The notes: generated by a model from the letters alone, not told the origin. DNA of 64,000 nucleotides from an uncultured Nitrosomonas sp. (GCF_902826915.1 NZ_CADEGP010000003.1:1-64000); one strand, 5' to 3'. Shown: positions 1 to 64,000, numbered from the stretch's first letter. A program made the numbers and translations.

Positions 1-2
1 CC

Positions 3-55
3 CCTGGTCAATTTTCAACCGTAATGGGTGGTCAATTTTAAGCCGGTATCAACAT
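3..55. repeat. IS21-like terminal motifs, left copies
   Basis: Two copies of a TGGTCAATTTT motif lie at 5-15 and 29-39, the second followed by CCGG and TCAACAT. A third, near-identical copy lies at 417-445. Multiple short repeats of this kind are typical of the ends of IS21-family elements (family knowledge from memory). No istA or istB gene is present in the window, so this could be the end of an element lying to the left, or a remnant. Confidence 0.45.
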
Positions 56-81
56 GCATACCCCTTAAACAGAGGATATAA

Positions 82-372
82 ATGCCACTCCTAGATATGC
101 GCGATATGTTGCATCATGCTTATCAGAATAACTACGCAATTGGTGGTTTTGGATTGGCAAACCTGGATTTCTTGGAAGCCATTATCGCGGCAGCCGAGTT
201 GTGCCGCTCACCTATCACTCTCAATCTTTTCCGATCCGCTTCTCGGCCAACATGACTTCAGATTAATCCTACCGACAATTGAACGTGCAGCACATCAGGC
301 TAAAGTTCCGGTTGCAATCCACTTTAATCACGCAAAACAGCACGAATCCATCGTCCAAACATGTCAATTATC
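82..372 (+). pseudogene. class II fructose-bisphosphate aldolase-like fragment, frameshifted and truncated
   Basis: Reading from the ATG at 82 (preceded by AGAGGA) gives MPLLDMRDMLHHAYQNNYA and then a segment ending SPITLNL, which matches the N-terminus of class II aldolases (PLV-MR-LL-HA, F-V-N-LE-AI-AAAE). The frame then breaks in the T-rich stretch near 222-230. The homology continues in another frame as DFRLILPTIERAAHQAK and VPVAIHFNHAKQHESIV, the barrel strand that in active enzymes reads VPV-LHLDHG. The similarity stops near 370, just before an inverted repeat and an IS21-like end motif. Only about 95 codons of a roughly 300-codon gene remain, so no enzyme can be made. The true family could also be a tagatose-bisphosphate aldolase. 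Confidence 0.7.
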
Positions 373-383
373 TCTTAAATTCT

Positions 384-404
384 CCTGCCTAAAATTTAGG
401 CAGG
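384..404. repeat. perfect inverted repeat (hairpin)
   Basis: Ten-base arms CCTGCCTAAA and TTTAGGCAGG are separated by a single A. The repeat sits between the end of the aldolase fragment and the IS21-like motif at 417. There is no T-run after it. It may be a relic of an operator or an element end, and I see no clear function. Confidence 0.5.
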
Positions 405-416
405 ATACGTGAATTA

Positions 417-445
417 CCTGGTCAATTTTCAACCGGCGTCAACAT
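417..445. repeat. IS21-like terminal motif, right copy
   Basis: The 19 bases CTGGTCAATTTTCAACCG plus a leading C repeat those at 3-21 exactly, followed by GCGTCAACAT, close to the TATCAACAT after the second left copy. The direct orientation of the copies bracketing the aldolase fragment fits an IS21-type multiple terminal repeat. This is inference from the motif only. The rest of 446-702 holds no gene I can recognise. Confidence 0.45.
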
Positions 446-702
446 ACTGCACTCTATTCGTGTCACGTTACAAATAATGTATCAGGCATTAAATTTTCTC
501 GACATTTCATAATATTAGTAAATTTTAGAGTTGCCACCCGAGTTTAATGCGGAAATGCCTAGCCCAATATTGCTAGCAAAATTTTATCTCCAACATATTT
601 GACCTGGATCAATACTCTCGTTATTAGAACTCCAGTTTATGAAATATTGGTCGTTCTATTGATCGCAAAATTTTATAAATTCAGGAAGGATAATCGCTAG
701 TT

Positions 703-2418
703 ATGAGAGTAAATTTACCCGTTTCAAATACAGAATATCCTATTGGTGAGGATACACTCATCTTGTCTACGACAGATACGAAGGGACGTATTACGTATGT
801 AAACCAGACTTTCATTGAAGTTAGTGGATTTACCGAAGATGAACTGATAGGTAAGGCACATAATATAGTACGTCACCCTGATATGCCACCACAGGCATTT
901 GAAGATTTATGGAAAACACTTCAAGCTGGCAAACCATGGACTGGTTTAGTTAAAAATCGTCGCAAGAATGGAGATTTCTACTGGGTTCTGGGTAATGCTA
1001 CACCACTCATCGAGAATGGATCTATTATTGGTTATTTGTCTGTAAGAACAAAGCCATCACATCAGGTAATTGAAACAGTAGCACCGATATATCATCAATT
1101 TATTAATGGAACAGCTAGAAATCTTACAATAGAGAATGGCAGTGTCGTTCGTACCGATTTTATTGGCAAGGTCAGCGCATTTCTTAAGATGACATTGGGA
1201 AAACGTATCGCACTTTATTTGTCTATACCAACACTATTATTGTTGAGTGCTGTAGGCGCCAGCTGGTGGGAATTAACGCAAATGGAATCAACCTTGCCGT
1301 TAGTTAGTTTTATTCCAGTAGCTGCTATCAGCGGTGCTCTGCTAATGTTTTTGGCTGGATTCCTCATAAGGCAGAATACGCTAAAACCTCTGAACAAGGC
1401 TGTTGAAATAGCCAATACTCTTGCTGCTGGGGATTTACAAACCAAGATTACAAATGAGTATTCCGATGAGTTTGGTGCCTTGATTAAATCGCTTACTCAA
1501 ATGGGAATTAATCTCAGAGCAACAGTTTCAGATGTCCGTAGCAGCGCTGAATCAGTACGTCAGGCATCCAGTGAAATAGCCAGTGGTAACCTGAATTTAT
1601 CACAACGCACAGAAGAACAAGCTTCATCGCTTGAAGAAACAGCCTCTAGTATGGAGGAGCTTACTTCTACCGTAATACAAAATGCTGATAATGCCAAGCA
1701 AGCCGATAATCTCTCAACAAATGCAAGTAATATTGCGCTTCGGGGAGGAGAGTTAATGAATGACGTGGTTAGCACCATGTCTTTGATCAGTGATAGTTCC
1801 AATAAAATCGCAAGCATTATAAGCGTAATTGATGCGATTGCTTTTCAGACCAATATCCTTGCTTTAAATGCTGCTGTAGAAGCCGCTCGTGCTGGAGAAC
1901 AAGGCCGAGGATTTGCTGTGGTTGCCACAGAAGTTCGAAATCTTGCTCAACGAAGCGCGGCAGCTGCTAAAGAAATAAAAAACCTGATAGATCACTCGGT
2001 AGAAAAAGTAGAAAATGGAACCAAATTGGTAAGTGAAGCAGGCAAGACTATGGAAGAGATTGTTACCTCTATTAAACATGTTGCTGAAATTATGTCGGAA
2101 ATCACGGCGGCTTCACAAGAGCAAAGCTCAGGTATCGCACAGGTCAATCAAGCAGTTGCACAAATGGACGAAGTTACGCAACAAAATGCTGCGCTGGTAG
2201 AAGAGGCTGCAGCATCTGCGGAATCTCTGGAAAATCAAGCTAAAGATCTGGCTGGAGCAATTTCTATATTTAAAGTGGGCCAGATTGCAGGCAATACGGC
2301 GACAATTCAAAAACTCACTGCCAATAAATCAAATTTACGAAAAAACAAGGTTATTTCAGTAGTGAGAAAAACCAAAAAGGTTGTTAATAGTGATAGGGAG
2401 AGTTGGAATGCGTTTTAA
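703..2418 (+). CDS. Aer-like PAS-containing methyl-accepting chemotaxis protein
   Basis: This 571-residue receptor has an N-terminal PAS domain (about residues 10-115, with the FAD-type Aer signature RHPDMP). Two closely spaced membrane segments follow (about 168-187 and 199-221), then a HAMP linker (about 220-272) and a methyl-accepting signalling domain. The conserved hairpin tip [20 protein letters not shown] is near residues 378-397. There is no periplasmic sensory domain, so like E. coli Aer it should sense redox or energy state from the cytoplasm and signal through CheW/CheA. Glutamine/glutamate-rich methylation helices are visible ([17 protein letters not shown]). The extreme C-terminus, ESWNAF, resembles the NWETF-type tether that binds CheR/CheB. 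The start is supported by AGGAAGGA about 12 bases upstream. No che gene is nearby, so it is an orphan receptor. Confidence 0.92.
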
Positions 2419-2587
2419 GGAAAATAATAATGCTTCAGCACAAATAGTCACGCTATTCCTACTACAAAATATAGCAGAGTAGTCTATTTCGTTGCTTTGT
2501 TCAAAGCACTACCACGTGGCTGTTTTCAGCAGTGGCTTATTTAATCACTCTTTTCCCAACGTGCTCTTCACAAAGTTCTATCATAAA

Positions 2588-2626
2588 GATCCCTCGCCGT
2601 AAGGAGCGGGGGATCAATTATTTTTT
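2588..2626. terminator. bidirectional intrinsic terminator between the chemoreceptor and ftsZ
   Basis: A 10-bp stem with one G-T wobble (arms 2588-2597 and 2606-2615, GATCCCTCGC against GCGGGGGATC) is followed on the plus strand by AATTATTTTTT. It lies between the convergent ends of the chemoreceptor gene and ftsZ, which suits a terminator for the plus-strand gene and possibly for the dcw operon. Confidence 0.65.
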
Positions 2627-2683
2627 CAATGTACTGCTTTTGAGTCAATTTGCATGCTTCAAGATCAGGAGTATAAAGTCCAT

Positions 2684-3835
2684 TTAATCTGCTTGTCTTC
2701 TTAAAAAAGCAGGGATATCCATCGGATCTACGCCGGATTGGCGCATGGCTGCCACTGTAGCATTGCTTCTTCTGCCTGTGCGCATCACTGCGGGTTCTTC
2801 AGTAGAAAAAATTGAGTCTCTGTCATCGGTTCCAGTGCGAGAATGGATAACGGTTAAAGGAGAGTTTTGGTTCTGGCTAACAAGACTACCCAATCCGGTA
2901 GCAACCATCGTCACACGCAAATTATCAGTCATATTTTCATCGATGACTGTTCCTACAATAATTGTCGCGTCTTCAGCGGTTAAATCTTTAATTGTATTCA
3001 TCACTTCATGCACTTCGCGCATTTTCAGTGACTGACTGGCTGTTATGTTTACCAAAATACCGCGCGCCCCTGACAAGGAAATATCTTCAAGTAATGGACT
3101 GGAAACGGCACGCTCTGCAGCGACTCGTGCGCGATCAACACCCGTTGCTATTGCCGAGCCCATCATGGCCATACCCATTTCAGACATGACTGTTCTGACG
3201 TCGGCAAAGTCAACGTTTACTAAGCCCGGACAATTAATGACTTCAGCGATTCCGGCTACGGCGCCGTGAAGCACATCGTTGGCTGCCTTGAATGCATCCA
3301 GCATGGAGATGTCATTGCCCAGCACCATCATGAGTTTGTCGTTTGGAATTACAATTAATGAATCAACATGCTGTGACAGCTCATCCATGCCCGCCTTAGC
3401 TGCAACCAGACGTTTTCCTTCAAATGAAAAGGGTTTACTGACAACCGCTACAGTTAAAATACCCATTTCTTTAGCAACTTGTGCCACAACCGGCGCGGCA
3501 CCCGTACCCGTGCCGCCGCCCATGCCTGCAGTAATAAACAGCATATCTGCGCCTTGTATCAGCTCAGCAATACGATCACGATCTTCAAGTGCTGCTTCGC
3601 GTCCTATTTCAGGATTCGCGCCTGCACCCAGTCCTTTGGTAATTCCTGTGCCTAATTGTAATATCGTTGGTGCTTTATTAGTTTTCAATGCCTGTGCATC
3701 AGTATTCATACTGATAAACTCAACGCCTTGCATGCCATTTTGGATCATATGATCCACAGCATTGCTGCCGCAGCCGCCAACACCAACGACTTTAATGATC
3801 GCCTCTTGAGTATCGTTATTCATGATTTCGAACAT
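2684..3835 (-). CDS. ftsZ: cell division protein FtsZ
   Basis: FtsZ is the tubulin-like GTPase that polymerises into the division ring. The protein starts at MFEIMNN (383 residues). A longer reading frame exists upstream, but TAGGAG sits 7 bases before this ATG and the upstream codons resemble no FtsZ. The GTP-binding signature GGGTGTG is at residues 106-112, the catalytic T7-loop region reads NVDFADV, and the N-terminal VGVGGCGSNAVDHM nucleotide loop is intact. The last residues DIPAFLRRQAD are the conserved C-terminal peptide that binds FtsA and other partners. It is the last gene of the dcw cluster, 68 bases after ftsA. Confidence 0.98.
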   Translation of the reverse strand: MFEIMNNDTQEAIIKVVGVGGCGSNAVDHMIQNGMQGVEFISMNTDAQALKTNKAPTILQLGTGITKGLGAGANPEIGREAALEDRDRIAELIQGADMLFITAGMGGGTGTGAAPVVAQVAKEMGILTVAVVSKPFSFEGKRLVAAKAGMDELSQHVDSLIVIPNDKLMMVLGNDISMLDAFKAANDVLHGAVAGIAEVINCPGLVNVDFADVRTVMSEMGMAMMGSAIATGVDRARVAAERAVSSPLLEDISLSGARGILVNITASQSLKMREVHEVMNTIKDLTAEDATIIVGTVIDENMTDNLRVTMVATGLGSLVSQNQNSPLTVIHSRTGTDDRDSIFSTEEPAVMRTGRRSNATVAAMRQSGVDPMDIPAFLRRQAD

Positions 3836-3903
3836 ATTGTTTCTCCTATAGTACATTGAAATTAAAGCTACTTGACTGCTAATACAACTCTTACATTTTC
3901 TAA

Positions 3904-5142
3904 CTAAAAGTTTCTTTGGAACCACCCCTTCATTCGGGAGAAAATCTGCTTGGCAGAACCTCCTTGTAATCTTGAACTATGTTGATGCTGCATCTGCTGC
4001 ATACCCGCCAGAATTAAACCGATCCCTGTCGAATATCGAGGTGTATGGATAACTTCTCTTAAATTGCCATGATAATTGGGCAAGCCTTGCCGCACGGGCA
4101 TATGGAATATTTCTTCACCCAACTCCACCATCCCGCGCAACGAAGCGGATCCTCCGGTTATTACGATGCCCGATGAAAGCAGTTCTTCAAACCCGCTCCG
4201 GCGTAGTTCAGCTTGTACTAAGGAATAAAGCTCCTCGGCGCGAGGCTCTATCACTTCTGCTAAAGTTTGTTTGGAGAGCTGGCGCGAACCACGATTACCC
4301 ACATCTGGAACTTCAACCATTTCTTTGGTATCTGCAAGACTCCTCAATGCGCAGCCGTAGCGACATTTGATATCCTCCGCACTCTTGGTCGGCGTGCGTA
4401 ATGCCATCGCTATATCATTCGTTATTTGATCGCCTGCAATTGGAATAACCGCAGTATGTCTAATCGCTCCATGCGTAAATACCGCAATGTCCGTTGTTCC
4501 ACCGCCAATGTCGACCAAGCATACACCCAGATCTTTTTCATCCTCAGATAACACGGCCATTGCTGATGCCAATGGTTGCAATATCAGATCGCGTACCTCT
4601 AAACCGCACCGATGTACACATTTGACGATATTCTGAGCAGCCGAAACCGCGCCTGTCACGATATGTACTTTCACTTCCAGGCGTATGCCGCTCATACCTA
4701 CCGGTTCGCGCACATCCTCCTGACCATCGATAATGAATTCCTGATTCAGGACATGTAGGATTTGCTGGTCGGCGGGTATATTGACAGCTTTTGCCGCCTC
4801 CATCACCCGCTCTACGTCTTTTTCAGTGACTTCCTTGTCCTTGATAGGCACCATGCCATTTGAATTAAAACCCTTAATGTGGCTACCGGCTATCCCGGTA
4901 TATACTTCATGAATTTTACAGTCCGCCATTAATTCTGCTTCTTCCAGCGCGCGCTGAATTGCATTGACGGTTGTCTCTATATTGGCGACAACGCCTTTCT
5001 TTAACCCACGTGAGGGATGGCTGCCTAATCCAATAATCTCGACTCCTCCCTCAGGAGTTACTTCTGCGACAATAGCCACAATTTTTGATGTGCCAATATC
5101 AAGTCCGACGATCAGATTTCTATTGTCTCTCGTTTTATTCAT
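3904..5142 (-). CDS. ftsA: cell division protein FtsA
   Basis: FtsA is the actin-like ATPase that anchors FtsZ filaments to the membrane. The 412-residue protein shows phosphate-1 motif GLDIGTSK (about 14-21), phosphate-2 motif DIGGGTTD (about 211-218) and adenosine motif ITGGSASLRG. The SHS2 (1C) domain region lies between about residues 85 and 165. The C-terminus ends in an amphipathic helix (FSRMKGWFQRNF), the expected membrane-targeting sequence. It lies 12 bases downstream of ftsQ and directly before ftsZ, the usual order in proteobacteria. Confidence 0.98.
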   Translation of the reverse strand: MNKTRDNRNLIVGLDIGTSKIVAIVAEVTPEGGVEIIGLGSHPSRGLKKGVVANIETTVNAIQRALEEAELMADCKIHEVYTGIAGSHIKGFNSNGMVPIKDKEVTEKDVERVMEAAKAVNIPADQQILHVLNQEFIIDGQEDVREPVGMSGIRLEVKVHIVTGAVSAAQNIVKCVHRCGLEVRDLILQPLASAMAVLSEDEKDLGVCLVDIGGGTTDIAVFTHGAIRHTAVIPIAGDQITNDIAMALRTPTKSAEDIKCRYGCALRSLADTKEMVEVPDVGNRGSRQLSKQTLAEVIEPRAEELYSLVQAELRRSGFEELLSSGIVITGGSASLRGMVELGEEIFHMPVRQGLPNYHGNLREVIHTPRYSTGIGLILAGMQQMQHQHSSRLQGGSAKQIFSRMKGWFQRNF

Positions 5143-5154
5143 CTAAGTTCCATC

Positions 5155-5934
5155 TCACGTTTCTCTCTTAGCAGCGGATTTATGAGGTTCCCCTCGTTGC
5201 ATCGTTTCGGGCATACGGATAGCAAAACCATTGGGGTAGCGCAAATCAACATATGCCAGTGGTTCCTGTTGATTTAGCCGAGCAATGCTGTGGTTGTACA
5301 CTGAAACATAACGAGTCAACCTCTCTTCTATCTCATTTCGCCCCAATTCCAACACCGTCCCCGTATTCAACTGAATGCGCCACGCGTAACGCTGCGTCAA
5401 CATGACTTGTGCAATGTGTTGTCGCAGCGGCGCTAATATCTGATTAAAACGTCTATATTGCTGCGTTACCTCATGAGCACTGGCTTCATTTGGGCCAATA
5501 AAAACTGGCAAATCAACATCAGTGGTAACCCGAAATACCTCGCCATGTGTGTTCACCAGTGCATGACTTCCCCAATAGGCTAATGCTTGGTGCTCTTCTA
5601 GCGTTACATTTAATCCGTGAGGCCATCCCCGATTTACTCGTGCATCCCGTACCCATGGCAATTTTACAAAAGCTTCGCGCACTGCAGTTAAATTAACTGA
5701 AATAAAATTTCCTTCAATTTCATTTTTCACGAGATTTTCTATCTGTGCGTGAGTAATATATTGTAATTGCCTATTGTTTCTTTCTGCTTCCTGAGCAACC
5801 TGTACATTAATTTCTTTTATCGGGAACAGCGGTGGCCTGATTAACTGCAAACTAATTCCATACAAAAATACCATTGCTACCAAAGCCAACAATAGCTTGG
5901 CTAATAAATCTAGCGCATGATGATTATTCCACAT
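5155..5934 (-). CDS. ftsQ: cell division protein FtsQ
   Basis: FtsQ is a bitopic inner-membrane division protein that recruits FtsL/FtsB and later divisome proteins. The 259-residue product has one N-terminal membrane helix (about residues 11-28). A POTRA domain follows, beginning with PIKEINVQV and containing [16 protein letters not shown], which is the strongly conserved W-x-R-x-A-x-V-x-R-x-WP segment of the family. The beta domain ends around PNGFAIRM. Its start overlaps the end of ddl by 11 bases, so translation is likely coupled. Confidence 0.96.
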
Positions 5935-6841
5935 GGGTTAAATCCAATATTCTTATCACGAGGTCTTCAAACGAAATTCCCGCGGTTCTAGCTGCCATAG
6001 GAACCAGACTATGGCTGGTCATACCTGGAGACGTATTTGCTTCGAGAAAATAAAACTGCCCGGTTTGCGTCAAGATTAAATCAACTCTACCCCAACCTTG
6101 GCAGCCCAGTACCTTATAAGCCCGCAAGGCTTGTGTCTGAATTTCGGTTTCCAACTCAGCCGGCAAACCACTGGGACAGTAATATTGGGTGTCGTTTGAT
6201 ACGTACTTTGCCTGATAATCATAAAGCTCGCCCGTTATTTCTATTCTCACTATTGGCAGGGGCGTTTCGCCCAGAATGGCAACGGTTAATTCCTTTCCTA
6301 CGATGAATTCTTCGGCAAGCACTAAATCATCATACCGTGCTGCTAATTGGTAAGCAGGCAGCAGATCATTCTTGTGATTCACCTTACTCAAACCAATTGT
6401 CGAGCCCTCTCGCACTGGCTTCACGATGAGCGGCAATCCCAGTGACTCGGAAACTTGGTCAAAATTACTGTCGGCTTGTAATAGTACGTACCGCGGTGAC
6501 TGGATGCCGACCGCCTGCCATAATAATTTAGTACGCCATTTGTCCATTGCCAGGGCACTGCTCATGACCCCACTGCCAGTATAAGGTAATCTCATCCACT
6601 CCAGCACACCTTGAATAGTCCCATCCTCGCCAAAACGTCCGTGCAGCGCGATAAATGCACGATTAAAGCCTTGCCGTAACAGATCTTCAAGTACTTGCTT
6701 CGCCGGATCAAATGAATATGCAGTCACGCCGCTTCGAATTAGCGCATCTAGAACGGCTTGCCCACTTTGCAAAGAAATCTCACGCTCTGCGGATCGGCCG
6801 CCAAGCAGAACAGCTACTTTGCCAAAGTTGTGCGTTATCAC
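5924..6841 (-). CDS. ddl: D-alanine--D-alanine ligase
   Basis: This enzyme joins two D-alanines with ATP to supply the dipeptide that MurF adds to the peptidoglycan precursor. The 305-residue protein begins with the family motif [16 protein letters not shown] (about 9-24). It carries the ATP-grasp loop [14 protein letters not shown] (about 142-155) and ends with [13 protein letters not shown], which holds the Mg-binding Glu/Asn and the oxyanion-binding residues. Length matches DdlB enzymes of dcw clusters. It overlaps murB by one base and ftsQ by 11. Confidence 0.97.
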
Positions 6842-7833
6842 TATGTAAGTCTCCTGACATCGCCAATGATCCGGACTTCCTGGATCAACGTGATGCCCGT
6901 TGCTTTTTTAATTCTGCTTTGCACCATTAAGATCAAGGCTTCAATATCCGCTGCGGTTGCATTGCCCAAGTTAACGATAAAATTAGCATGTTGAGGTGAT
7001 ACCATCGCACCACCAATACAACATCCTTTCAATCCATTCGCTTCGATTAGATGCGCCGCATGGTCTCCCGGCGGATTGCGAAATACCGAGCCTGCATTGG
7101 GTTGGTTGAGCGGTTGACTTGCAGCGCGTTGTGCCAGCAGTTGCTTGATTCGTTGTTGCGATTCTGTCTGTTCTCCCTGCGGTAATCGAATGTATCCACC
7201 CGCAAACCATTCCATTTCTTTCACCTCAAACGATTGAGGTTGTAGTTTTACACTGCGATAACCAATTACGTACTCATCGGGCGTGCGGAAAAGAATCTGT
7301 CCTTTACGAGTGACAACTTGTACTCGCTCAATGAATTCCCAGGTCTCTGATCCATAGCACCCGGCATTCATGGCCAACGCTCCACCCATCGTGCCTGGTA
7401 TCCCGGCCAGAAACTCCGCGCCGGCTAAATGATGCTTAGCAGCAAACCGCGCCACTTTTGCGCAGGCCACACCAGCACCTGCGTAAATGAGTCCATCGGA
7501 TTGATTGTGCTCAATCAACTGTAAATCATTTAATTGAGCATGTAGTGCTATGACGATACCTTGTATTCCACCATCTCTCACCAGCAAGTTGCTGCCCAAT
7601 CCAGTCACATAAATAGGCTCATGTGGAAATTGTCGTAGGCAATTCGCAAAATCCTCCAAGTCTACAGGCACATAGTAACGTTGTGCATTGCCGCCTGTGC
7701 GCCACGAAGTATGTCGGCTCATGGGCTCATCGACACGCATTTCTCCACGACCTGTCACAAAAATATCCATTTCAACAGGTACAAGGCCGGTTGCCGACGC
7801 GCTTATTCTTGCGTTTTCTGTCAAGCCGATCAT
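6841..7833 (-). CDS. murB: UDP-N-acetylenolpyruvoylglucosamine reductase MurB
   Basis: MurB reduces UDP-GlcNAc-enolpyruvate to UDP-MurNAc with NADPH and bound FAD. The FAD-binding fold is visible as [27 protein letters not shown] and [18 protein letters not shown]. The C-terminal MurB domain carries [12 protein letters not shown], whose Ser is the proton donor, and HANFIVN with the NAD(P)H-side residues. Length is 330 residues. The N-terminal 30 residues before [13 protein letters not shown] are less conserved, so a start at an internal Met is possible. It follows murC by 13 bases. Confidence 0.96.
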
Positions 7834-7846
7834 TACTCATCGGTCC

Positions 7847-9274
7847 TCAATAATCATTACCATTGACTACTATTAATTTGCTTTTCATTTGTGCAATATG
7901 TGGAGCAACTTTTGCCACTGAACCTGCTCCCATGACCAAGACAATGTCGTCATTTTGCACAACATCGAGTATGGCGATTGATAAATCATCAACTTCTTCA
8001 ATATAAATGGGTTCCACTTTTCCCAGTACCCGGATTGAACGAGCCAATGATTTACTGTCCGCAGCAACAATAGGATCCTCACCCGCGGGATACACTTCTG
8101 TTAATAGCAGTACATCAGCCTGTGACAAAACTCTAGTAAAATCCTCAAATACATCTCGAGTCCGCGTGTAGCGATGCGGTTGAAACGCAATGACTAAACG
8201 TCTGTTTGGAAAAGCACCTCGCGCTGCTTTCATAGTTGCTTCTATTTCAGCTGGATGATGACCATAATCATCAATCAATGTAAAACTCTTTTGCATTGAT
8301 AACCTGATTTCTCCAAACTGTTGAAAGCGTCTTTCCACACCTTTGAATTCCGCTAGTGCTTTGACTATGGCAGCATCGGGCACACAAATTTCATTGGCGA
8401 CCGCAATTGCTGCCAAAGCGTTTTGTATATTGTGCAATCCGGGTAGATTCAACGTGATATCCAGTCTGCGGGCCGAGCCATTTACGCCGATTACCGCAGT
8501 AAATTTCATTTGATGATTGCTATGCTGAATATTGGTAGCACAAACTTGTGCATCTTCGGACAAACCGTAGGTGGTAATAGGCTTTGTGATCAAAGGCATT
8601 ACCTCGCGTATATTGGCATCATCGATGCAAACCACGGCCATCCCATAAAAAGGCAAGTGCTGCAGGAATTCTACAAATGTTTGTTTTAGTCTATTAAAAT
8701 CATATCCATAAGTTTCCATATGGTCTGCATCGATATTTGTCACGACCGCAAGCACCGGTTGTAGATACAAAAATGAAGCATCGGATTCATCCGCTTCGAC
8801 AACAATGAATTCGCCGCTGCCCAATTTGGCATGACAACCTGCCGCTTCGAGTTTTCCGCCGATAACAAATGTGGGATCCATATCAGCCGCGGCAAGAATA
8901 CTTGCGATTAAGCTGGTCGCGGTAGTTTTCCCATGGGCGCCTGCAATCGCGATACCGGTGCGTAATCTCAGTAACTCTGCCAGCATTAAGGCACGTGGAA
9001 CCACTGGGATATTTTTGTTTTTGGCTGCGATCACTTCAGGATTGTCGGATTTGACTGCAGTTGAAGTAACGACAACATTTGCACCTTTAATTTGTTCACT
9101 CGCATGGCCTACATAAATCTTTATGCCGAGATTGGCCAAGCGCTGAGTAACTAAATTATCCATCAAATCGGAACCGCTGACTTGATATTTCATATTGACG
9201 AATACTTCGGCAATCCCGCTCATGCCCGCACCGCCAATACCGACAAAATGAATATGTTTGACTTTATGCCTCAT
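7847..9274 (-). CDS. murC: UDP-N-acetylmuramate--L-alanine ligase MurC
   Basis: MurC adds L-alanine to UDP-MurNAc with ATP, the first step of stem-peptide assembly. The 475-residue protein shows the UDP-binding Rossmann motif [13 protein letters not shown] (about 12-24), the ATP loop [23 protein letters not shown] of the Mur ligase central domain, and [13 protein letters not shown] in the C-terminal domain, all diagnostic for MurC. It overlaps the end of murG by 11 bases. Confidence 0.98.
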
Positions 9275-10355
9275 TCAATGCCTCGCTTAATTCAATACAT
9301 GCTTCAGCTACTACTTTAGTTGCCTCCGGTTTTGCTCGGCTGCGCGCTGCTATTGCCATCTCGAGCAATTTCTCGCGTGATAAACCCACCAACAAATCTG
9401 CTAATTTCTTCGCGCTCAAGTCGTGCTGATGAATTAATACGGCAGCCCCGTGATCAGAAAGGAATCGAGCGTTATGGGTTTGATGATCATCTACTGCGTG
9501 AGGATATGGCACTAAAATGCTGGCCACGCCTGCTATACTTAATTCTGCAACGGTCAATGCACCAGCACGACACAATACTAAATCACACGTCGCATAACGA
9601 TTAGCGATGTCATCAATAAACGCAATTACTTCAGCATCCATCTGTAGATCGTCATACACTTGCTTAACCGAATTCAACTGCGTTATGCCAGCTTGATGCA
9701 CTACCCGCGGGCGAAGATTTTCAGGTATTAATTTCAGTGCTTCTGGCACAATGATGTTTAATGTTTGTGCACCCAAGCTACCGCCCACAACCAACAAATT
9801 AAATTTTCCTTTACGACCTGGGAATCTTTTTTCAGGAGCTTCTATCAGCATAATTTCAGAACGCACTGGATTACCTGAATAAATAGATTTTTCTTTGTTA
9901 TTTAGAATTGCATCCGGAAATCCCAGAAAAACCCTATCCGCCAGTTTTGCCAGGATTCTATTAGTCAGCCCGGGTATCGAATTTTGCTCATGAATGATTA
10001 ACGGTTTATTCAGTAGCGATGCCATCATGCCACCCGGAAAAGCGGGATACCCTCCCATCCCTAGAATCACATTAGGCTTCACGCTTCTAATAATTCTGAT
10101 ACTTTGCAGAAATGCCTTTACTAAACGCAGCGGCAGCATTAACCAAGTAACTAAGCGTTTACCACGCAGCCCTGAAAAGCTGATCACCTCAGTTTCATAG
10201 CCGTGCTGTGGCACCAGCTTTAATTCCATGCCCGATTCGGTTCCAAGCCATACCACGCGCCATCCCAGTTGCTTAAGATAATCAGCGACGGCCAGTCCCG
10301 GGAAAACATGCCCCCCCGTGCCGCCCGCCATGATTAGGATGGTCTGCTTACTCAT
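9264..10355 (-). CDS. murG: MurG, lipid II-forming N-acetylglucosaminyltransferase
   Basis: MurG transfers GlcNAc from UDP-GlcNAc to lipid I on the cytoplasmic face, giving lipid II. The start at MSKQTILIM was chosen because its ATG forms an ATGA overlap with the ftsW stop and is preceded by GAGGA. The open frame runs 12 codons further upstream into ftsW. The G-loop [34 protein letters not shown] and the UDP-binding [12 protein letters not shown] with [12 protein letters not shown] are all present. Length is 363 residues, as usual for GT28 MurG. Confidence 0.97.
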
Positions 10356-11515
10356 GCGGTAAGTCCTCGCAGGCGCCGACGATTCTCCCAATCAATCCGC
10401 AATAAGACTGCCAAAGCAAGGCAACTCGCGGTGATGCTACTGCCGCCATAACTCAGCAGGGGCAGCGTTAATCCTTTTGTAGGTAAAACACCCATATTCA
10501 CGCCCATATTGATCAGTACCTGAACGCCAATCCAGACACCGATCCCCTGTGCCACCAGGGCTGAAAAGGGATTTTCCAGTTTTGCTGCCAGTCGACCAAT
10601 AACAAATGCGCGTGTGATAAGCCACATAAATAAAATGATCACTACAGCAACGCCAGCAAACCCAAGCTCTTCTGCCAGCACGGAAAGCAAAAAATCTGTA
10701 TGTGCTTCGGGTAAATAGAACAGCTTTTCTACACTGCCGCCTAAGCCGACACCAAGCCACTCACCGCGTCCGAATGCGATCAATGCATGGCTTAACTGAT
10801 ACCCTTTGTCATATGGATCAGCCCAAGGATCCATAAATGCAACAATTCGGCCTAATCGATATTCTGATCTAATAACTAACTGGTATAACCCAATTGCCAG
10901 GATACCAATGAGTCCGATAAAAATTTTTAAACTAGCCCCTCCCAGAAACAGGATTGACATGACTAAAGCAGATACTACAAAAAATGCTCCAAAATCCGGT
11001 TCCAATAACAATAGAACCCCTACTATGGATAATACAATGGTTATAGGGAAAAATCCTTTTAGCAGAGAATTCAAATCAGCTGCTTTACGATTCACATAAT
11101 CAGCGGCATACAATACCATGAAGAATTTTATGTATTCAGAGGGTTGAATATTTACCACGTAGAGTGATATCCAGCGCTGGCTGCCATTGACTTCATGGCC
11201 AATACCGGGCACCAGAACCAGTATCAGCAATAAAACGCCGATCATGAACAGGTATGCAACATATTTCTGCCATACCTGCATAGGCACTTGAAAAGCAATT
11301 AGTCCCATGATCAATCCCAGACCCAGATAAGCACTGTGTCGCCACAAATAGTAACCAGCGCGATCAGGGCCAAACTGAGCCTCTGCAATTGCAATCGAAG
11401 CAGAATAAACCATGACTAAGCCAATACTCAGCAGTAGCAGGGCAGACCACACTAAAGTCCGATCAAAATCGGCCATGACTCTCGGTTTTTGATTGATTGC
11501 CTGATAAATCATCAT
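10352..11515 (-). CDS. ftsW: FtsW, SEDS-family peptidoglycan polymerase of the divisome
   Basis: This multi-spanning SEDS glycosyltransferase polymerises septal lipid II together with FtsI. The 387-residue protein has about ten hydrophobic helices. It contains the family segments [12 protein letters not shown] and the periplasmic loop [19 protein letters not shown], whose Asp corresponds to the catalytic-loop residue. The C-terminal [10 protein letters not shown] motif is present. The neighbour murG overlaps its stop by 4 bases, and murD ends 3 bases before its start. Confidence 0.97.
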
Positions 11516-11518
11516 GAC

Positions 11519-12934
11519 TTAATGTTTCTTCTGTCCAAAATTAAAAAACTTATTCTCAATATCCTTAACAGCAGCCACGAATATCTCGGCACGATGAATA
11601 TAATTTCTAAACATGTCAAAACTGGCACACGCTGGTGAAAGCAACACCACGTCACCCATTTGTGCTAACAGAAAGCTTTTCTGCATGGCTTCTTCCATGG
11701 TGGCTGCATAATGCAAAGGAATACTGCAATCTTTCAATTCGTTGGCAATGATTCCTGCATCGCGTCCAATTAACACCACCGCACGGGCATTCTCAGCAAC
11801 TGCCCGCCTTAGATGTGAAAAATCCTGCCCCTTTCCATCACCCCCTGCAATCAAAATAACATTCTGTTTCATCCCATTTAATGCTGCGATCGTTGCGCCT
11901 ACATTAGTACTCTTGGAGTCGTCGAAGAAGGTAACGCCGTTAAAAGCTGCCACCTTTTCCATCCGGTGCGGTAAGCCGCGAAATTCCCGTAATGCCGATA
12001 ACAGAGGATCGATGGCGATACCCAATGCACGGCACATAGCTAACGCTGCCAGTGCATTAACAGCATTGTGCAGTCCATTAACTACAAGTTCAGAGGTTTT
12101 CATTAAGCGGTTATCGCCTTCCACTAACCATCGATCGTCACCCTCATGCAAAATACCGAAATCGGCAAGAGTGGAGGGCGCATCCCAGCCAAATGTAATT
12201 TGTTTTCTATCAGCCAAGGCCATTTCACTGATTCTGGAATCATTTCGATTCAAAATTTGTTTACATACACTGCCTTGCTCATGCTGAAAAATTTTTGTTT
12301 TTGCAGTGACATAATCTTGCATGCAAGTATAGCGATCCAAATGATCCTCACTCAGATTCAGTACTGTCGCTACATCGGCGTTCAAATTGTGAGTTGTTTC
12401 CAATTGAAAGCTGGAAGTTTCCAATACCCATGCCTGCGGCCAATTTCCGGCATCCATTTGCTCCATTAGCGCATTCAGAGCTGCGGGACCGATGTTGCCG
12501 GCTACTGCTACATTCCAACCGCACTTTCTCAACATAGCTCCGACCATTGACGTTACGGTTGTCTTTCCATTCGATCCAGTGATCGCAAAAACCTTAGGTT
12601 TTGGTAAATGATGCTGCTCAAGCGCCCAAGAAAAAAGTACCAGATCTCCAATGACGGGTATACCCAGTCGAATAGCCTGCTGCACGCAAGGATCTGCTAC
12701 TGGAACGCCCGGACTTATCGCAATCATTTCTATGCCATCTAAAATTTTGGCTTCAAATTTCCCCATGTAAGCTTGTACTTCAGAAAATTTTTCCATCATC
12801 TCTTTCCAAGCTGGCGGCTCCTGTCGACTGTCGGCAGCGCGAACTTTTGCGCCTTGGCGAACAAGCCATTTCACCATGGATAAGCCTGTCTCACCCATTC
12901 CCAATACCAGCACTGCTTTATCTTGCAAATTCAT
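11519..12934 (-). CDS. murD: UDP-N-acetylmuramoyl-L-alanine--D-glutamate ligase MurD
   Basis: MurD adds D-glutamate to UDP-MurNAc-L-Ala. The 471-residue protein has the N-terminal UDP-binding [13 protein letters not shown], the ATP loop [23 protein letters not shown], and the C-terminal [17 protein letters not shown] that separates MurD from the other Mur ligases. The carbamylated-lysine position is expected in the central domain. It overlaps mraY by 4 bases. Confidence 0.98.
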
Positions 12935-14016
12935 CTTAACTTTAATGTTGATAATCCAATTAAAACCAGGATAAAGGTAATAATCCAGAATCTGACGACC
13001 ACCTGATTTTCTTTCCAGCCTTTTAATTCATAGTGATGATGCAACGGTGCCATGCGAAAAACTCGCTTTCCCAGTAACTTGAAAGAGGCTACTTGCAGCA
13101 TAACGGATAAGGCCTCCATCACAAAAATGCCGCCCATTATGATCAGCACAATTTCCTGACGCACAATCACAGTAACGACTCCCAACGCTGCACCCAATGC
13201 CAGTGCGCCTACATCACCCATAAATACTTCAGCGGGATATGCGTTAAACCACAGGAAGGCCAAGCCTGCGCCCGACATAGCACCACAAAAAACAGCCAAC
13301 TCTCCTGCATTGGGGATATAGGGAATTCCAAGATATTTTGCAAAAACGATATGCCCTGCCGCATAAGCAAAAATTGCGAGCGCACTACTGATCATCACTG
13401 TAGGCATGATCGCCAGGCCATCCAAGCCATCGGTTAGGTTCACCGCATTGCTGGTACCGACGACGACAAAGTAGGTCAAAACTACAAAACCCACAAACCC
13501 CAATGGAATCGCAACTTCCTTAAAGAATGGCACAATCATGTCGGTTTGTGCTGAAACTTCCGCGGTTGATGCCAAATAGATTGCAACAACAAAAGCAATG
13601 ACCGATTGCCAAAAGAATTTGGCTTTTGCTGAAAGCCCTTTAGGATTACGATGAACCACTTTACGATAATCATCGATCCAGCCAATTACCCCAAATCCTA
13701 GCGTCGTCAGCAGCACCACCCAGATATAGCGATTGCCCAAATCGGCCCACAGCAGAGTAGTCAGTATGATTGACATCAGGATTAAGGCGCCACCCATTGT
13801 CGGCGTACCCATTTTTACCAAATGAGTTTGTGGACCATCCTCTCGAACCGATTGCCCGATTTTATAGGCAGTCAATTTTCGTATCATTAGGGGGCCAATA
13901 ATGAAAGAAATTACCAATGCGGTAAGCGTCGCCATAACGGCACGCAAAGTGATATAGCTGAATACATTAAAAGCGCGTATATCTTGTGCCAACCATTGAG
14001 AGAGCGTTAGCAACAT
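12931..14016 (-). CDS. mraY: phospho-N-acetylmuramoyl-pentapeptide transferase MraY
   Basis: MraY is the integral membrane enzyme that transfers phospho-MurNAc-pentapeptide to undecaprenyl phosphate, forming lipid I. The 361-residue protein has ten predicted membrane segments. The catalytic aspartates are in [24 protein letters not shown] and [11 protein letters not shown], and the HHHYELKGW loop is conserved. It overlaps murF by 10 bases and murD by 4, so it is embedded in the operon. Confidence 0.98.
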
Positions 14017-15407
14017 GAGAATTCCTCGGGTTGTTCCAGCCGCTTCACTACACGTTCCATTTGCATGAAGCGCGATCCTTTCACCAGCAAAGTGACATCA
14101 TCGGCAAGCAAGCTTTTCGTGACATTCAGCAACTCATCGATGGAATTGAAGTGTTGCGCGCCTTGGCCAAATTCTTCTGCAGCGTAAGCACTTAATTCGC
14201 CCAAAGTAAATAATTGATCCAGTCCCGCTTTACGCGCATCTCTACCGATTGTGCGATGTAAATCAATCGCTAATTTACCTAATTCGCCCATGTCTCCCAA
14301 TACCAGTATTTTCTTCCCTTCAACCGCAGCCAACACGGCTAAAGCAGCTCGAACCGATTCTGGATTTGCGTTGTAAGTATCATCGATGAGCAGCGCATGA
14401 TGTAACCCGCATTTTTTTTGTAACCGTCCTTGTATGCATTGGAAGCACTCGAGGCCAGCTGCAATCCATTCTTTTCTGATGCCAAGAGTCCAGGCGACAG
14501 CCGCCGCAGCCAAGGCGTTATAAATGTTGTGCACTCCTGGTGCCTGTAGCTTCACTTCAACGGTACCATCAGGCAATTTCAATTGAATCTTATTGGCCAA
14601 TCGATCCAGCTGGAACACAGCATTTATCCGTGCATTTTCTGTTAAACCAAAATCTATAATTTCTCTTGCACCGACACATTCACGCCATAATGACGCATAC
14701 GGGTCATCTGCATTGAAAATCGCCGTTCCGGACTGATCTAAACCGATGAAAATTTCTGCTTTAGCACGCGCTACAGCTTCGACCGAACCCAATCCTTCAA
14801 TATGCGCAGCCCCTGCATTAGTGATTACTGCAATATTTGGCCTGGCTAATTGAGTTAGATAAGCAATTTCTCCGACATGATTCATGCCCATTTCAATCAC
14901 CGCATACTGATGCTGCTGCCGTAAGCGCAATAACATCTGCGGTACGCCGATATCATTATTCAGATTACCTTCGGTAGCCAATACACATTCTGCCGGTTCT
15001 TTGATTGCTGCATCACTGCTTGCTGCTACACGTAATATGGCCGCAATCATTTCCTTAGTTGTTGTTTTACCATTACTACCAGTAACACCAATCACAGGTA
15101 TCGAAAAACGATTGCGCCAGTACGCCGCCAGCTCTCCTAAGCCCAATCGCGTATCCTTAACTCGAATCACGGGGAAATTATCCGATAAATCAACACGCTC
15201 AGCATTTTGTTGAAGCATTGTTGCCACCGCGCCTTTTTCCTTGGCATTGGATATAAATTTACCGCCATCAAATCTGTCGCCAATTAAAGCCACAAATAGC
15301 TCACCTTGCTTAAGCGTCCGGCTATCAGTGCTGACCCCGTTAAAATACACATCCGGTCCGCTCCAATCAGCATGTAGTATTTGTGCGGCTTCCTGCACCA
15401 TCATCAT
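14007..15407 (-). CDS. murF: UDP-N-acetylmuramoyl-tripeptide--D-alanyl-D-alanine ligase MurF
   Basis: MurF attaches the D-Ala-D-Ala made by Ddl to the UDP-MurNAc-tripeptide. The 466-residue protein carries [16 protein letters not shown] in the N-terminal substrate domain, the ATP loop [14 protein letters not shown] and the C-terminal [17 protein letters not shown], which is the MurF hallmark. Three consecutive Met codons begin the frame, so the exact start is uncertain by one or two residues. It overlaps murE by 4 bases. Confidence 0.97.
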
Positions 15408-16939
15408 TGCTGCACCCTTACTTTCAAAGGCAATTCCTTCAAAACCTGCTGTACAATCTCAGCATCGCTAAAAGAAATTTTTTGTCCTTTCACTTCCTGA
15501 AATTTTTCATGGCCCTTACCTGCAATCAACACAATATCGCCACACTGCGCATTAGCGATTGCTTGGTAAATTGCCAGCGCTCGATCAACTTCTATTTGGT
15601 AATTTTCTTCAACTGTGCCTGCGACAATATCTTTAATAATGTGCAAAGAGTCTTCTGAACGTGGATTGTCACTGGTGAAAATAACCTCATCGGCCAAACG
15701 TGTCGCAACTTCTCCAACCATCGCGCGCTTTCCTTTGTCCCGATCGCCACCGCAACCAACAACACAAAATAATCGCGCATCTCGACCCTCGATACGGAGA
15801 AGCTCACGCAACGTACACAGTACCTTCTCCAAGGCATCCGGAGTATGTGCGTAATCAACGATAATAGTTGGTTGATCATGTTCGTGGTATTTTTCCATCC
15901 TTCCGGGAATGGATTGCACACTTTGCAGTGAACGAACCGCGTCCGGCAACCGAATGCCACTGGCTAACAGAGCTGCAGCGACTGCCAGCAAGTTGGATGC
16001 ATTGAATTTACCCAGTAAAGCGACTCTTAAATGTTCGTGGCTATCCTCAAATTCAATATCAAACTCCATACCATGAATATCAAATTTTAGATTTGAGCCG
16101 TGAACCATTTTAAAGTGCTTTGAATCGTGTTCTTCAGGGTGACGAAATCCATAACCAATTATTCGGGTGGATTTATTGATAAGTTGTCGCGACAACTCGA
16201 CGCCGAGCACGTCATCCATATTAACCACGGCGTATTTTAATCCCGGCCAAAAAAACAGGCTTGATTTGGCTGCCGCATACGCATCCATATTTTGGTGATA
16301 ATCCAAATGATCTCGGGACAAGTTGGTAAGCACGGCCACAGAAAAGGTTGTGCCGATGGCTCTTCCTTGCGCCAAACCATGTGAAGACACTTCCATGACA
16401 ACGCTCTTAGCGCCTTCATCGACGAATTTCTTCAATGAACGCTGCAATACCGTGGCATCAGGCGTTGTGTTTTCTGAAACTTGTAGATCTCTGATAAAAC
16501 CGCTTCCTAGTGTTCCCTGCACAGCCGTTTTATAACCCAAATTTGCCATGGCTTGGGCGTACCAGTGACTACAGGATGTCTTGCCGTTGGTACCGGTAAT
16601 TCCTACCACCCATAATTTTTGTGAAGGGTGATCATAAACATAACTGGCAATCAACCCCGCTTTCATTTTGAGATCATCTACCGCTAATGCAGGGATATGC
16701 CATTCAGATTTCCATGCAAAATTCTGTGGATCCCACAGAATCGTGTTGGCACCCGCAGCGATTGCTTGTGGAATAAACTTGCGTCCATCAGTCGTATCCC
16801 CTGGATAAGCCAGAAAAGTATCGCCTGGTTTTATCAGTCGACTATCCGCCACCAGATTCTCAATTGCAACGCCTAAATCCTCTAGCAGATGCAGATCAAA
16901 TCCTTTTGATCTTTTCTTTTTTGCGGTCATCAGGCTCAC
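15404..16939 (-). CDS. murE: UDP-MurNAc-L-Ala-D-Glu--meso-diaminopimelate ligase MurE
   Basis: MurE adds the third stem-peptide residue. The DNPR motif (in TSDNPRSEDSLHII, C-terminal third) is the signature for meso-diaminopimelate rather than lysine, as expected in a Gram-negative. The ATP loop is GITGTNGKTSCSHWY and the Mur ligase centre shows TNLSRDHLDYH. Length is 511 residues, slightly longer than E. coli MurE because of a longer middle region. It overlaps ftsI by 4 bases. Confidence 0.98.
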   Translation of the reverse strand: MSLMTAKKKRSKGFDLHLLEDLGVAIENLVADSRLIKPGDTFLAYPGDTTDGRKFIPQAIAAGANTILWDPQNFAWKSEWHIPALAVDDLKMKAGLIASYVYDHPSQKLWVVGITGTNGKTSCSHWYAQAMANLGYKTAVQGTLGSGFIRDLQVSENTTPDATVLQRSLKKFVDEGAKSVVMEVSSHGLAQGRAIGTTFSVAVLTNLSRDHLDYHQNMDAYAAAKSSLFFWPGLKYAVVNMDDVLGVELSRQLINKSTRIIGYGFRHPEEHDSKHFKMVHGSNLKFDIHGMEFDIEFEDSHEHLRVALLGKFNASNLLAVAAALLASGIRLPDAVRSLQSVQSIPGRMEKYHEHDQPTIIVDYAHTPDALEKVLCTLRELLRIEGRDARLFCVVGCGGDRDKGKRAMVGEVATRLADEVIFTSDNPRSEDSLHIIKDIVAGTVEENYQIEVDRALAIYQAIANAQCGDIVLIAGKGHEKFQEVKGQKISFSDAEIVQQVLKELPLKVRVQQ

Positions 16940-18663
16940 CCTTCATCCCCCATTTCTGGTGTTGCGGTAAAGGTAATGACATTATTGGCCGGGGCATCGG
17001 GTGGAATATTCAAAATGTGCAAAGCGCCAGACATGACTTTGCTGAAGACAGGAGCGGCGACTGCACCGCCGAAATATTTTCCTGCTGATGGTTCATCAAT
17101 CATCACAGCAATGATAAAGCGCGGATTCGATGTCGGCGCATATCCCACGAATGTTGAGATATAGCTTTTGCTAGCATACTGTCCGTCGATCAGTTTATGC
17201 GCCGTCCCTGTTTTCCCAGCAACACGGTAACCACTAATTTGCGCCAGTGGCGCCGTCCCTCCGGGTTGGGTCGCCATCTCCAACATGCGACTCATTGCCC
17301 GCGCAGTATTGTGTGAAATTACACGCTGCCCCATGACGGGCATATTTTGTTTCAGCAAAGAAATAGGTTTTAATTCACCGCCGCTGGTAAAGATCGTATA
17401 AGCACGCGCCAACTGGATTAAACTGGTGGATATACCGTGCCCATAGGACATGGTTGCTTGCTCGATAGGCCGCCATCTATTATAAGGTCGCAGTATTCCG
17501 CTGGCTTCGCCGGGAAAACCTGAATTGGTCAGCGCGCCGAATCCTGAACGATTAAACATTTCCCACATCGTTTGTGGTTCCATTGCTAGCGCAATTTTTG
17601 CCGTACCTACATTACTCGATTGTTGAATGACCTCGGCAACGGTCAATTCTCCTTTGTTGCTAACGTCTCGTATGGTTTTTCTTCCCACTTGCCACGATCC
17701 AGGCGCAGTCTGCAGGATTGTGTTTGAATTCACTTTTCCGACTTCCAGCGCAATGGCCACTGTAAATGGTTTCAACGTCGAGCCGGGTTCGAAAGTGTCA
17801 ATCAATGCCCGATTGCGAAGTCTTTCATTATTAATGGTAGATCTTCTGTTTGGGTTATAGGCAGGCCAATTGGTAAGTGCCAATATTTCTCCTGTTTGCG
17901 CATCCAGAACTACGATACTGCCTGCTTTTGCTCTATTAGCCAGTACCGCTTGCTTCAATTCCGCATGCGCACGATACTGAATTCTTCTATCAATCGACAA
18001 AACCAAATCCTGTCCCGGCCTAGGAGAAAGAATGCTTGCGACATCTTCATCAATAATCTGGCCTTTGTTGTCCTTGGTCACCCGGCGGCGACCCAGTTCC
18101 CCGGCAAGTGTTTCATCCCAACCACGCTCAACACCTTCCTGGCCTTCGTCATTGATATCGGTGAAACCTAACACATGCGCAGCAAACTCGCCTTCTGGGT
18201 AATATCGCTTGGATTCACTGGTTAAATAGATACCCTTGATCTTTAGATCCATGATCTTTTCAGCGATATCCGGCACGATCTGTCGCTTTAGATAAACAAA
18301 GCGCCTATTTTCCTTGGTAAGAAGCGCATTGATATCGGTACTATTCATCTCCAGCAAGTTAGCCAATTGCTGCAGCTTTTCAGGTTTAATGTCCACCACT
18401 TTCGGATCAGCAAATATGGATGCGACCGGTGAACTGATCGCCATGATATGGCCATTCCGATCGGTGATCATCCCCCGATCTGCATTCATTTCCAATACTC
18501 GGCTGTAGCGGGATTCCCCTTTCTTTTGCAAGAAGTCGTTGTGCATTCCTTGGAGATAGGCGGCACGCACCGCTAAACTGATTAAACCCAGCGCCAACAT
18601 GCCAAATAGCAGCATGGAACGCCATGCCGATAGCTTGAGTTGCGGTAGCACCGGCTTAATCAT
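16936..18663 (-). CDS. ftsI: FtsI (penicillin-binding protein 3), septal transpeptidase
   Basis: FtsI cross-links septal peptidoglycan and works with FtsW. The 575-residue protein has a short cytoplasmic tail and one membrane anchor (about residues 15-35), then the class B PBP dimerisation domain starting SRYSRVLEMNADRGMITDRN. The transpeptidase domain has active-site SxxK in EPGSTLKPFT, SSN in IQQSSNVGTA and KTGT in VAGKTGTAHK. It overlaps ftsL and murE by 4 bases each. Confidence 0.98.
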   Translation of the reverse strand: MIKPVLPQLKLSAWRSMLLFGMLALGLISLAVRAAYLQGMHNDFLQKKGESRYSRVLEMNADRGMITDRNGHIMAISSPVASIFADPKVVDIKPEKLQQLANLLEMNSTDINALLTKENRRFVYLKRQIVPDIAEKIMDLKIKGIYLTSESKRYYPEGEFAAHVLGFTDINDEGQEGVERGWDETLAGELGRRRVTKDNKGQIIDEDVASILSPRPGQDLVLSIDRRIQYRAHAELKQAVLANRAKAGSIVVLDAQTGEILALTNWPAYNPNRRSTINNERLRNRALIDTFEPGSTLKPFTVAIALEVGKVNSNTILQTAPGSWQVGRKTIRDVSNKGELTVAEVIQQSSNVGTAKIALAMEPQTMWEMFNRSGFGALTNSGFPGEASGILRPYNRWRPIEQATMSYGHGISTSLIQLARAYTIFTSGGELKPISLLKQNMPVMGQRVISHNTARAMSRMLEMATQPGGTAPLAQISGYRVAGKTGTAHKLIDGQYASKSYISTFVGYAPTSNPRFIIAVMIDEPSAGKYFGGAVAAPVFSKVMSGALHILNIPPDAPANNVITFTATPEMGDEG

Positions 18664-18962
18664 GGTTTTGCGCTCTCCGCATTCATTTCATTCTCTGCTG
18701 TATTGATGGATACAATTTGTATGCTAGAAGCGGCTGGCACCATCATGTTCAAGTGTTCCATTGCAATCCGCTCTATGCGTCCATGCATAATCAAAGTGCT
18801 CTGCTCCAATTGCAGTCTTCCCCATTCCACTTCCAATTTCTGTTCTATGCTTTTTTCTTTCTCCAATGCCATGAAAAGTTTCCGCACTGTATGCTGCGAG
18901 GTCACCACGCCCAATGCGCTTACAATTATTACCAGAACAATGAAGATATTCAATTTGAACAC
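18660..18962 (-). CDS. ftsL: cell division protein FtsL
   Basis: FtsL is a 100-residue bitopic protein. A very short cytoplasmic N-terminus is followed by a membrane helix (about residues 3-22, LNIFIVLVIIVSALGVVTS) and a coiled-coil-like periplasmic segment (LFMALEKEKSIEQKLEVEW). FtsL forms a complex with FtsB and FtsQ that activates FtsWI. Sequence conservation in this family is low, so identification rests on size, topology and its position between rsmH and ftsI. Confidence 0.93.
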   Translation of the reverse strand: MFKLNIFIVLVIIVSALGVVTSQHTVRKLFMALEKEKSIEQKLEVEWGRLQLEQSTLIMHGRIERIAMEHLNMMVPAASSIQIVSINTAENEMNAESAKP

Positions 18963-18967
18963 TCTAT

Positions 18968-19909
18968 TTACCTGTTGTTTAATTGTATTCTTTCACCCAC
19001 ACGCATCACTGCGCTCCTTGATCGGACATTCTCGGCCACCTCAAGCTCATCTGAACGAATTGCCCGACCTACCAACCGCAATGTTTGCTTACTGAATCGT
19101 TGCAATTCTTTTTCCCGCATCGGCACTCCGCGTGGCAACTCGTCAGTGTTGGCTGCTGCCCGGATAAATTGCTTCACCATCCGATCCTCCAGGGAATGAA
19201 AACTAATCACTACCAATCGTCCACCCGGCCTCAATAAATCCACGCATTGCGGCAAGACTAGCGCCAATTCCTCAAGCTCCTGATTGAGATAAATCCGTAT
19301 CGCCTGGAAAGTACGTGTCGCCGGATGGCGTTTTTTTTCTCGCTGCCGCGCACGAACGACTGCTGCGACAATCTCAGCAAGTTGTAACGTGGTAATAATA
19401 GGCTGCTGCGTTCTTGCCGCAATAATCGCTCGTGCAATCTGTCTAGCAAACCGTTCTTCTCCATACTCTTTAATCACCCATTCCAATTGATTTTCCGCTA
19501 CGGTTGCCAACCACTCTGCTGCAGTCTGTCCACTGCTAGTATCCATGCGCATATCGAGCGGTCCCGCTGACCGGAAGCTGAATCCGCGCGAAATTTCTTC
19601 CAGCTGCGGTGACGACACACCTAAATCCAGCAACACGCCATCGATCTGCGAAATCTCCATAGTCTGCAGAATCTCCTGCATTCTGGAGAAACTACTATGG
19701 CGAATACAAAATCGTTTGTCCGCAATTGCTTCACCTGACAATACTGCGGAGGGATCTCTATCTAGAGCAATGAGCCGACCACGTTCGCCCAATTTCGACA
19801 AGATCAATCGACTATGCCCACCGCGCCCGAACGTTGCATCCACATAGATCCCATCCGGTTCTAACGCCAATGCATCAACGGCTGCGTGCAACAACACCGG
19901 GATATGCAT
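18968..19909 (-). CDS. rsmH: 16S rRNA (cytosine-1402 N4) methyltransferase RsmH (MraW)
   Basis: RsmH uses S-adenosylmethionine to N4-methylate C1402 in the ribosomal P site. The 313-residue protein begins HIPVLLHAAVDAL. It shows the SAM motif VDATFGRGGHSRLIL, LDLGVSSPQLEE, and the C-terminal ISFHSLEDRMVKQF, all characteristic of the family. It lies 21 bases after mraZ and 5 bases before ftsL, the canonical start of a dcw operon. Confidence 0.98.
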   Translation of the reverse strand: MHIPVLLHAAVDALALEPDGIYVDATFGRGGHSRLILSKLGERGRLIALDRDPSAVLSGEAIADKRFCIRHSSFSRMQEILQTMEISQIDGVLLDLGVSSPQLEEISRGFSFRSAGPLDMRMDTSSGQTAAEWLATVAENQLEWVIKEYGEERFARQIARAIIAARTQQPIITTLQLAEIVAAVVRARQREKKRHPATRTFQAIRIYLNQELEELALVLPQCVDLLRPGGRLVVISFHSLEDRMVKQFIRAAANTDELPRGVPMREKELQRFSKQTLRLVGRAIRSDELEVAENVRSRSAVMRVGERIQLNNR

Positions 19910-19930
19910 TTATTCCCTTTATCCCATCAA

Positions 19931-20377
19931 TTACAGCGAGAATCCTTCCAGTTCAGGCGGCATATCGCCATCCTTAAATGCCAACGCAATTTCGATTTGT
20001 AAATTCCATTGTATTTCGTTCCACAGTTCAAACTTCGTGCCTTGTCCAACCAAAACCACATCTTTGGACAGATCGGCAAACTGACGTAGCGACGGAGATA
20101 GCAAAATGCGGCCGGCAGCATCCATCTCGACATCGCTGGCGCTACCCACCATCAATCTCTGCAAATTACGAGACGCAGGACTAAAACTGGAAAGACTATT
20201 GAGTTTTTGTTCTATTGGTTCCCAGGCTGGATAAGGATAAATTAATAAACACTTTGAAGGATCAACAGTTACAATCAAGTGTCCTGAGCAGGTAGACGTC
20301 AGTTCGTCACGGTATCTTGCGGGTATTGCAAGCCTACCTTTTGCATCCAGACTGAGCTGCGTGACGCCACGAAACAT
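19931..20377 (-). CDS. mraZ: transcriptional regulator MraZ
   Basis: MraZ is a ring-forming DNA-binding protein that in E. coli represses its own dcw promoter. The 148-residue protein has two AbrB/SpoVT-like swapped-hairpin halves, with LSLDAKGRLAIPARYRDEL (about 8-26) and DAAGRILLSPSLRQFA (about 86-101). The start is preceded by AGGAG 5 bases upstream. Four direct MraZ boxes with exact 10-bp spacing lie just upstream, so autoregulation is expected. Confidence 0.97.
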   Translation of the reverse strand: MFRGVTQLSLDAKGRLAIPARYRDELTSTCSGHLIVTVDPSKCLLIYPYPAWEPIEQKLNSLSSFSPASRNLQRLMVGSASDVEMDAAGRILLSPSLRQFADLSKDVVLVGQGTKFELWNEIQWNLQIEIALAFKDGDMPPELEGFSL

Positions 20378-20425
20378 GCTGTCTCCTCATATAACGGGGA
20401 AAATTTATCGAGGTGCATCAAATTT

Positions 20426-20487
20426 CCCACATTTCCCCATATTTCCCCACCACTTCCCACTTTAATCAATAAATTCTAGATAGTCAA
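20426..20487 (-). promoter_or_regulatory. dcw promoter with four MraZ operator boxes
   Basis: Read on the minus strand, TTGACT (20482-20487) is followed after exactly 17 bases by TAAAGT (20459-20464), a good sigma70-type promoter. Starting within the -10 box and continuing downstream are GTGGG, GTGGG, ATGGG and GTGGG at 20456-20460, 20446-20450, 20436-20440 and 20426-20430, a strict 10-bp period. This matches the known GTGGG-N5 direct repeats bound by MraZ. The position over the -10 box and early transcribed region suits repression. The remaining stretch 20488-20701, between this promoter and the divergent glycosylase gene, is AT-rich and holds nothing else I recognise. Confidence 0.88.
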
Positions 20488-20701
20488 GTAAGAAATTGGG
20501 TTTTTATAGTTATATGACAAAGACTTAAATGTGACGCCAGTTACAGCAGAATAGGTAGTAAATTATTCAAATAAATAAGATAGATAGAAGAAAAACCAGA
20601 AGTACATTATCAATTTTACTGCGATAATGATCTCAATGAAGTTGTATTAGCACGTAAAAATACGTATTCGTTTCAATTAATTTCCCCACCTTATTACAAA
20701 T

Positions 20702-21319
20702 ATGACACCCGAGTACTGGACACAAGCAACACAGGAATTAGCCGCCTGCGATCGAGTCATGCTGCAATTGATTCAGCAGTTTGAGGGCAGCACGCTGACT
20801 TCGCGCGGCTGTGCTTTCACCACACTGGCGCGCTCTATCGTCGGACAGCAGATTTCCGTCAAAGCCGCCGAAAGTGTCTGGCAAAAAGTCATCCGTGCAA
20901 TTCCTGACATCGAGCCGCACACGGTCGCTGCAAAAGAACCGGATTTATTACGAGCCTGCGGACTTTCCGCAAGGAAAATAACTTATCTGCAGGATTTATC
21001 ACGGAATTTTATGGAAGGAAATTTGAACGAAACCGGTTGGAGCAACATGGACGATGAAACCATCATCACGCAATTGAGCCAAGTAAAAGGCATTGGACGT
21101 TGGACTGCGGAAATGTTCCTGATTTTTCACTTGCAGCGCCCGGATGTGCTGCCGCTCGATGACATTGGTCTGCAACGCGCGATCAGTTTGCATTACTTAG
21201 ATAAACAAAGCGTCGACAAAAAAACCATGATCAAACTCGCCCAGCCCTGGCAACCTTGGCGCTCGGTCGCAACCTGGTACTTGTGGCGCAGTTTGGATCC
21301 GTTGCCGGTCGAATATTAA
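20702..21319 (+). CDS. DNA-3-methyladenine glycosylase (AlkA/Mag-type, HhH-GPD)
   Basis: This enzyme excises alkylated purines from DNA, starting base excision repair. The 205-residue protein is one HhH-GPD domain: SIVGQQISVKAAESVW near the N-terminus, helix-hairpin-helix VKGIGRWTAEMFLIF (about 124-138), and LPLDDIGLQRAI, whose second Asp is the catalytic residue. It lacks the N-terminal domain of E. coli AlkA and resembles shorter Mag-type enzymes. It is transcribed divergently from the dcw operon and stands alone. Confidence 0.9.
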   Translation: MTPEYWTQATQELAACDRVMLQLIQQFEGSTLTSRGCAFTTLARSIVGQQISVKAAESVWQKVIRAIPDIEPHTVAAKEPDLLRACGLSARKITYLQDLSRNFMEGNLNETGWSNMDDETIITQLSQVKGIGRWTAEMFLIFHLQRPDVLPLDDIGLQRAISLHYLDKQSVDKKTMIKLAQPWQPWRSVATWYLWRSLDPLPVEY

Positions 21320-21454
21320 GGCACATGTGAACAACCATCCAACTGACATTTCGAGCGTGGTGAGAAATCTATCCTGCTGCTTCCAAGGAATTCCTTATGC
21401 GGTCTCTTTAGCAAGACCATGAACTTTTTATGATACGCAACAATTATTTCCCGA

Positions 21455-21735
21455 TCATTTTCTAGCGATTGCAATCCAGTTTAATGAACCGGGCAAGAAA
21501 TTCACAAAACCACAAGACCTCAGGTCTTCTTCAGCCCGATGTGATCGATGATTTTCCAAAGGGTTGGCAAGCACAAGATCGTAAGCATCATCCGCCAAAG
21601 TTGGAAGCAAGGTTAAGGCATTGCCGATCATCAAATTGTCATAGGCATATTCGTGCACAACAAAAAACCATACTGACCCATACTAACGCCCACATCAAGA
21701 ATGGACTGAGGATTTTGTTGCTCAGCAGACAATAA
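21455..21735 (-). pseudogene. SAM-dependent methyltransferase remnant, frameshifted
   Basis: On the minus strand, a frame near 21735-21680 encodes NPQSILDVGVSMGQYGFLL, a clear SAM motif I. It then breaks, and the homology resumes in another frame as MIGNALTLLPTLADDAYDLVLA. A tail, GFVNFLPGSLNWIAIARK, resembles a methyltransferase C-terminus but follows too soon. At least one frameshift and an internal deletion therefore separate it from a working gene. An intact methyltransferase gene lies directly upstream on the same strand, but the two motif I regions differ, so this is not a simple duplicate. The flanks 21320-21454 show no gene. Confidence 0.6.
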
Positions 21736-21850
21736 TGGCGCTGAATTGACTGCTGTTGCTAAATGGCATATCGGCTTCTTATTTGAAAAGCCGCTAGATT
21801 AACAAATTCTTTCTGCCAGGATCATTTGTTTGAAAAACGCGCCACGGATC

Positions 21851-22501
21851 TTAGGCGGCTGGTCTAACGGCACGGTATAGCGCAATCGTGCCCGCAACGG
21901 TGCGATGATGCGTAATTGCTGCAACCGGATGAAATCCGGCATTTGCCATAAAAACTGGCAATAGCCCCCGAACGTTATCGTGTATCTCTTCGAACCAGCG
22001 CATTAGCCAGGAAATCAACCCCATGCCGAAATCATGCGGCTCGCCAAAATCCACCACATGCAGCATGCCGCCGGGTTTTAGTACGCGCAATGCCTCCCGC
22101 AGCATAAGTTGCTTGTCTTGCCGCGTCAAATGGTGCAGCAACAGGCTGGCGCACACATGGTCAAAGCTTTGGTCCGGGTAAGGCAAACTGGTGGCTGCGC
22201 CCTGCTGCCACAGAATGTTTTGCCCGGCCCTTTTGGCTTTTCGTTGTGCAATCTGCAAGATTCCAACATCAATATCCAATCCATGAATAGCAACGCTCGG
22301 GTGAGCCTGTTTAATCAATAATGTGAGCGTTCCCGTACCGCAACCGACATCCAGCACGGTTTGTTCAGACTGGATATGGGCCTGTGCAATCAAGTTTGCA
22401 TGAATTCCCGATTCCGGGAAAAACCATCGCATCATGGGATCGTACCAGCGCGTCAGCCAGTGATAATGCAAGGCCGGGATGTAACCAGAGTGCTTTTTCA
22501 T
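21851..22501 (-). CDS. class I SAM-dependent methyltransferase (UbiE-like)
   Basis: The 216-residue protein carries the full methyltransferase 11 core. Motif I is LDVGCGTGTLTLL (about 51-63), the acidic end of strand 2 is HGLDIDVG, the post-motif region reads LPYPDQSFDHV, and REALRVLKPGGMLHVVDFG closes the core. The N-terminal YDPMMRWFFPE segment is seen in small-molecule or lipid/quinone methyltransferases. The substrate cannot be deduced. It stands alone between the methyltransferase remnant and the restriction locus, and is not the main UbiE by sequence. Confidence 0.85.
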   Translation of the reverse strand: MKKHSGYIPALHYHWLTRWYDPMMRWFFPESGIHANLIAQAHIQSEQTVLDVGCGTGTLTLLIKQAHPSVAIHGLDIDVGILQIAQRKAKRAGQNILWQQGAATSLPYPDQSFDHVCASLLLHHLTRQDKQLMLREALRVLKPGGMLHVVDFGEPHDFGMGLISWLMRWFEEIHDNVRGLLPVFMANAGFHPVAAITHHRTVAGTIALYRAVRPAA

Positions 22502-22731
22502 GATGATAAATTTTTCATCTTTACTTTTTTATCCTAAAAATTGCATAAAGGGAATCAGCTTCCATCCCGAGCATGCACTGTCCACGCTACCAACATCTGA
22601 TCGGAAATCCATAGTGATAGCCAATTTAAAACTGATATGCTTTAATCCTCAGCCTACTATTTCAGATTCCTAGTCTTGCTAGCTTAGCAATAAATATCAT
22701 TGAACAAAAATAAAACAACCATCCGACAAGC

Positions 22732-24531
22732 ATGAGCGACAAAAAAAGCCTTTCAGAACGCGATATCTGCACCCAATACATCACGCCCGCCATTATCAGG
22801 GCCGGCTGGGATTTGCACAGCCAGATCCGGGAGGAAGTCAGTTTCACCAAAGGACGTATCATCGTGCGCGGCAAGTTGCATGCGCGGGGAGAGCAGAAAC
22901 GCGCCGACTATATTCTGTACTATAAACCCAGTATTCCACTGGCTGTGATTGAGGCCAAGGAAAACAGTTGCAGCGTAGGGGCCGGTATGCAGCAAGCGTT
23001 AAATTATGCTGACACGCTGGGCGTACCTCTTGTATTCAGCTCCAATGGCGATGGTTTCCTGCTGCATGATCGCACCGGACTAGCCACTCAGATCGAGCAA
23101 GTGCTGACGCTGGATGAGTTTCCATCCCCGGCACAACTGTGGCAGCGCTATTGCCAGTGGAAAGGACTGGGAACAGCCGAGGCGCGCCATACGGTCGAAA
23201 TGTCTTATTTTGATGATGGCACCGTCCGTGCCCCACGTTATTACCAGGCCAATGCCATCAACCACGCCGTGGAAGCAGTGGCAAAAGGCCAGCAACGCAT
23301 TTTATTGGTCATGGCCACCGGCACGGGCAAAACGTACACGGCATTTCAGATCATCTGGCGGCTGTGGAAATCCGGCACGAAAAAACGCATCCTGTTTCTC
23401 GCCGACCGCAATATTCTGGTCGATCAAACCAAGAATAACGATTTCAAACCATTTGGCGCAGCGATGACCAAGATCAGCAGACGCCAGATCGACAAAAGCT
23501 ATGAAATTTACCTGTCGCTTTATCAAGCTGTGACCGGCAGCGAAGAAGAACAAAACATCTACAAGCAATTCTCGCCGGATTTCTTCGACCTGATTGTGAT
23601 TGACGAGTGCCATCGCGGCAGCGCCGCGGAAGATCCCGCCTGGCGCGAGATTCTGGATTACTTTTCCTCCGCGGCGCATATCGGTTTAACCGCTACGCCG
23701 AAAGAAACCCGCGAGGTTTCCAGCATTCATTACTTTGGCGATCCGGTCTATAGCTACACGCTGAAACAAGGCATTGAGGATGGTTTTCTGGCGCCCTACA
23801 AAGTCGTGCGCATTGATATCGACAAAGACCTGCAAGGCTGGCGCCCCAGCAAAGGCCAAACCGACAAGCATGGCGAGACGATTGGAGACCGCATCTACAA
23901 CCTGAACGACATGGATCGCACACTGGTGCTGGAACAGCGCACCGAACTGGTAGCGTGGAAAATCACCGAATTTCTGACGGCAATCGATCCTTACGCCAAG
24001 ACCATTGTATTCTGTGACGACATCGACCACGCCGAGCGCATGCGCCAGGCTCTGGTGAATCTCAATCCCGAGCAGGTCAGGAAAAACCGCAAATACGTCA
24101 TGCGCATTACCGGCGATGATATCGAAGGCAAGGCCGAATTGGACAATTTTATCAACCCGGAAGAGCGTTATCCGGTGATCGCCACCACTTCCAAGCTGAT
24201 GACCACCGGCGTCGACGCGCAAACCTGCAAACTGGTGGTGCTGGATCAGCACATCAAATCGATGACCGAATTCAAGCAAATCATCGGGCGCGGCACCCGC
24301 ATTAACGAAGATTATGGCAAGTTCTGGTTCACCATCATGGACTTCAAGAAAGCAACCGAGCTATTTGCCGACAAGGATTTTGACGGTGAACCGGTGATGA
24401 TTTATCAACCGGGAATCAATGAATCCCCCGTGCCACCCGATCAGGAATACGGCATGCCATTTGATGAATCAGGCACACCCCTTCCCCCCTTAGAAAAAGG
24501 GGGGAAGGGGGGATTCAAAATGGAAGATTAA
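22732..24531 (+). CDS. hsdR: type I restriction enzyme HsdR, C-terminally truncated
   Basis: HsdR is the translocase/nuclease subunit of a type I restriction system. The N-terminal nuclease domain shows D59 and E74-A75-K76 of the PD-ExK site. Walker [12 protein letters not shown], is near residue 194, the DECH box near 291, GLTATP near 320, and the helicase motif QIIGRGTRI is present. Related EcoEI-type HsdR proteins run to about 800 residues with a helical C-terminal domain that binds the methylase. Here the protein stops at 599, a few codons after reading through a palindromic repeat ([11 protein letters not shown]). The C-terminal domain is therefore missing, and assembly with a methylase core is doubtful. 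No hsdM follows. The region is more G+C-rich than the dcw genes. Confidence 0.88.
24478..24515 (+). repeat. C/G-rich palindromic repeat, copy 1
   Basis: The arms CCCCTTCCCCCC and GGGGGGAAGGGG pair perfectly over 12 bp around TTAGAAAAA, followed by GGATT. It is read in frame as [11 protein letters not shown] at the very end of the truncated HsdR. This is the first of five related copies within 1.9 kb. Confidence 0.85.
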
Positions 24532-24536
24532 GGATT

Positions 24537-24932
24537 ATGCAACCCTACAAATCAACCCTAAAACCTTTCGCGCGCAACCTCCGCAACAACATGACCGACG
24601 CCGAACAATTGCTCTGGTCAAAATTACGCCGCAAGCAAATTCTGGGCGTGCAATTCTATCGCCAGAAGCCCCTGGCCAACTACATCGTCGATTTCTATTG
24701 CGCAGCAGCTAATCTCGTTATCGAACTGGACGGCTCGCAGCATTTTGAACCGGACCACCAAGCCAGCGATGCGGAGCGAGATCGTGCGCTGGAATCCATC
24801 GGTTTGATAGTATTGCGCTTTGATAACCGGCAAGTTATGCAGGAATTGGATGCGGTGATGCAGGTGATTTTTGAGGCGATGGAGAAGAAAATCCCCCCTA
24901 GCCCCCCTTTCTCAAAGGGGGGTGGAGTATGA
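24537..24932 (+). CDS. DUF559-family endonuclease-like protein
   Basis: This 131-residue protein belongs to the DUF559 group with a Vsr/PD-ExK-like fold. Diagnostic segments are ARNLRNNMTDAEQLLWSKLR, GVQFYRQKPLANYIVDFYC and LVIELDGSQH, followed by [14 protein letters not shown]. The Asp/Glu in VDFYC and ELDGSQH would form the nuclease-like site. Such genes are often found between hsd genes of type I loci, but their role is unknown. The last 13 or so residues (PPSPPFSKGGG) come from a palindromic repeat. Its stop codon overlaps an ATG (24929) that looks like the native hsdS start. Confidence 0.85.
   Translation: MQPYKSTLKPFARNLRNNMTDAEQLLWSKLRRKQILGVQFYRQKPLANYIVDFYCAAANLVIELDGSQHFEPDHQASDAERDRALESIGLIVLRFDNRQVMQELDAVMQVIFEAMEKKIPPSPPFSKGGGV
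24891..24922 (-). repeat. C/G-rich palindromic repeat, copy 2
   Basis: This inverted-orientation copy reads ATCCCCCCTAGCCCCCC, then TTTCTCAAA, then GGGGGG. It is translated as the C-terminus of the DUF559 protein. With copy 3 it forms a head-to-head pair around 24923-25006. Confidence 0.8.
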
Positions 24933-24950
24933 GCGCTGAAACTCCGGGAA

Positions 24951-26819
24951 TTGCTTCTGACAAAAATCGGGACACTAAAACACCCCCCACGCGCCCCTCA
25001 ACCACCATCCCCCCCCTTAGAAAAAGGGGGGCTAGGGGGGATTAGGGGGATTCACCACCTCGACATCTGGGCCAGCGCCGAAACAGAAAAGAAATCTGGC
25101 CGTGGCCGCAGCGGCGGAAATGGCATCAGCGTGTACGGCATCCGGAAATTGCGCGAGCTGATTCTGGAACTAGCCGTTCGCGGCCAATTGGTGCCGCAAG
25201 ATCCAAATGATGAACCGGCTGGTGAATTGCTCAAGCGCATACACGCGGAAAAGACTAGGTTGATCGCTGAGGGGAAAATCAAAAAAGATAAGCCATTGCC
25301 GCCGATAAGCAATGAGGAAAAGCTGTTTGAATTGCCGCAGGGGTGGGAGTGGGTGCAGTTTGGTGATCTTGTTTTAAGCATCCTGAGTGGTGGAACGCCA
25401 AGTAAAAATAAACTTGAATTCTGGAATGGTGATATTCCCTGGGCGAGTGTAAAGGATTTGAATGTCGAGAAGTTTCTTAAAAAAACGCAAGATCACATAA
25501 CACCAGAAGGCCTTGAGTCTGGTAGTAAACTTGCAAATAAAGGGGATTTGTTAATTTGTACCCGAATGGGTTTGGGCAAGATAGCAATTGCCGCAATTGA
25601 TGTAGCAATAAATCAAGACCTGAAAGCACTAAAAATTACTTCGTTTCTTAATGTTGACTATTTCATCAATTTTTACAATACGCTAAATATTATTGGTAGT
25701 GGAATGACAGTTTCCGGTATCAGGCAAGATGAATTGTTGGGTTATTTTGTACCAATGCCACCTCTCTCCGAACAACACCGCATCGTCGCCAAAGTCGATG
25801 AGCTGATGGCGTTATGTGATCAACTGGGAACGCAGCACAACAACGCTGCCGAAGCCCACAAGAAACTGGTGAATCACCTGCTCGGCACATTGACCCAATC
25901 GCACAGCGCAGATGACTTCAGCGCCAACTGGCAACGCATTGCTGTGCATTTCGAGTCGCTGTTCATCACCGAAACCAGCATCGACGCGCTCAAACAAACC
26001 CTGCTGCAACTGGCGGTAATGGGCAAACTCGTTCCGCAAGATCCGAACGATGAACCCGCCAGCGAATTGCTCAAGCGCATCCAAGCGGAAAAAGCCAGGT
26101 TGATCGCTGAGAGGAAGATCAAGAAAGGCAAATCCCCCCTACCCCCCCTTTTACCAAGGGGGGAAACAGGCTCAGTTGCAGCAACATCAATCAATCCCAC
26201 TACGACTACACTTTCTAACCCCCCTCTTTCTAATTCCACCCTTAACCCTATCCCTAATCCTAATCCTAATCCTAATCCTAATCCTAATCCTAATCCCCCC
26301 TTTGAAAAAGGGGGGCCGGGGGGGATTCAACGAGGAATTTCCGAGGAAGAAAAGCCGTTTGAATTGCCGATTGGATGGGAGATAATCAGACTTGGTGAAT
26401 TGGTTAAAAAAAGTGGAGCAGGTTGGAGTCCAAACTGTGAAGATCACCCTCGTTACGAGAATGACTGGGGAGTATTAAAAGTTAGTGCAGTGTCTTGGGG
26501 AAAGTTTCTGCCGGATGAGAATAAGGCACTTCCAAAATTACTAGATGCTCGATTGGATTGCGTAGTTGAAACTGGCGATTTTCTTGTGTCTCGCGCCAAT
26601 ACCGCTGAGCTAGTGGCAAGAAGTGTTGTAGTAGAAGATTGTCCTCCGAATTTAATGCTATCAGATAAGATTGTTAGGCTACGGCTTTCATTGTTTTGTG
26701 ATAGTCGATTTATCAATATCGCAAATTCAGCATCATTTGCTCGCAACTACTATTCACGATTTGCAGGTGGAACAAGTAGCTCAATGAAAAATGTTACAAG
26801 AGAGCAGATTTTAATTTGA
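24951..26819 (+). CDS. hsdS: type I restriction specificity subunit HsdS, frame-broken at both ends
   Basis: HsdS recognises the DNA target for a type I system. The open frame (622 codons, apparent TTG start) contains the usual pattern. A first target domain (about residues 125-280) is followed by the conserved MPPLSEQHRIVAKVDELMAL coiled-coil region. The repeated LVPQDPNDEPA-ELLKRI element occurs at about residues 80 and 365, and a second target domain spans about 480-620. The likely native start is the ATG at 24929, overlapping the previous stop; that frame is lost in a C8 run at 25009-25016 inside a palindromic repeat, and one C fewer would join it to this frame. At the other end a TGA at 26817 cuts off the second conserved helix, which continues in another frame to 26977. 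A 60-odd-residue insert of repeats lies between the domains. It is probably non-functional as it stands. Confidence 0.75.
   Translation: MLLTKIGTLKHPPRAPQPPSPPLEKGGLGGIRGIHHLDIWASAETEKKSGRGRSGGNGISVYGIRKLRELILELAVRGQLVPQDPNDEPAGELLKRIHAEKTRLIAEGKIKKDKPLPPISNEEKLFELPQGWEWVQFGDLVLSILSGGTPSKNKLEFWNGDIPWASVKDLNVEKFLKKTQDHITPEGLESGSKLANKGDLLICTRMGLGKIAIAAIDVAINQDLKALKITSFLNVDYFINFYNTLNIIGSGMTVSGIRQDELLGYFVPMPPLSEQHRIVAKVDELMALCDQLGTQHNNAAEAHKKLVNHLLGTLTQSHSADDFSANWQRIAVHFESLFITETSIDALKQTLLQLAVMGKLVPQDPNDEPASELLKRIQAEKARLIAERKIKKGKSPLPPLLPRGETGSVAATSINPTTTTLSNPPLSNSTLNPIPNPNPNPNPNPNPNPPFEKGGPGGIQRGISEEEKPFELPIGWEIIRLGELVKKSGAGWSPNCEDHPRYENDWGVLKVSAVSWGKFLPDENKALPKLLDARLDCVVETGDFLVSRANTAELVARSVVVEDCPPNLMLSDKIVRLRLSLFCDSRFINIANSASFARNYYSRFAGGTSSSMKNVTREQILI
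25007..25043 (+). repeat. C/G-rich palindromic repeat, copy 3, with C8 tract
   Basis: This copy reads ATCCCCCCCC, TTAGAAAAA, GGGGGG, CTA, GGGGGGATT. Its first C-run is 8 bases (25009-25016), whereas other copies have 6 or 7. It lies at the 5' end of hsdS, where the reading frame from the 24929 ATG and the main hsdS frame disagree by one base. Confidence 0.85.
26132..26163 (-). repeat. C/G-rich palindromic repeat, copy 4
   Basis: This inverted-orientation copy (ATCCCCCCTACCCCCCC, TTTTACCAA, GGGGGG) lies in hsdS between the central conserved region and the second target domain. It is read as PLPPLLPRGE and pairs head-to-head with copy 5 around the hexamer array. Confidence 0.8.
26253..26294 (+). 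repeat. tandem hexanucleotide array (CCTAAT)x7
   Basis: Seven perfect CCTAAT units in a row are translated as an Asn-Pro dipeptide repeat inside HsdS, between the central helices and the second target domain. Because the unit is six bases, copy-number change would lengthen or shorten the linker by two residues without a frameshift. It is flanked by palindromic copies 4 and 5. Confidence 0.95.
26293..26326 (+). repeat. C/G-rich palindromic repeat, copy 5
   Basis: This copy reads CCCCCC, TTTGAAAAA, GGGGGG, CCG, GGGGGGATT and is translated as PPFEKGGPGGI. It is the same unit as copies 1 and 3 and lies immediately after the hexamer array. Confidence 0.85.
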
Positions 26820-26977
26820 TAATTGCTTTGCCCCCTCTCCCCGAACAACACCGCATCGTCGCCAAAGTCGACGAACTCATGACCCTGTGCGATCAACTCA
26901 AATCCACCATCACACAAGCCCGTGGGTTGAAGCAAAAACTGGCCGATGTGATTGTCGAACAGGCAGTTTCATCCTGA
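26819..26977 (+). pseudogene. out-of-frame 3' end of hsdS
   Basis: Frame 26819-26977 reads IIALPPLPEQHRIVAKVDEL, then MTLCDQLKSTITQARG and KLADVIVEQAVSS before TGA. This is the second conserved helical region expected at the end of HsdS and closely repeats the central region (PLSEQHRIVAKVDELMALCDQ). A single added base around 26811-26817 would fuse it to the hsdS frame. The intact downstream sequence implies a recent frameshift or a sequencing error. Confidence 0.85.
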
Positions 26978-26985
26978 GCCAATGT

Positions 26986-27840
26986 ATGCGCAGCACTCAA
27001 CTTGCCCTGTTCACACTCGCCAGCGGTCGATCCGGCACGAGTTATCTGGCTGATTTCTTCACCAAGAACATCACGCACTGCTACAGCACCCACGAGCCTT
27101 ATTTCACGTTCGGCAATCCGACGCTGTTTGGCCAGCCCATCGCGTGGAATACGCAGCATAACGACGGCGCCCTATTGCCGGTGCTGGAGCGCAAATGCCG
27201 TTTTATCGCCAGCCGCAAAGAACCGTTTTATTTTGAATCCAATCATGCTTTCCTGAAAACGTTTAACCGCCATGCCGGAACGCTGCTGAACAATCCGGGT
27301 TTTATCCATCTGGTGCGCGATCCATTGCGGGTGGCGAAAAGCGAATATGTGCGCGAGCGGATGATACGCCAGCTGCGTGTTCCGTTTGCCGATTATACGG
27401 ACGATACCGGCGAACGCTTGTTCCGCTGGGCATTGACCGGGCAAGAAGAGGTGTTCCGGCACTATCCGCCATCGCTCACCCGCTTGCAGTTTTATGCATT
27501 ACAGTGGCTGGAGATCGAGCATCGGGCGATGCAATTGATTCAAGACCATCACTGGCAAGACCGGGTGTTTTTTATCGATGTCGATGTGGATTTGAAGCGG
27601 GAAGCGGTGTTAAAAGATATGATCCGATTTTTTGATTTGCCGCATCAACCGACCTTTAAAATGAACCTGCGCCGCAACCAAACCCCGTTTATCGGCCCGA
27701 CCCTCGTCACGCAGCAGGATAAACAGGAATTCCAGGCAATTGCGCGCAATTTGCCCGAGCGTTATAAAACGCTGCTGCAGAATCAGCCCTATCGTGATTG
27801 CAGCTGGTTCACCGAAGTGAATCGGCTCATGACCAGTTAA
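26986..27840 (+). CDS. sulfotransferase-like P-loop protein
   Basis: The protein (284 residues from MRSTQLALFTLASGRSGTS) begins with a strand and loop, LASGRSGTSYLADFF, like the 5'-phosphosulfate-binding loop of PAPS-dependent sulfotransferases. LVRDPLRVAKSEYVRERM resembles the 3'-phosphate-binding segment. The catalytic base is not certain. I place the start at 26986, because the open frame upstream lies within the hsdS 3' end. It starts 9 bases after that remnant and may share its transcript. The acceptor substrate (sugar, lipid or protein) cannot be told. Confidence 0.72.
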   Translation: MRSTQLALFTLASGRSGTSYLADFFTKNITHCYSTHEPYFTFGNPTLFGQPIAWNTQHNDGALLPVLERKCRFIASRKEPFYFESNHAFLKTFNRHAGTLLNNPGFIHLVRDPLRVAKSEYVRERMIRQLRVPFADYTDDTGERLFRWALTGQEEVFRHYPPSLTRLQFYALQWLEIEHRAMQLIQDHHWQDRVFFIDVDVDLKREAVLKDMIRFFDLPHQPTFKMNLRRNQTPFIGPTLVTQQDKQEFQAIARNLPERYKTLLQNQPYRDCSWFTEVNRLMTS

Positions 27841-27842
27841 TA

Positions 27843-27876
27843 CAGTCCGGTAGCACCTATTCTCACTACCGGACTG
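27843..27876. terminator. strong hairpin between convergent genes
   Basis: An 11-bp perfect inverted repeat (arms 27843-27853 and 27866-27876, CAGTCCGGTAG against CTACCGGACTG, loop 12 bases) starts 2 bases after the sulfotransferase-like stop codon and lies between convergent genes. The adjacent run of seven A lies on the 3' side of the plus strand, so no U-tract follows in either direction. Terminator function is likely but not of textbook form. Confidence 0.55.
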
Positions 27877-27896
27877 AAAAAAACCGGCTTCCTAGA

Positions 27897-30437
27897 CTAT
27901 TCCTTCAAAAGCCAGATATTCTGGTTAAAGGAGCCAAAAAAGAATGATTGATCAAAACCACTCATAATGACCATCGCTTTGCATACATTACAAACTGTTC
28001 CTGTAGCCGTATACAACATAGGTCCGTTAATAGCTTCTTTCCAGGTACTGCCGTTAAAGTATTCACCCGTTGTATTCTGGTTTGAACCAAATAAAACGTG
28101 ATCCTTACCTTTGAAAAAAGCATGCGCAGAGCCTGCGCGAGAACGGTTCAGATTAGATACGAGCTGCCAAGTATCGGATACCGTATCGTAAACCTCGACA
28201 ATGCTCTGCTCACAACCAAAAAATGAACAGGCAAAACCACCAGCAACCGTTACTGTACTACTACCCGGTGCCGAGGTTGCAGCGGCATAAGCAGTAGGCG
28301 TTCCTTTTCCCGCGCCGGATGACCATTGATTGTTTGCAGGATCATAGATATAAGTTGTATTTGTCGTTCCAAAAAAACCATTAAGACCGCCAAAAACATA
28401 CAGTTTGCCATTTACGGCTACAACTGCAGACTGCATCAATGGTTCAGGCAGCGAAGCGCCCGCTTGCCAGGTTTTGCTGACTGTATCGAATATTTGCAGG
28501 CTATTGGAAATAATCCCCAAAGACGGATTATATCCCCCGACAACATAAACTTTGGAAGCAATAGCTGCAGAACCTGTGTTGCTCAGAGGTATTGGCATCG
28601 ACCATTGAGAATTTATCGTTGAAGTAAACGTAGGCAGATTCACCGATTCAACAATACCGGTAATGCCCCAAGGCGCCTCTCCACCAACAATCCAATACTT
28701 ACTGCCCACGCGGGCACCACTTGCCCAAGCACGCGGTATTATTGTTTGCCCAACCAGACTCGGTTTGAACGACACACTAAAGCATGCGCCACTATCGCTA
28801 ATGTTGCTATCTGCTCTGATTACTTTCAGCTTTCCTATACCCAAGCTGTTTAGGCCTAACTTAGCCCTGATGGTTGTATTCGACCAGCTCAAGACTGTCA
28901 GGGATGTGCCATTAAAATCAACACTACCGGAAGTTGCGCCAAAATTATGACCCGTTATGGTAATGGTATCACCCGGCGCAGCTGAAGGAGGCGAAGTACT
29001 CCAGATTGTGGGTTCGTTCATGGCTTCTGGTTTTAGGGCTTTAAACAAGTTGGCCCGGCCCTGGCTTACGCTGCGTCTGCTCATTGCAGCAGGTTGATCG
29101 ACGCTATTCATCAACGCACTTTTAACCGATCGCCAATTTTTACCAGGATTCTGGGACCAGATCATAGCAGCCATGCCGCTAATATGCGGCGTTGCCATTG
29201 ACGTTCCCGAGAGGTAATTATAATTGTTATCGGGCATCGTGCTTAGAATATCTTCACCCGGCGCAAACACGTCAACACTACTACAGCCGTAATTGGAAAA
29301 GAAAGACGGATCGTCGTTCGAATTGGAAGCTCCCACCGAAATAACATTATCCACTTTATAACCGGCAGGATAGACAGTAATATTGTCGGTATCCATTCCT
29401 TCATTGCCCGCCGCCGCAATAAATAGCACTCCTAAACCTTTAGCCAGTGTAATGGTATCGAAAAGCGCTTGCGAATATTCACCGCCACCCCAGCTATTGC
29501 TCAGAATCATGCGAGGATAGTTATTATTTATTTTGGTAACCAATGCATAGTTAATAACTTCGATTGCACCTGATACGAAACCAAAACCGCCCGAACAAAG
29601 AAACTTGAGGGCCATAATATTGGTTTTCCAGGCTACTCCTGCTACACCGATTCCATTATTGCCCTTAGCGCCGATGGTTCCACTGACATGGGTACCGTGA
29701 AAATGATCGTCCATAGGGTCAGCATCGCCATTGCAAGTATCTATTCCGTGAACATCATCGATCCAGCCGTTTCCGTCATCGTCAATGCCATTTCCGGGAA
29801 TTTCCTTTGGGTTTTTCCACATATTGGGAATTAAATCCGCATGCGTATAATCTACCCCGGTATCGACTACCCCTATAATGACTTTACTGGCATCTGTCCG
29901 GGTATTCCAAGCTTCCGGCGCATCAATGTCAGCATCCGGTATACCGAATGCCTGGCCGGTATTGTTTAATCCCCACAAATCGGAGAAATTGGGATCATTG
30001 GGTGTCGCAATCGCACGCACCTTGTAATCCGGTTCGGCATATTGCACATTATTATTGCGATATAGCATTTCAATTGCTTTGCCAACCGCCAGCGGTGTTT
30101 GAACAACATGCACACCCATATTGGCAAAGCTTTTTATAACTTTGCCCTGAACACTATTGAGTGCCGATAATTCACCTTGACTCAGACTCTCTACAGCATC
30201 GGTCGATACTTGAGAGGCATTGGCATTGACAGTCGTCTGGCTCTTGAATTTAACAAGAATTCTGTGCTCAGCAAACTCGATCTTGCTTTTTGTAGGAGCA
30301 CCTGATGACTGATCTATGGCCTGAGCCGTGAAATTAGGTACACTGTTTTGCGATGGCAAAGATATACTTTGAGCATAAGTCAAAGCATGAATACTACCGA
30401 CCAGCGTAATAAAAGCCAGCATTTTTATCAGATTCAT
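27897..30437 (-). CDS. secreted subtilisin-family (S8) serine protease with IPT/TIG and kelch repeats
   Basis: From MNLIKMLAF (AAGGGAG upstream) the 846-residue protein has a signal peptide ending near TYAQS. An inhibitor-like propeptide follows (HRILVKFKSQ ... VQYAEPDYKV), then an S8 catalytic domain. The triad is Asp in GVVDTGVDYTHADL, His in DDHFHGTHVSGTIG and Ser in LSGTSMATPHISGM. The oxyanion Asn is probably in LSNSWGGG or AAAGNEG. After it comes an IPT/TIG-like beta domain (PPSAAPGDTITITGHNFG), then about five kelch-type repeats (KVYVVGGYN, KLYVFGGLN, TVAGGF) that likely form a propeller. There is no obvious anchor or type I secretion signal, so it is periplasmic or exported by type II. 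The kelch part may bind substrate or surface. It stands alone. Confidence 0.92.
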   Translation of the reverse strand: MNLIKMLAFITLVGSIHALTYAQSISLPSQNSVPNFTAQAIDQSSGAPTKSKIEFAEHRILVKFKSQTTVNANASQVSTDAVESLSQGELSALNSVQGKVIKSFANMGVHVVQTPLAVGKAIEMLYRNNNVQYAEPDYKVRAIATPNDPNFSDLWGLNNTGQAFGIPDADIDAPEAWNTRTDASKVIIGVVDTGVDYTHADLIPNMWKNPKEIPGNGIDDDGNGWIDDVHGIDTCNGDADPMDDHFHGTHVSGTIGAKGNNGIGVAGVAWKTNIMALKFLCSGGFGFVSGAIEVINYALVTKINNNYPRMILSNSWGGGEYSQALFDTITLAKGLGVLFIAAAGNEGMDTDNITVYPAGYKVDNVISVGASNSNDDPSFFSNYGCSSVDVFAPGEDILSTMPDNNYNYLSGTSMATPHISGMAAMIWSQNPGKNWRSVKSALMNSVDQPAAMSRRSVSQGRANLFKALKPEAMNEPTIWSTSPPSAAPGDTITITGHNFGATSGSVDFNGTSLTVLSWSNTTIRAKLGLNSLGIGKLKVIRADSNISDSGACFSVSFKPSLVGQTIIPRAWASGARVGSKYWIVGGEAPWGITGIVESVNLPTFTSTINSQWSMPIPLSNTGSAAIASKVYVVGGYNPSLGIISNSLQIFDTVSKTWQAGASLPEPLMQSAVVAVNGKLYVFGGLNGFFGTTNTTYIYDPANNQWSSGAGKGTPTAYAAATSAPGSSTVTVAGGFACSFFGCEQSIVEVYDTVSDTWQLVSNLNRSRAGSAHAFFKGKDHVLFGSNQNTTGEYFNGSTWKEAINGPMLYTATGTVCNVCKAMVIMSGFDQSFFFGSFNQNIWLLKE

Positions 30438-31138
30438 AAAACTCCCTTCGAAAGATAGCATCGGTGCAAATAAGCCATTCAACTTGAATTACTTGCAATA
30501 AAATTAACAAAAGATACAAAAGCTTTTTTACAGCCAACAAGTAGTTGATGTCTCGATCCTTTCTCCCTTTATGCAGTTGATGAAATTAAGCTGAACGCAT
30601 TTCGTTGCCGTTAATTTTTGGAGTTAGAAATGTAAAAACCATCTTTGTAGAATAAAATGATTTGACAATGAACTCACACTGCTGAGTCTCAATGGAACAT
30701 ACTCGCAGAACTTCGTAAGACTTTATATAATTTTGGGTAAACAAGATATTCTATTTAATAATTAACGCATTAACTAAATATTCTCATTATTGATGATAAC
30801 TAAAGGTTGGCAATTCATAGAGAATTCGCAAAAATTATTCTTGTTTGCCTATAGTGGATATGAAAACATCTTTTCGTGTAGTTGAACTGTGATTTTTCTC
30901 ACATGGTTGATCAAATAGTTCTATTTATCAATTTTTAACGAAGATCTTTTAAACAAAAACGTGAATACTGTTGCAAAAAAGTTGCTTATTCAGCTTGAAC
31001 TAGACCTAATTTGGTAATCGGTTTAACCACATGAAGAACACTGACTGAAATATACAGCGTACTCAAAACGTAGCGTAATCCGTTAATTGGCATCTGCGCA
31101 TATATCATTCGGTGCATTGCGCTACGCTTAATAACCTT
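30438..31138. other. AT-rich intergenic stretch, 700 bases
   Basis: No coding frame with recognisable similarity was seen. The part next to the protease gene should hold its promoter. The part next to cusA contains an inverted repeat (31069-31126). Short open frames here look random. Confidence 0.5.
31069..31126. repeat. imperfect inverted repeat downstream of cusA
   Basis: The arms CGTAGCGTAAT (31069-31079) and ATTGCGCTACG (31116-31126) pair over 11 bases with one mismatch around a 36-base spacer. It starts a dozen bases beyond the cusA stop, so it could end the efflux operon transcript. The GATTACGCTACG core is a sequence often found in dispersed repeats (recollection, not checked). Confidence 0.4.
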
Positions 31139-34100
31139 CTATCTGCTTTTACACTCCGCACGCCGCAATGGAACTTCCTTGACCACCGCATACACTGCCG
31201 GAAAAATGATCAATGTCAGGATCATCGCGGAAACCATGCCCCCGACCATCGGCGCCGCGATGCGGCGCATCACTTCGGAGCCGGTGCCGGTGCTGAGCAT
31301 GACCGGCAGCAGGCCGACCACGCTGCCGGCGATGGTCATCATCACCGGACGGATGCGGTAAACAGCACCTTGCACCACGGCGTCGTACAAATCGTTGAGG
31401 GTTATCTGTTCAGCAATCGCTTTACGTTGCCGGACAATGGTGGCGAACGCTTGATCGATGAAGGTCAGCATCACCATGCCGGATTCCGCGGCGATGCCGA
31501 TCAGGCCGATGAAACCGACCGCGGCGGCAATGCTCAGGTTGTAATCGAGCCAGTACATCAGCCAGATGCCACCGACCAACGAGAACGGTATCGACAGCAT
31601 CACGATCAGCGTTTCGGTCAAGCGGCCGAAATTCAGGTAAACCAGCAGAAACACCAGCGATAGGGTCAGCGGAATCACTAGTTTCAATTTTTCGGTGGCA
31701 CGCTGCATGTATTCAAACTGACCGCTCCAGGTTGCATAGTATCCCGGCGGGAATTGTACCTGCTGTTGCACGGCTTGTTGCGCATCGGCGATATAACCGC
31801 CGATGTCACGGTCGCGGATGTCGATGAAGATGTAAGCCGAGAGCAGCGCGTTTTCGGTACGGATACTGGGCGGCCCTTGCACCAGCTTGACTTGCGCCAA
31901 TTGACCCAATGGAATCATGGTGCCGCCCATCGCGGGCACCAGCACTTGCGTGGCAATGGCTTGCGGGTCGCTGCGCAGTTCGCGCGGATAGCGGATCGCC
32001 ACGTCAAAGCGCTCGCGGCCTTCCACCGTGGTGGTAATCACTTCCCCGCCCAATGCCACGGAAATCACTTCGAGCAGATCACCCACCGCCAGGCCGTAGC
32101 GCGCCAATGCCAGCCGGTCCGGCTCGATATCCAGATAATAACCGCCGGTGATGCGCTCGGCGTAAGCGCTGGTAGTGCCGGGTACGGTTTTCACCACGGC
32201 TTCGATTTGCCGTGCGATGGCTTCGATTTCAGTTAAATCATTGCCGAATACCTTGATCCCGACCGGGGTGCGGATGCCGGTGGCGAGCATGTCGATGCGA
32301 TTTTTGATCGGCATGGTCCAGGCATTCGCGACACCAGGGATTTGCAGCGCTTGATCGAGTTCAGCAATTAGTTGGTCGATGGTCATGCCGGGACGCCATT
32401 CACGCTCCGGTTTCAGATTGATGATGGTTTCAGTCATTTCCAGTGGCGCCGGATCGGTCGCTGTATCAGCGCGTCCCGCTTTGCCGAATACCGAGGCCAC
32501 TTCCGGAAAATTCATGATGATTTTGTTTTGTGTCTGCATCGTTTCCGCCGCCTTGGTCACTGAAATGCCCGGCAACGTGACGGGCATGTACAGCAACGTA
32601 CCCTCGTTTAATGTCGGCATGAATTCGGTGCCCAGCCGCATGGCCGGATAAACCGTCACAGCCAGCACGCCCAATGCAATCACCAGGATGGATTTTTTCC
32701 AGCGCATCACGCCAGCGACAACCGGTTGATAGCCGCGAATCATCAAGCGGCCCAGTAGATTGTCTTGCTCACGCGGAATGCGGCCACGGATCAACAGCAG
32801 TATCAGCACCGGAACCAGCGTAATCGATAGAACGGCTGCACCGGCCATGGCAAAGGTTTTGGTATACGCGAGCGGCTGGAACATGCGCCCTTCCTGCGCT
32901 TCCAGCGCGAACACCGGCAGAAACGACACCGTGATGATTAACAAGCTGAAAAACAATGACGGCCCGACTTCCTTGCACGCGGCGATAACCGCATCGGTGC
33001 GCGATTCTCCCGGTTTAAGCCGCGCCAGATGCTTATGCGCATTTTCCACCATGACAATGGCGGCGTCCGTCATTTCCGCAATCGCTAAGGCTATTCCGGC
33101 CAGGCTCATGATATTGGAGTTAATGCCTAGTTGCGCCATGGCAATAAACGCAATCAGCACGCCGATGGGCAACATGATGATCGCCACCAGCGCGCTGCGC
33201 ACGTGCATCAGAAATACCGCGCACACCAATGCCACGATGATGATCTGCTCGATGAATACTTCCTGCAGTGTCGCAATGGCGCGGTGGATCAGTTCCGAAC
33301 GGTTGTATACCGATTCGACCGAAACATCCTGCGGCAAACCGGATTTGATCTGGTCAATTTTTGCTTCGAGATCGTGAATGACATCCAGTGCATTCTCGCC
33401 ATAACGTGCCACCGCGATGCCGGAAACCGCCTCCCCTTCACCGTTCAGCTCGGTGATGCCGCGCCGTTCGCTGGGTACCAGTTCCACGCGGGCAATATCC
33501 CGCAACAACACAGGCATGCCGACATGCGCCCGCACCACCAGATTCTCCAGATCGCTGATACTTTGCAGATAGCCCCGGCCACGCACCATGTATTCGGTTT
33601 CCGCCAATTCGATCACGCGCCCGCCGACATCGCGGTTGCTGGCGGCGATCACTTCAGTGATGCGTTTCAATGGGATATCATACGCTTGCAGGCGGCGCGG
33701 ATCGACCGTGATCTGATAGGTTTTGACAAAGCCGCCGACACTGGCAATTTCGGATATGCCATGCGTGGTGGTGAGTTGATAGCGCAGAAACCAGTCCTGA
33801 ATGGTGCGCAATTCGTCCAGCGTACGGTCTTTGGCAGTTACGATATACTGATAAATCCAACCGACGCCGGTGGCGTCCGGACCCAGCGCAGGGCGCACAT
33901 CCTGCGGCAGTTGATTGGCTGCAAAACTCAAATACTCCAGCACGCGCGATCGCGCCCAGTAAATATCGGTGCCATCTTCAAAAATGACGTAAATGAACGA
34001 AACCCCAAAAGCCGATTGACCACGCACGACCTTTGCGCGTGGCACAGCCAGCATGGCGGTGGTGAGCGGATAAGTGACCTGATCCTCGACCACCTGTGGC

Positions 34101-34270
34101 GCCTGTCCAGGGTATTCGGTATAGATGATGACTTGCACATCGGACAAATCGGGAATCGCGTCAATCGGCATTTTCCATAGTGAGTAGATACCCCAACCGA
34201 TGATGAACACGGTACTGAGCAATACCAGGAAAACATTACGGATCGACCATTCAATCACGTGCTTGAGCAT
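31139..34270 (-). CDS. cusA: CusA-type heavy-metal efflux RND pump (Cu+/Ag+)
   Basis: This inner-membrane proton-driven pump exports monovalent copper or silver through the adaptor and outer-membrane channel. The 1043-residue protein has the 12-helix RND layout with two periplasmic loops. The TM4 segment AIAEMTDAAIVMVENAHKHL is CusA/SilA-like, with the proton-relay Asp. The three periplasmic methionines that bind Cu/Ag in CusA have counterparts in LLYMPVTLPG, PLEMTETII and NRIDMLATGI. The TM10 Glu is in GIAAESGMVML. The position of E. coli CusA Lys984 (RPK-MT, from memory) reads Val here (RPVMMT), as in some CzcA proteins. It is the last gene of the operon, 12 bases after cusB. Confidence 0.95.
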   Translation of the reverse strand: MLKHVIEWSIRNVFLVLLSTVFIIGWGIYSLWKMPIDAIPDLSDVQVIIYTEYPGQAPQVVEDQVTYPLTTAMLAVPRAKVVRGQSAFGVSFIYVIFEDGTDIYWARSRVLEYLSFAANQLPQDVRPALGPDATGVGWIYQYIVTAKDRTLDELRTIQDWFLRYQLTTTHGISEIASVGGFVKTYQITVDPRRLQAYDIPLKRITEVIAASNRDVGGRVIELAETEYMVRGRGYLQSISDLENLVVRAHVGMPVLLRDIARVELVPSERRGITELNGEGEAVSGIAVARYGENALDVIHDLEAKIDQIKSGLPQDVSVESVYNRSELIHRAIATLQEVFIEQIIIVALVCAVFLMHVRSALVAIIMLPIGVLIAFIAMAQLGINSNIMSLAGIALAIAEMTDAAIVMVENAHKHLARLKPGESRTDAVIAACKEVGPSLFFSLLIITVSFLPVFALEAQEGRMFQPLAYTKTFAMAGAAVLSITLVPVLILLLIRGRIPREQDNLLGRLMIRGYQPVVAGVMRWKKSILVIALGVLAVTVYPAMRLGTEFMPTLNEGTLLYMPVTLPGISVTKAAETMQTQNKIIMNFPEVASVFGKAGRADTATDPAPLEMTETIINLKPEREWRPGMTIDQLIAELDQALQIPGVANAWTMPIKNRIDMLATGIRTPVGIKVFGNDLTEIEAIARQIEAVVKTVPGTTSAYAERITGGYYLDIEPDRLALARYGLAVGDLLEVISVALGGEVITTTVEGRERFDVAIRYPRELRSDPQAIATQVLVPAMGGTMIPLGQLAQVKLVQGPPSIRTENALLSAYIFIDIRDRDIGGYIADAQQAVQQQVQFPPGYYATWSGQFEYMQRATEKLKLVIPLTLSLVFLLVYLNFGRLTETLIVMLSIPFSLVGGIWLMYWLDYNLSIAAAVGFIGLIGIAAESGMVMLTFIDQAFATIVRQRKAIAEQITLNDLYDAVVQGAVYRIRPVMMTIAGSVVGLLPVMLSTGTGSEVMRRIAAPMVGGMVSAMILTLIIFPAVYAVVKEVPLRRAECKSR

Positions 34271-34282
34271 GTCGATACCCTC

Positions 34283-35857
34283 CTAGTGATCGTGAAAAGT
34301 ATCGGCTGGTTGAATGCGCACAATCACAAATTCACCAGCGGATTCCTCGGCGATTTCAAAAATGACTTTCTGCCCTGGCTTGAACGCTTGTAATAGCGCC
34401 GGTTCTTGAACGCGAAAATCCATTACCATAGCGGGCCACTGGAGGCTTGCTATCGGGCCGTGCGCAAGTGTGACCGTCGTATGCGCAAAATCAATCGCCT
34501 CAATGCTGCCTTCACCACGATATCGCACTTGTGAAGCAGACAAAACCGCTGAGCTGGATGCAATTTCCTGTTCACCGGACACTGGATAATACGAAGTATG
34601 GCCAAAACTGTTGAGCGCGCTTTTAAAGTTGCTTTCCGCGTCAATCAGAAAATTCGCCTTGACCACCACGGCCTCGCCAGCTCGAAGCCCACCCAGCACT
34701 TCGGCATAGCCATCGGCATGCATGCCCAGCTTTACCGTGCGCGGTTCATAGCGGCCGGCTCCCAAATCTACCAAGACCACGCGACGGGTTCCAGTATCCA
34801 GCACGGCCGAATCCGGTACGGTCAGCACTTTATTTTTACTATGAAACGATGCAAATTCGGCGCGTGCATACATGGCAGGCTTCAGTAGGCCATCAGGATT
34901 GGGCAGCACGATGCGTACGATGGCGGTGCGTGTCTCTGGCGTTACCGCCGGATAAATAAACGCCACTTCGCCGTTAAAAACCTTGTCGGGATAAGCATCC
35001 ACGCGGATGGTCACGCGCTGGTCAGGATGAATCATGCTCAGATCCTGTTCGAATACATCGGCCAGCATCCACACGCTCGACAAATCGGCGATTTGGTACA
35101 GCGTTTCTCCCGGCATGAAACGTTGCCCTTCTATGGCTTTCTTTTCCAGCACCACGCCATCGGCTTGCGCACGCAATGTTAAGTACTGGCGGACTTCGCC
35201 GGTCTGCTGCAAACGTTGTAATTCAGTTTCCGCGACATCCCAGTTGCGCAGTTTTTGTAAGGCGCTGGTAACCAGCCGTTGCATTGCGGCGCGCACGTCC
35301 GGGTCACCGTCAGCGACCGATTGCAAGCCGCGCGCGGCAATCAAATATTCCTGCTGCGCGGCAATCAAATCAGGACTGTAGACATCCATCAGCGCATCGC
35401 CTTTTCTGACCGCTTGTCCCGTGGTATTAACGTATAACCGTTGTATCCAGCCCTCGAACTTGGTCACTACGGTGTATTGCTTGCGTTCATCGGTCTGCAC
35501 TGTAGCCACCGCGCGCACAGTGCGTATCAGTTCGCGCAACTCCGCCTTTTCGGTGCGCACACCGAGTTTTTGTACTTTTTCAGTACTAATGGCCACAATG
35601 TTCTGATCCGATGGCTTTTCTTCGCCATCGTAAACCGGCAGATAATCCATTCCCATCGGATCTTTTTTGGGTACTGGAGAGGTATCGGGTAATCCCATTG
35701 GGTTGCGGTAATACAGAATCTTACGATCTCCTTTAGTTGCTACAGCTGCAGTTGTTGTTTCGGCAGTTTGTGATTGGGTATAACCCCACCAATAGCCTGC
35801 GGCCAGCATGGCTAATAGCGCGATTACGGATAAGACCTGCTTAATCATGGATGGCAT
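34283..35857 (-). CDS. cusB: CusB-type periplasmic adaptor with metal-binding N-terminus and fused CusF domain
   Basis: This membrane-fusion protein links CusA to the outer-membrane channel and delivers metal. In the 524 residues an N-terminal anchor (about 5-25) is followed by a small heavy-metal-binding region (YYRNPMGLPDTSPVPKKDPM). The adaptor's barrel-sandwich, coiled-coil and beta-barrel domains come next. A C-terminal CusF domain begins near residue 440. The CusF copper ligands are all conserved with correct spacing in AHGPIASLQWPAMVMDF (His, Trp 8 later, Met 3 and 5 after Trp). In E. coli CusF is a separate chaperone, so this is a fusion. The start has AGGAGC 8 bases upstream. Confidence 0.95.
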   Translation of the reverse strand: MPSMIKQVLSVIALLAMLAAGYWWGYTQSQTAETTTAAVATKGDRKILYYRNPMGLPDTSPVPKKDPMGMDYLPVYDGEEKPSDQNIVAISTEKVQKLGVRTEKAELRELIRTVRAVATVQTDERKQYTVVTKFEGWIQRLYVNTTGQAVRKGDALMDVYSPDLIAAQQEYLIAARGLQSVADGDPDVRAAMQRLVTSALQKLRNWDVAETELQRLQQTGEVRQYLTLRAQADGVVLEKKAIEGQRFMPGETLYQIADLSSVWMLADVFEQDLSMIHPDQRVTIRVDAYPDKVFNGEVAFIYPAVTPETRTAIVRIVLPNPDGLLKPAMYARAEFASFHSKNKVLTVPDSAVLDTGTRRVVLVDLGAGRYEPRTVKLGMHADGYAEVLGGLRAGEAVVVKANFLIDAESNFKSALNSFGHTSYYPVSGEQEIASSSAVLSASQVRYRGEGSIEAIDFAHTTVTLAHGPIASLQWPAMVMDFRVQEPALLQAFKPGQKVIFEIAEESAGEFVIVRIQPADTFHDH

Positions 35858-35877
35858 GGGAAGCTCCTGGATAGTTA

Positions 35878-37224
35878 TCAGTGCGCATGTTTCTTACCCA
35901 CCAACCAATCAATCTCCGCCAGTGCTTTGTTGTAATTGGCAATTGCGGTGATGTGATTGGTTTCATAATCAAATACCGTCATCTGATTATCCAGCAGCGT
36001 CAGAAAATCAACCCGGCCTACCTGATAGGCAGCCAAAGCGGATTCAACCGTCAACCGTGCTTGCGGCAGAATGGTAGTGTGATAAAGTTTGACTGATTTC
36101 AGGCTTTGTTCGGCCATGGCAATTTGTTGCCGCAGTCTTGCTGTCACCTCGTTGCTTTGCGCCTGATACAGACTAGCTATCTGGTCACGTAGCGCTTGCG
36201 CTTCCAGGATACGCGGCTCGATTTTATTGCCGCGCCATACCGGCAGATTGACAGCCACCGTCATGCTGACCATATCGTCACGTCGGCTGCCATCCAGCAT
36301 ACTGTCGCGCTGGCCATACGAAAAACGCACATCGAGATCCGGGTAATAAGCTCGGCGCGCCAAATCAACGGATTTTTCATTGCGCGCAATCAGGCTTTGC
36401 AGTGCTAGCAGTTGCGGGCGCTGTGTCATGGCCTCTTGCTGCAGCACCTCTATAATCAAGGGCGTTTCCTGAAGGTGCAGCAGTGTTGGAACCAGCGCTT
36501 CGATCTGAGTGCTGCGTCCCAATGCGCGAATCAGTTCCGCTTCAAATACAGGCTGCTCACGCTCCAGTCCCAGCAATCGGTCCAGCATTCTTGAAACTTG
36601 TGTCTGCGCCTTCAGTACATCCGCCTGACTGCCTTGTCCTACTTGATAACGTTCTTCAGCAATGCGCAAAAAATATTCCAGCGTTTGCCGGTTTTTTTCA
36701 ACCAATTGAATCATCTCGAACGTAAGGCCCAGACCAAAATAAGCCGTCTTCAGGTCGTGCACCACGCGGTTAATTGTTTCTTGATAGCCATATTCAATCG
36801 CCTGTGCATCCTTGCTGGCAACTTCCTTGCGCAAACCGCGTTTTCCCGGAAAAGGCAGACGCTGAGACAGGCCGATCATTTTCATCGTCATATCTTCACG
36901 GTTAAATGGCGACGACGCCAACGGCGCATTGATCACGCCTGCTTCGAGTATGGGATCATCCAGTGCCTCAGCCGGCACAATTCTTTGCTGTGCTGCTGTG
37001 CGTTCCTGTTGTGCCGCTCGGATTTCTGGATTGTTTTCCAGTGTTTCCCGAATCAGTCCGGGTAATAATGTGCTATTGCTCAAGTGCGATGTGGTTGCGG
37101 TTTTTTGCGCGACGGAGTGAGTAAACACGGTTGATCCGTTGTCGTTTGCTTTTCCCTCTGCCTGTGCGTGAGTTATTGCTGCAGTCACTGTCAACGCAAT
37201 AACAATCATCCCAGCGCGATTCAT
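35878..37224 (-). CDS. cusC: TolC-family outer-membrane channel (CusC-like)
   Basis: This outer-membrane efflux protein completes the CusCBA export path. The 448-residue product has a signal peptide (MIVIALTVTAAITHAQA). Two TolC-type repeats of long amphipathic helices follow, with LIRETLENNPEIRAAQQERTAA and AYQVGRVDFLTLLDNQMTVFDYE typical of the family. No lipobox Cys is seen, unlike E. coli CusC. Its ATG overlaps the stop codon of a 21-codon leader ORF (ATGA), and GGAGG lies 6 bases before the start, so translation of the two is probably coupled. Confidence 0.93.
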   Translation of the reverse strand: MNRAGMIVIALTVTAAITHAQAEGKANDNGSTVFTHSVAQKTATTSHLSNSTLLPGLIRETLENNPEIRAAQQERTAAQQRIVPAEALDDPILEAGVINAPLASSPFNREDMTMKMIGLSQRLPFPGKRGLRKEVASKDAQAIEYGYQETINRVVHDLKTAYFGLGLTFEMIQLVEKNRQTLEYFLRIAEERYQVGQGSQADVLKAQTQVSRMLDRLLGLEREQPVFEAELIRALGRSTQIEALVPTLLHLQETPLIIEVLQQEAMTQRPQLLALQSLIARNEKSVDLARRAYYPDLDVRFSYGQRDSMLDGSRRDDMVSMTVAVNLPVWRGNKIEPRILEAQALRDQIASLYQAQSNEVTARLRQQIAMAEQSLKSVKLYHTTILPQARLTVESALAAYQVGRVDFLTLLDNQMTVFDYETNHITAIANYNKALAEIDWLVGKKHAH

Positions 37225-37286
37225 GGTAGCCTCCAGATGAAGTTTTGATACTGTTGGTGCGTATGAATATCGAATAAAATTAACAT
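37221..37286 (-). CDS. 21-residue leader ORF coupled to cusC
   Basis: A perfect AGGAGG (37291-37296) lies 4 bases before an ATG. It opens a short frame, MLILFDIHTHQQYQNF followed by IWRLP and TGA, and the TGA overlaps the cusC ATG. The cusC ribosome-binding site is inside this ORF. This arrangement suggests translational coupling or a regulatory leader. Histidines and the absence of Cys are all that can be said about a metal link. It is unproven and could be chance. Confidence 0.45.
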   Translation of the reverse strand: MLILFDIHTHQQYQNFIWRLP

Positions 37287-37432
37287 TTAACCTCCTGGCA
37301 GGTAATTTCGTCTGTTCGATTGAAAATGAGCAGACACTGCAAATAGCTTGCGATATTGCACTTGCTACGCAATACGTATCAATGCACAGAAGCTATGCAA
37401 AAATCGCTCGTTTGCCGGAGCAACCGGCGGGA

Positions 37433-37813
37433 TTACAGGAGATTGAGTAGTGGAGGGCGTTGTGGTTGTTCCGGATCAAACGACGTGAATCCGGAATTCA
37501 AAGAAATAACAGTAGAGGTGATTCCGATCAGCATCGGCACTGCATAACCCGACAGAATCGGCGTGCTGCTATAAACATTACAAGAAGTGTCGTCGCATGG
37601 CAGACTGGATAACACGTGATGAGTGGTGCCATCAGCCGTTTGCTTATGACAGCCGTCATGATGATGGCTGTCGATGGTTATCGCTGACTTGTCGGCTTGA
37701 TTGTGAATATTTTTCTCCTGCACGCACACGGACAAAACAGCTGCTGCAGCACCTTGCAGAGGCAGCCACAGCATAAAAAAAACCAATAACCATTTGCAGT
37801 CGTATGCTTTCAT
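37433..37813 (-). CDS. small secreted His/Cys-rich protein upstream of cusCBA
   Basis: From MKAYDCKWLL this is a 126-residue protein with a signal sequence (cleavage probably near GAAAA). Its middle is rich in possible metal ligands: HNQADK, HHHDGCHKQ, THHVLSSLPCDDTSC. The C-terminus ends PEQPQRPPLLNLL, like the proline/arginine tail of small periplasmic proteins that precede czc/cus operons in other betaproteobacteria (family recollection). A role in sensing or binding periplasmic copper is inferred. It lies 208 bases upstream of cusC and 62 bases after the TPR gene, same strand. Confidence 0.7.
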   Translation of the reverse strand: MKAYDCKWLLVFFMLWLPLQGAAAAVLSVCVQEKNIHNQADKSAITIDSHHHDGCHKQTADGTTHHVLSSLPCDDTSCNVYSSTPILSGYAVPMLIGITSTVISLNSGFTSFDPEQPQRPPLLNLL

Positions 37814-37875
37814 GTTTTTATTATAAACAGTTTCCGAGTTTGGCAAAGAAAATCTTCAGTGCATTCCTGTCCCTA

Positions 37876-39474
37876 TCAAAGCTGTTGATTGGATGCCGCC
37901 AATTGCTGATACTGCTGCTGATACCGATCGGCTTTCAGCTGATCCCCCGCAAGCTTTGCTGCCTGTGCTGCACGATAAATTCCATTGCGGCGATTGGGTG
38001 TGCGTATTAAAGAAGCTTCGAGTTCCTGCAGTGCTTCACTGGGCCGCTTCAGTTCAAGCAGCATTTCTCCCAGTAACTCTCTGGTGGGAACGATTGCACC
38101 TGGCGTGACATTGTCTTTTTCGGTTGAGTCTTCCAATTCAGCCGCAGCACGCATAAGTTTAACAGCATCTTCTGTTTCGCCTTTCGCGTGTGCTACCCAT
38201 GCTGCAACTGTCAGACGCTGGATTTCGATTTGATCAGCGTTATAGTCTTTATTCGCAGTTCGATCGGCATCACGTAATGTTTCCAATCGCTGCAGACTGA
38301 TTTGGGCGACAGCCATTTTTCCAGCTCTTGCCGCTCCCAAGCCACGAGCAAAGTGCGTGATGGCTTCGCACCAGCCAAATTGTTGCCACGGGAAATCGCT
38401 TGGGTCGACGTTGAGTTCAGCGGCCTCGTGCCATTGGGCACGTTCTATCGCATAGCGCGCTGGAATGGCTGCGTAGGCATAAGCAGTTGTGGTATTTTCC
38501 GGCTGCACTTTTTTAATCGATTGCAACTCTTGCAAGATTTTTTGAGCCTTTTCCGTCTCTCCGGTCTGGAGATAAGCGTAGATCGTGTAATCCATGAAGT
38601 GAAATTGCTGATCCCAGGTTGCGGTCAATGCGTTTTCTCGTGCATATTCTTTTGCTGCATGATGAGCTGCCAGGTTGGATTGTATTGCATCCTGCCAGTG
38701 GCCTAATCGAATGAAGATGTGCGATGGCATGTGCAACGCATGCGGCACTGCTGGTGCAATACGCGCATACGCCCGCGCTGCATTCAGTCCAAGCTCGGCC
38801 AGTTCGGGATAGTCGCTACTGTGGATAATGTAATGAATCACACCCGGATGATTCGGTTCATGCTCTAGTACCTTTTGCAGTAGATTCAATGCTTTTTTCT
38901 GATTGACAAAAGTCTTGTCACTGGGAGCAGCCGTAGAAATCAACGCCAAGGCATAAAACACGGTCGCTTCGCAATCATCCGGATTTTGCGTCATAACCCG
39001 CTTCATTGCGTTTTGATATGCCAGTTTCCTGGCACCGTAATTTGCTTTTTCGTCGACTTGATACAAAAGCTCAACGGCTTCAAGATAAGCAGCTTCCCTT
39101 TTCGTTTTAATCGCTTGCTTTCTTATTTGTTGTAATGCCTCTTGCCCTTTTTGCAATTCTGCTGCAACCGGAGGCGTTGCCCATAACTGATGATAAAGAC
39201 TCATCGCAACGCCCCAGTAACCCATGACGCAGTCCGGATCAGTTGTGGTCACTTGACGAAATGCCTTTTCCGCCTCCTCATACCAGAATGAATGCAACAT
39301 TGCCACGGCCTGATTAAATTGTGCTTGCGCCAACGATGTACATGAAACCGGGAAATTTACCTGGCCCAATTTCTCCTGATCGAAAGCGCCTGAATGATGA
39401 TGACCCTCGTCCGCTTGTAGCGAACCAGCAAATAAAGTGACTGTGATGGTAATCATGGTTATGAATGTTTTCAT
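37876..39474 (-). CDS. periplasmic TPR-repeat protein at the head of the cus operon
   Basis: The 532-residue protein has a signal peptide (MKTFITMITITVTLFAGSLQ) and a short His-rich start (ADEGHHHSG). About a dozen TPR-like helical pairs follow (FNQAVAMLHSFWYEEAEKAFRQ, MGYWGVAMSLYHQLW, HALHMPSHIFIRLGHWQDAI). The HMPSHIFIRLG stretch is typical of a conserved family of exported TPR proteins often found near metal-efflux genes. No enzyme motif is seen. It is first in a run of five same-strand genes, so it may be co-regulated with copper efflux; a direct role in metal handling is only inferred. Confidence 0.8.
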   Translation of the reverse strand: MKTFITMITITVTLFAGSLQADEGHHHSGAFDQEKLGQVNFPVSCTSLAQAQFNQAVAMLHSFWYEEAEKAFRQVTTTDPDCVMGYWGVAMSLYHQLWATPPVAAELQKGQEALQQIRKQAIKTKREAAYLEAVELLYQVDEKANYGARKLAYQNAMKRVMTQNPDDCEATVFYALALISTAAPSDKTFVNQKKALNLLQKVLEHEPNHPGVIHYIIHSSDYPELAELGLNAARAYARIAPAVPHALHMPSHIFIRLGHWQDAIQSNLAAHHAAKEYARENALTATWDQQFHFMDYTIYAYLQTGETEKAQKILQELQSIKKVQPENTTTAYAYAAIPARYAIERAQWHEAAELNVDPSDFPWQQFGWCEAITHFARGLGAARAGKMAVAQISLQRLETLRDADRTANKDYNADQIEIQRLTVAAWVAHAKGETEDAVKLMRAAAELEDSTEKDNVTPGAIVPTRELLGEMLLELKRPSEALQELEASLIRTPNRRNGIYRAAQAAKLAGDQLKADRYQQQYQQLAASNQQL

Positions 39475-39678
39475 GTAACACCTCTTTGTGAGGTCTCAAT
39501 GTATTTAGGAAAATAGCATTCTGTCAATGGAAGGTTTGATCGAATATGTGGGCGTTTTGCACCAAATCACGAACCAATCGTTGCATTCCATATTTGAATC
39601 CGCGGTACAAAAAATACCACCATCAGAGTTTTGCTGTAATCTATAGTCTTGGAATTTAGCTCGATATAGGATTTTCGT

Positions 39679-40770
39679 TTGAAAACTTTCCAGTGTCATT
39701 GTGGAAATAATCTGCATTTTGAGAATAATCAGTGTTTCTCCTGCAGTCGGATGGTGGGTTATTTACCCGATGAAAGCCAACTCAGCGCTTTGGAGCCATC
39801 TGCTGATGGTAATTGGTTGGCTTTACTTAATAACCAAACCTACCGCTTGTGTAAGAATAATGTGGATTATAATGTTTGTAATTGGATGGTGTCAGTTGAT
39901 AATCAACATCCCTTATGCGTTTCATGCCGTCTTAACCATATTATTCCAAATCTCAGTGAGGCGCAAAATCTTACCTTATGGTATCGCGTTGAACTTGCGA
40001 AGCGGCGCTTACTGTATACCTTGTATAGCCTGAAATTGCCGGTAGTAAGTCGAGAGCAAGATCCATCTAGAGGAATGGGTTTTGAATTCCTGCAGGATGA
40101 AGCTGTAGGAGGAGAATTCAGCAATGAATTGACGGTCGGTCATAGTATTGCAACAGGCCATAATTCAGGCATGATCACGATTAACCTGCTTGAAGCCGAA
40201 CATGGTTCCCGCATAGAGATGCGGGACAAAATGAATGAGCGCTATCGTACTTTGTTGGGCCATTTCAGGCATGAATCCGGGCACTACTATTGGGATTTCC
40301 TGATAAAAGGAACAGACAGGATCAACAGTTTTCGTGAATTATTCGGTGATGAACGATTAGATTATCAACAATCGTTAAAATCTTACTATGACCAAGGCCC
40401 GCCAACATTTTGGCGGGATATTTGGATTAGTGCCTATGCCAGTACGCATGCTTGGGAAGACTGGGCGGAGACATGGGCGCATTATTTGCATATGGTGGAT
40501 ACGGTCGAAACCGCACATGATTTTGGATTTAGAATCCATGGACATGATGTTTCTCCACCTGTGATAATCGATAACACTCAAATGAGCAGCGGTTATTGTA
40601 CCCCTGCTTCGTTTGATGAGCTGTTCGATGATTGGTGTCGTTTATCGGTTGCATTGAATGCGCTTAACCGCAGTATGGGCATGGACGATGCCTATCCCTT
40701 CGTGATTTCCAATACTTCGTTGAATAAACTTCGATACATTCACCAAGTCGTAACCGAGATCAGTCATTAA
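39679..40770 (+). CDS. zinc-ribbon putative zinc metallopeptidase (Peptidase_Mx type)
   Basis: This protein starts at TTG (39679) with AGGA 8 bases upstream, giving 363 residues. The N-terminus is a zinc ribbon with pairs CHC and CFSC, and further Cys in CNW and CVSC. The C-terminal part has the metallopeptidase motif HFRHESGHYYWDFL (HExxH, about residues 195-208) and a second helix, WEDWAETWAHYLH, with a likely third ligand. The family (zinc-ribbon_6 plus Peptidase_Mx) is uncharacterised. Its stop codon overlaps that of the convergent Anbu gene by 4 bases, placing it in the Anbu neighbourhood. Confidence 0.85.
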   Translation: MKTFQCHCGNNLHFENNQCFSCSRMVGYLPDESQLSALEPSADGNWLALLNNQTYRLCKNNVDYNVCNWMVSVDNQHPLCVSCRLNHIIPNLSEAQNLTLWYRVELAKRRLLYTLYSLKLPVVSREQDPSRGMGFEFLQDEAVGGEFSNELTVGHSIATGHNSGMITINLLEAEHGSRIEMRDKMNERYRTLLGHFRHESGHYYWDFLIKGTDRINSFRELFGDERLDYQQSLKSYYDQGPPTFWRDIWISAYASTHAWEDWAETWAHYLHMVDTVETAHDFGFRIHGHDVSPPVIIDNTQMSSGYCTPASFDELFDDWCRLSVALNALNRSMGMDDAYPFVISNTSLNKLRYIHQVVTEISH

Positions 40771-41522
40771 TCACTTTTTACTTGTGCGTTTTCCCACTCA
40801 AAGCGGGGTAAGCGGGCGCAAGCCCTGCGCATCCCTTCATTCCATTGTTTCTGCATTGATTTGTACATTGGGGAGTTGAGTGTTAACTTTAAACGATTGG
40901 GTTCTTGAATAGTATCACTGGTGTGCATTGCCAGTTCGATGGGCGGGCCTACAGAGATATTGCTGCGGATAGTGGATTCCACAGATACCAACGCACAACG
41001 TGCAGCATCTTCGATTGAAGTGGTAGGCGTAATGATACGATCCAGAATCGGTTTGCCGTATTTATTCTCACCGATTTGCAGATAAGGGGTTTCCGGTGAG
41101 GCACTGATATAATTCCCCTGCGGATAAATCAAGAAAATCTCTGATGGTTGCCCAGCAATTTGCCCACCTAAAATAAAACTGGCCTCAGCGCCGCCATTAG
41201 CGCTTTTTTTCATTGCATCAGCATGTTGGCGTTGCTCTTTTTGGCTGAGCTGGCCAATATAATGTGCCACTTCATATAAATGAGGGCCTTTACGTAAATT
41301 CATTTTGGAATTTGGTTTTTCCAAATCAGTTCGAATGTTGTTGAGCACCGCTTGTGATGTAGCTAGGTTACCAGCCGTCAACACAACACAGATGCGCTCG
41401 TCAGGCCAGACAAACGTACTCATTTTGCTATAAGTCGTTACATAATCAACGCCAGCGTTAGTTCTTGAATCAGAGGCAAACACCAGTCCTTTATTAACAC
41501 TGATTGCGAGGCAATAAGTCAT
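40767..41522 (-). CDS. Anbu, ancestral proteasome beta-subunit-like peptidase
   Basis: The 251-residue protein begins MTYCLAISVNKGLVFASDSRTNAG, the Anbu/COG3484 N-terminus. Removal of Met would expose Thr2 as the nucleophile, and the S-x-D-SRTNAG segment supplies the usual Asp. Anbu forms ring or helical assemblies and is thought to be an Ntn hydrolase, but its substrate is unknown. Its standard partners, transglutaminase, ATP-grasp and alpha-E proteins, are all within 4 kb here. The upstream 41523-41729 has no gene. Confidence 0.93.
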   Translation of the reverse strand: MTYCLAISVNKGLVFASDSRTNAGVDYVTTYSKMSTFVWPDERICVVLTAGNLATSQAVLNNIRTDLEKPNSKMNLRKGPHLYEVAHYIGQLSQKEQRQHADAMKKSANGGAEASFILGGQIAGQPSEIFLIYPQGNYISASPETPYLQIGENKYGKPILDRIITPTTSIEDAARCALVSVESTIRSNISVGPPIELAMHTSDTIQEPNRLKLTLNSPMYKSMQKQWNEGMRRACARLPRFEWENAQVKSD

Positions 41523-41729
41523 ATTTTTTATATAAAAAGAAATTACGGTTAATAAAAAACTCTCTACGACTAAGTTCCGCGTTGTTTACTAGAAAATTTC
41601 CACCTGCTTTGATAACAGCTTGAAAAGTAGCAAATCTGCGGGCTAAGTTACAATTGCTTGGCCTGAGGCCGAACATTATTCTAGATAATTTGTTTGTTAC
41701 TGAGATCGAAGGGAAAATAATTTAATTTT

Positions 41730-42551
41730 CTAGAGTTCTATTATCTTTACTTCCGTTTCCAATCTTGAACTTACACTACCCCGATAGGAACCATACACGG
41801 GTAAAGTTTTCTTTGGATCTTTACTGGCAGCAACGGGTATATACGCTTCATTAGTAAAAATACCAGCGCTTGGGTCTACGCCGACCCATCCCGCTCCTGG
41901 CGCTATGAATTCCACCCAGGCATGTAGCTCATGTCCCTCCCCCAATTCAGGATTGAAGGCGTATCCGCTCACAAAGCGCGCGGGTATCCCCAAATATCTA
42001 AGCATGGTAATCATCATCCATGATAGGTCACGACACGATCCATTTTTTCTTTGAAAGCAATCGGAGGGGTCGTGTATGTCTTCAGCATATCTTACCGTAT
42101 GATCCCAATGTTGATTGATCAATTGCAAAATTTCATTTACCGGTATCAGTAATTGATTAGGCGGCAACGACCTATAGGGTAACAACATGGCTTGCATTTC
42201 AGATGAAATAGATTGATTGATACTCAAATATCCAAAGTGTTCTTGGCTGTTCATTTCGAGGGCATTCATATCGATGAAGAAACCAAAAGGGTTAAATTGA
42301 GTAGAGTGCACCTTTATGGATGCGTTAATCTCAAGATGCTTCACAGTTTTATTAAACCAACATTGATATTGTAATGAATTCTCAATATTCAATAAGGGGA
42401 AGAGTCCGTCTGAGATGGGATCTACCTTGAGATCGAAGGCTTCAACTTGCAAGTAAGATCGATGTTGAGGGTAAAAATTAAGATAATGCGGTTCAAGAAA
42501 AACCGAATCATCATAGTAGTATCGAGTTATGTGGTGTATATGTAACCGCAT
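41730..42551 (-). CDS. transglutaminase-like cysteine peptidase of the Anbu locus
   Basis: The 273-residue protein has the bacterial transglutaminase N-terminal beta domain (MRLHIHHITRYYYD) and the catalytic core. The triad is Cys in KNGSCRDLSWMM (about 172), His in GHELHAWVEF (about 208) and Asp in WVGVDPSAG (about 223). Such proteins are usually peptidases or amidases rather than cross-linkers. It lies upstream of Anbu on the same strand, and the pair is divergent from the ATP-grasp/alpha-E operon. Confidence 0.9.
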   Translation of the reverse strand: MRLHIHHITRYYYDDSVFLEPHYLNFYPQHRSYLQVEAFDLKVDPISDGLFPLLNIENSLQYQCWFNKTVKHLEINASIKVHSTQFNPFGFFIDMNALEMNSQEHFGYLSINQSISSEMQAMLLPYRSLPPNQLLIPVNEILQLINQHWDHTVRYAEDIHDPSDCFQRKNGSCRDLSWMMITMLRYLGIPARFVSGYAFNPELGEGHELHAWVEFIAPGAGWVGVDPSAGIFTNEAYIPVAASKDPKKTLPVYGSYRGSVSSRLETEVKIIEL

Positions 42552-43313
42552 GAAGTAACCTTTAACCCAGAGTTCTGGAAATTGCGAAGGCTTTGTTCAA
42601 GACTTCGTGGATATGACATTTGATCTGTTGGTGGTGGAAACTACCGATTAATCCACATTGACTAAAATCTTCCATCTTATCGTTACATGTTTTTGCAACG
42701 AATAGTGCATTGCTTGAAAATCTATTTTTTCAGTACCTTAAATTAGTGTATCTCGGTATTGCCGTGTGTACTTGATAGTTTACATCCTTAGCAAGGATGG
42801 TGTAGCACCAAAAGGAAAGCTGATTATAAGAGCAAACTTAAAAGAGGCCGGGCTTAATAGTCAACCGTAGCCACTGATAGAGGTTAAGGTGTTGGAGAAA
42901 ACCGGAAGGTCATACCAGTAATTGAATGCTGAAGAAGTAATCGTTGATTGTTTTTACTAATTCCATTTTTCTGAATAAGCTGTACTCAGCTGCTGATTGT
43001 CGCATGGTGTTTAACAACATTGACCTTTGAATCAGAACTAAACAACAGCATATTGATGAGAAAGTAAGAAACTATAATTTTCATTAAAAGATGCTATGAA
43101 TGAATCGGGATTGATAAACTCTCAGCGCTTATCGAGTGCCGGAGAATGTTTAATTATTAGAGAGTTACACTCTATTCTGAATGTCAAAATATATGGAAGA
43201 AAGAAAAATAGATAATGCGCGCATTTGTATTTTGCTTTAGATGCATGTTACTTTAAAACTATATATACGAAGAAATATTTTTTATTTTTTCGATTTTACA
43301 TGATGAGAACATA
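42552..43313. other. 760-base gap between the divergent halves of the Anbu locus
   Basis: This AT-rich sequence has no gene I can identify. A short stretch around 42798-42868 reads DGVAPKGKLIIRANLKEAGL in one frame before a stop, which may be a relic. Promoters for the divergent operons should lie at both ends. TTGCTT followed after 16 bases by TAAAAC, about 65 bases before 43314, is a weak candidate. Confidence 0.4.
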
Positions 43314-44768
43314 ATGACCATTCGTTGGGGAAGTTACAAGGTAAAAAATCTGTATGACGAAATGCTGCGGGCCAGTGGAAGACCGCGCCCTGCTGCGCAG
43401 ACTTTATGTAGTTATTTACGTGCTTTAAAAGACGAAGATATTGAAGAACATAAATTAGCAGCAGAATCCGCCATCCATGTCATGGGCGTCACATTCACGG
43501 TTTATACGGAAGAGGAAGGCTCTATAGATCGTGCTTGGCCGTTTGATATCATTCCACGCATTATCGATAAAAAAGAATGGCAGCAAGTGGAAGCTGGCCT
43601 TAAACAACGTGTCCAGGCTTTGAATCTTTTTATTGATGATTTGTACCATAAACAAGACATTGTTAAGGATAATATTTTTCCTGCTGAATTGCTTAAAGAT
43701 TCTAAAAACTTTCGCCCGGAATGTGTGGGCGTAAATCCACCCTTGAATATCTGGGCGCATATTTGCGGTTCAGATTTGGTGCGTGACAAAGACGGCACAT
43801 TTTATGTGCTGGAGGACAATCTGCGTGTCCCTTCAGGCGTTTCGTACATGTTGGAAAATCGCCTGGTAATGAAGCGATTGTTTCCTGAAATGTTTGACCA
43901 ATGCAATATCCTGCCTGTCGATGATTATCCCTCGCAGTTATATGACACATTAGCCGCTTTATCACCACGGCCCGGAGATCAGCCTGAAATTGCTGTACTG
44001 ACACCAGGTATTTTCAACTCTGCTTATTTTGAACACGCCTATTTAGCGCAGCAAATGGGGGCAGAATTGGTCGAGGGCAGTGATCTGATTGTGGACAAGA
44101 ATGACGTTGTGTACATGCGTACCATCGAAGGACTTACGCGGGTCGATGTGATCTATCGTCGCATTGATGACTTGTTCCTTGATCCGGAAGCGTTTCAGCC
44201 CGATTCCGTGTTGGGCGTGCCCGGAATCATGCGCGCCTGGAAAGCGGGTAAAGTTGCTTTAGCCAATGCACCCGGAGCCGGGGTGGCCGACGATAAGGTG
44301 GTCTACGCTTTTGTGCCAGATATGATTAAATATTATCTGGATCAAGACGCCATTTTGCCGAATGTGCCAACTTATAAATGCATCGATAAACAGGAACGCG
44401 AACATGTTGTTGAGCATATTCATGAAATGGTTGTTAAGCCAGCCAATGAATCGGGTGGTTATGGCATGCTCATCGGACCGCAAGCAAGCAAGGAAGAGCG
44501 TGAGAAATTTGTAAATCTGATCCGTCGAGATCCGCGCAATTATGTTGCACAACCGATGCTAACACTTTCTACCGCACCCACCTTGATAGGCAATCGCGTG
44601 GAGCCACGTCATCTGGATTTGCGTCCTTTTATTTTGAGTGGAAAGCAAACCATAGTCACAACCGGCGGCCTGACACGTGTGGCATTGCGCAAGGGTTCGA
44701 CCATTGTTAATTCCTCGCAAGGTGGGGGTAGTAAAGATACCTGGATCGTTGATATGGAGGTAGTTTGA
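43314..44768 (+). CDS. circularly permuted ATP-grasp protein (DUF404/DUF407)
   Basis: The 484-residue protein matches the circularly permuted ATP-grasp family. Hallmarks are PFDIIPRIIDKKEW, LNLFIDDLYHKQDIVKDNIFP, YVLEDNLRVPSGVSYMLENR, DVIYRRIDDLFLDP and the nucleotide loop MVVKPANESGGYGMLIGP (about 380-397). The family is predicted to form amide or peptide bonds on an unknown acceptor. It is followed by the alpha-E gene 2 bases after its stop, and faces the transglutaminase/Anbu pair across a 760-base gap. Confidence 0.92.
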   Translation: MTIRWGSYKVKNLYDEMLRASGRPRPAAQTLCSYLRALKDEDIEEHKLAAESAIHVMGVTFTVYTEEEGSIDRAWPFDIIPRIIDKKEWQQVEAGLKQRVQALNLFIDDLYHKQDIVKDNIFPAELLKDSKNFRPECVGVNPPLNIWAHICGSDLVRDKDGTFYVLEDNLRVPSGVSYMLENRLVMKRLFPEMFDQCNILPVDDYPSQLYDTLAALSPRPGDQPEIAVLTPGIFNSAYFEHAYLAQQMGAELVEGSDLIVDKNDVVYMRTIEGLTRVDVIYRRIDDLFLDPEAFQPDSVLGVPGIMRAWKAGKVALANAPGAGVADDKVVYAFVPDMIKYYLDQDAILPNVPTYKCIDKQEREHVVEHIHEMVVKPANESGGYGMLIGPQASKEEREKFVNLIRRDPRNYVAQPMLTLSTAPTLIGNRVEPRHLDLRPFILSGKQTIVTTGGLTRVALRKGSTIVNSSQGGGSKDTWIVDMEVV

Positions 44769-44770
44769 CT

Positions 44771-45691
44771 ATGCTTTCTCGCGTTGCTAACAAAATCTAC
44801 TGGATGGCACGCTACCTAGAGCGTACAGAAAACACTGCGCGTTTGATTAACGTCAATACACACCTGTTGCTTGATTTGCCGAAACGAGTGAGATTGGGAT
44901 GGGAGCCCATTGTCGATATTACAAGCCGTAAAGACTATTTTTACAGCCTATATGAAGAAGCGGATGAGCGCAGCGTGATACGCTTCATGGTCACCGATCT
45001 TCGCAATCCAGGCTCCATTCTCTGTGCGCTTAACATGGCGCGTGAGAATACTCGTAACATTCGTGACATTATTCCACGAGAGGTTTGGGAGCAAATGAAT
45101 ACACTTCATTTGACTGCAAAAACAAATGCAAGGAGTGTGCAGACACAGCGGCACCGCTATGATTACTTGCGTTCTATCATTCTGGGTGTACAAACCATTA
45201 GCGGAATGCTAGCCGGCACTATGACGCATGATGCAGGGTATGATTTCTTGCGTATGGGGCGTAACCTAGAGCGTGCTGATATGACAACACGTATTATTGA
45301 TGTCCGCTCCGCTACACTACTGCCGGATATGTCGGAAGCCTTATCTCCATTTGAGAATTTGCAATGGGTCAGTGTGCTCAAATCACTCAGCGCTTACCAG
45401 ATGTACCGTCGTGAAATGCGTTTGCGCATAAGTCGTTCGGATGTTCTAAAATTCTTATTGCAAGAGGAGCGCTTCCCACGTGCTTTTTATCACGCTATAT
45501 GCCAAGTGCATAATTGTTTGGAGAGTTTGCCGCGCAACGAGAAAACGTTACTGTTAATCACCAAATTGCAACAAAAAGTGCAGCATTCCAAACTGGGAAC
45601 ATTTGATCAGGAGAAACTGCATGAATTTATTGATGAGCTCCAGCTTGGCGTGATTAAGATACACGACAGTATTGATAAAACCTATTTCTGA
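44771..45691 (+). CDS. alpha-E domain protein (DUF403)
   Basis: I place the start at MLSRVANKIYWMARYLERTENT, with GGAGG 10 bases upstream. A TTG two codons earlier is too close to the GGAGG. The 306-residue product is almost wholly helical, with the family's YWMARYLERTENTARL opening and the later echo FLRMGRNLERADMTTRI. It is always linked to the ATP-grasp protein, to which it probably provides a partner or substrate-binding subunit (inference). It is the last gene of the two-gene operon. Confidence 0.92.
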   Translation: MLSRVANKIYWMARYLERTENTARLINVNTHLLLDLPKRVRLGWEPIVDITSRKDYFYSLYEEADERSVIRFMVTDLRNPGSILCALNMARENTRNIRDIIPREVWEQMNTLHLTAKTNARSVQTQRHRYDYLRSIILGVQTISGMLAGTMTHDAGYDFLRMGRNLERADMTTRIIDVRSATLLPDMSEALSPFENLQWVSVLKSLSAYQMYRREMRLRISRSDVLKFLLQEERFPRAFYHAICQVHNCLESLPRNEKTLLLITKLQQKVQHSKLGTFDQEKLHEFIDELQLGVIKIHDSIDKTYF

Positions 45692-45746
45692 TAGATTAGA
45701 TGTATCGTCCAATTGGTGACAAGTTCAAGGCAAGTGTTTGCTTAAC

Positions 45747-46568
45747 TTAGTGGTTTCGGCAAATACGCATCCAGAAAATACTGCCATGCTGTTCGATTGC
45801 TCCTGGAGGCCAGTTTGACCAAAGGGGCTTGAGAATGCCTGATAACTCAGGATCCACAGAAGCAAAAACGCTTGGTAGAATGACCTCCAGCCAAGAACAA
45901 TCTCCCAGCAGATAACAAGCGAGCAAATATTGCTCTGACCAAAACCAGTTCACAGTACTTTCCGGGTAATCAAAAGGCAAGCAGATATCATGAATACCTA
46001 CCCACACGTCGTGTGGCAGCTGCGGTAATATGTCGAGAAAAAATACAGTTGTGTCAGTATGCATAAAACAACGATGTGAGCCATCCATAAAGATGATGTC
46101 ACCCGCTTTGATCTGATCAAATAGGGATAGATCCACTTCCTCCAGTGGTTTGCGGTGTATTTCATTACATAGGTTGTCACACATGGCTCGTGGAGCTGGA
46201 TCGATTGAAATCAATCTTGTTGCTGGGCTATGTTCCCGCATGGCTTTCGCGATAAAGCGCGTAGAATTGCCTGACCCAATTTCCAGAAATGTCTTTGGTT
46301 TAAGGTTCGCAGTCATGCTATAGAGAGTTACACCGTCCATCCCTGGGATGAAGCCGTTGACCCAATAAGGATTCATCCCTTCGGGGTCATCACTGCATGC
46401 GATTGTTTTTAAATCATTGACATATTCCAGACATACCTGGAGTGTGGTTTCGTAGGTATGGCGATTTCTATTTAGCTTGGCTGCCAATAAGGGGTGAGGC
46501 TTGTCCAACAGGGGATATCTTGGAGGCCTTCCTACCGGATAATCAATGGTCAATTTGTTGGTAAGCAT
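45747..46568 (-). CDS. class I SAM-dependent methyltransferase (Methyltransf_24 type)
   Basis: The 273-residue protein has motif I, FLEIGSGNSTRFIAKAM (about 91-107), an acidic strand-2 end in LISIDPAPRAMC, and GDIIFMDGSHRCFMHTD typical of methyltransferases acting in sugar or glycan pathways. Later Trp-rich segments (VNWFWSEQYLLAC) are unusual. The substrate is unknown. It is convergent with the alpha-E gene and not obviously part of the Anbu system. Confidence 0.8.
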   Translation of the reverse strand: MLTNKLTIDYPVGRPPRYPLLDKPHPLLAAKLNRNRHTYETTLQVCLEYVNDLKTIACSDDPEGMNPYWVNGFIPGMDGVTLYSMTANLKPKTFLEIGSGNSTRFIAKAMREHSPATRLISIDPAPRAMCDNLCNEIHRKPLEEVDLSLFDQIKAGDIIFMDGSHRCFMHTDTTVFFLDILPQLPHDVWVGIHDICLPFDYPESTVNWFWSEQYLLACYLLGDCSWLEVILPSVFASVDPELSGILKPLWSNWPPGAIEQHGSIFWMRICRNH

Positions 46569-47030
46569 AGCTCAGCTAATTCAACGATATAAGCACTGAT
46601 GGAGTCAGCGCTAGTGTGGACGGCATTTTACCGTTTACAAAACCAAACAACAAGGCAAATCATAACATCCTTACGGTTATTCCCAAAAATCAACCTCGGG
46701 TTCCGCCTGAATCCAGCGCAGAAGTTATCCATCTTAATGCACTATGGACTATTTGTTGTGTTACACCCTAAACCAGTCGGCAGCATGACATTGGATCTGG
46801 TTCGAGGGTCGGAGATATGTACAATAGCGCAAAGAAACTAACCAAGAAGCATTGTGCCCTCGTGTTTATCGATTAATAATCGATATACTCTCCGTAGGCT
46901 GGTGCACTTAGTCATTGAATTCGTACTACAGATCTCCAGAAAATTTTAGAAAAATGTTTTGTGCGCCACTTATTGTTAATATAACTGATGCAATTATGTG
47001 ACAAGATATGGAAACTCAAGGAAACCATCT
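46569..47030. other. intergenic stretch, about 460 bases
   Basis: Nothing recognisable was found. An 80-codon open frame at 46599-46841 has no ribosome-binding site and no familiar sequence. The upstream region of the ExoD-like gene should contain its promoter. Confidence 0.4.
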
Positions 47031-47666
47031 ATGAGCGATAACAACCATAACAGCAATAACATTGGCGGACGCTCGACATCTGAATTGCTGGAAAACGTGG
47101 TCGTTGTGTATCGCAGCGACACTCTGAAAGTAGGGGAGATCAAGAACACCCTGCATGAACGCGGTTTTGGCGTTCTGCTGGCTATCGCCGCACTGCCGCT
47201 TTGTCTTCCCGTACCTGTGCCCCCGGGTTACACAACATTTTTTTCCATTCCGCTATTCATATTTTCGGTACAAATGATGCTTGGCATGCGGGCACCTTGG
47301 CTGCCGGTCTGGATCGAAAATAAAGAGATCAAACGTTCCACTATGGAAAAATTGATCGTCAAGGCTAACCCCTGGCTCAAAAAAATTGAAAAACGCTTGC
47401 AACCGCGGCTGACGTATATCAGCGTGCACACCTGGGAAAGAATTATTGGCATTTTTACATTCGTTTTTGCTTTATCCATAGCGCTCCCTATTCCTCTGAC
47501 CAATTTTCCGCCTGGCTGGGGAATTCTGATTATGTCATTGGGTTTGCTCAGCAAGGATGGCATCACCATACTCATTGGCATGATCGTCGGTACGATAGGG
47601 GTTGGTATTACCATGATAATCCTCGCGCTGCTTTGGATGGGTATGTCTCTGCCAACATTTTATTAA
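47031..47666 (+). CDS. ExoD-family membrane protein
   Basis: The start at MSDNNHNSNN is preceded by AAGGA; the open frame extends 11 codons further. The 211-residue protein belongs to the ExoD family (exopolysaccharide synthesis, as in Rhizobium ExoD). A soluble N-terminus with LLENVVVVYRSDTLKVGEIKN is followed by GFGVLLAIAALPLCLPVPVPPGYT. About four more membrane segments follow, including the repeated ALPIPLTNFPPGWGILIMSLGLL. The molecular role of the family is unknown. No polysaccharide genes adjoin it. Confidence 0.85.
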   Translation: MSDNNHNSNNIGGRSTSELLENVVVVYRSDTLKVGEIKNTLHERGFGVLLAIAALPLCLPVPVPPGYTTFFSIPLFIFSVQMMLGMRAPWLPVWIENKEIKRSTMEKLIVKANPWLKKIEKRLQPRLTYISVHTWERIIGIFTFVFALSIALPIPLTNFPPGWGILIMSLGLLSKDGITILIGMIVGTIGVGITMIILALLWMGMSLPTFY

Positions 47667-47726
47667 GAGAAGTGGCGTCGCAAATTCGGACAGTCCGTTA
47701 AGTGGTAATCTTGCTCAACCCAAGCC

Positions 47727-48041
47727 GTGAAATTGACGGCAAACAAAGGAGATGAAACGATAAGGAATTTGCATCAAGGACAAAGACTGGATGTGCAAAC
47801 AATACTCTGTCAAGCATTTGAAAGTCTGATGGAATCTGAGCGAGCAGTATTTCTGACTGAATCGCTGGATAATAAAGGCAATGGGTTTTACAGTCGCTTT
47901 ATCAATCACCTGCAAGGGCGCTTTGAAATTAAGATTCCAAGAGGCCGGCGGAGCCAGTTTTATCCATTGACTATCAAACAACTGCGCGGTTTGGGATTCT
48001 TGAATTTTGCAAGGGTCTCGAATAGTAAATCACTGCAATAA
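47727..48041 (+). pseudogene. IS256/mutator-type transposase, N-terminal remnant
   Basis: The GTG-started frame gives 104 residues. DVQTILCQAFESLMESER, LDNKGNGFYSRF and QGRFEIKIPRGRRSQFYP match the N-terminal part of mutator-family transposases (GNGYR-R ... G-LEL-IPRDR-G-F-P). The rest, including all three acidic catalytic residues, is missing, and the last 30 residues are unrelated. No terminal repeats were found. It marks an old insertion between the ExoD-like gene and the porin. Confidence 0.7.
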
Positions 48042-48064
48042 ATCGCATTTGCTGAATAGCGCCT

Positions 48065-49282
48065 CTAAAACTCGATCTGCACGCGCATAGCGAAAATATT
48101 GGCGTGCTTGTTCCGGGGTGAAGGTATTCGGGAAAAGTCCAGATCGGACTGCACCCGGATGTAATTTGCCATGACGCGCATATAGTCGGTCGGGTACCAG
48201 TTAACACCCAACGTCAGATTGTTTTCTTTATCGCCAAAGTGTTTTTGCCCGACAGAACTAAGTTCACCGTAGCGCACTCCCACTTCCCAAGCCCCTATAC
48301 CGCTGTTCAGATTGAACTTGCTGTTTGGTTTGATACCATCGAAAGTACGGCTGATTCTACTGTAATGGCGCTTTTCTCCGGTCATAATCCAGCCAGCTTG
48401 GATATACCAGGAATCGAATTCCGGCGGCTTTAGCAATTGTTGCCTGTCGGTAAACGTTCGTAGATATTCAAATTGCATCGACGCGGAACCATGACTTGCC
48501 GCCAATTCAGTCACAAAAATCTGACTGAAATTACGCACACGGCCAATTGAGCTGAAGCGTGTAATTTCGGCGTCGAATACCTGATGGTCGTTGGTAAATG
48601 CCCTGATATTTTCTGCGGGTTCACGGTGCGATCCAGACAAACCGACATGCAAAATATTCTGTCGGGTCTGGAAAGGTGTATACACCACACGACCACTGAC
48701 ACCCCAACCATTTCCCTCATTGATGCCGTCCTGCAGTCGCTCGCCAAAAATGCCGGTGAAGACCGCCCATTTGCGGCCGTAGGTGTTTGCAGCCATTCCC
48801 AGATGCAGTGGTGGAATCAATGCTGTCATCTGTGCACGTTCCATGAACAGGGTATTCCTGGAGCTGGTCAGCCAATCCAGTCCGATCGGTTCCCGCATAT
48901 TGCCCAGATAAATCCGGGTGCGGCGAATGCCAGAATATCTCAGGTAAAGATCCTGAAAACCACGTTCATCCAACGGATTCGCTGTAAAATCATAGGTGGC
49001 ACGCACATCCCAGTCACGATAAAGCTGCATGCCGAATGTCAGTCGCCCACGGCGAATACCGGAATCAGTGGAGCTCAATGTCTCATTGGTGTTGAGCCAG
49101 ATGCCATCCACTTGCGACACACCCTTTAGACTGGCTTTAAAATCCCTATCCTGCGTTCTATAAGTTAACCCCTTACCCATCCGAGCGCGAAACTGACCTT
49201 CATTGAAATCAATGGCAAATGATTTTTCTCCAGAACCGATAAAGAGAGCGACGGCGATGAAGAAACTAAAAATAAATTTCAT
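48065..49282 (-). CDS. OprO/OprP-type outer-membrane porin
   Basis: The 405-residue protein has a signal peptide (MKFIFSFFIAVALFIGSGEK, cleavage near SFA). A 16-strand type beta-barrel follows, with the family's RRGRLTFGMQLYRDWDVRATYDF, GNMREPIGLDWLTSSR and NNLTLGVNWYPTDYMRVMANY, ending in a C-terminal Phe. The family includes phosphate/polyphosphate-selective porins, but selectivity is not predictable from sequence. It follows the degenerate ABC gene by 39 bases on the same strand and may be the fourth gene of that operon. Confidence 0.9.
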   Translation of the reverse strand: MKFIFSFFIAVALFIGSGEKSFAIDFNEGQFRARMGKGLTYRTQDRDFKASLKGVSQVDGIWLNTNETLSSTDSGIRRGRLTFGMQLYRDWDVRATYDFTANPLDERGFQDLYLRYSGIRRTRIYLGNMREPIGLDWLTSSRNTLFMERAQMTALIPPLHLGMAANTYGRKWAVFTGIFGERLQDGINEGNGWGVSGRVVYTPFQTRQNILHVGLSGSHREPAENIRAFTNDHQVFDAEITRFSSIGRVRNFSQIFVTELAASHGSASMQFEYLRTFTDRQQLLKPPEFDSWYIQAGWIMTGEKRHYSRISRTFDGIKPNSKFNLNSGIGAWEVGVRYGELSSVGQKHFGDKENNLTLGVNWYPTDYMRVMANYIRVQSDLDFSRIPSPRNKHANIFAMRVQIEF

Positions 49283-49321
49283 GAATTTAATAGAATAAGC
49301 AGGTAAATTAAGTTGGCAATC

Positions 49322-50872
49322 TCATGAAGCAAGAAGCTTGGTTGCCTCATGAGCATTGACCCATCGCGCGCCGGCTTCGCCAAGATCGCGAAAACTGCCC
49401 GTAATCAGCAGCAATCCAGGGTTGCCGAGCGCTGCACGCAATAGTGATAGCGCTATCCGGTCAGCACGTGACAGGGTGCGACCGCCTTCGGGCAAACGTT
49501 GATCAAGCCCACCCAGCTTTGCCAGCAATTCTGCTAAACCGGCCTCTTCCAGCCTGGAAAGAATCGCAGCATCAGTTGGCCGCTCCGGCAACCCCAGTGT
49601 CAGCACTCTGCTCATCGTTCCTTTCAGGATGCACGGTGCTTCCGAAATACGCATGACACTTCGGCGCAAACTGCTAGATGCCAGGCGTTCGACTGGACGA
49701 CCATTCAAATAAATTTTTCCTGACACAACGGATTCAAGCCCGGCAATCGCGCGAAAAAAGGCTTCGGTATCTGCACTGGGAGGTAACATACCGCATTCCC
49801 CGGGTTCTAGCGACAGCGTTAGCGGTTCTTCCTTTGCCACACATGCTTGCACCAAATCGAGCGTGACCGGCCCGACGGGCAATTTGACAGAGCTCTTCCT
49901 GCGAGCAGGCGCTACCGGACGAGCGAGTGCGGTGCGCAATTTGTCATGCGCAGCACGAAAGGCGCTGGCTCGGTCTGTCACACCCATCAGGTCTCGTAGC
50001 GGGCGGGCGGTCAAGCCCAACACCGCCAATCCCGCAGCAATGCTTCCAATCGTTAAGCCGGAAGCCGCTCCCCACCAGATCAGTAATGCGGCAGCTACAC
50101 CGGTCAGTGCATCGGGGAACGCATGCAATGCCTCGCTACGGGTTATCCGCGTGACAGCTGCCTGTGTCAATTCCGCTGAACGTCGGGCGATTAGATTCGT
50201 TTCAGTATGACGTCGACCAAGCGCCGCTAATTCAGGTGCGATTGGCAAGCGCTCGGCAAGGTCAGCTGCCAGCAAGCCACGCTGCGCCCGTAGCCGCTGA
50301 TGTGCCTGCAACAATCCTCTCGCCATCGTTGCCAGTGAGAGCAATGCCAGGCATGCCAGGCAAAGGCCGATGACACCAAATCCGGGATCGATCACTAACA
50401 GAATGATAACTGCTGCTGGCAGCATCACAACACCTTCGACCAGCAACGGAAGCCCGCGCGCCAGCCAATCCTTGAGAGCGGTCAAATCACCAACAAAGCG
50501 CAGAGAAACGTAGCCCGCACGCCGTGCAGCCAAGTCACGCGGCCACATTTGGCTAGCATGGTCAAACAACGCTATACGTACATCTCTGACATAGTTTTGA
50601 CCAAGGGTTTCCCCATAGCGACGGAACAACACCCGCACCACCGCGATCACCAGTCCCGATCCGCCAAGTAACAGAAGCGCTATCAGCGGGAGTGATTCTG
50701 TTGCGTAACTATCTGATGTGACGCCAGCTTGCCAAGTGTCGTGTATCGCCATAAACAGCCAACGGGTGGAAAATACAGCGGCGGCCGTTGACAGCGCCTG
50801 GATTAGCGCCAACCCGATCAGGATTGCGATCAGATAACGGCGGCCCTGCGCCATGATACGAGGAGGGGTCAC
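49322..50872 (-). CDS. ABC exporter-like protein with a degenerate nucleotide-binding domain
   Basis: The 516-residue protein starts at GTG, overlapping the preceding stop. Its first 310 residues form a six-helix exporter membrane domain (LIAILIGLALIQALSTAAAVF, RDVRIALFDHASQMWP, GALLIWWG-type helices). The nucleotide-binding fold follows but has lost every catalytic motif. The Walker A place reads MLPPSADTEAFFRAI with no GKS/T, the Q-loop region is RISEAPCILKGTM, and the signature is RTLSRADRIAL in place of LSGGQ. Walker B is GLLLITGSFRDL without Asp-Glu, and the H-loop is absent. ATP hydrolysis by itself seems impossible. It could work with an unseen active partner, or as a non-ATPase scaffold or receptor. 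The frame is intact and well conserved in length, so it is not plain decay. Confidence 0.85.
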   Translation of the reverse strand: MTPPRIMAQGRRYLIAILIGLALIQALSTAAAVFSTRWLFMAIHDTWQAGVTSDSYATESLPLIALLLLGGSGLVIAVVRVLFRRYGETLGQNYVRDVRIALFDHASQMWPRDLAARRAGYVSLRFVGDLTALKDWLARGLPLLVEGVVMLPAAVIILLVIDPGFGVIGLCLACLALLSLATMARGLLQAHQRLRAQRGLLAADLAERLPIAPELAALGRRHTETNLIARRSAELTQAAVTRITRSEALHAFPDALTGVAAALLIWWGAASGLTIGSIAAGLAVLGLTARPLRDLMGVTDRASAFRAAHDKLRTALARPVAPARRKSSVKLPVGPVTLDLVQACVAKEEPLTLSLEPGECGMLPPSADTEAFFRAIAGLESVVSGKIYLNGRPVERLASSSLRRSVMRISEAPCILKGTMSRVLTLGLPERPTDAAILSRLEEAGLAELLAKLGGLDQRLPEGGRTLSRADRIALSLLRAALGNPGLLLITGSFRDLGEAGARWVNAHEATKLLAS

Positions 50873-51924
50873 GCCGCCGACACCTCATATATTGCACCAA
50901 GCATTGCTGCTAGCTGACTCGCCTTGACTGGATCCAGAAGCTGATTTCGGGTAACTACTTCGATCCCTGTTGCAGCCTGCGCCTCAGCGCTAGCCATGGG
51001 TGAGCAACTCAGCATCCCCGTCAGGGCAACGGGTTTCAGACCCAGCCGCGCCAGTTCCGCCACCCCTCCTGCGGCTGCCAATGCATCACCACATGCAAAC
51101 ATCACTCCTGTAACGCGCTTGTGGAACACCTCATCGGCGATCAAGGCAGCAGTTTCTTTCTGGAAAAGCCCATCGGCAATTTCCATTACGGCAATTCCGG
51201 CTCCGCTCTGCTGTCCGTGCCATAACAGATCGTTAATTCCCCGTTTGATTCGCTCTAACGGCTCCAGATAGGTCGTAACCATTCCAGCATCGGTAAAATC
51301 AGCTACGACATGGGCACCGGCATCAACATAGTTGTTATAGTCACCAAAAGCGCCCGTACCTGTCGCCTTAATCGTAGCCACCCGATATCCTGCTCGCGTC
51401 AAACCATGTGACAAGGCAACTGTTGCCGTGGTTTTGCCAGAATTCATGGCGGTACCAAGCACAGCGATGACTGGAAGTGTGGATCGACCTGCCGCGCGCG
51501 GCAAGGCAAAATCGGCAACATTCAGTGCCTGTCCATCCACATTCATGATTCTCCCCAGCGGTTTTATACGCGTCGGAGCCTTGATACGTGCATTACGTCT
51601 CAGCATCCGACCGAGACACCCGCCACCTGCCAGCATATCGCAACCCTCGGGATCTATCTTGGCAATTCCTTCGAATTGATCCGATGCATAGCGCGCACCA
51701 CAAGGCAGCACAACAAGATCACCTGGATATAACGTTGAAGGTCTGCCAGCTAATAATTGAATCCGTTGATGCTGGCCAATCGACAGGACTCGGCCGAGAA
51801 TCAGATCACCGGGGTGCGTTACGGAAAAATCGGCATCCAGCGCTTGCGCTTGCGCATGATCCACTCGCCGCGTGGAAAAAGACCATTTTGCTTTTTTGAA
51901 CATATCCTGAAGCTGAGTAGGCAT
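50869..51924 (-). CDS. DUF1611-like P-loop protein
   Basis: From MPTQLQDMFKKAKWSF (GGAG 9 bases upstream; the open frame extends 35 codons into the upstream gene) the protein has 351 residues. An N-terminal beta-rich domain (to about 165) contains GDLILGRVLSIGQH and YPGDLVVLPCGARYA. A P-loop NTPase domain follows with Walker A in VLGTAMNSGKTTATVAL and later TGTGAFGDYNNYVDAGAH and VMEIADGLFQKE. The layout resembles DUF1611-type proteins and dethiobiotin-synthetase-like P-loop enzymes. It may be the energy-coupling component lacking in the adjacent ABC gene, but that is speculation. Its stop overlaps the ABC start (GTGA). Confidence 0.75.
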   Translation of the reverse strand: MPTQLQDMFKKAKWSFSTRRVDHAQAQALDADFSVTHPGDLILGRVLSIGQHQRIQLLAGRPSTLYPGDLVVLPCGARYASDQFEGIAKIDPEGCDMLAGGGCLGRMLRRNARIKAPTRIKPLGRIMNVDGQALNVADFALPRAAGRSTLPVIAVLGTAMNSGKTTATVALSHGLTRAGYRVATIKATGTGAFGDYNNYVDAGAHVVADFTDAGMVTTYLEPLERIKRGINDLLWHGQQSGAGIAVMEIADGLFQKETAALIADEVFHKRVTGVMFACGDALAAAGGVAELARLGLKPVALTGMLSCSPMASAEAQAATGIEVVTRNQLLDPVKASQLAAMLGAIYEVSAA

Positions 51925-51952
51925 GATGATGTCTCCATTTTTACTGAAAGAA

Positions 51953-52819
51953 TTAGGTGTTATAAAAAATTTGTTGAGTGAGTCCACCCAGTACTGCGCA
52001 CTGCGAAAACTCATGACCGCAACCGTCAAGCAGGATCAATCGCGCATTGGGCTTAATACCATGTGTCTTGGCAGCCTCGGTAAAATGTGCCACATAGCTT
52101 TTGGCACGCGCTAGACGATGTGGCCCCTGCACAGCATTGAGGCGGGGCTTGCTGCGTAATGTCGAATTCTGAATCGTATCAGCGGTGCCAACATAAACGC
52201 TCAATGGCAGGCGCAGATAATCAGTCAGCTGTGCTCTCATTCTTGCTAGCAAATCGTTTTCACTACTTTGCAGCGATCTTGCTGGTTGACCCAGACCCGC
52301 CGGATAGGAAAGTGTCATGTCCGGTAGACAGTACCAGCCAGAGGACGCTAAATGTAAGCATGACACCAGATTTGGATAAAGTAATGCAAACCTGTGGGCG
52401 AGCTGTGCGCCTCCGGAGAATCCGAATAATTCAAAGGATTCTGCTTCGATCGTGCCATTGCTGCGTAGCATAGTGATCAGCGTCAAAATCGCCTTGTCAG
52501 GTCTGACACGGCCAATGCGCTGAAAAATCGGCCATTGTGCACGAGAAAAACGTGGCACGATCAATACACGCCCGGTATCAATTGCAGATGCGGCAAATGC
52601 CGCGTAAATAGCATCAGCATTACGTGAAATGCCATGCAGCGCAATCAAAGGCGGCAAGGCCGGATTAACGAAACTCGGCACCAGCACTCGTGCCATAATC
52701 TTGGCGCCAGATGTAGTAGTCAACCACAGTTTTTCCTCGCGCTCCGCGCCCGTCGGGCTAAGGTACGTAAACTCTGGGATCAGATGCACTTTCTTGTCTG
52801 AAGAGTGGATGGTAAGCAT
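51953..52819 (-). CDS. alpha/beta hydrolase (esterase/PHB depolymerase-like), first gene of the operon
   Basis: The start at MLTIHSSDKKVHLIP has AAAGG 6 bases upstream, giving 288 residues. A TTG 19 codons earlier is possible. The nucleophile elbow is GFSGGAQLAHRF (about residues 150-161), the oxyanion-side HGISRNADAIYAAFA lies near 77-91, and the catalytic His is probably in DGCGHEFSQ near the C-terminus. The fold is that of poly(hydroxyalkanoate) depolymerases or feruloyl esterases, but there is no signal peptide, so it acts inside the cell. It lies 28 bases upstream of the P-loop gene. Confidence 0.8.
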   Translation of the reverse strand: MLTIHSSDKKVHLIPEFTYLSPTGAEREEKLWLTTTSGAKIMARVLVPSFVNPALPPLIALHGISRNADAIYAAFAASAIDTGRVLIVPRFSRAQWPIFQRIGRVRPDKAILTLITMLRSNGTIEAESFELFGFSGGAQLAHRFALLYPNLVSCLHLASSGWYCLPDMTLSYPAGLGQPARSLQSSENDLLARMRAQLTDYLRLPLSVYVGTADTIQNSTLRSKPRLNAVQGPHRLARAKSYVAHFTEAAKTHGIKPNARLILLDGCGHEFSQCAVLGGLTQQIFYNT

Positions 52820-52961
52820 GTTTGCCTTTGTAAAATTGATTTTTATTGCGCTAGCCGAGTTAGCTCCAGAATTCAATTTCCTTTATGAATGGTTCCGGTA
52901 TTAACACAGCTGGCCACCTAAAAGCACTTATTCTGTGTGAAAATTTAATCACATAAGGCGC

Positions 52962-53014
52962 ATAATACGTGGGAAAATATCCCATGTCAATATTATGAGG
53001 GAATATTTCCCACG
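52962..53014 (-). promoter_or_regulatory. sigma70 promoter of the hydrolase/ABC-like operon with two palindromic operators
   Basis: On the minus strand TTGACA (52985-52990) and TATTAT (52962-52967) are separated by exactly 17 bases. The spacer is filled by the dyad TGGGATATTTTCCCA. A second dyad, GTGGGAAATATTCCCTC (52997-53013), lies just upstream of the -35 box, 28 bp centre to centre. Both halves read GTGGGAA or GGGA. This geometry fits a dimeric repressor covering the promoter. A third half-site, TACGTGGGAA, occurs at 53113-53122. Confidence 0.8.
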
Positions 53015-53231
53015 CACACTAGGGATTATTAGAATTCAAAATTCTCGTTATTATTTTGTCAGTGAGTAATTTTTCATCTAATTGATTCAACGCTTTCGCC
53101 AGCATTTGTCACTACGTGGGAATTGCGTAATTTCATTGGATTTATGCCCACTTTAACCTGATCCAAGATCAGGCTGTATTACCACAAGGCTATATCACCA
53201 CTATTGCTTTCTCTTGAATTCGAACTTAGAA

Positions 53232-53260
53232 TTGACACTCGTTACGTGTTTTTATGTCAT
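53232..53260 (+). promoter_or_regulatory. probable promoter of the guanidine operon
   Basis: TTGACA (53232-53237) and TGTCAT (53255-53260, 4 of 6 matches to TATAAT) are 17 bases apart, placing a transcription start near 53267. That is about 50 bases before the riboswitch core. The -10 box is weak, so the assignment is tentative. Confidence 0.5.
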
Positions 53261-53317
53261 TTGCATATCAGCATCAGCGATTGCTGGTGTAGCCTTTAAA
53301 AAGCACAGTACGTCAAT

Positions 53318-53420
53318 ATGGAAACTAGGGTTCCGGCCAATGTAAGCAAGGTGACTGGTCCAAGAGTTTCCGGTCTCATGATAATGAGGCTCCACGGAGG
53401 GATAAAAGCCCGGGAGATCT
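53318..53420 (+). promoter_or_regulatory. guanidine-I (ykkC) riboswitch
   Basis: The conserved blocks of the ykkC-yxkD guanidine-I aptamer occur in order: CTAGGGTTCCG (53325-53335), ACTGGTCCAAGAG (53354-53366), and the long 3' block with CCACGGAGGGATAAAAGCC then CGGGAGA (53392-53417). GGAAAC (53320-53325) can pair with GTTTCC (53366-53371), and CTCAT-GATA-ATGAG (53375-53388) makes a variable hairpin. An intrinsic terminator follows at once, so guanidine binding should prevent termination and turn on the genes below. The riboswitch also names the true substrate of the operon, guanidine rather than urea. Confidence 0.93.
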
Positions 53421-53423
53421 GGT

Positions 53424-53449
53424 CATGTATCACTGATACATGGGTTTTT
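53424..53449 (+). terminator. riboswitch-controlled intrinsic terminator
   Basis: The arms CATGTAT (53424-53430) and ATACATG (53436-53442) form a 7-bp stem with loop CACTG, followed by GGTTTTT (53443-53449). It lies a few bases after the aptamer and 31 bases before the permease ATG, the standard expression platform of an ON switch. Confidence 0.8.
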
Positions 53450-53480
53450 CGGTATTAATTCTCAATCAAGGAGACTTATT

Positions 53481-54914
53481 ATGTTCAGAACTCCAAAACC
53501 AACTCGTGAGTTAGCAACGTCGGCGGTACATTCGATGCGTCCCAGCATGAACATCTGGCACAGCTTTACGCTGGGCTTTGCGGTGGTGTCCCCAATCGTG
53601 GGACTCTATGCCATCATCGGCGTACAAACTACTGTGACAGGTGGAGGTTGGTTTGCTGCACTGGTGATTTGTTTGTTGATGCAATTGCTGGTGGCAACCG
53701 TTTATGCGGAATTGTCATCGCAATTTCCGATTGCCGGCGGTGCGTACAAATGGGCAAGGCAGCTTTATGGCGCCACTGCGGGTCATTATGCCGGGGTCAT
53801 TTATGTCAGTTCCACTATTGCTATGCTGACCACTACAGCATATGCAGGCGGCATTTGGTTTGCCGGTTTTTTCGGATCAGAAGGCGAAAGTGGTGGTGAG
53901 AAAGTTCTATGGGCAATAATTTTTCTGGCCTTATGTACTCTGCTGAATCTGGCGCATGTCAGTGTTTTTAAGCTCGTTATCAAACTCGGAGTGTATGCCG
54001 AGGTGGTCGGATCACTGGGTATTACGGTGCTGTTATTCTTGTTTTTCCGCCAGCACTCTTTCATGGAATTGTTTCAGCATTTAGGTACCGGTACTGCGCC
54101 CAGTAGTATCGCTGCTTTTCTCGCGGCACTTGCTATCGCCGGTTGGGCATTCATTGGTTTTGATGCTTGCTCGACTACTGCGGAAGAAACGCATCAACCA
54201 GAGCACGCGGTACCACGGGCAATATTTTTTTCGCTATGTGCGGTCGGTACGGTGGTGATTTTCAATTCAGCCTCATTGGTATTAGCTTTTGATCATGATA
54301 TTTTGATTAACAGCAGTGTGACTGCCGATCCGATTACACCGTTAATCGCCAGCCATTTCGGAACATGGATTGAAAAACCGTTTCTGGCGATTGTCATGAT
54401 CGCATTTCTTGCTTGCGGCGCATCGGTAGTCAAATACACGTCACGTATTGTTTTCTCAATGGCACGTGAAGGTAATTTACCCAGCATACTCAATCGAGTC
54501 ACACCTGCCGATACACCGCGTAATGCCATTCTCTTCACTGTCCTGATGGCAAGTTGCGGATTAATATTTGGACTTAACGACGACGCGGTAGCTACCATTA
54601 TCGCGTTTGGTACGGGCGGTCTTTACGCCATGTTCGCATTCACCACCGGAATCGCGTTGTTTGCTAGATTGACTGGTCGATGGAATCCAGATTTGGGGCA
54701 ACTAAAGCTGGGAAAATGGGGGTTAGTCATTAATAGCTTAGCATTTACCTGGGCGTTATTCGAGCTGATCAATATTGCCTGGCCACGTCCTTATGCCATT
54801 GCAGCCGACGCACCGTGGTGGCAGTTATGGGCCACGCCGCTGGTGCTGGGCAGCATTCTGGGTGTTACTACAATCTATCTGCTTTTGGGTAAATTATTGA
54901 GGAGACGGTCATGA
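53481..54914 (+). CDS. APC-family amino acid/amine permease, probable guanidine importer
   Basis: The 477-residue protein has about 12 membrane helices. The APC-superfamily N-terminus is SFTLGFAVVSPIVGLYAIIG (about 33-52), with SSQFPIAGGAYKWARQLYG in helix 2 and GFDACSTTAEETHQPEHAVPRA in the helix 6-7 loop. It is the first gene under the guanidine riboswitch (AGGAG 8 bases upstream) and overlaps the next gene by 4 bases. Its job is therefore most likely to bring in guanidine or a related amine. Many such operons use an ABC transporter instead. Confidence 0.85.
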   Translation: MFRTPKPTRELATSAVHSMRPSMNIWHSFTLGFAVVSPIVGLYAIIGVQTTVTGGGWFAALVICLLMQLLVATVYAELSSQFPIAGGAYKWARQLYGATAGHYAGVIYVSSTIAMLTTTAYAGGIWFAGFFGSEGESGGEKVLWAIIFLALCTLLNLAHVSVFKLVIKLGVYAEVVGSLGITVLLFLFFRQHSFMELFQHLGTGTAPSSIAAFLAALAIAGWAFIGFDACSTTAEETHQPEHAVPRAIFFSLCAVGTVVIFNSASLVLAFDHDILINSSVTADPITPLIASHFGTWIEKPFLAIVMIAFLACGASVVKYTSRIVFSMAREGNLPSILNRVTPADTPRNAILFTVLMASCGLIFGLNDDAVATIIAFGTGGLYAMFAFTTGIALFARLTGRWNPDLGQLKLGKWGLVINSLAFTWALFELINIAWPRPYAIAADAPWWQLWATPLVLGSILGVTTIYLLLGKLLRRRS

Positions 54915-55633
54915 ATCAGCCAACAATCATCTGGAAACAAGTTATACCAGGCGGATGCCATTGGTCAGGCATTATTCGTCGGGGAGCTACATTGCGTTTA
55001 ATCGATGTCGACGGAGGCGCGAATGCAGCAGTATTGTTTTTTAATCAGGAAGAAAAACTTGAGCGCTACAACATGGCGGACACCCTGAAATCGCAGCACA
55101 CCTTTCGCTTAACCAAGGGTCATGCCTGTCATTCAGACATGGGGCGCATTTTCTGTTGCATCACAGCGGATACCTGCGGCTGGCATGATACTGTGTGCGG
55201 CTTAAGTGATGCTAATTTGATCCAACAAAAATATGGTACTGCGCGCTTTCAGGAGCATCGTAATCAAATGTTTCGCAGTGGTCTGGATGGCCTATTGATC
55301 GAGCTAGGTAAATGGGGTTTGGGTATGCGTGACATCGTAGCCAACATCAATTTCTTCAGTAAAGTCACAGCTGTTGCTTCGGGCGAATTAGCTTATCAAG
55401 CCAATCATAGTAAGGCGGGCGATTACGTAGATTTGAGTTTTGTAATGGATACTCTTGTTGCGCTATCCACGGCGCCACACCCGCTGGATCCCAAGAAACC
55501 ATATCAACCTGGCACAGTCAATTTGGAACTGTTTAATACACCACCGCAGGCCATCAAGGAATGCCTACATATCAGTGAAAATATCCGTGCGTTACAGAAC
55601 GTGCAAAACTTTTATTGTGAAGGTGCGAAATGA
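54911..55633 (+). CDS. urea carboxylase-associated DUF1989 protein, probable carboxyguanidine deiminase subunit
   Basis: The 240-residue DUF1989 protein is one of the pair formerly called urea-amidolyase-associated proteins, shown in other bacteria to be the carboxyguanidine deiminase CgdAB. It has the family core [20 protein letters not shown] (about 78-97) and [12 protein letters not shown]. The segment that in the partner reads CSAESN is here CGLSDAN, and RYG is replaced by QKYG. Only one of the two subunits may therefore keep a full metal site. I cannot say which Cgd letter applies. It overlaps both neighbours by 4 bases. Confidence 0.88.
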
Positions 55634-56289
55634 ATACTTCTTATCTGCATACCAGTCTGCTCGATCCCAAACATGCCGTGATCGATGAAATTTGTGCCGC
55701 CGGAGAACCCTGGGTAAAACAAGTTAAACAGGGACAAACTTTTCGCATTGTGGATCTGGAAGGCAACCAAGCGGTCGACACTCTGTTCTACAACGCCCAT
55801 AACGCACAAGAACGTTATAGCGCAACCGACACCATTAACCGGCAAAATAAAGTGTACCTGTCGACTGGCAGCAAACTTTATTCCAATCTTGGCCATGTCA
55901 TGCTCAGCATCATCGCGGATACTTGTGGGCAGCATGATACGCTAGGCGGTGCCTGCTCGGCGGAGAGTAATACCGTGCGCTATGCGCTGGAGAAACTTCC
56001 GATGCACAGTTGCCGCGACAATTTTTTGCACGCATTGGCGCACGATCCGTTGTGCCAGCAATTAGATATGAGCAAGCGCGATTTGCCCAGCAACATCAAT
56101 TTTTTCATGAACGTTCCAGTGACGGAAGTTGGCGGCCTGGAGTTTGCGGATGGCGTCTCTGCACCAGGAAAATACGTCGAAATGTGCGCGGAAATGGATA
56201 TCGTCGTACTGATCTCCAACTGTCCTCAGCTTAACAATCCGTGTAACGCATATAACCCGACGCCAATCCGGCTGTTGATTTGGGATTAA
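55630..56289 (+). CDS. urea carboxylase-associated DUF1989 protein, probable catalytic carboxyguanidine deiminase subunit
   Basis: The 219-residue DUF1989 protein contains [20 protein letters not shown], then [14 protein letters not shown], the likely metal-binding Cys/His set. [14 protein letters not shown] and [21 protein letters not shown] are further family signatures. With the previous protein it should hydrolyse carboxyguanidine to allophanate plus ammonia. Its start overlaps the preceding stop (ATGA), which suits equimolar production of a two-subunit enzyme. The carboxylase begins 4 bases after its stop. Confidence 0.9.
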
Positions 56290-56293
56290 TATT

Positions 56294-59200
56294 ATGTTTA
56301 GCAAAATACTTATCGCCAACCGTGGTGCAATTGCGTGCCGTATTATCCGCACACTGCGCCGCATGCAAATAACCAGCGTGGCCGTTTATACTGAAGCTGA
56401 TGCGTTGTCACGTCATGTTACCGAAGCAGATGAAGCGTACTGTATTGGTGATGGCGCTGCGGCGGAAAGCTATTTGCGTCCGGATAAGATCCTTAGGGTT
56501 GCCAAGCAATCTGGTGCTCAAGCGATTCATCCAGGCTACGGGTTTTTAAGCGAGAATGCTGAATTTGCTGCGCAATGCGCTACGCAGAACATTAGCTTTA
56601 TTGGTCCCACACCGCAGCAAATGCGTGCTTTTGGTCTGAAGCACACGGCACGGGCTTTGGCGATGGAAAATCAGGTGCCGCTGCTGCCCGGAACCGGCTT
56701 GCTGGAAAATCTGGAAGTCGCTTGCCATCAGGCCAACCATATTGGTTATCCCGTTATGCTAAAAAGTACTGCTGGAGGTGGCGGTATCGGCATGCGCTTG
56801 TGTTGGAATCAGGATGAATTGATTGGTGCCTACGAGTCCGTCAAAACCCTTGCACAAAACAATTTCAAGGATGCTGGTTTATTTTTGGAGAAATATGTCG
56901 ACCAAGCGCGTCATATCGAAGTACAGATTTTCGGCGACGGCAGGGGCCAAGTTGTCGCGTTGGGTGAACGCGACTGCTCCATGCAGCGGCGCAACCAAAA
57001 AGTCATCGAGGAAACACCCGCGCCCAATCTTGAGTCACATCTGCGGCAAGCATTGTTGGATACAGCGGTACGCCTCGGCAAGGCCGTCAATTATCAATCC
57101 GCTGGTACAGTGGAATATATTTTTGATGATACTACGGGCCAATTTTATTTTCTCGAGGTTAACACGCGCCTACAGGTTGAACATGGCGTGACCGAAGAAG
57201 TCACCGGTTTTGATCTGGTGGAATGGATGGTGCGACAAGCCGCCGGTGATATGCCGCCGCTTGACTCCTTCACCATCCAGCCTCGCGGAGTTTCTATTCA
57301 AACAAGAGTGTATGCCGAGAATCCTGCGAAAGAGTTCCAACCTTCCAGCGGCACACTGACTGCAGTGGAATTTTCTGCTGCTGCGCGTGTTGAAACCTGG
57401 GTCGAGCGCGGCATAGAAGTTTCCGCGTTTTACGATCCGATGCTGGCGAAAATCATCGTCCATGCACCGGAAAGAGGAGAGGCTATAGCCAAACTATTGG
57501 ATGCACTGGAGAGCACATCACTATATGGGATTGAAACCAATCTCGCATATCTTGAACAAATACTGCGTAGTGCGGTGTTCCGTAATGGGCAGTCGAACAC
57601 GCAATTTCTCAACGGATTTCATTATCTGCCGCACAGTATCGATGTTTTGAGTCCCGGTGTACAGACTATGATCCAGGACTATCCGGGGCGTATCGGTTAC
57701 TGGAATGTGGGCGTTCCGCCTTCCGGGCCGATGGATGGCTTGGCCTTTCGTCTTGCTAATCGATTGGTCAATAATTCTGATAATAGCGCTGGATTGGAAA
57801 TCACTCTCGCAGGCCCGACGCTGCGTTTTAATTGCGACAGTATCATCGCGATTTGCGGTGCGTCGATGGATGTGTTGTTGGACAATGAGCCGCTGTCGCA
57901 GTGGCAATCTCATTTCATCAAGGCGGGCTCGCGTTTGCAATTTGGCAAGATTAAACAGGGCGGCAGCCGGGCTTATCTAGCTGTGTATGGCGGTTTTCAA
58001 GTGCCGGATTACTTGGGTAGTAAATCCACTTTCACGCTTGGACAATTTGGCGGGCATGCCGGACGTGTATTGCGTGCCGGTGATGTGCTTCATATTCCTT
58101 TGCTTCCATCTCCATGTCCTCCTGTTTCACGGTGCTTTCCGCACGAATTGATTCCACACTATACCAATCGATGGGAAATTGCGGTGTTGTATGGCCCTCA
58201 TGGCGCGCCTGATTTCTTCACTCCAGAGGATATCGAACATTTTTTTGCTGCAGAATGGAAGGTGCATCATAATTCAAGCCGCACAGGCGTACGGTTGATT
58301 GGCCCCAAGCCGCAATGGGCGCGCAGCGATGGCGGGGAGGCTGGTTTGCATCCTTCCAATATTCACGATAATGCTTATGCTATCGGCGCAGTCGATTTTA
58401 CCGGAGATATGCCGATCATACTGGGCCCTGATGGTCCCAGTCTGGGTGGTTTTGTTTGTCCGGTCACCATTACTCAGGCAGAGCTTTGGAAAATCGGACA
58501 ACTTAAACCCGGCGACAACGTCCACTTCTATCCTGTATCAATAGAGCAGGCAACTGCGCTGGAACAGCAACAGATAGAATTAATTCAGGAATTGCAGACG
58601 AATCAACATAAGCCGGTTTATTCCATCTCCCAAGAACTGGAAGATCCTGTTCTGCATTGTATTCCTCAAAGTGAAGAACAGATGCAAGTGACTTACCGTC
58701 AATCCGGCGACAAATACTTGCTGATCGAGTATGGGCCACCGATGCTTGATCTGAATTTGCGCTTTCGTACTCATGCTTTAATGAATTGGTTGCAGCAATG
58801 TATCGACAACGGGCTTTGCGGCATCCTGGATTTGACTCCTGGCATCCGTTCCTTGCAAATCCACTTTGAATCCCTGCAACTATCCCGTGATGCATTGCTG
58901 GAGCTTCTGATCGCGGGAGAAAGGCAATTGCCTGCGATTGAAGACATGGAAGTGCCGTCCCGCATTGTTCACCTTCCTTTGTCTTGGGATGATGCTGCAA
59001 CGCAATTGGCGATCGAGAAATACATGCAGTCGGTGCGCAGCGATGCGCCCTGGTGCCCGAGCAATATCGAATTTATCCGCCGGATAAATGGACTAGAAAG
59101 TACTGAGGATGTCCGGAACATCGTTTTCGCAGCCAGTTATTTGGTGATGGGGCTAGGAGATGTCTATTTGGGCGCACCTGTGGCTACCCCGCTGGATCCT

Positions 59201-59917
59201 CGCCATCGCTTAGTGACCACCAAGTACAATCCGGCTCGTACCTGGACGCCTGAAAATGCGGTTGGTATCGGCGGCGCTTATTTATGCGTGTATGGCATGG
59301 AGGGTCCCGGTGGCTACCAATTCGTCGGACGTACTATACCGATGTGGAATCGCTACCGTCAAACAGAAGATTTCACAAATGGCAAACCCTGGTTATTGCG
59401 TTTCTTTGACCAGATTCGGTTCTATCCGGTCAGTGCAAATGAATTGCTCAAGTTGCGTAAGGATTTTATTAGCGGACATTTTAAACTCCGCATCGAAGAA
59501 ACAGTTTTGAATCTTAAACAATACAATGCTTTCCTGCAGCAGCAAGCTACCAGCATCAGCGCATTTAAAGTCAAGCAACAAGCGGCATTTGAAGCCGAGC
59601 GACGAGACTGGGAAGCAAACAATTTGTCCCATTATGTCAACGAAGACATACTGGATGATGCCGACTCACAAAGTGAGCTGGACTTGCCGGAAGATGCGCA
59701 AGCGATCAGTGCTCAAGTAACCGGCACAGTCTGGAAGCTGTTGGTCAAAGAAGGTGAGCATATCGAAGCGGGTAAGCCGGTTATCGTCATTGAGTCGATG
59801 AAAATGGAGTTCGCAGTAGATTCACCAGTTACTGGTACGATACGGCAGTTATTCTGCAAGCAAGGAGGATACGTATCTGCCGGGCAGGTGCTTCTCGTCG
59901 TTCAGGAAGAAAAATGA
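56294..59917 (+). CDS. biotin-dependent urea/guanidine carboxylase
   Basis: This 1207-residue multidomain enzyme consists of a biotin carboxylase (about 1-450, with ATP-grasp loop [15 protein letters not shown] and [15 protein letters not shown]), a carboxyltransferase AHS2/KipA-like part (about 465-770), an AHS1/KipI-like part (about 790-1010, [20 protein letters not shown]) and a C-terminal biotinyl domain. The biotinylated Lys is in [11 protein letters not shown] near residue 1170. The riboswitch and the DUF1989 pair point to guanidine carboxylase (guanidine + HCO3- + ATP to carboxyguanidine) rather than true urea carboxylase. Known active-site differences between the two need an alignment I cannot run. 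No allophanate hydrolase domain is fused; it is the next gene. Confidence 0.93.
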
Positions 59918-61749
59918 TGGCAAAGAAGCTGTTGCCGCTTGGCGACATCGCATCATTGCGGCAATGTTACGCGAGTGATGAACTATCACCGACTCAGTTG
60001 GTTGAAGCAATTCATACCGAGATTCAGAATGATCCGGATCACGCCTGGATTTCGATGCTTCCGCTGGAATCATTGAAAGACTATGCCCGCAAGGTAGAAG
60101 CAGCAGGTATGGCATCGCTCCCGCTGTATGGCATACCCTTCGCTATCAAAGACAATATAGATTTAGCAGGATTGCCAACCACAGCCGCTTGTCCGGCTTT
60201 TGCCTACACACCCTCGCGTAATGCAACTGTGGTGCAAAGATTGATCGATGCAGGTGCAATTCCCATCGGTAAAACCAATCTCGACCAGTTCGCTACCGGG
60301 CTGAATGGTACGCGATCTCCCTATGGCGCTTGTCGGAACGCCTTTGATCCTGCTTATATTGCCGGTGGTTCAAGTTCAGGTTCGGCTGTCGCCGTAGCCA
60401 AGGGACAGGTATGTTTCAGCCTCGGTACCGATACTGCAGGATCAGGTAGAGTTCCTGCCGCTTTTAATAATCTGATCGGATATAAACCTACCCGAGGCTG
60501 GCTCTCGACGCATGGGGTAGTGCCTGCCTGCCGTTCTCTTGATACGGTATCCATCTTTGCCTTTACTGCTGTTGACGTGGCGCGCATCCTAGCAATTTCT
60601 GCCGGCTACGACGCAGCCGATATCTATTCTGAGGAAAGAAAAGGGCATGGTTTTAATTTTGGCACCGCTTTCCATTTTCGTTTTGGCATTCCACGCAAGC
60701 AACAACTTGAATTTTTCGATAATCGGGATAGCGAGCGATTATTTAGTACAACAATAACACGTATGCAAGCACAGGGCGGAGAGGCTGTCGAGATTGATTT
60801 TGAACCCTTTCTTGAAGCTGCGCGACTGCTTTACGAGGGTCCTTGGGTAGCTGAACGTTATGCAGCGATTCAATCGTTTTTCGAGTTGCATAGCGATCAA
60901 GTCATTGCACCGGTTCGTGAAATTATCGCAACCGCGAAACAACGCTCAGCTGTTGATGCATTTAATGGTTTTTATCAATTACGCCGCATCAAGCAACAGG
61001 CAGATCAGATTTGGGCCAACGTTGATTGTTTGTTAACACCCACTGCTGGAACCATCTACCCCATTCAAGTCATGCAGCAGGATCCCATCCGTCTCAACAG
61101 CAATCTGGGCTACTATACCAATTTCATGAATTTGCTTGACTATGCGGCAGTCGCCGTTCCTGCTGGTTTTCAGAGTAATGGACTGCCTTTTGGTATAACA
61201 TTGGCAGCGCCGACCCACCAAGATGAACCATTGCTGCATCTTGCCCACCGATTACAGCAAGCTCAATCACTACCTCTGGGTGCAACTGGCATTGCATTGC
61301 GTCAGGTTACGAATTTTCCCGCTGTGTCCGAATCGGGACAAGTGCGGATAGCTGTTTGTGGCGCACATTTATCTGGTTTGCCACTGAATGAGCAATTAAC
61401 CAGCCGTCGAGGCCGATTGGTGACAAGCACGACTACTTCACCCAACTACAGACTTTACGCATTACCAGGCAATCCTCCGCAACGTCCTGGCTTGGTTCGA
61501 GTCAACAAGAATGAACAGGGCGTTGCGATTGAAGTGGAAGTTTGGGAGCTACCAGTACACGAATTAGGAAGTTTTGTAGCCAATATTCCAGCACCGCTAG
61601 GGATCGGCACGATTATATTGGCAAGTGGTGAGGCGCTGCTGGGCTTTGTCTGCGAGCATTACGCCGTCGAGAATACAATAGATATCAGTCAATTTGGGGG
61701 ATGGCGTAACTACCTGCAACAACTAAATATCACCATAATAAAACCCTAA
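59914..61749 (+). CDS. atzF: allophanate hydrolase (AtzF-type)
   Basis: This enzyme hydrolyses allophanate to two ammonia and two CO2. The 611-residue protein starts MMAKKLLPL, its ATG overlapping the carboxylase stop. The amidase-signature triad is Lys in [11 protein letters not shown] (about 76), cis-Ser in [14 protein letters not shown] (about 153) and nucleophile Ser in [13 protein letters not shown] (about 177). The C-terminal AtzF domain (from about 470, [20 protein letters not shown]) is complete and catalyses the decarboxylation-linked step in better-known homologues. It is the last gene of the operon. No clear terminator follows in 61750-61834. Confidence 0.95.
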
Positions 61750-61834
61750 TTTAAATTTACACTATCAGCCCGAATATAATGGCAGAAATAAAGAATCGGA
61801 TGGTGGGGTTAGGTGTTTTATTATGTTGCAGTTT

Positions 61835-62977
61835 CTAATTTAACTTGATCGATTTAAGAATTGCGCCGATTTTAGAGCACATTAGGTTACTTTTTCCCTG
61901 CTGAATCCAGCTTTTCTCAATCAAGTGGTAGGTAACAGATGCGAGTATCACGGTACATGCTAAGGTTGCGAAAAGAAAGATCAAGCCGGCACTGATATTT
62001 AAATTTTTTAGACTCAAGATGATGGGCAGGTGCCATAGATAAATACCATAACTAATTTTTCCCAGATAATCGATAATTCCGGAAAACCATCCAAACGTCG
62101 TATTTGGTAGCGCAATCAGGAAGATTATTAGCGTTGCGGCGCTTAAGCCAGTCAGGACTCTAAAAAAGCCCACATAATACACAGAGCCCCAGTAATTAGG
62201 TGTCATCCACAAAAGCTTGATCATGATAAAGCCTGCGCTGATAGCAATCAGCGCTTTGATCCCTAAGTGAGCCAAATCATTGCGATTGCCTTTGGCCAGA
62301 ACCCATTTGCATGCGGCAATGCCAAATCCGAACACATCCAGTGAACCGGGCAATTGAGCAGTTGCAAACCATAGCTTATGCGCGCCTGCTGAGTGGAGCA
62401 TGTAAAATGCGGCTATCTTCCACATGCAGGCGATTGCGCTAAACACCAACAGAATTTTCAGTGGCGAAGCACGTTTGATCCAATCCCAGAAAATGAGAAT
62501 GAGAAGATAAAACTGCATTTCTACACCGATAGACCAATTTACGCCATTGATTGCCCCTTGGGTGCTGGGAAAAAAATTATGAAAAAATAAAAGATGTGAA
62601 ATGAATTGAAAGGAAATATTGGATACAGGCGTAAATAGAATTTGTGGCTGAATGAGGAAAACAAAAATAATGCAGGTAAAGAAATATAGGGGTGCGATTC
62701 TAAAAAAGCGATGGGAGGCATAAACTGACTTCCATGCAGATCCATAAGACTTTGCCAGTGAGAATGCACTAAAATAAATGACAAATCCACTGATCACAAA
62801 AAATAAATCGACACCTAGCCACCCGGTTCTCCACCATAAATTGGGTCCTGTCACTGGAAAAGACGACCAGTCCGTGTGCTCGATTACGTGATAAACGACA
62901 ACACTGATCGCTGCAAATGCGCGCAACTTATCCAGATTTGAAAAACGAATATTAGAGTCCACACGCAAGTTGCTCAT
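61835..62977 (-). CDS. acyltransferase 3 family membrane protein (OafA-like)
   Basis: The 380-residue protein has about ten membrane helices. It carries the family's opening, NLDKLRAFAAISVVVYHVIEH, whose His is the conserved catalytic residue, followed by the RTGWLGVDLFFVISGFVIYFS segment. ISYGIYLWHLPII lies near the C-terminus. Such enzymes acetylate or acylate sugars of O-antigen, exopolysaccharide or peptidoglycan. No glycan genes adjoin it, so the target is unknown. It is convergent with the guanidine operon. Confidence 0.9.
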   Translation of the reverse strand: MSNLRVDSNIRFSNLDKLRAFAAISVVVYHVIEHTDWSSFPVTGPNLWWRTGWLGVDLFFVISGFVIYFSAFSLAKSYGSAWKSVYASHRFFRIAPLYFFTCIIFVFLIQPQILFTPVSNISFQFISHLLFFHNFFPSTQGAINGVNWSIGVEMQFYLLILIFWDWIKRASPLKILLVFSAIACMWKIAAFYMLHSAGAHKLWFATAQLPGSLDVFGFGIAACKWVLAKGNRNDLAHLGIKALIAISAGFIMIKLLWMTPNYWGSVYYVGFFRVLTGLSAATLIIFLIALPNTTFGWFSGIIDYLGKISYGIYLWHLPIILSLKNLNISAGLIFLFATLACTVILASVTYHLIEKSWIQQGKSNLMCSKIGAILKSIKLN

Positions 62978-63055
62978 AAAGTCATCTTTTTATGTGCTCG
63001 GGAATTTTCGGTCTATGTTTACCGGTAGACTAACATGCCGGAAACAAGTCTGAAG

Positions 63056-63592
63056 TCAGAAGCAATGATCAATTTTTTCCACTTTATATAAGCGCTGGGA
63101 CAGTGACGCATTTTGATCCGGAGTGTACGCATCCGATGGATAATCACTCAGTAGATCTTGATTGCTGCGGATTTCGATTTCGGATTGGGTGTGCTGCGGA
63201 TTGCTGGCGTCTTTGATGGTCATGATCCAGTTTCCATTGCCATGGGTGATCGCTTCGTTGATTTTCCCGGAATACCTTGGGTCATGAATTTCTGTGATGT
63301 AATATGTTTTTGCAGCTTTATCGTGCATTTGCGGGTATCCGTGGACTTGCAGTGATTCATGATAGATGAAATATGTCGTGATATCACGCCAGGTATAACG
63401 ATGCCATTTCGGCAAATGAAAGCCATCATCGCTTTTTAAGCATTCTACAATTTCTATGTAATTTTTACCGCTGCTGTGGTTATAAATAACCTTCTGGCTT
63501 AGTAATATTTCTCGTGTAGGCGCTGTCATGCAAGCGGGCAACAGAAGTCCGCATAGCAAAAATGTGATCAGTCTATTCGAGAAGGAGTGCAT
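63056..63592 (-). CDS. putative lipoprotein of unknown function
   Basis: The 178-residue protein starts MHSFSNRLITFLLCGLLLPACMT. The lipobox LPAC predicts lipid attachment at Cys21. After it come segments such as KVIYNHSSGKNYIEIVECL, PKWHRYTWRDITTYFIYHES and KAAKTYYITEIHDPRYSGKI. I do not recognise the family with certainty, though the layout resembles CNP1-like periplasmic proteins of betaproteobacteria. It stands alone, upstream of the acyltransferase on the same strand, 78 bases away. Confidence 0.65.
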   Translation of the reverse strand: MHSFSNRLITFLLCGLLLPACMTAPTREILLSQKVIYNHSSGKNYIEIVECLKSDDGFHLPKWHRYTWRDITTYFIYHESLQVHGYPQMHDKAAKTYYITEIHDPRYSGKINEAITHGNGNWIMTIKDASNPQHTQSEIEIRSNQDLLSDYPSDAYTPDQNASLSQRLYKVEKIDHCF

Positions 63593-63924
63593 ATCAAATT
63601 GAAAGTATTTTTATCCGGTTCTGCAGTTGTCAAGTTGCTGAGGATTCGCGCTTGATGGGAAATTCGAATGGTATCAGATATTTTGTATTGCACACTCGAA
63701 CAAGGACCGAAATTTTTCAAAGACCGGTTAGGTAATGCAGGGAGAGATTATATGTGCTATGCAGATAATAAAGCTATTTTTCAGGTTGTTATGAAAAATT
63801 CCTGGGCTATCCATACGGATAATTTTTTGAGCATACCTTGGTTTATAGTAAACTCTCGTTTCACTTGTTAAAATTAATATTTTTCAAAAATTAATCAGAC
63901 TCTATTATTTACTTAGGATTGTTC
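63593..63924. other. intergenic stretch, about 330 bases
   Basis: No supported gene was found. A 67-codon frame (63668-63871) has no ribosome-binding site or recognisable sequence. The region should contain the divergent promoters for the lipoprotein and the aminotransferase genes. Confidence 0.4.
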
Positions 63925-64000
63925 ATGAATACCGAAGATTTTCGTCCAGAAAAAGAAATTAAAGTTTTTTATCCCCCGCAGCGGGTTTTGATGGGGCCCG
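63925..64000 (+). CDS. class V aminotransferase (alanine/serine-glyoxylate type), 5' end only
   Basis: An ATG at 63925 with AGGA 7-10 bases upstream opens MNTEDFRPEKEIKVFYPPQR and VLMGP, running off the window end. The VLMGPGPS-type opening is the N-terminus of PLP-dependent aminotransferases such as alanine- or serine-glyoxylate aminotransferase. Only 25 codons are visible, so the assignment rests on that motif. Confidence 0.6.
   Translation, partial: MNTEDFRPEKEIKVFYPPQRVLMGP

Follow-up and report, generated by a model that had tools for sequence, protein, structure and literature searches.

Type IV ABC exporters, such as TmrAB, CydDC, MsbA and PrtD, have a six-helix exporter TMD with long cytoplasmic extensions, a Walker A motif (GxxGxGKS/T), an LSGGQ-type signature, a Walker B motif with a catalytic Glu and an H-loop His, and they carry out ATP-driven transport. 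Degenerate ATP sites in ABC exporters are usually studied as one bad site out of two. In heterodimeric exporters such as TM287/288, TmrAB, PatAB and MsRv1273c/72c, where degenerate sites are common, catalytic residues are lost with the NBD fold kept, and the degenerate site still binds ATP and stays conserved (PMC7756269). The SbmA/BacA (SLiPT) transporters, which carry out proton-driven peptide transport, have an ABC-exporter-like TMD that is driven by protons and works without its own ATPase (PMC13316013). SbmA is not known to have an NBD. For the DUF1611 (PF07755) P-loop proteins, of which TM0796 (2g0t) is a solved member, no function was found in the papers searched. Here we describe a gene set in which an exporter-fold protein that has lost its ATPase motifs is encoded beside a DUF1611-like P-loop protein with an intact Walker A motif, usually together with a hydrolase.

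The window, that is, the whole 64,000-nucleotide stretch of DNA analysed here (uncultured Nitrosomonas sp., GCF_902826915.1 NZ_CADEGP010000003.1:1-64000), holds the gene set at 48065-52819 on the minus strand:
51953-52819, minus strand, alpha/beta-hydrolase of 288 aa with a GFSGG nucleophile and intact, conserved triad motifs; no signal peptide was seen by eye in the window copy
50869-51924, minus strand, DUF1611-related SIMIBI-type P-loop protein of 351 aa with the Walker A motif GTAMNSGKTT and an extra N-terminal beta domain (about residues 1-147)
50869-50872, minus strand, 4-base overlap (GTGA) of the P-loop stop and the ABC start
49322-50872, minus strand, pseudo-ABC exporter of 516 aa with a six-helix TMD and a predicted folded NBD lacking Walker A, the signature, Walker B and the C-terminal H-loop part
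48065-49282, minus strand, Porin_O_P outer-membrane porin of 405 aa

The spacing is that of an operon, with 28 bp between the hydrolase and P-loop genes, -4 bp between the P-loop and ABC genes, and 39 bp between the ABC and porin genes, and the same -4 spacing occurs in 10 loci. Upstream and divergent lies a urea-carboxylase-associated cluster (permease, UAAP1 and UAAP2; 53481-56289, plus strand), which does not accompany the cassette elsewhere. The first-pass annotation had reported four tightly spaced same-strand genes with a GTGA overlap and an ABC protein lacking its catalytic residues, and this observation is confirmed. It had also held that the overall NBD length was kept, which needs correction, since the protein is 516 aa against 568-573 aa in most intact Nitrosomonas relatives and ends where the H-loop would be; the H-loop is thus missing and not substituted.

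Against the other ABCs of the family, Walker A is -PPSADTEA in place of GPNGAGKST, the signature is LSRADRIA in place of LSVGQRQR, and Walker B is LLLITG in place of LLLLDE. The alignment in these segments is unambiguous because the flanking residues match. The Pfam profiles agree, with ABC_membrane (PF00664) scoring 50.4 bits (above its cutoff of 28) and ABC_tran 23.4 bits (below its cutoff of 25), and no NCBIfam equivalog reaches its cutoff. An AlphaFold2 model built on a 27-row alignment has a pLDDT of 88.6, with a six-helix TMD and a folded NBD, and the whole model matches TmrAB and CydDC (Z 28.1, rmsd 3.0, 500 residues aligned). The predicted fold is therefore kept while the catalytic centre is gone. 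Since the best structural matches are heterodimeric exporters, and six other ABC exporters exist in the genome, we can not rule out that the pseudo-ABC is the degenerate half of a heterodimer in the style of TmrAB or TM287-288 whose active half is encoded elsewhere. We consider this unlikely, as no second ABC gene of the family lies in the cassettes, Walker A is gone and the site is poorly conserved here, in contrast to the known degenerate sites (PMC7756269), and intact relatives in the same gene position look like self-sufficient homodimers.

The P-loop protein of the window scores 26.3 bits against the DUF1611 profile, marginally over the cutoff of 25, with only positions 10-75 of 201 matched, and 11 of 22 family members match the profile at E 0.01 or better. 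Its predicted fold (pLDDT 88.4) is a SIMIBI-type P-loop domain. The best structural match is TM0796 (2g0t; Z 16.2 over 171 residues), tied with CTP synthetase and dethiobiotin synthetase (Z 15-16); the match to 2g0t covers residues 101-345 only, and the N-terminal beta domain is not covered by it. The porin matches the phosphate-selective porin O/P profile (PF07396) over its full length, at 149.9 bits against a cutoff of 20.9.

The P-loop and ABC pair, usually with the hydrolase, is conserved across Nitrosomonadaceae, Rhodobacterales and one gammaproteobacterial family. The same gene order as in the window, with a 75%-identical dead ABC, is found in one other Nitrosomonas genome (G232, locus L055; L numbers denote the loci compared). 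Thirteen Nitrosomonadaceae loci carry a different version, in the order P-loop, ABC, hydrolase, porin, with fully intact NBDs. In an order taken as Rhodobacterales because one member (G867, contig 2) shares the gene map of the Paracoccus albus plasmid NZ_CP115776.1, 31 of 245 genomes have the P-loop protein, and in the gammaproteobacterial family, which under GTDB belongs to the same class as the window genome, 19 of 116 have it. Of the neighbourhoods fetched, nearly all of the Rhodobacterales and gammaproteobacterial ones and most of the Nitrosomonadaceae ones have the ABC next to the P-loop gene; L125, which seemed to lack the ABC, encodes it too, and in L136 the ABC lies nearby on the other strand. 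The family is uncommon, as a draw of 398 genomes over the phylum gave 5 with the P-loop protein.

Of 49 distinct ABCs paired with the P-loop protein, 19 keep Walker A, the signature, the Walker B Glu and the H-loop, 11 are intermediate and 19 have none. On a tree built from TMD columns only, the fully dead state needs 4 changes, at least 3 of them forced by well-supported branches; the count does not by itself give direction, but loss is the only plausible one. Some branches are long, and the placement of L126, L127, L129 and L144 is uncertain. The window and G232 copies sit with the Rhodobacterales members L126/L127 (100/99) inside a wider dead Rhodobacterales clade (98/95), away from the native Nitrosomonas version, and the window copy was therefore probably acquired horizontally. 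The ABC and P-loop genes are also richer in G+C (0.57 and 0.54) than the window (0.47), although native copies are raised as well (0.52 and 0.50 in L060). The existence of homologues with intact Walker motifs and a standard known function had been named in advance as grounds for rejecting the pseudo-ABC idea, and this condition is only half fulfilled, since the 19 intact homologues exist but none has a known function and no NCBIfam equivalog fits.

In every locus with an ABC where the segment can be read, the P-loop Walker A is intact (GxxMNxGKT-like), whether the ABC is intact or dead, and it is intact next to every fully dead ABC. The exceptions are L065, a Nitrosomonas locus with a split P-loop gene beside an intact ABC, and L160, which is cut by a contig end. 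By contrast, in four Nitrosomonas loci with orphan P-loop copies and no ABC (L073, L074, L156 and L157) the motif of the P-loop protein itself has decayed.

A sequencing error or pseudogene was rejected, since two Nitrosomonas genomes and many Rhodobacterales carry intact dead-NBD frames. For the window against G232, dN/dS is 0.143 for the NBD, 0.105 for the TMD, 0.082 for the P-loop gene and 0.135 for the hydrolase, although dS is high (1.1-1.6), making these ratios approximate. In dead ABCs of the Rhodobacterales type, column identity in the first cytoplasmic-loop coupling segment (ICL1, 0.71) and the Q-loop/coupling segment (0.58) is about equal to that in intact ones (0.735 and 0.566), whereas the catalytic segments have collapsed (Walker A 0.19 against 0.79; Walker B 0.34 against 0.79). 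This pattern fits a retained mechanical or docking role better than uniform decay. However, it remains possible, if unlikely, that the ABC is a slowly decaying relic, kept only because its gene is translationally coupled to the functional P-loop enzyme or because its TMD still anchors that enzyme. Dead NBDs diverge faster overall than intact ones (0.30 against 0.55 mean column identity), as also expected for a part under weak constraint, though the intact set is less diverse; the C-terminus is shortened, and in the closest dead pair (L132/L138) NBD dN/dS is 0.29, which is relaxed. Against this reading, the 19 fully dead copies are uninterrupted frames of 501-562 aa over deep divergence (about 40% identity between the window and Rhodobacterales copies), NBD dN/dS is well below 1, and the coupling segments are about as conserved as in intact proteins.

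The complete and conserved TMD also leaves room for a secondary, ion-gradient-driven or facilitated transporter that has dispensed with ATP, mechanistically like SbmA/BacA (PMC13316013), with the P-loop enzyme and hydrolase only making or processing the cargo. Neighbouring genes point to the envelope, with the porin here and HlyD, TolC and CapA in other contexts. Nevertheless, we regard this as a less likely alternative, although the strongest of the three rivals, because a folded NBD is predicted and its coupling segments are retained, which a secondary transporter would not obviously need. SbmA was not among the fold matches shown, which does not exclude it.

The interpretation given by the first-pass annotation, a repurposed pseudo-ABC protein and not random decay, in an operon of novel four-gene composition, is only partly supported. 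The pseudo-ABC idea holds, but the four-gene composition is neither unique nor the unit, as the core is the P-loop and ABC pair, usually with the hydrolase. Native-cassette porins and window-type porins form separate clades, the latter nearest to non-cassette porins of other Nitrosomonas, so a porin was recruited twice independently within Nitrosomonadaceae, and none was found beside the cassette outside this family. This hints at an outer-membrane step but may be chance. The further suggestion that the adjacent P-loop NTPase could supply the energy or a switch stays a hypothesis.

With moderate confidence, we favor a conserved three-protein envelope module, made of the P-loop NTPase, the hydrolase and the ABC-exporter-fold membrane protein, in which the ATPase of the ABC has become dispensable and the P-loop enzyme is the only NTP user. 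Our data establish that the genes are linked across three proteobacterial groups, that the ATPase centre was lost repeatedly while the predicted fold, the coupling segments and purifying selection remained, and that the P-loop Walker A is intact beside every fully dead ABC. The remainder is inferred from sequence and predicted structure, including the substrate, transport and all activities. In this view, the P-loop protein and the ABC are translated together and form a complex at the inner membrane, and the P-loop enzyme does the NTP-dependent step, most likely activation or modification of a small or peptidic acid. This last point is an analogy with its CTP-synthetase/dethiobiotin-synthetase-like fold, a fold class that often activates carboxylates. 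The hydrolase would trim or release the product, the ABC protein would serve as membrane receptor, scaffold or passive gate for it, the ABC of the window lineage would no longer use ATP, and the porin added in Nitrosomonas would perhaps serve the outer-membrane step. The six other ABC exporters of the genome, which could supply a partner, weigh against this view. A more far-reaching possibility, which we consider unlikely but can not exclude, is a re-powered ABC transporter, in which the ATPase of the membrane protein has been replaced by a separate SIMIBI-class P-loop NTPase that docks on the dead NBD and drives the conformational cycle in trans, a replacement that would have occurred several times in one family.

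The system is built from known folds, and its intact members are ordinary-looking exporters. What appears to be new is the gene pair and the family-wide series of fully dead exporters, as literature searches on DUF1611, degenerate homodimeric exporters and Asp-rich/ABC combinations found no description of either in the papers searched, most subscription literature lying outside their reach. This natural series, in one gene family and one conserved gene pair, runs from fully intact through partly degraded to fully dead NBDs beside a constant intact P-loop partner. It allows a direct test of what an ABC exporter can do without its ATPase, and of whether another NTPase can take over.

A plain type I secretion system was rejected, since there is no HlyD or TolC in the window operon. 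These occur in other contexts of the P-loop protein: in L068, L072 and L159 the P-loop protein and hydrolase occur without an ABC in an operon with TolC-like, HlyD-like, 7TM-transglutaminase/ATP-grasp and CapA-like genes, and an HlyD-like gene lies beside L129. Other neighbours are recurrent but not constant, namely a two-component system, an Asp/Asn beta-hydroxylase (6 loci; a Pfam family that also holds lipid hydroxylases), PepSY proteins, and EF-hand and Asp-rich proteins. In L131, L132, L135, L137, L138 and L162, an EF-hand protein with an extreme Asp-rich tail lies directly upstream of the P-loop gene, and VTC-domain-like and DUF4956-like genes (named by eye) are often nearby. Asp-rich proteins were considered as the cargo, being enriched near Rhodobacterales cassettes relative to control regions (13 of 23 loci against 0 of 18 at 14 or more Asp in 40 residues, p = 9e-5; 13 of 23 against 3 of 18 at 12 or more, p = 0.012). 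However, the loci are not phylogenetically independent, the threshold was chosen after looking, none is near the window cassette and none was found in the gammaproteobacterial loci, so this idea is kept as a lead only.

Small lipoproteins with similar sequence patterns follow the cassette in gammaproteobacterial and Rhodobacterales loci (L150, 12213-12611; L051, 11986-12393) and are possibly one family, with a weak DUF995 match. A broken copy of the cassette, with hydrolase and P-loop fragments and only the NBD part of the ABC detectable, is found on the Paracoccus marcusii plasmid pKGP1 (L053, 7226-10724). Elsewhere in the window, what by eye is a circularly permuted ATP-grasp protein (43314-44768, plus strand) is followed, with a 4-base overlap, by an Alpha-E-like protein (44765-45691, plus strand), resembling a known peptide-ligase-type gene pair.
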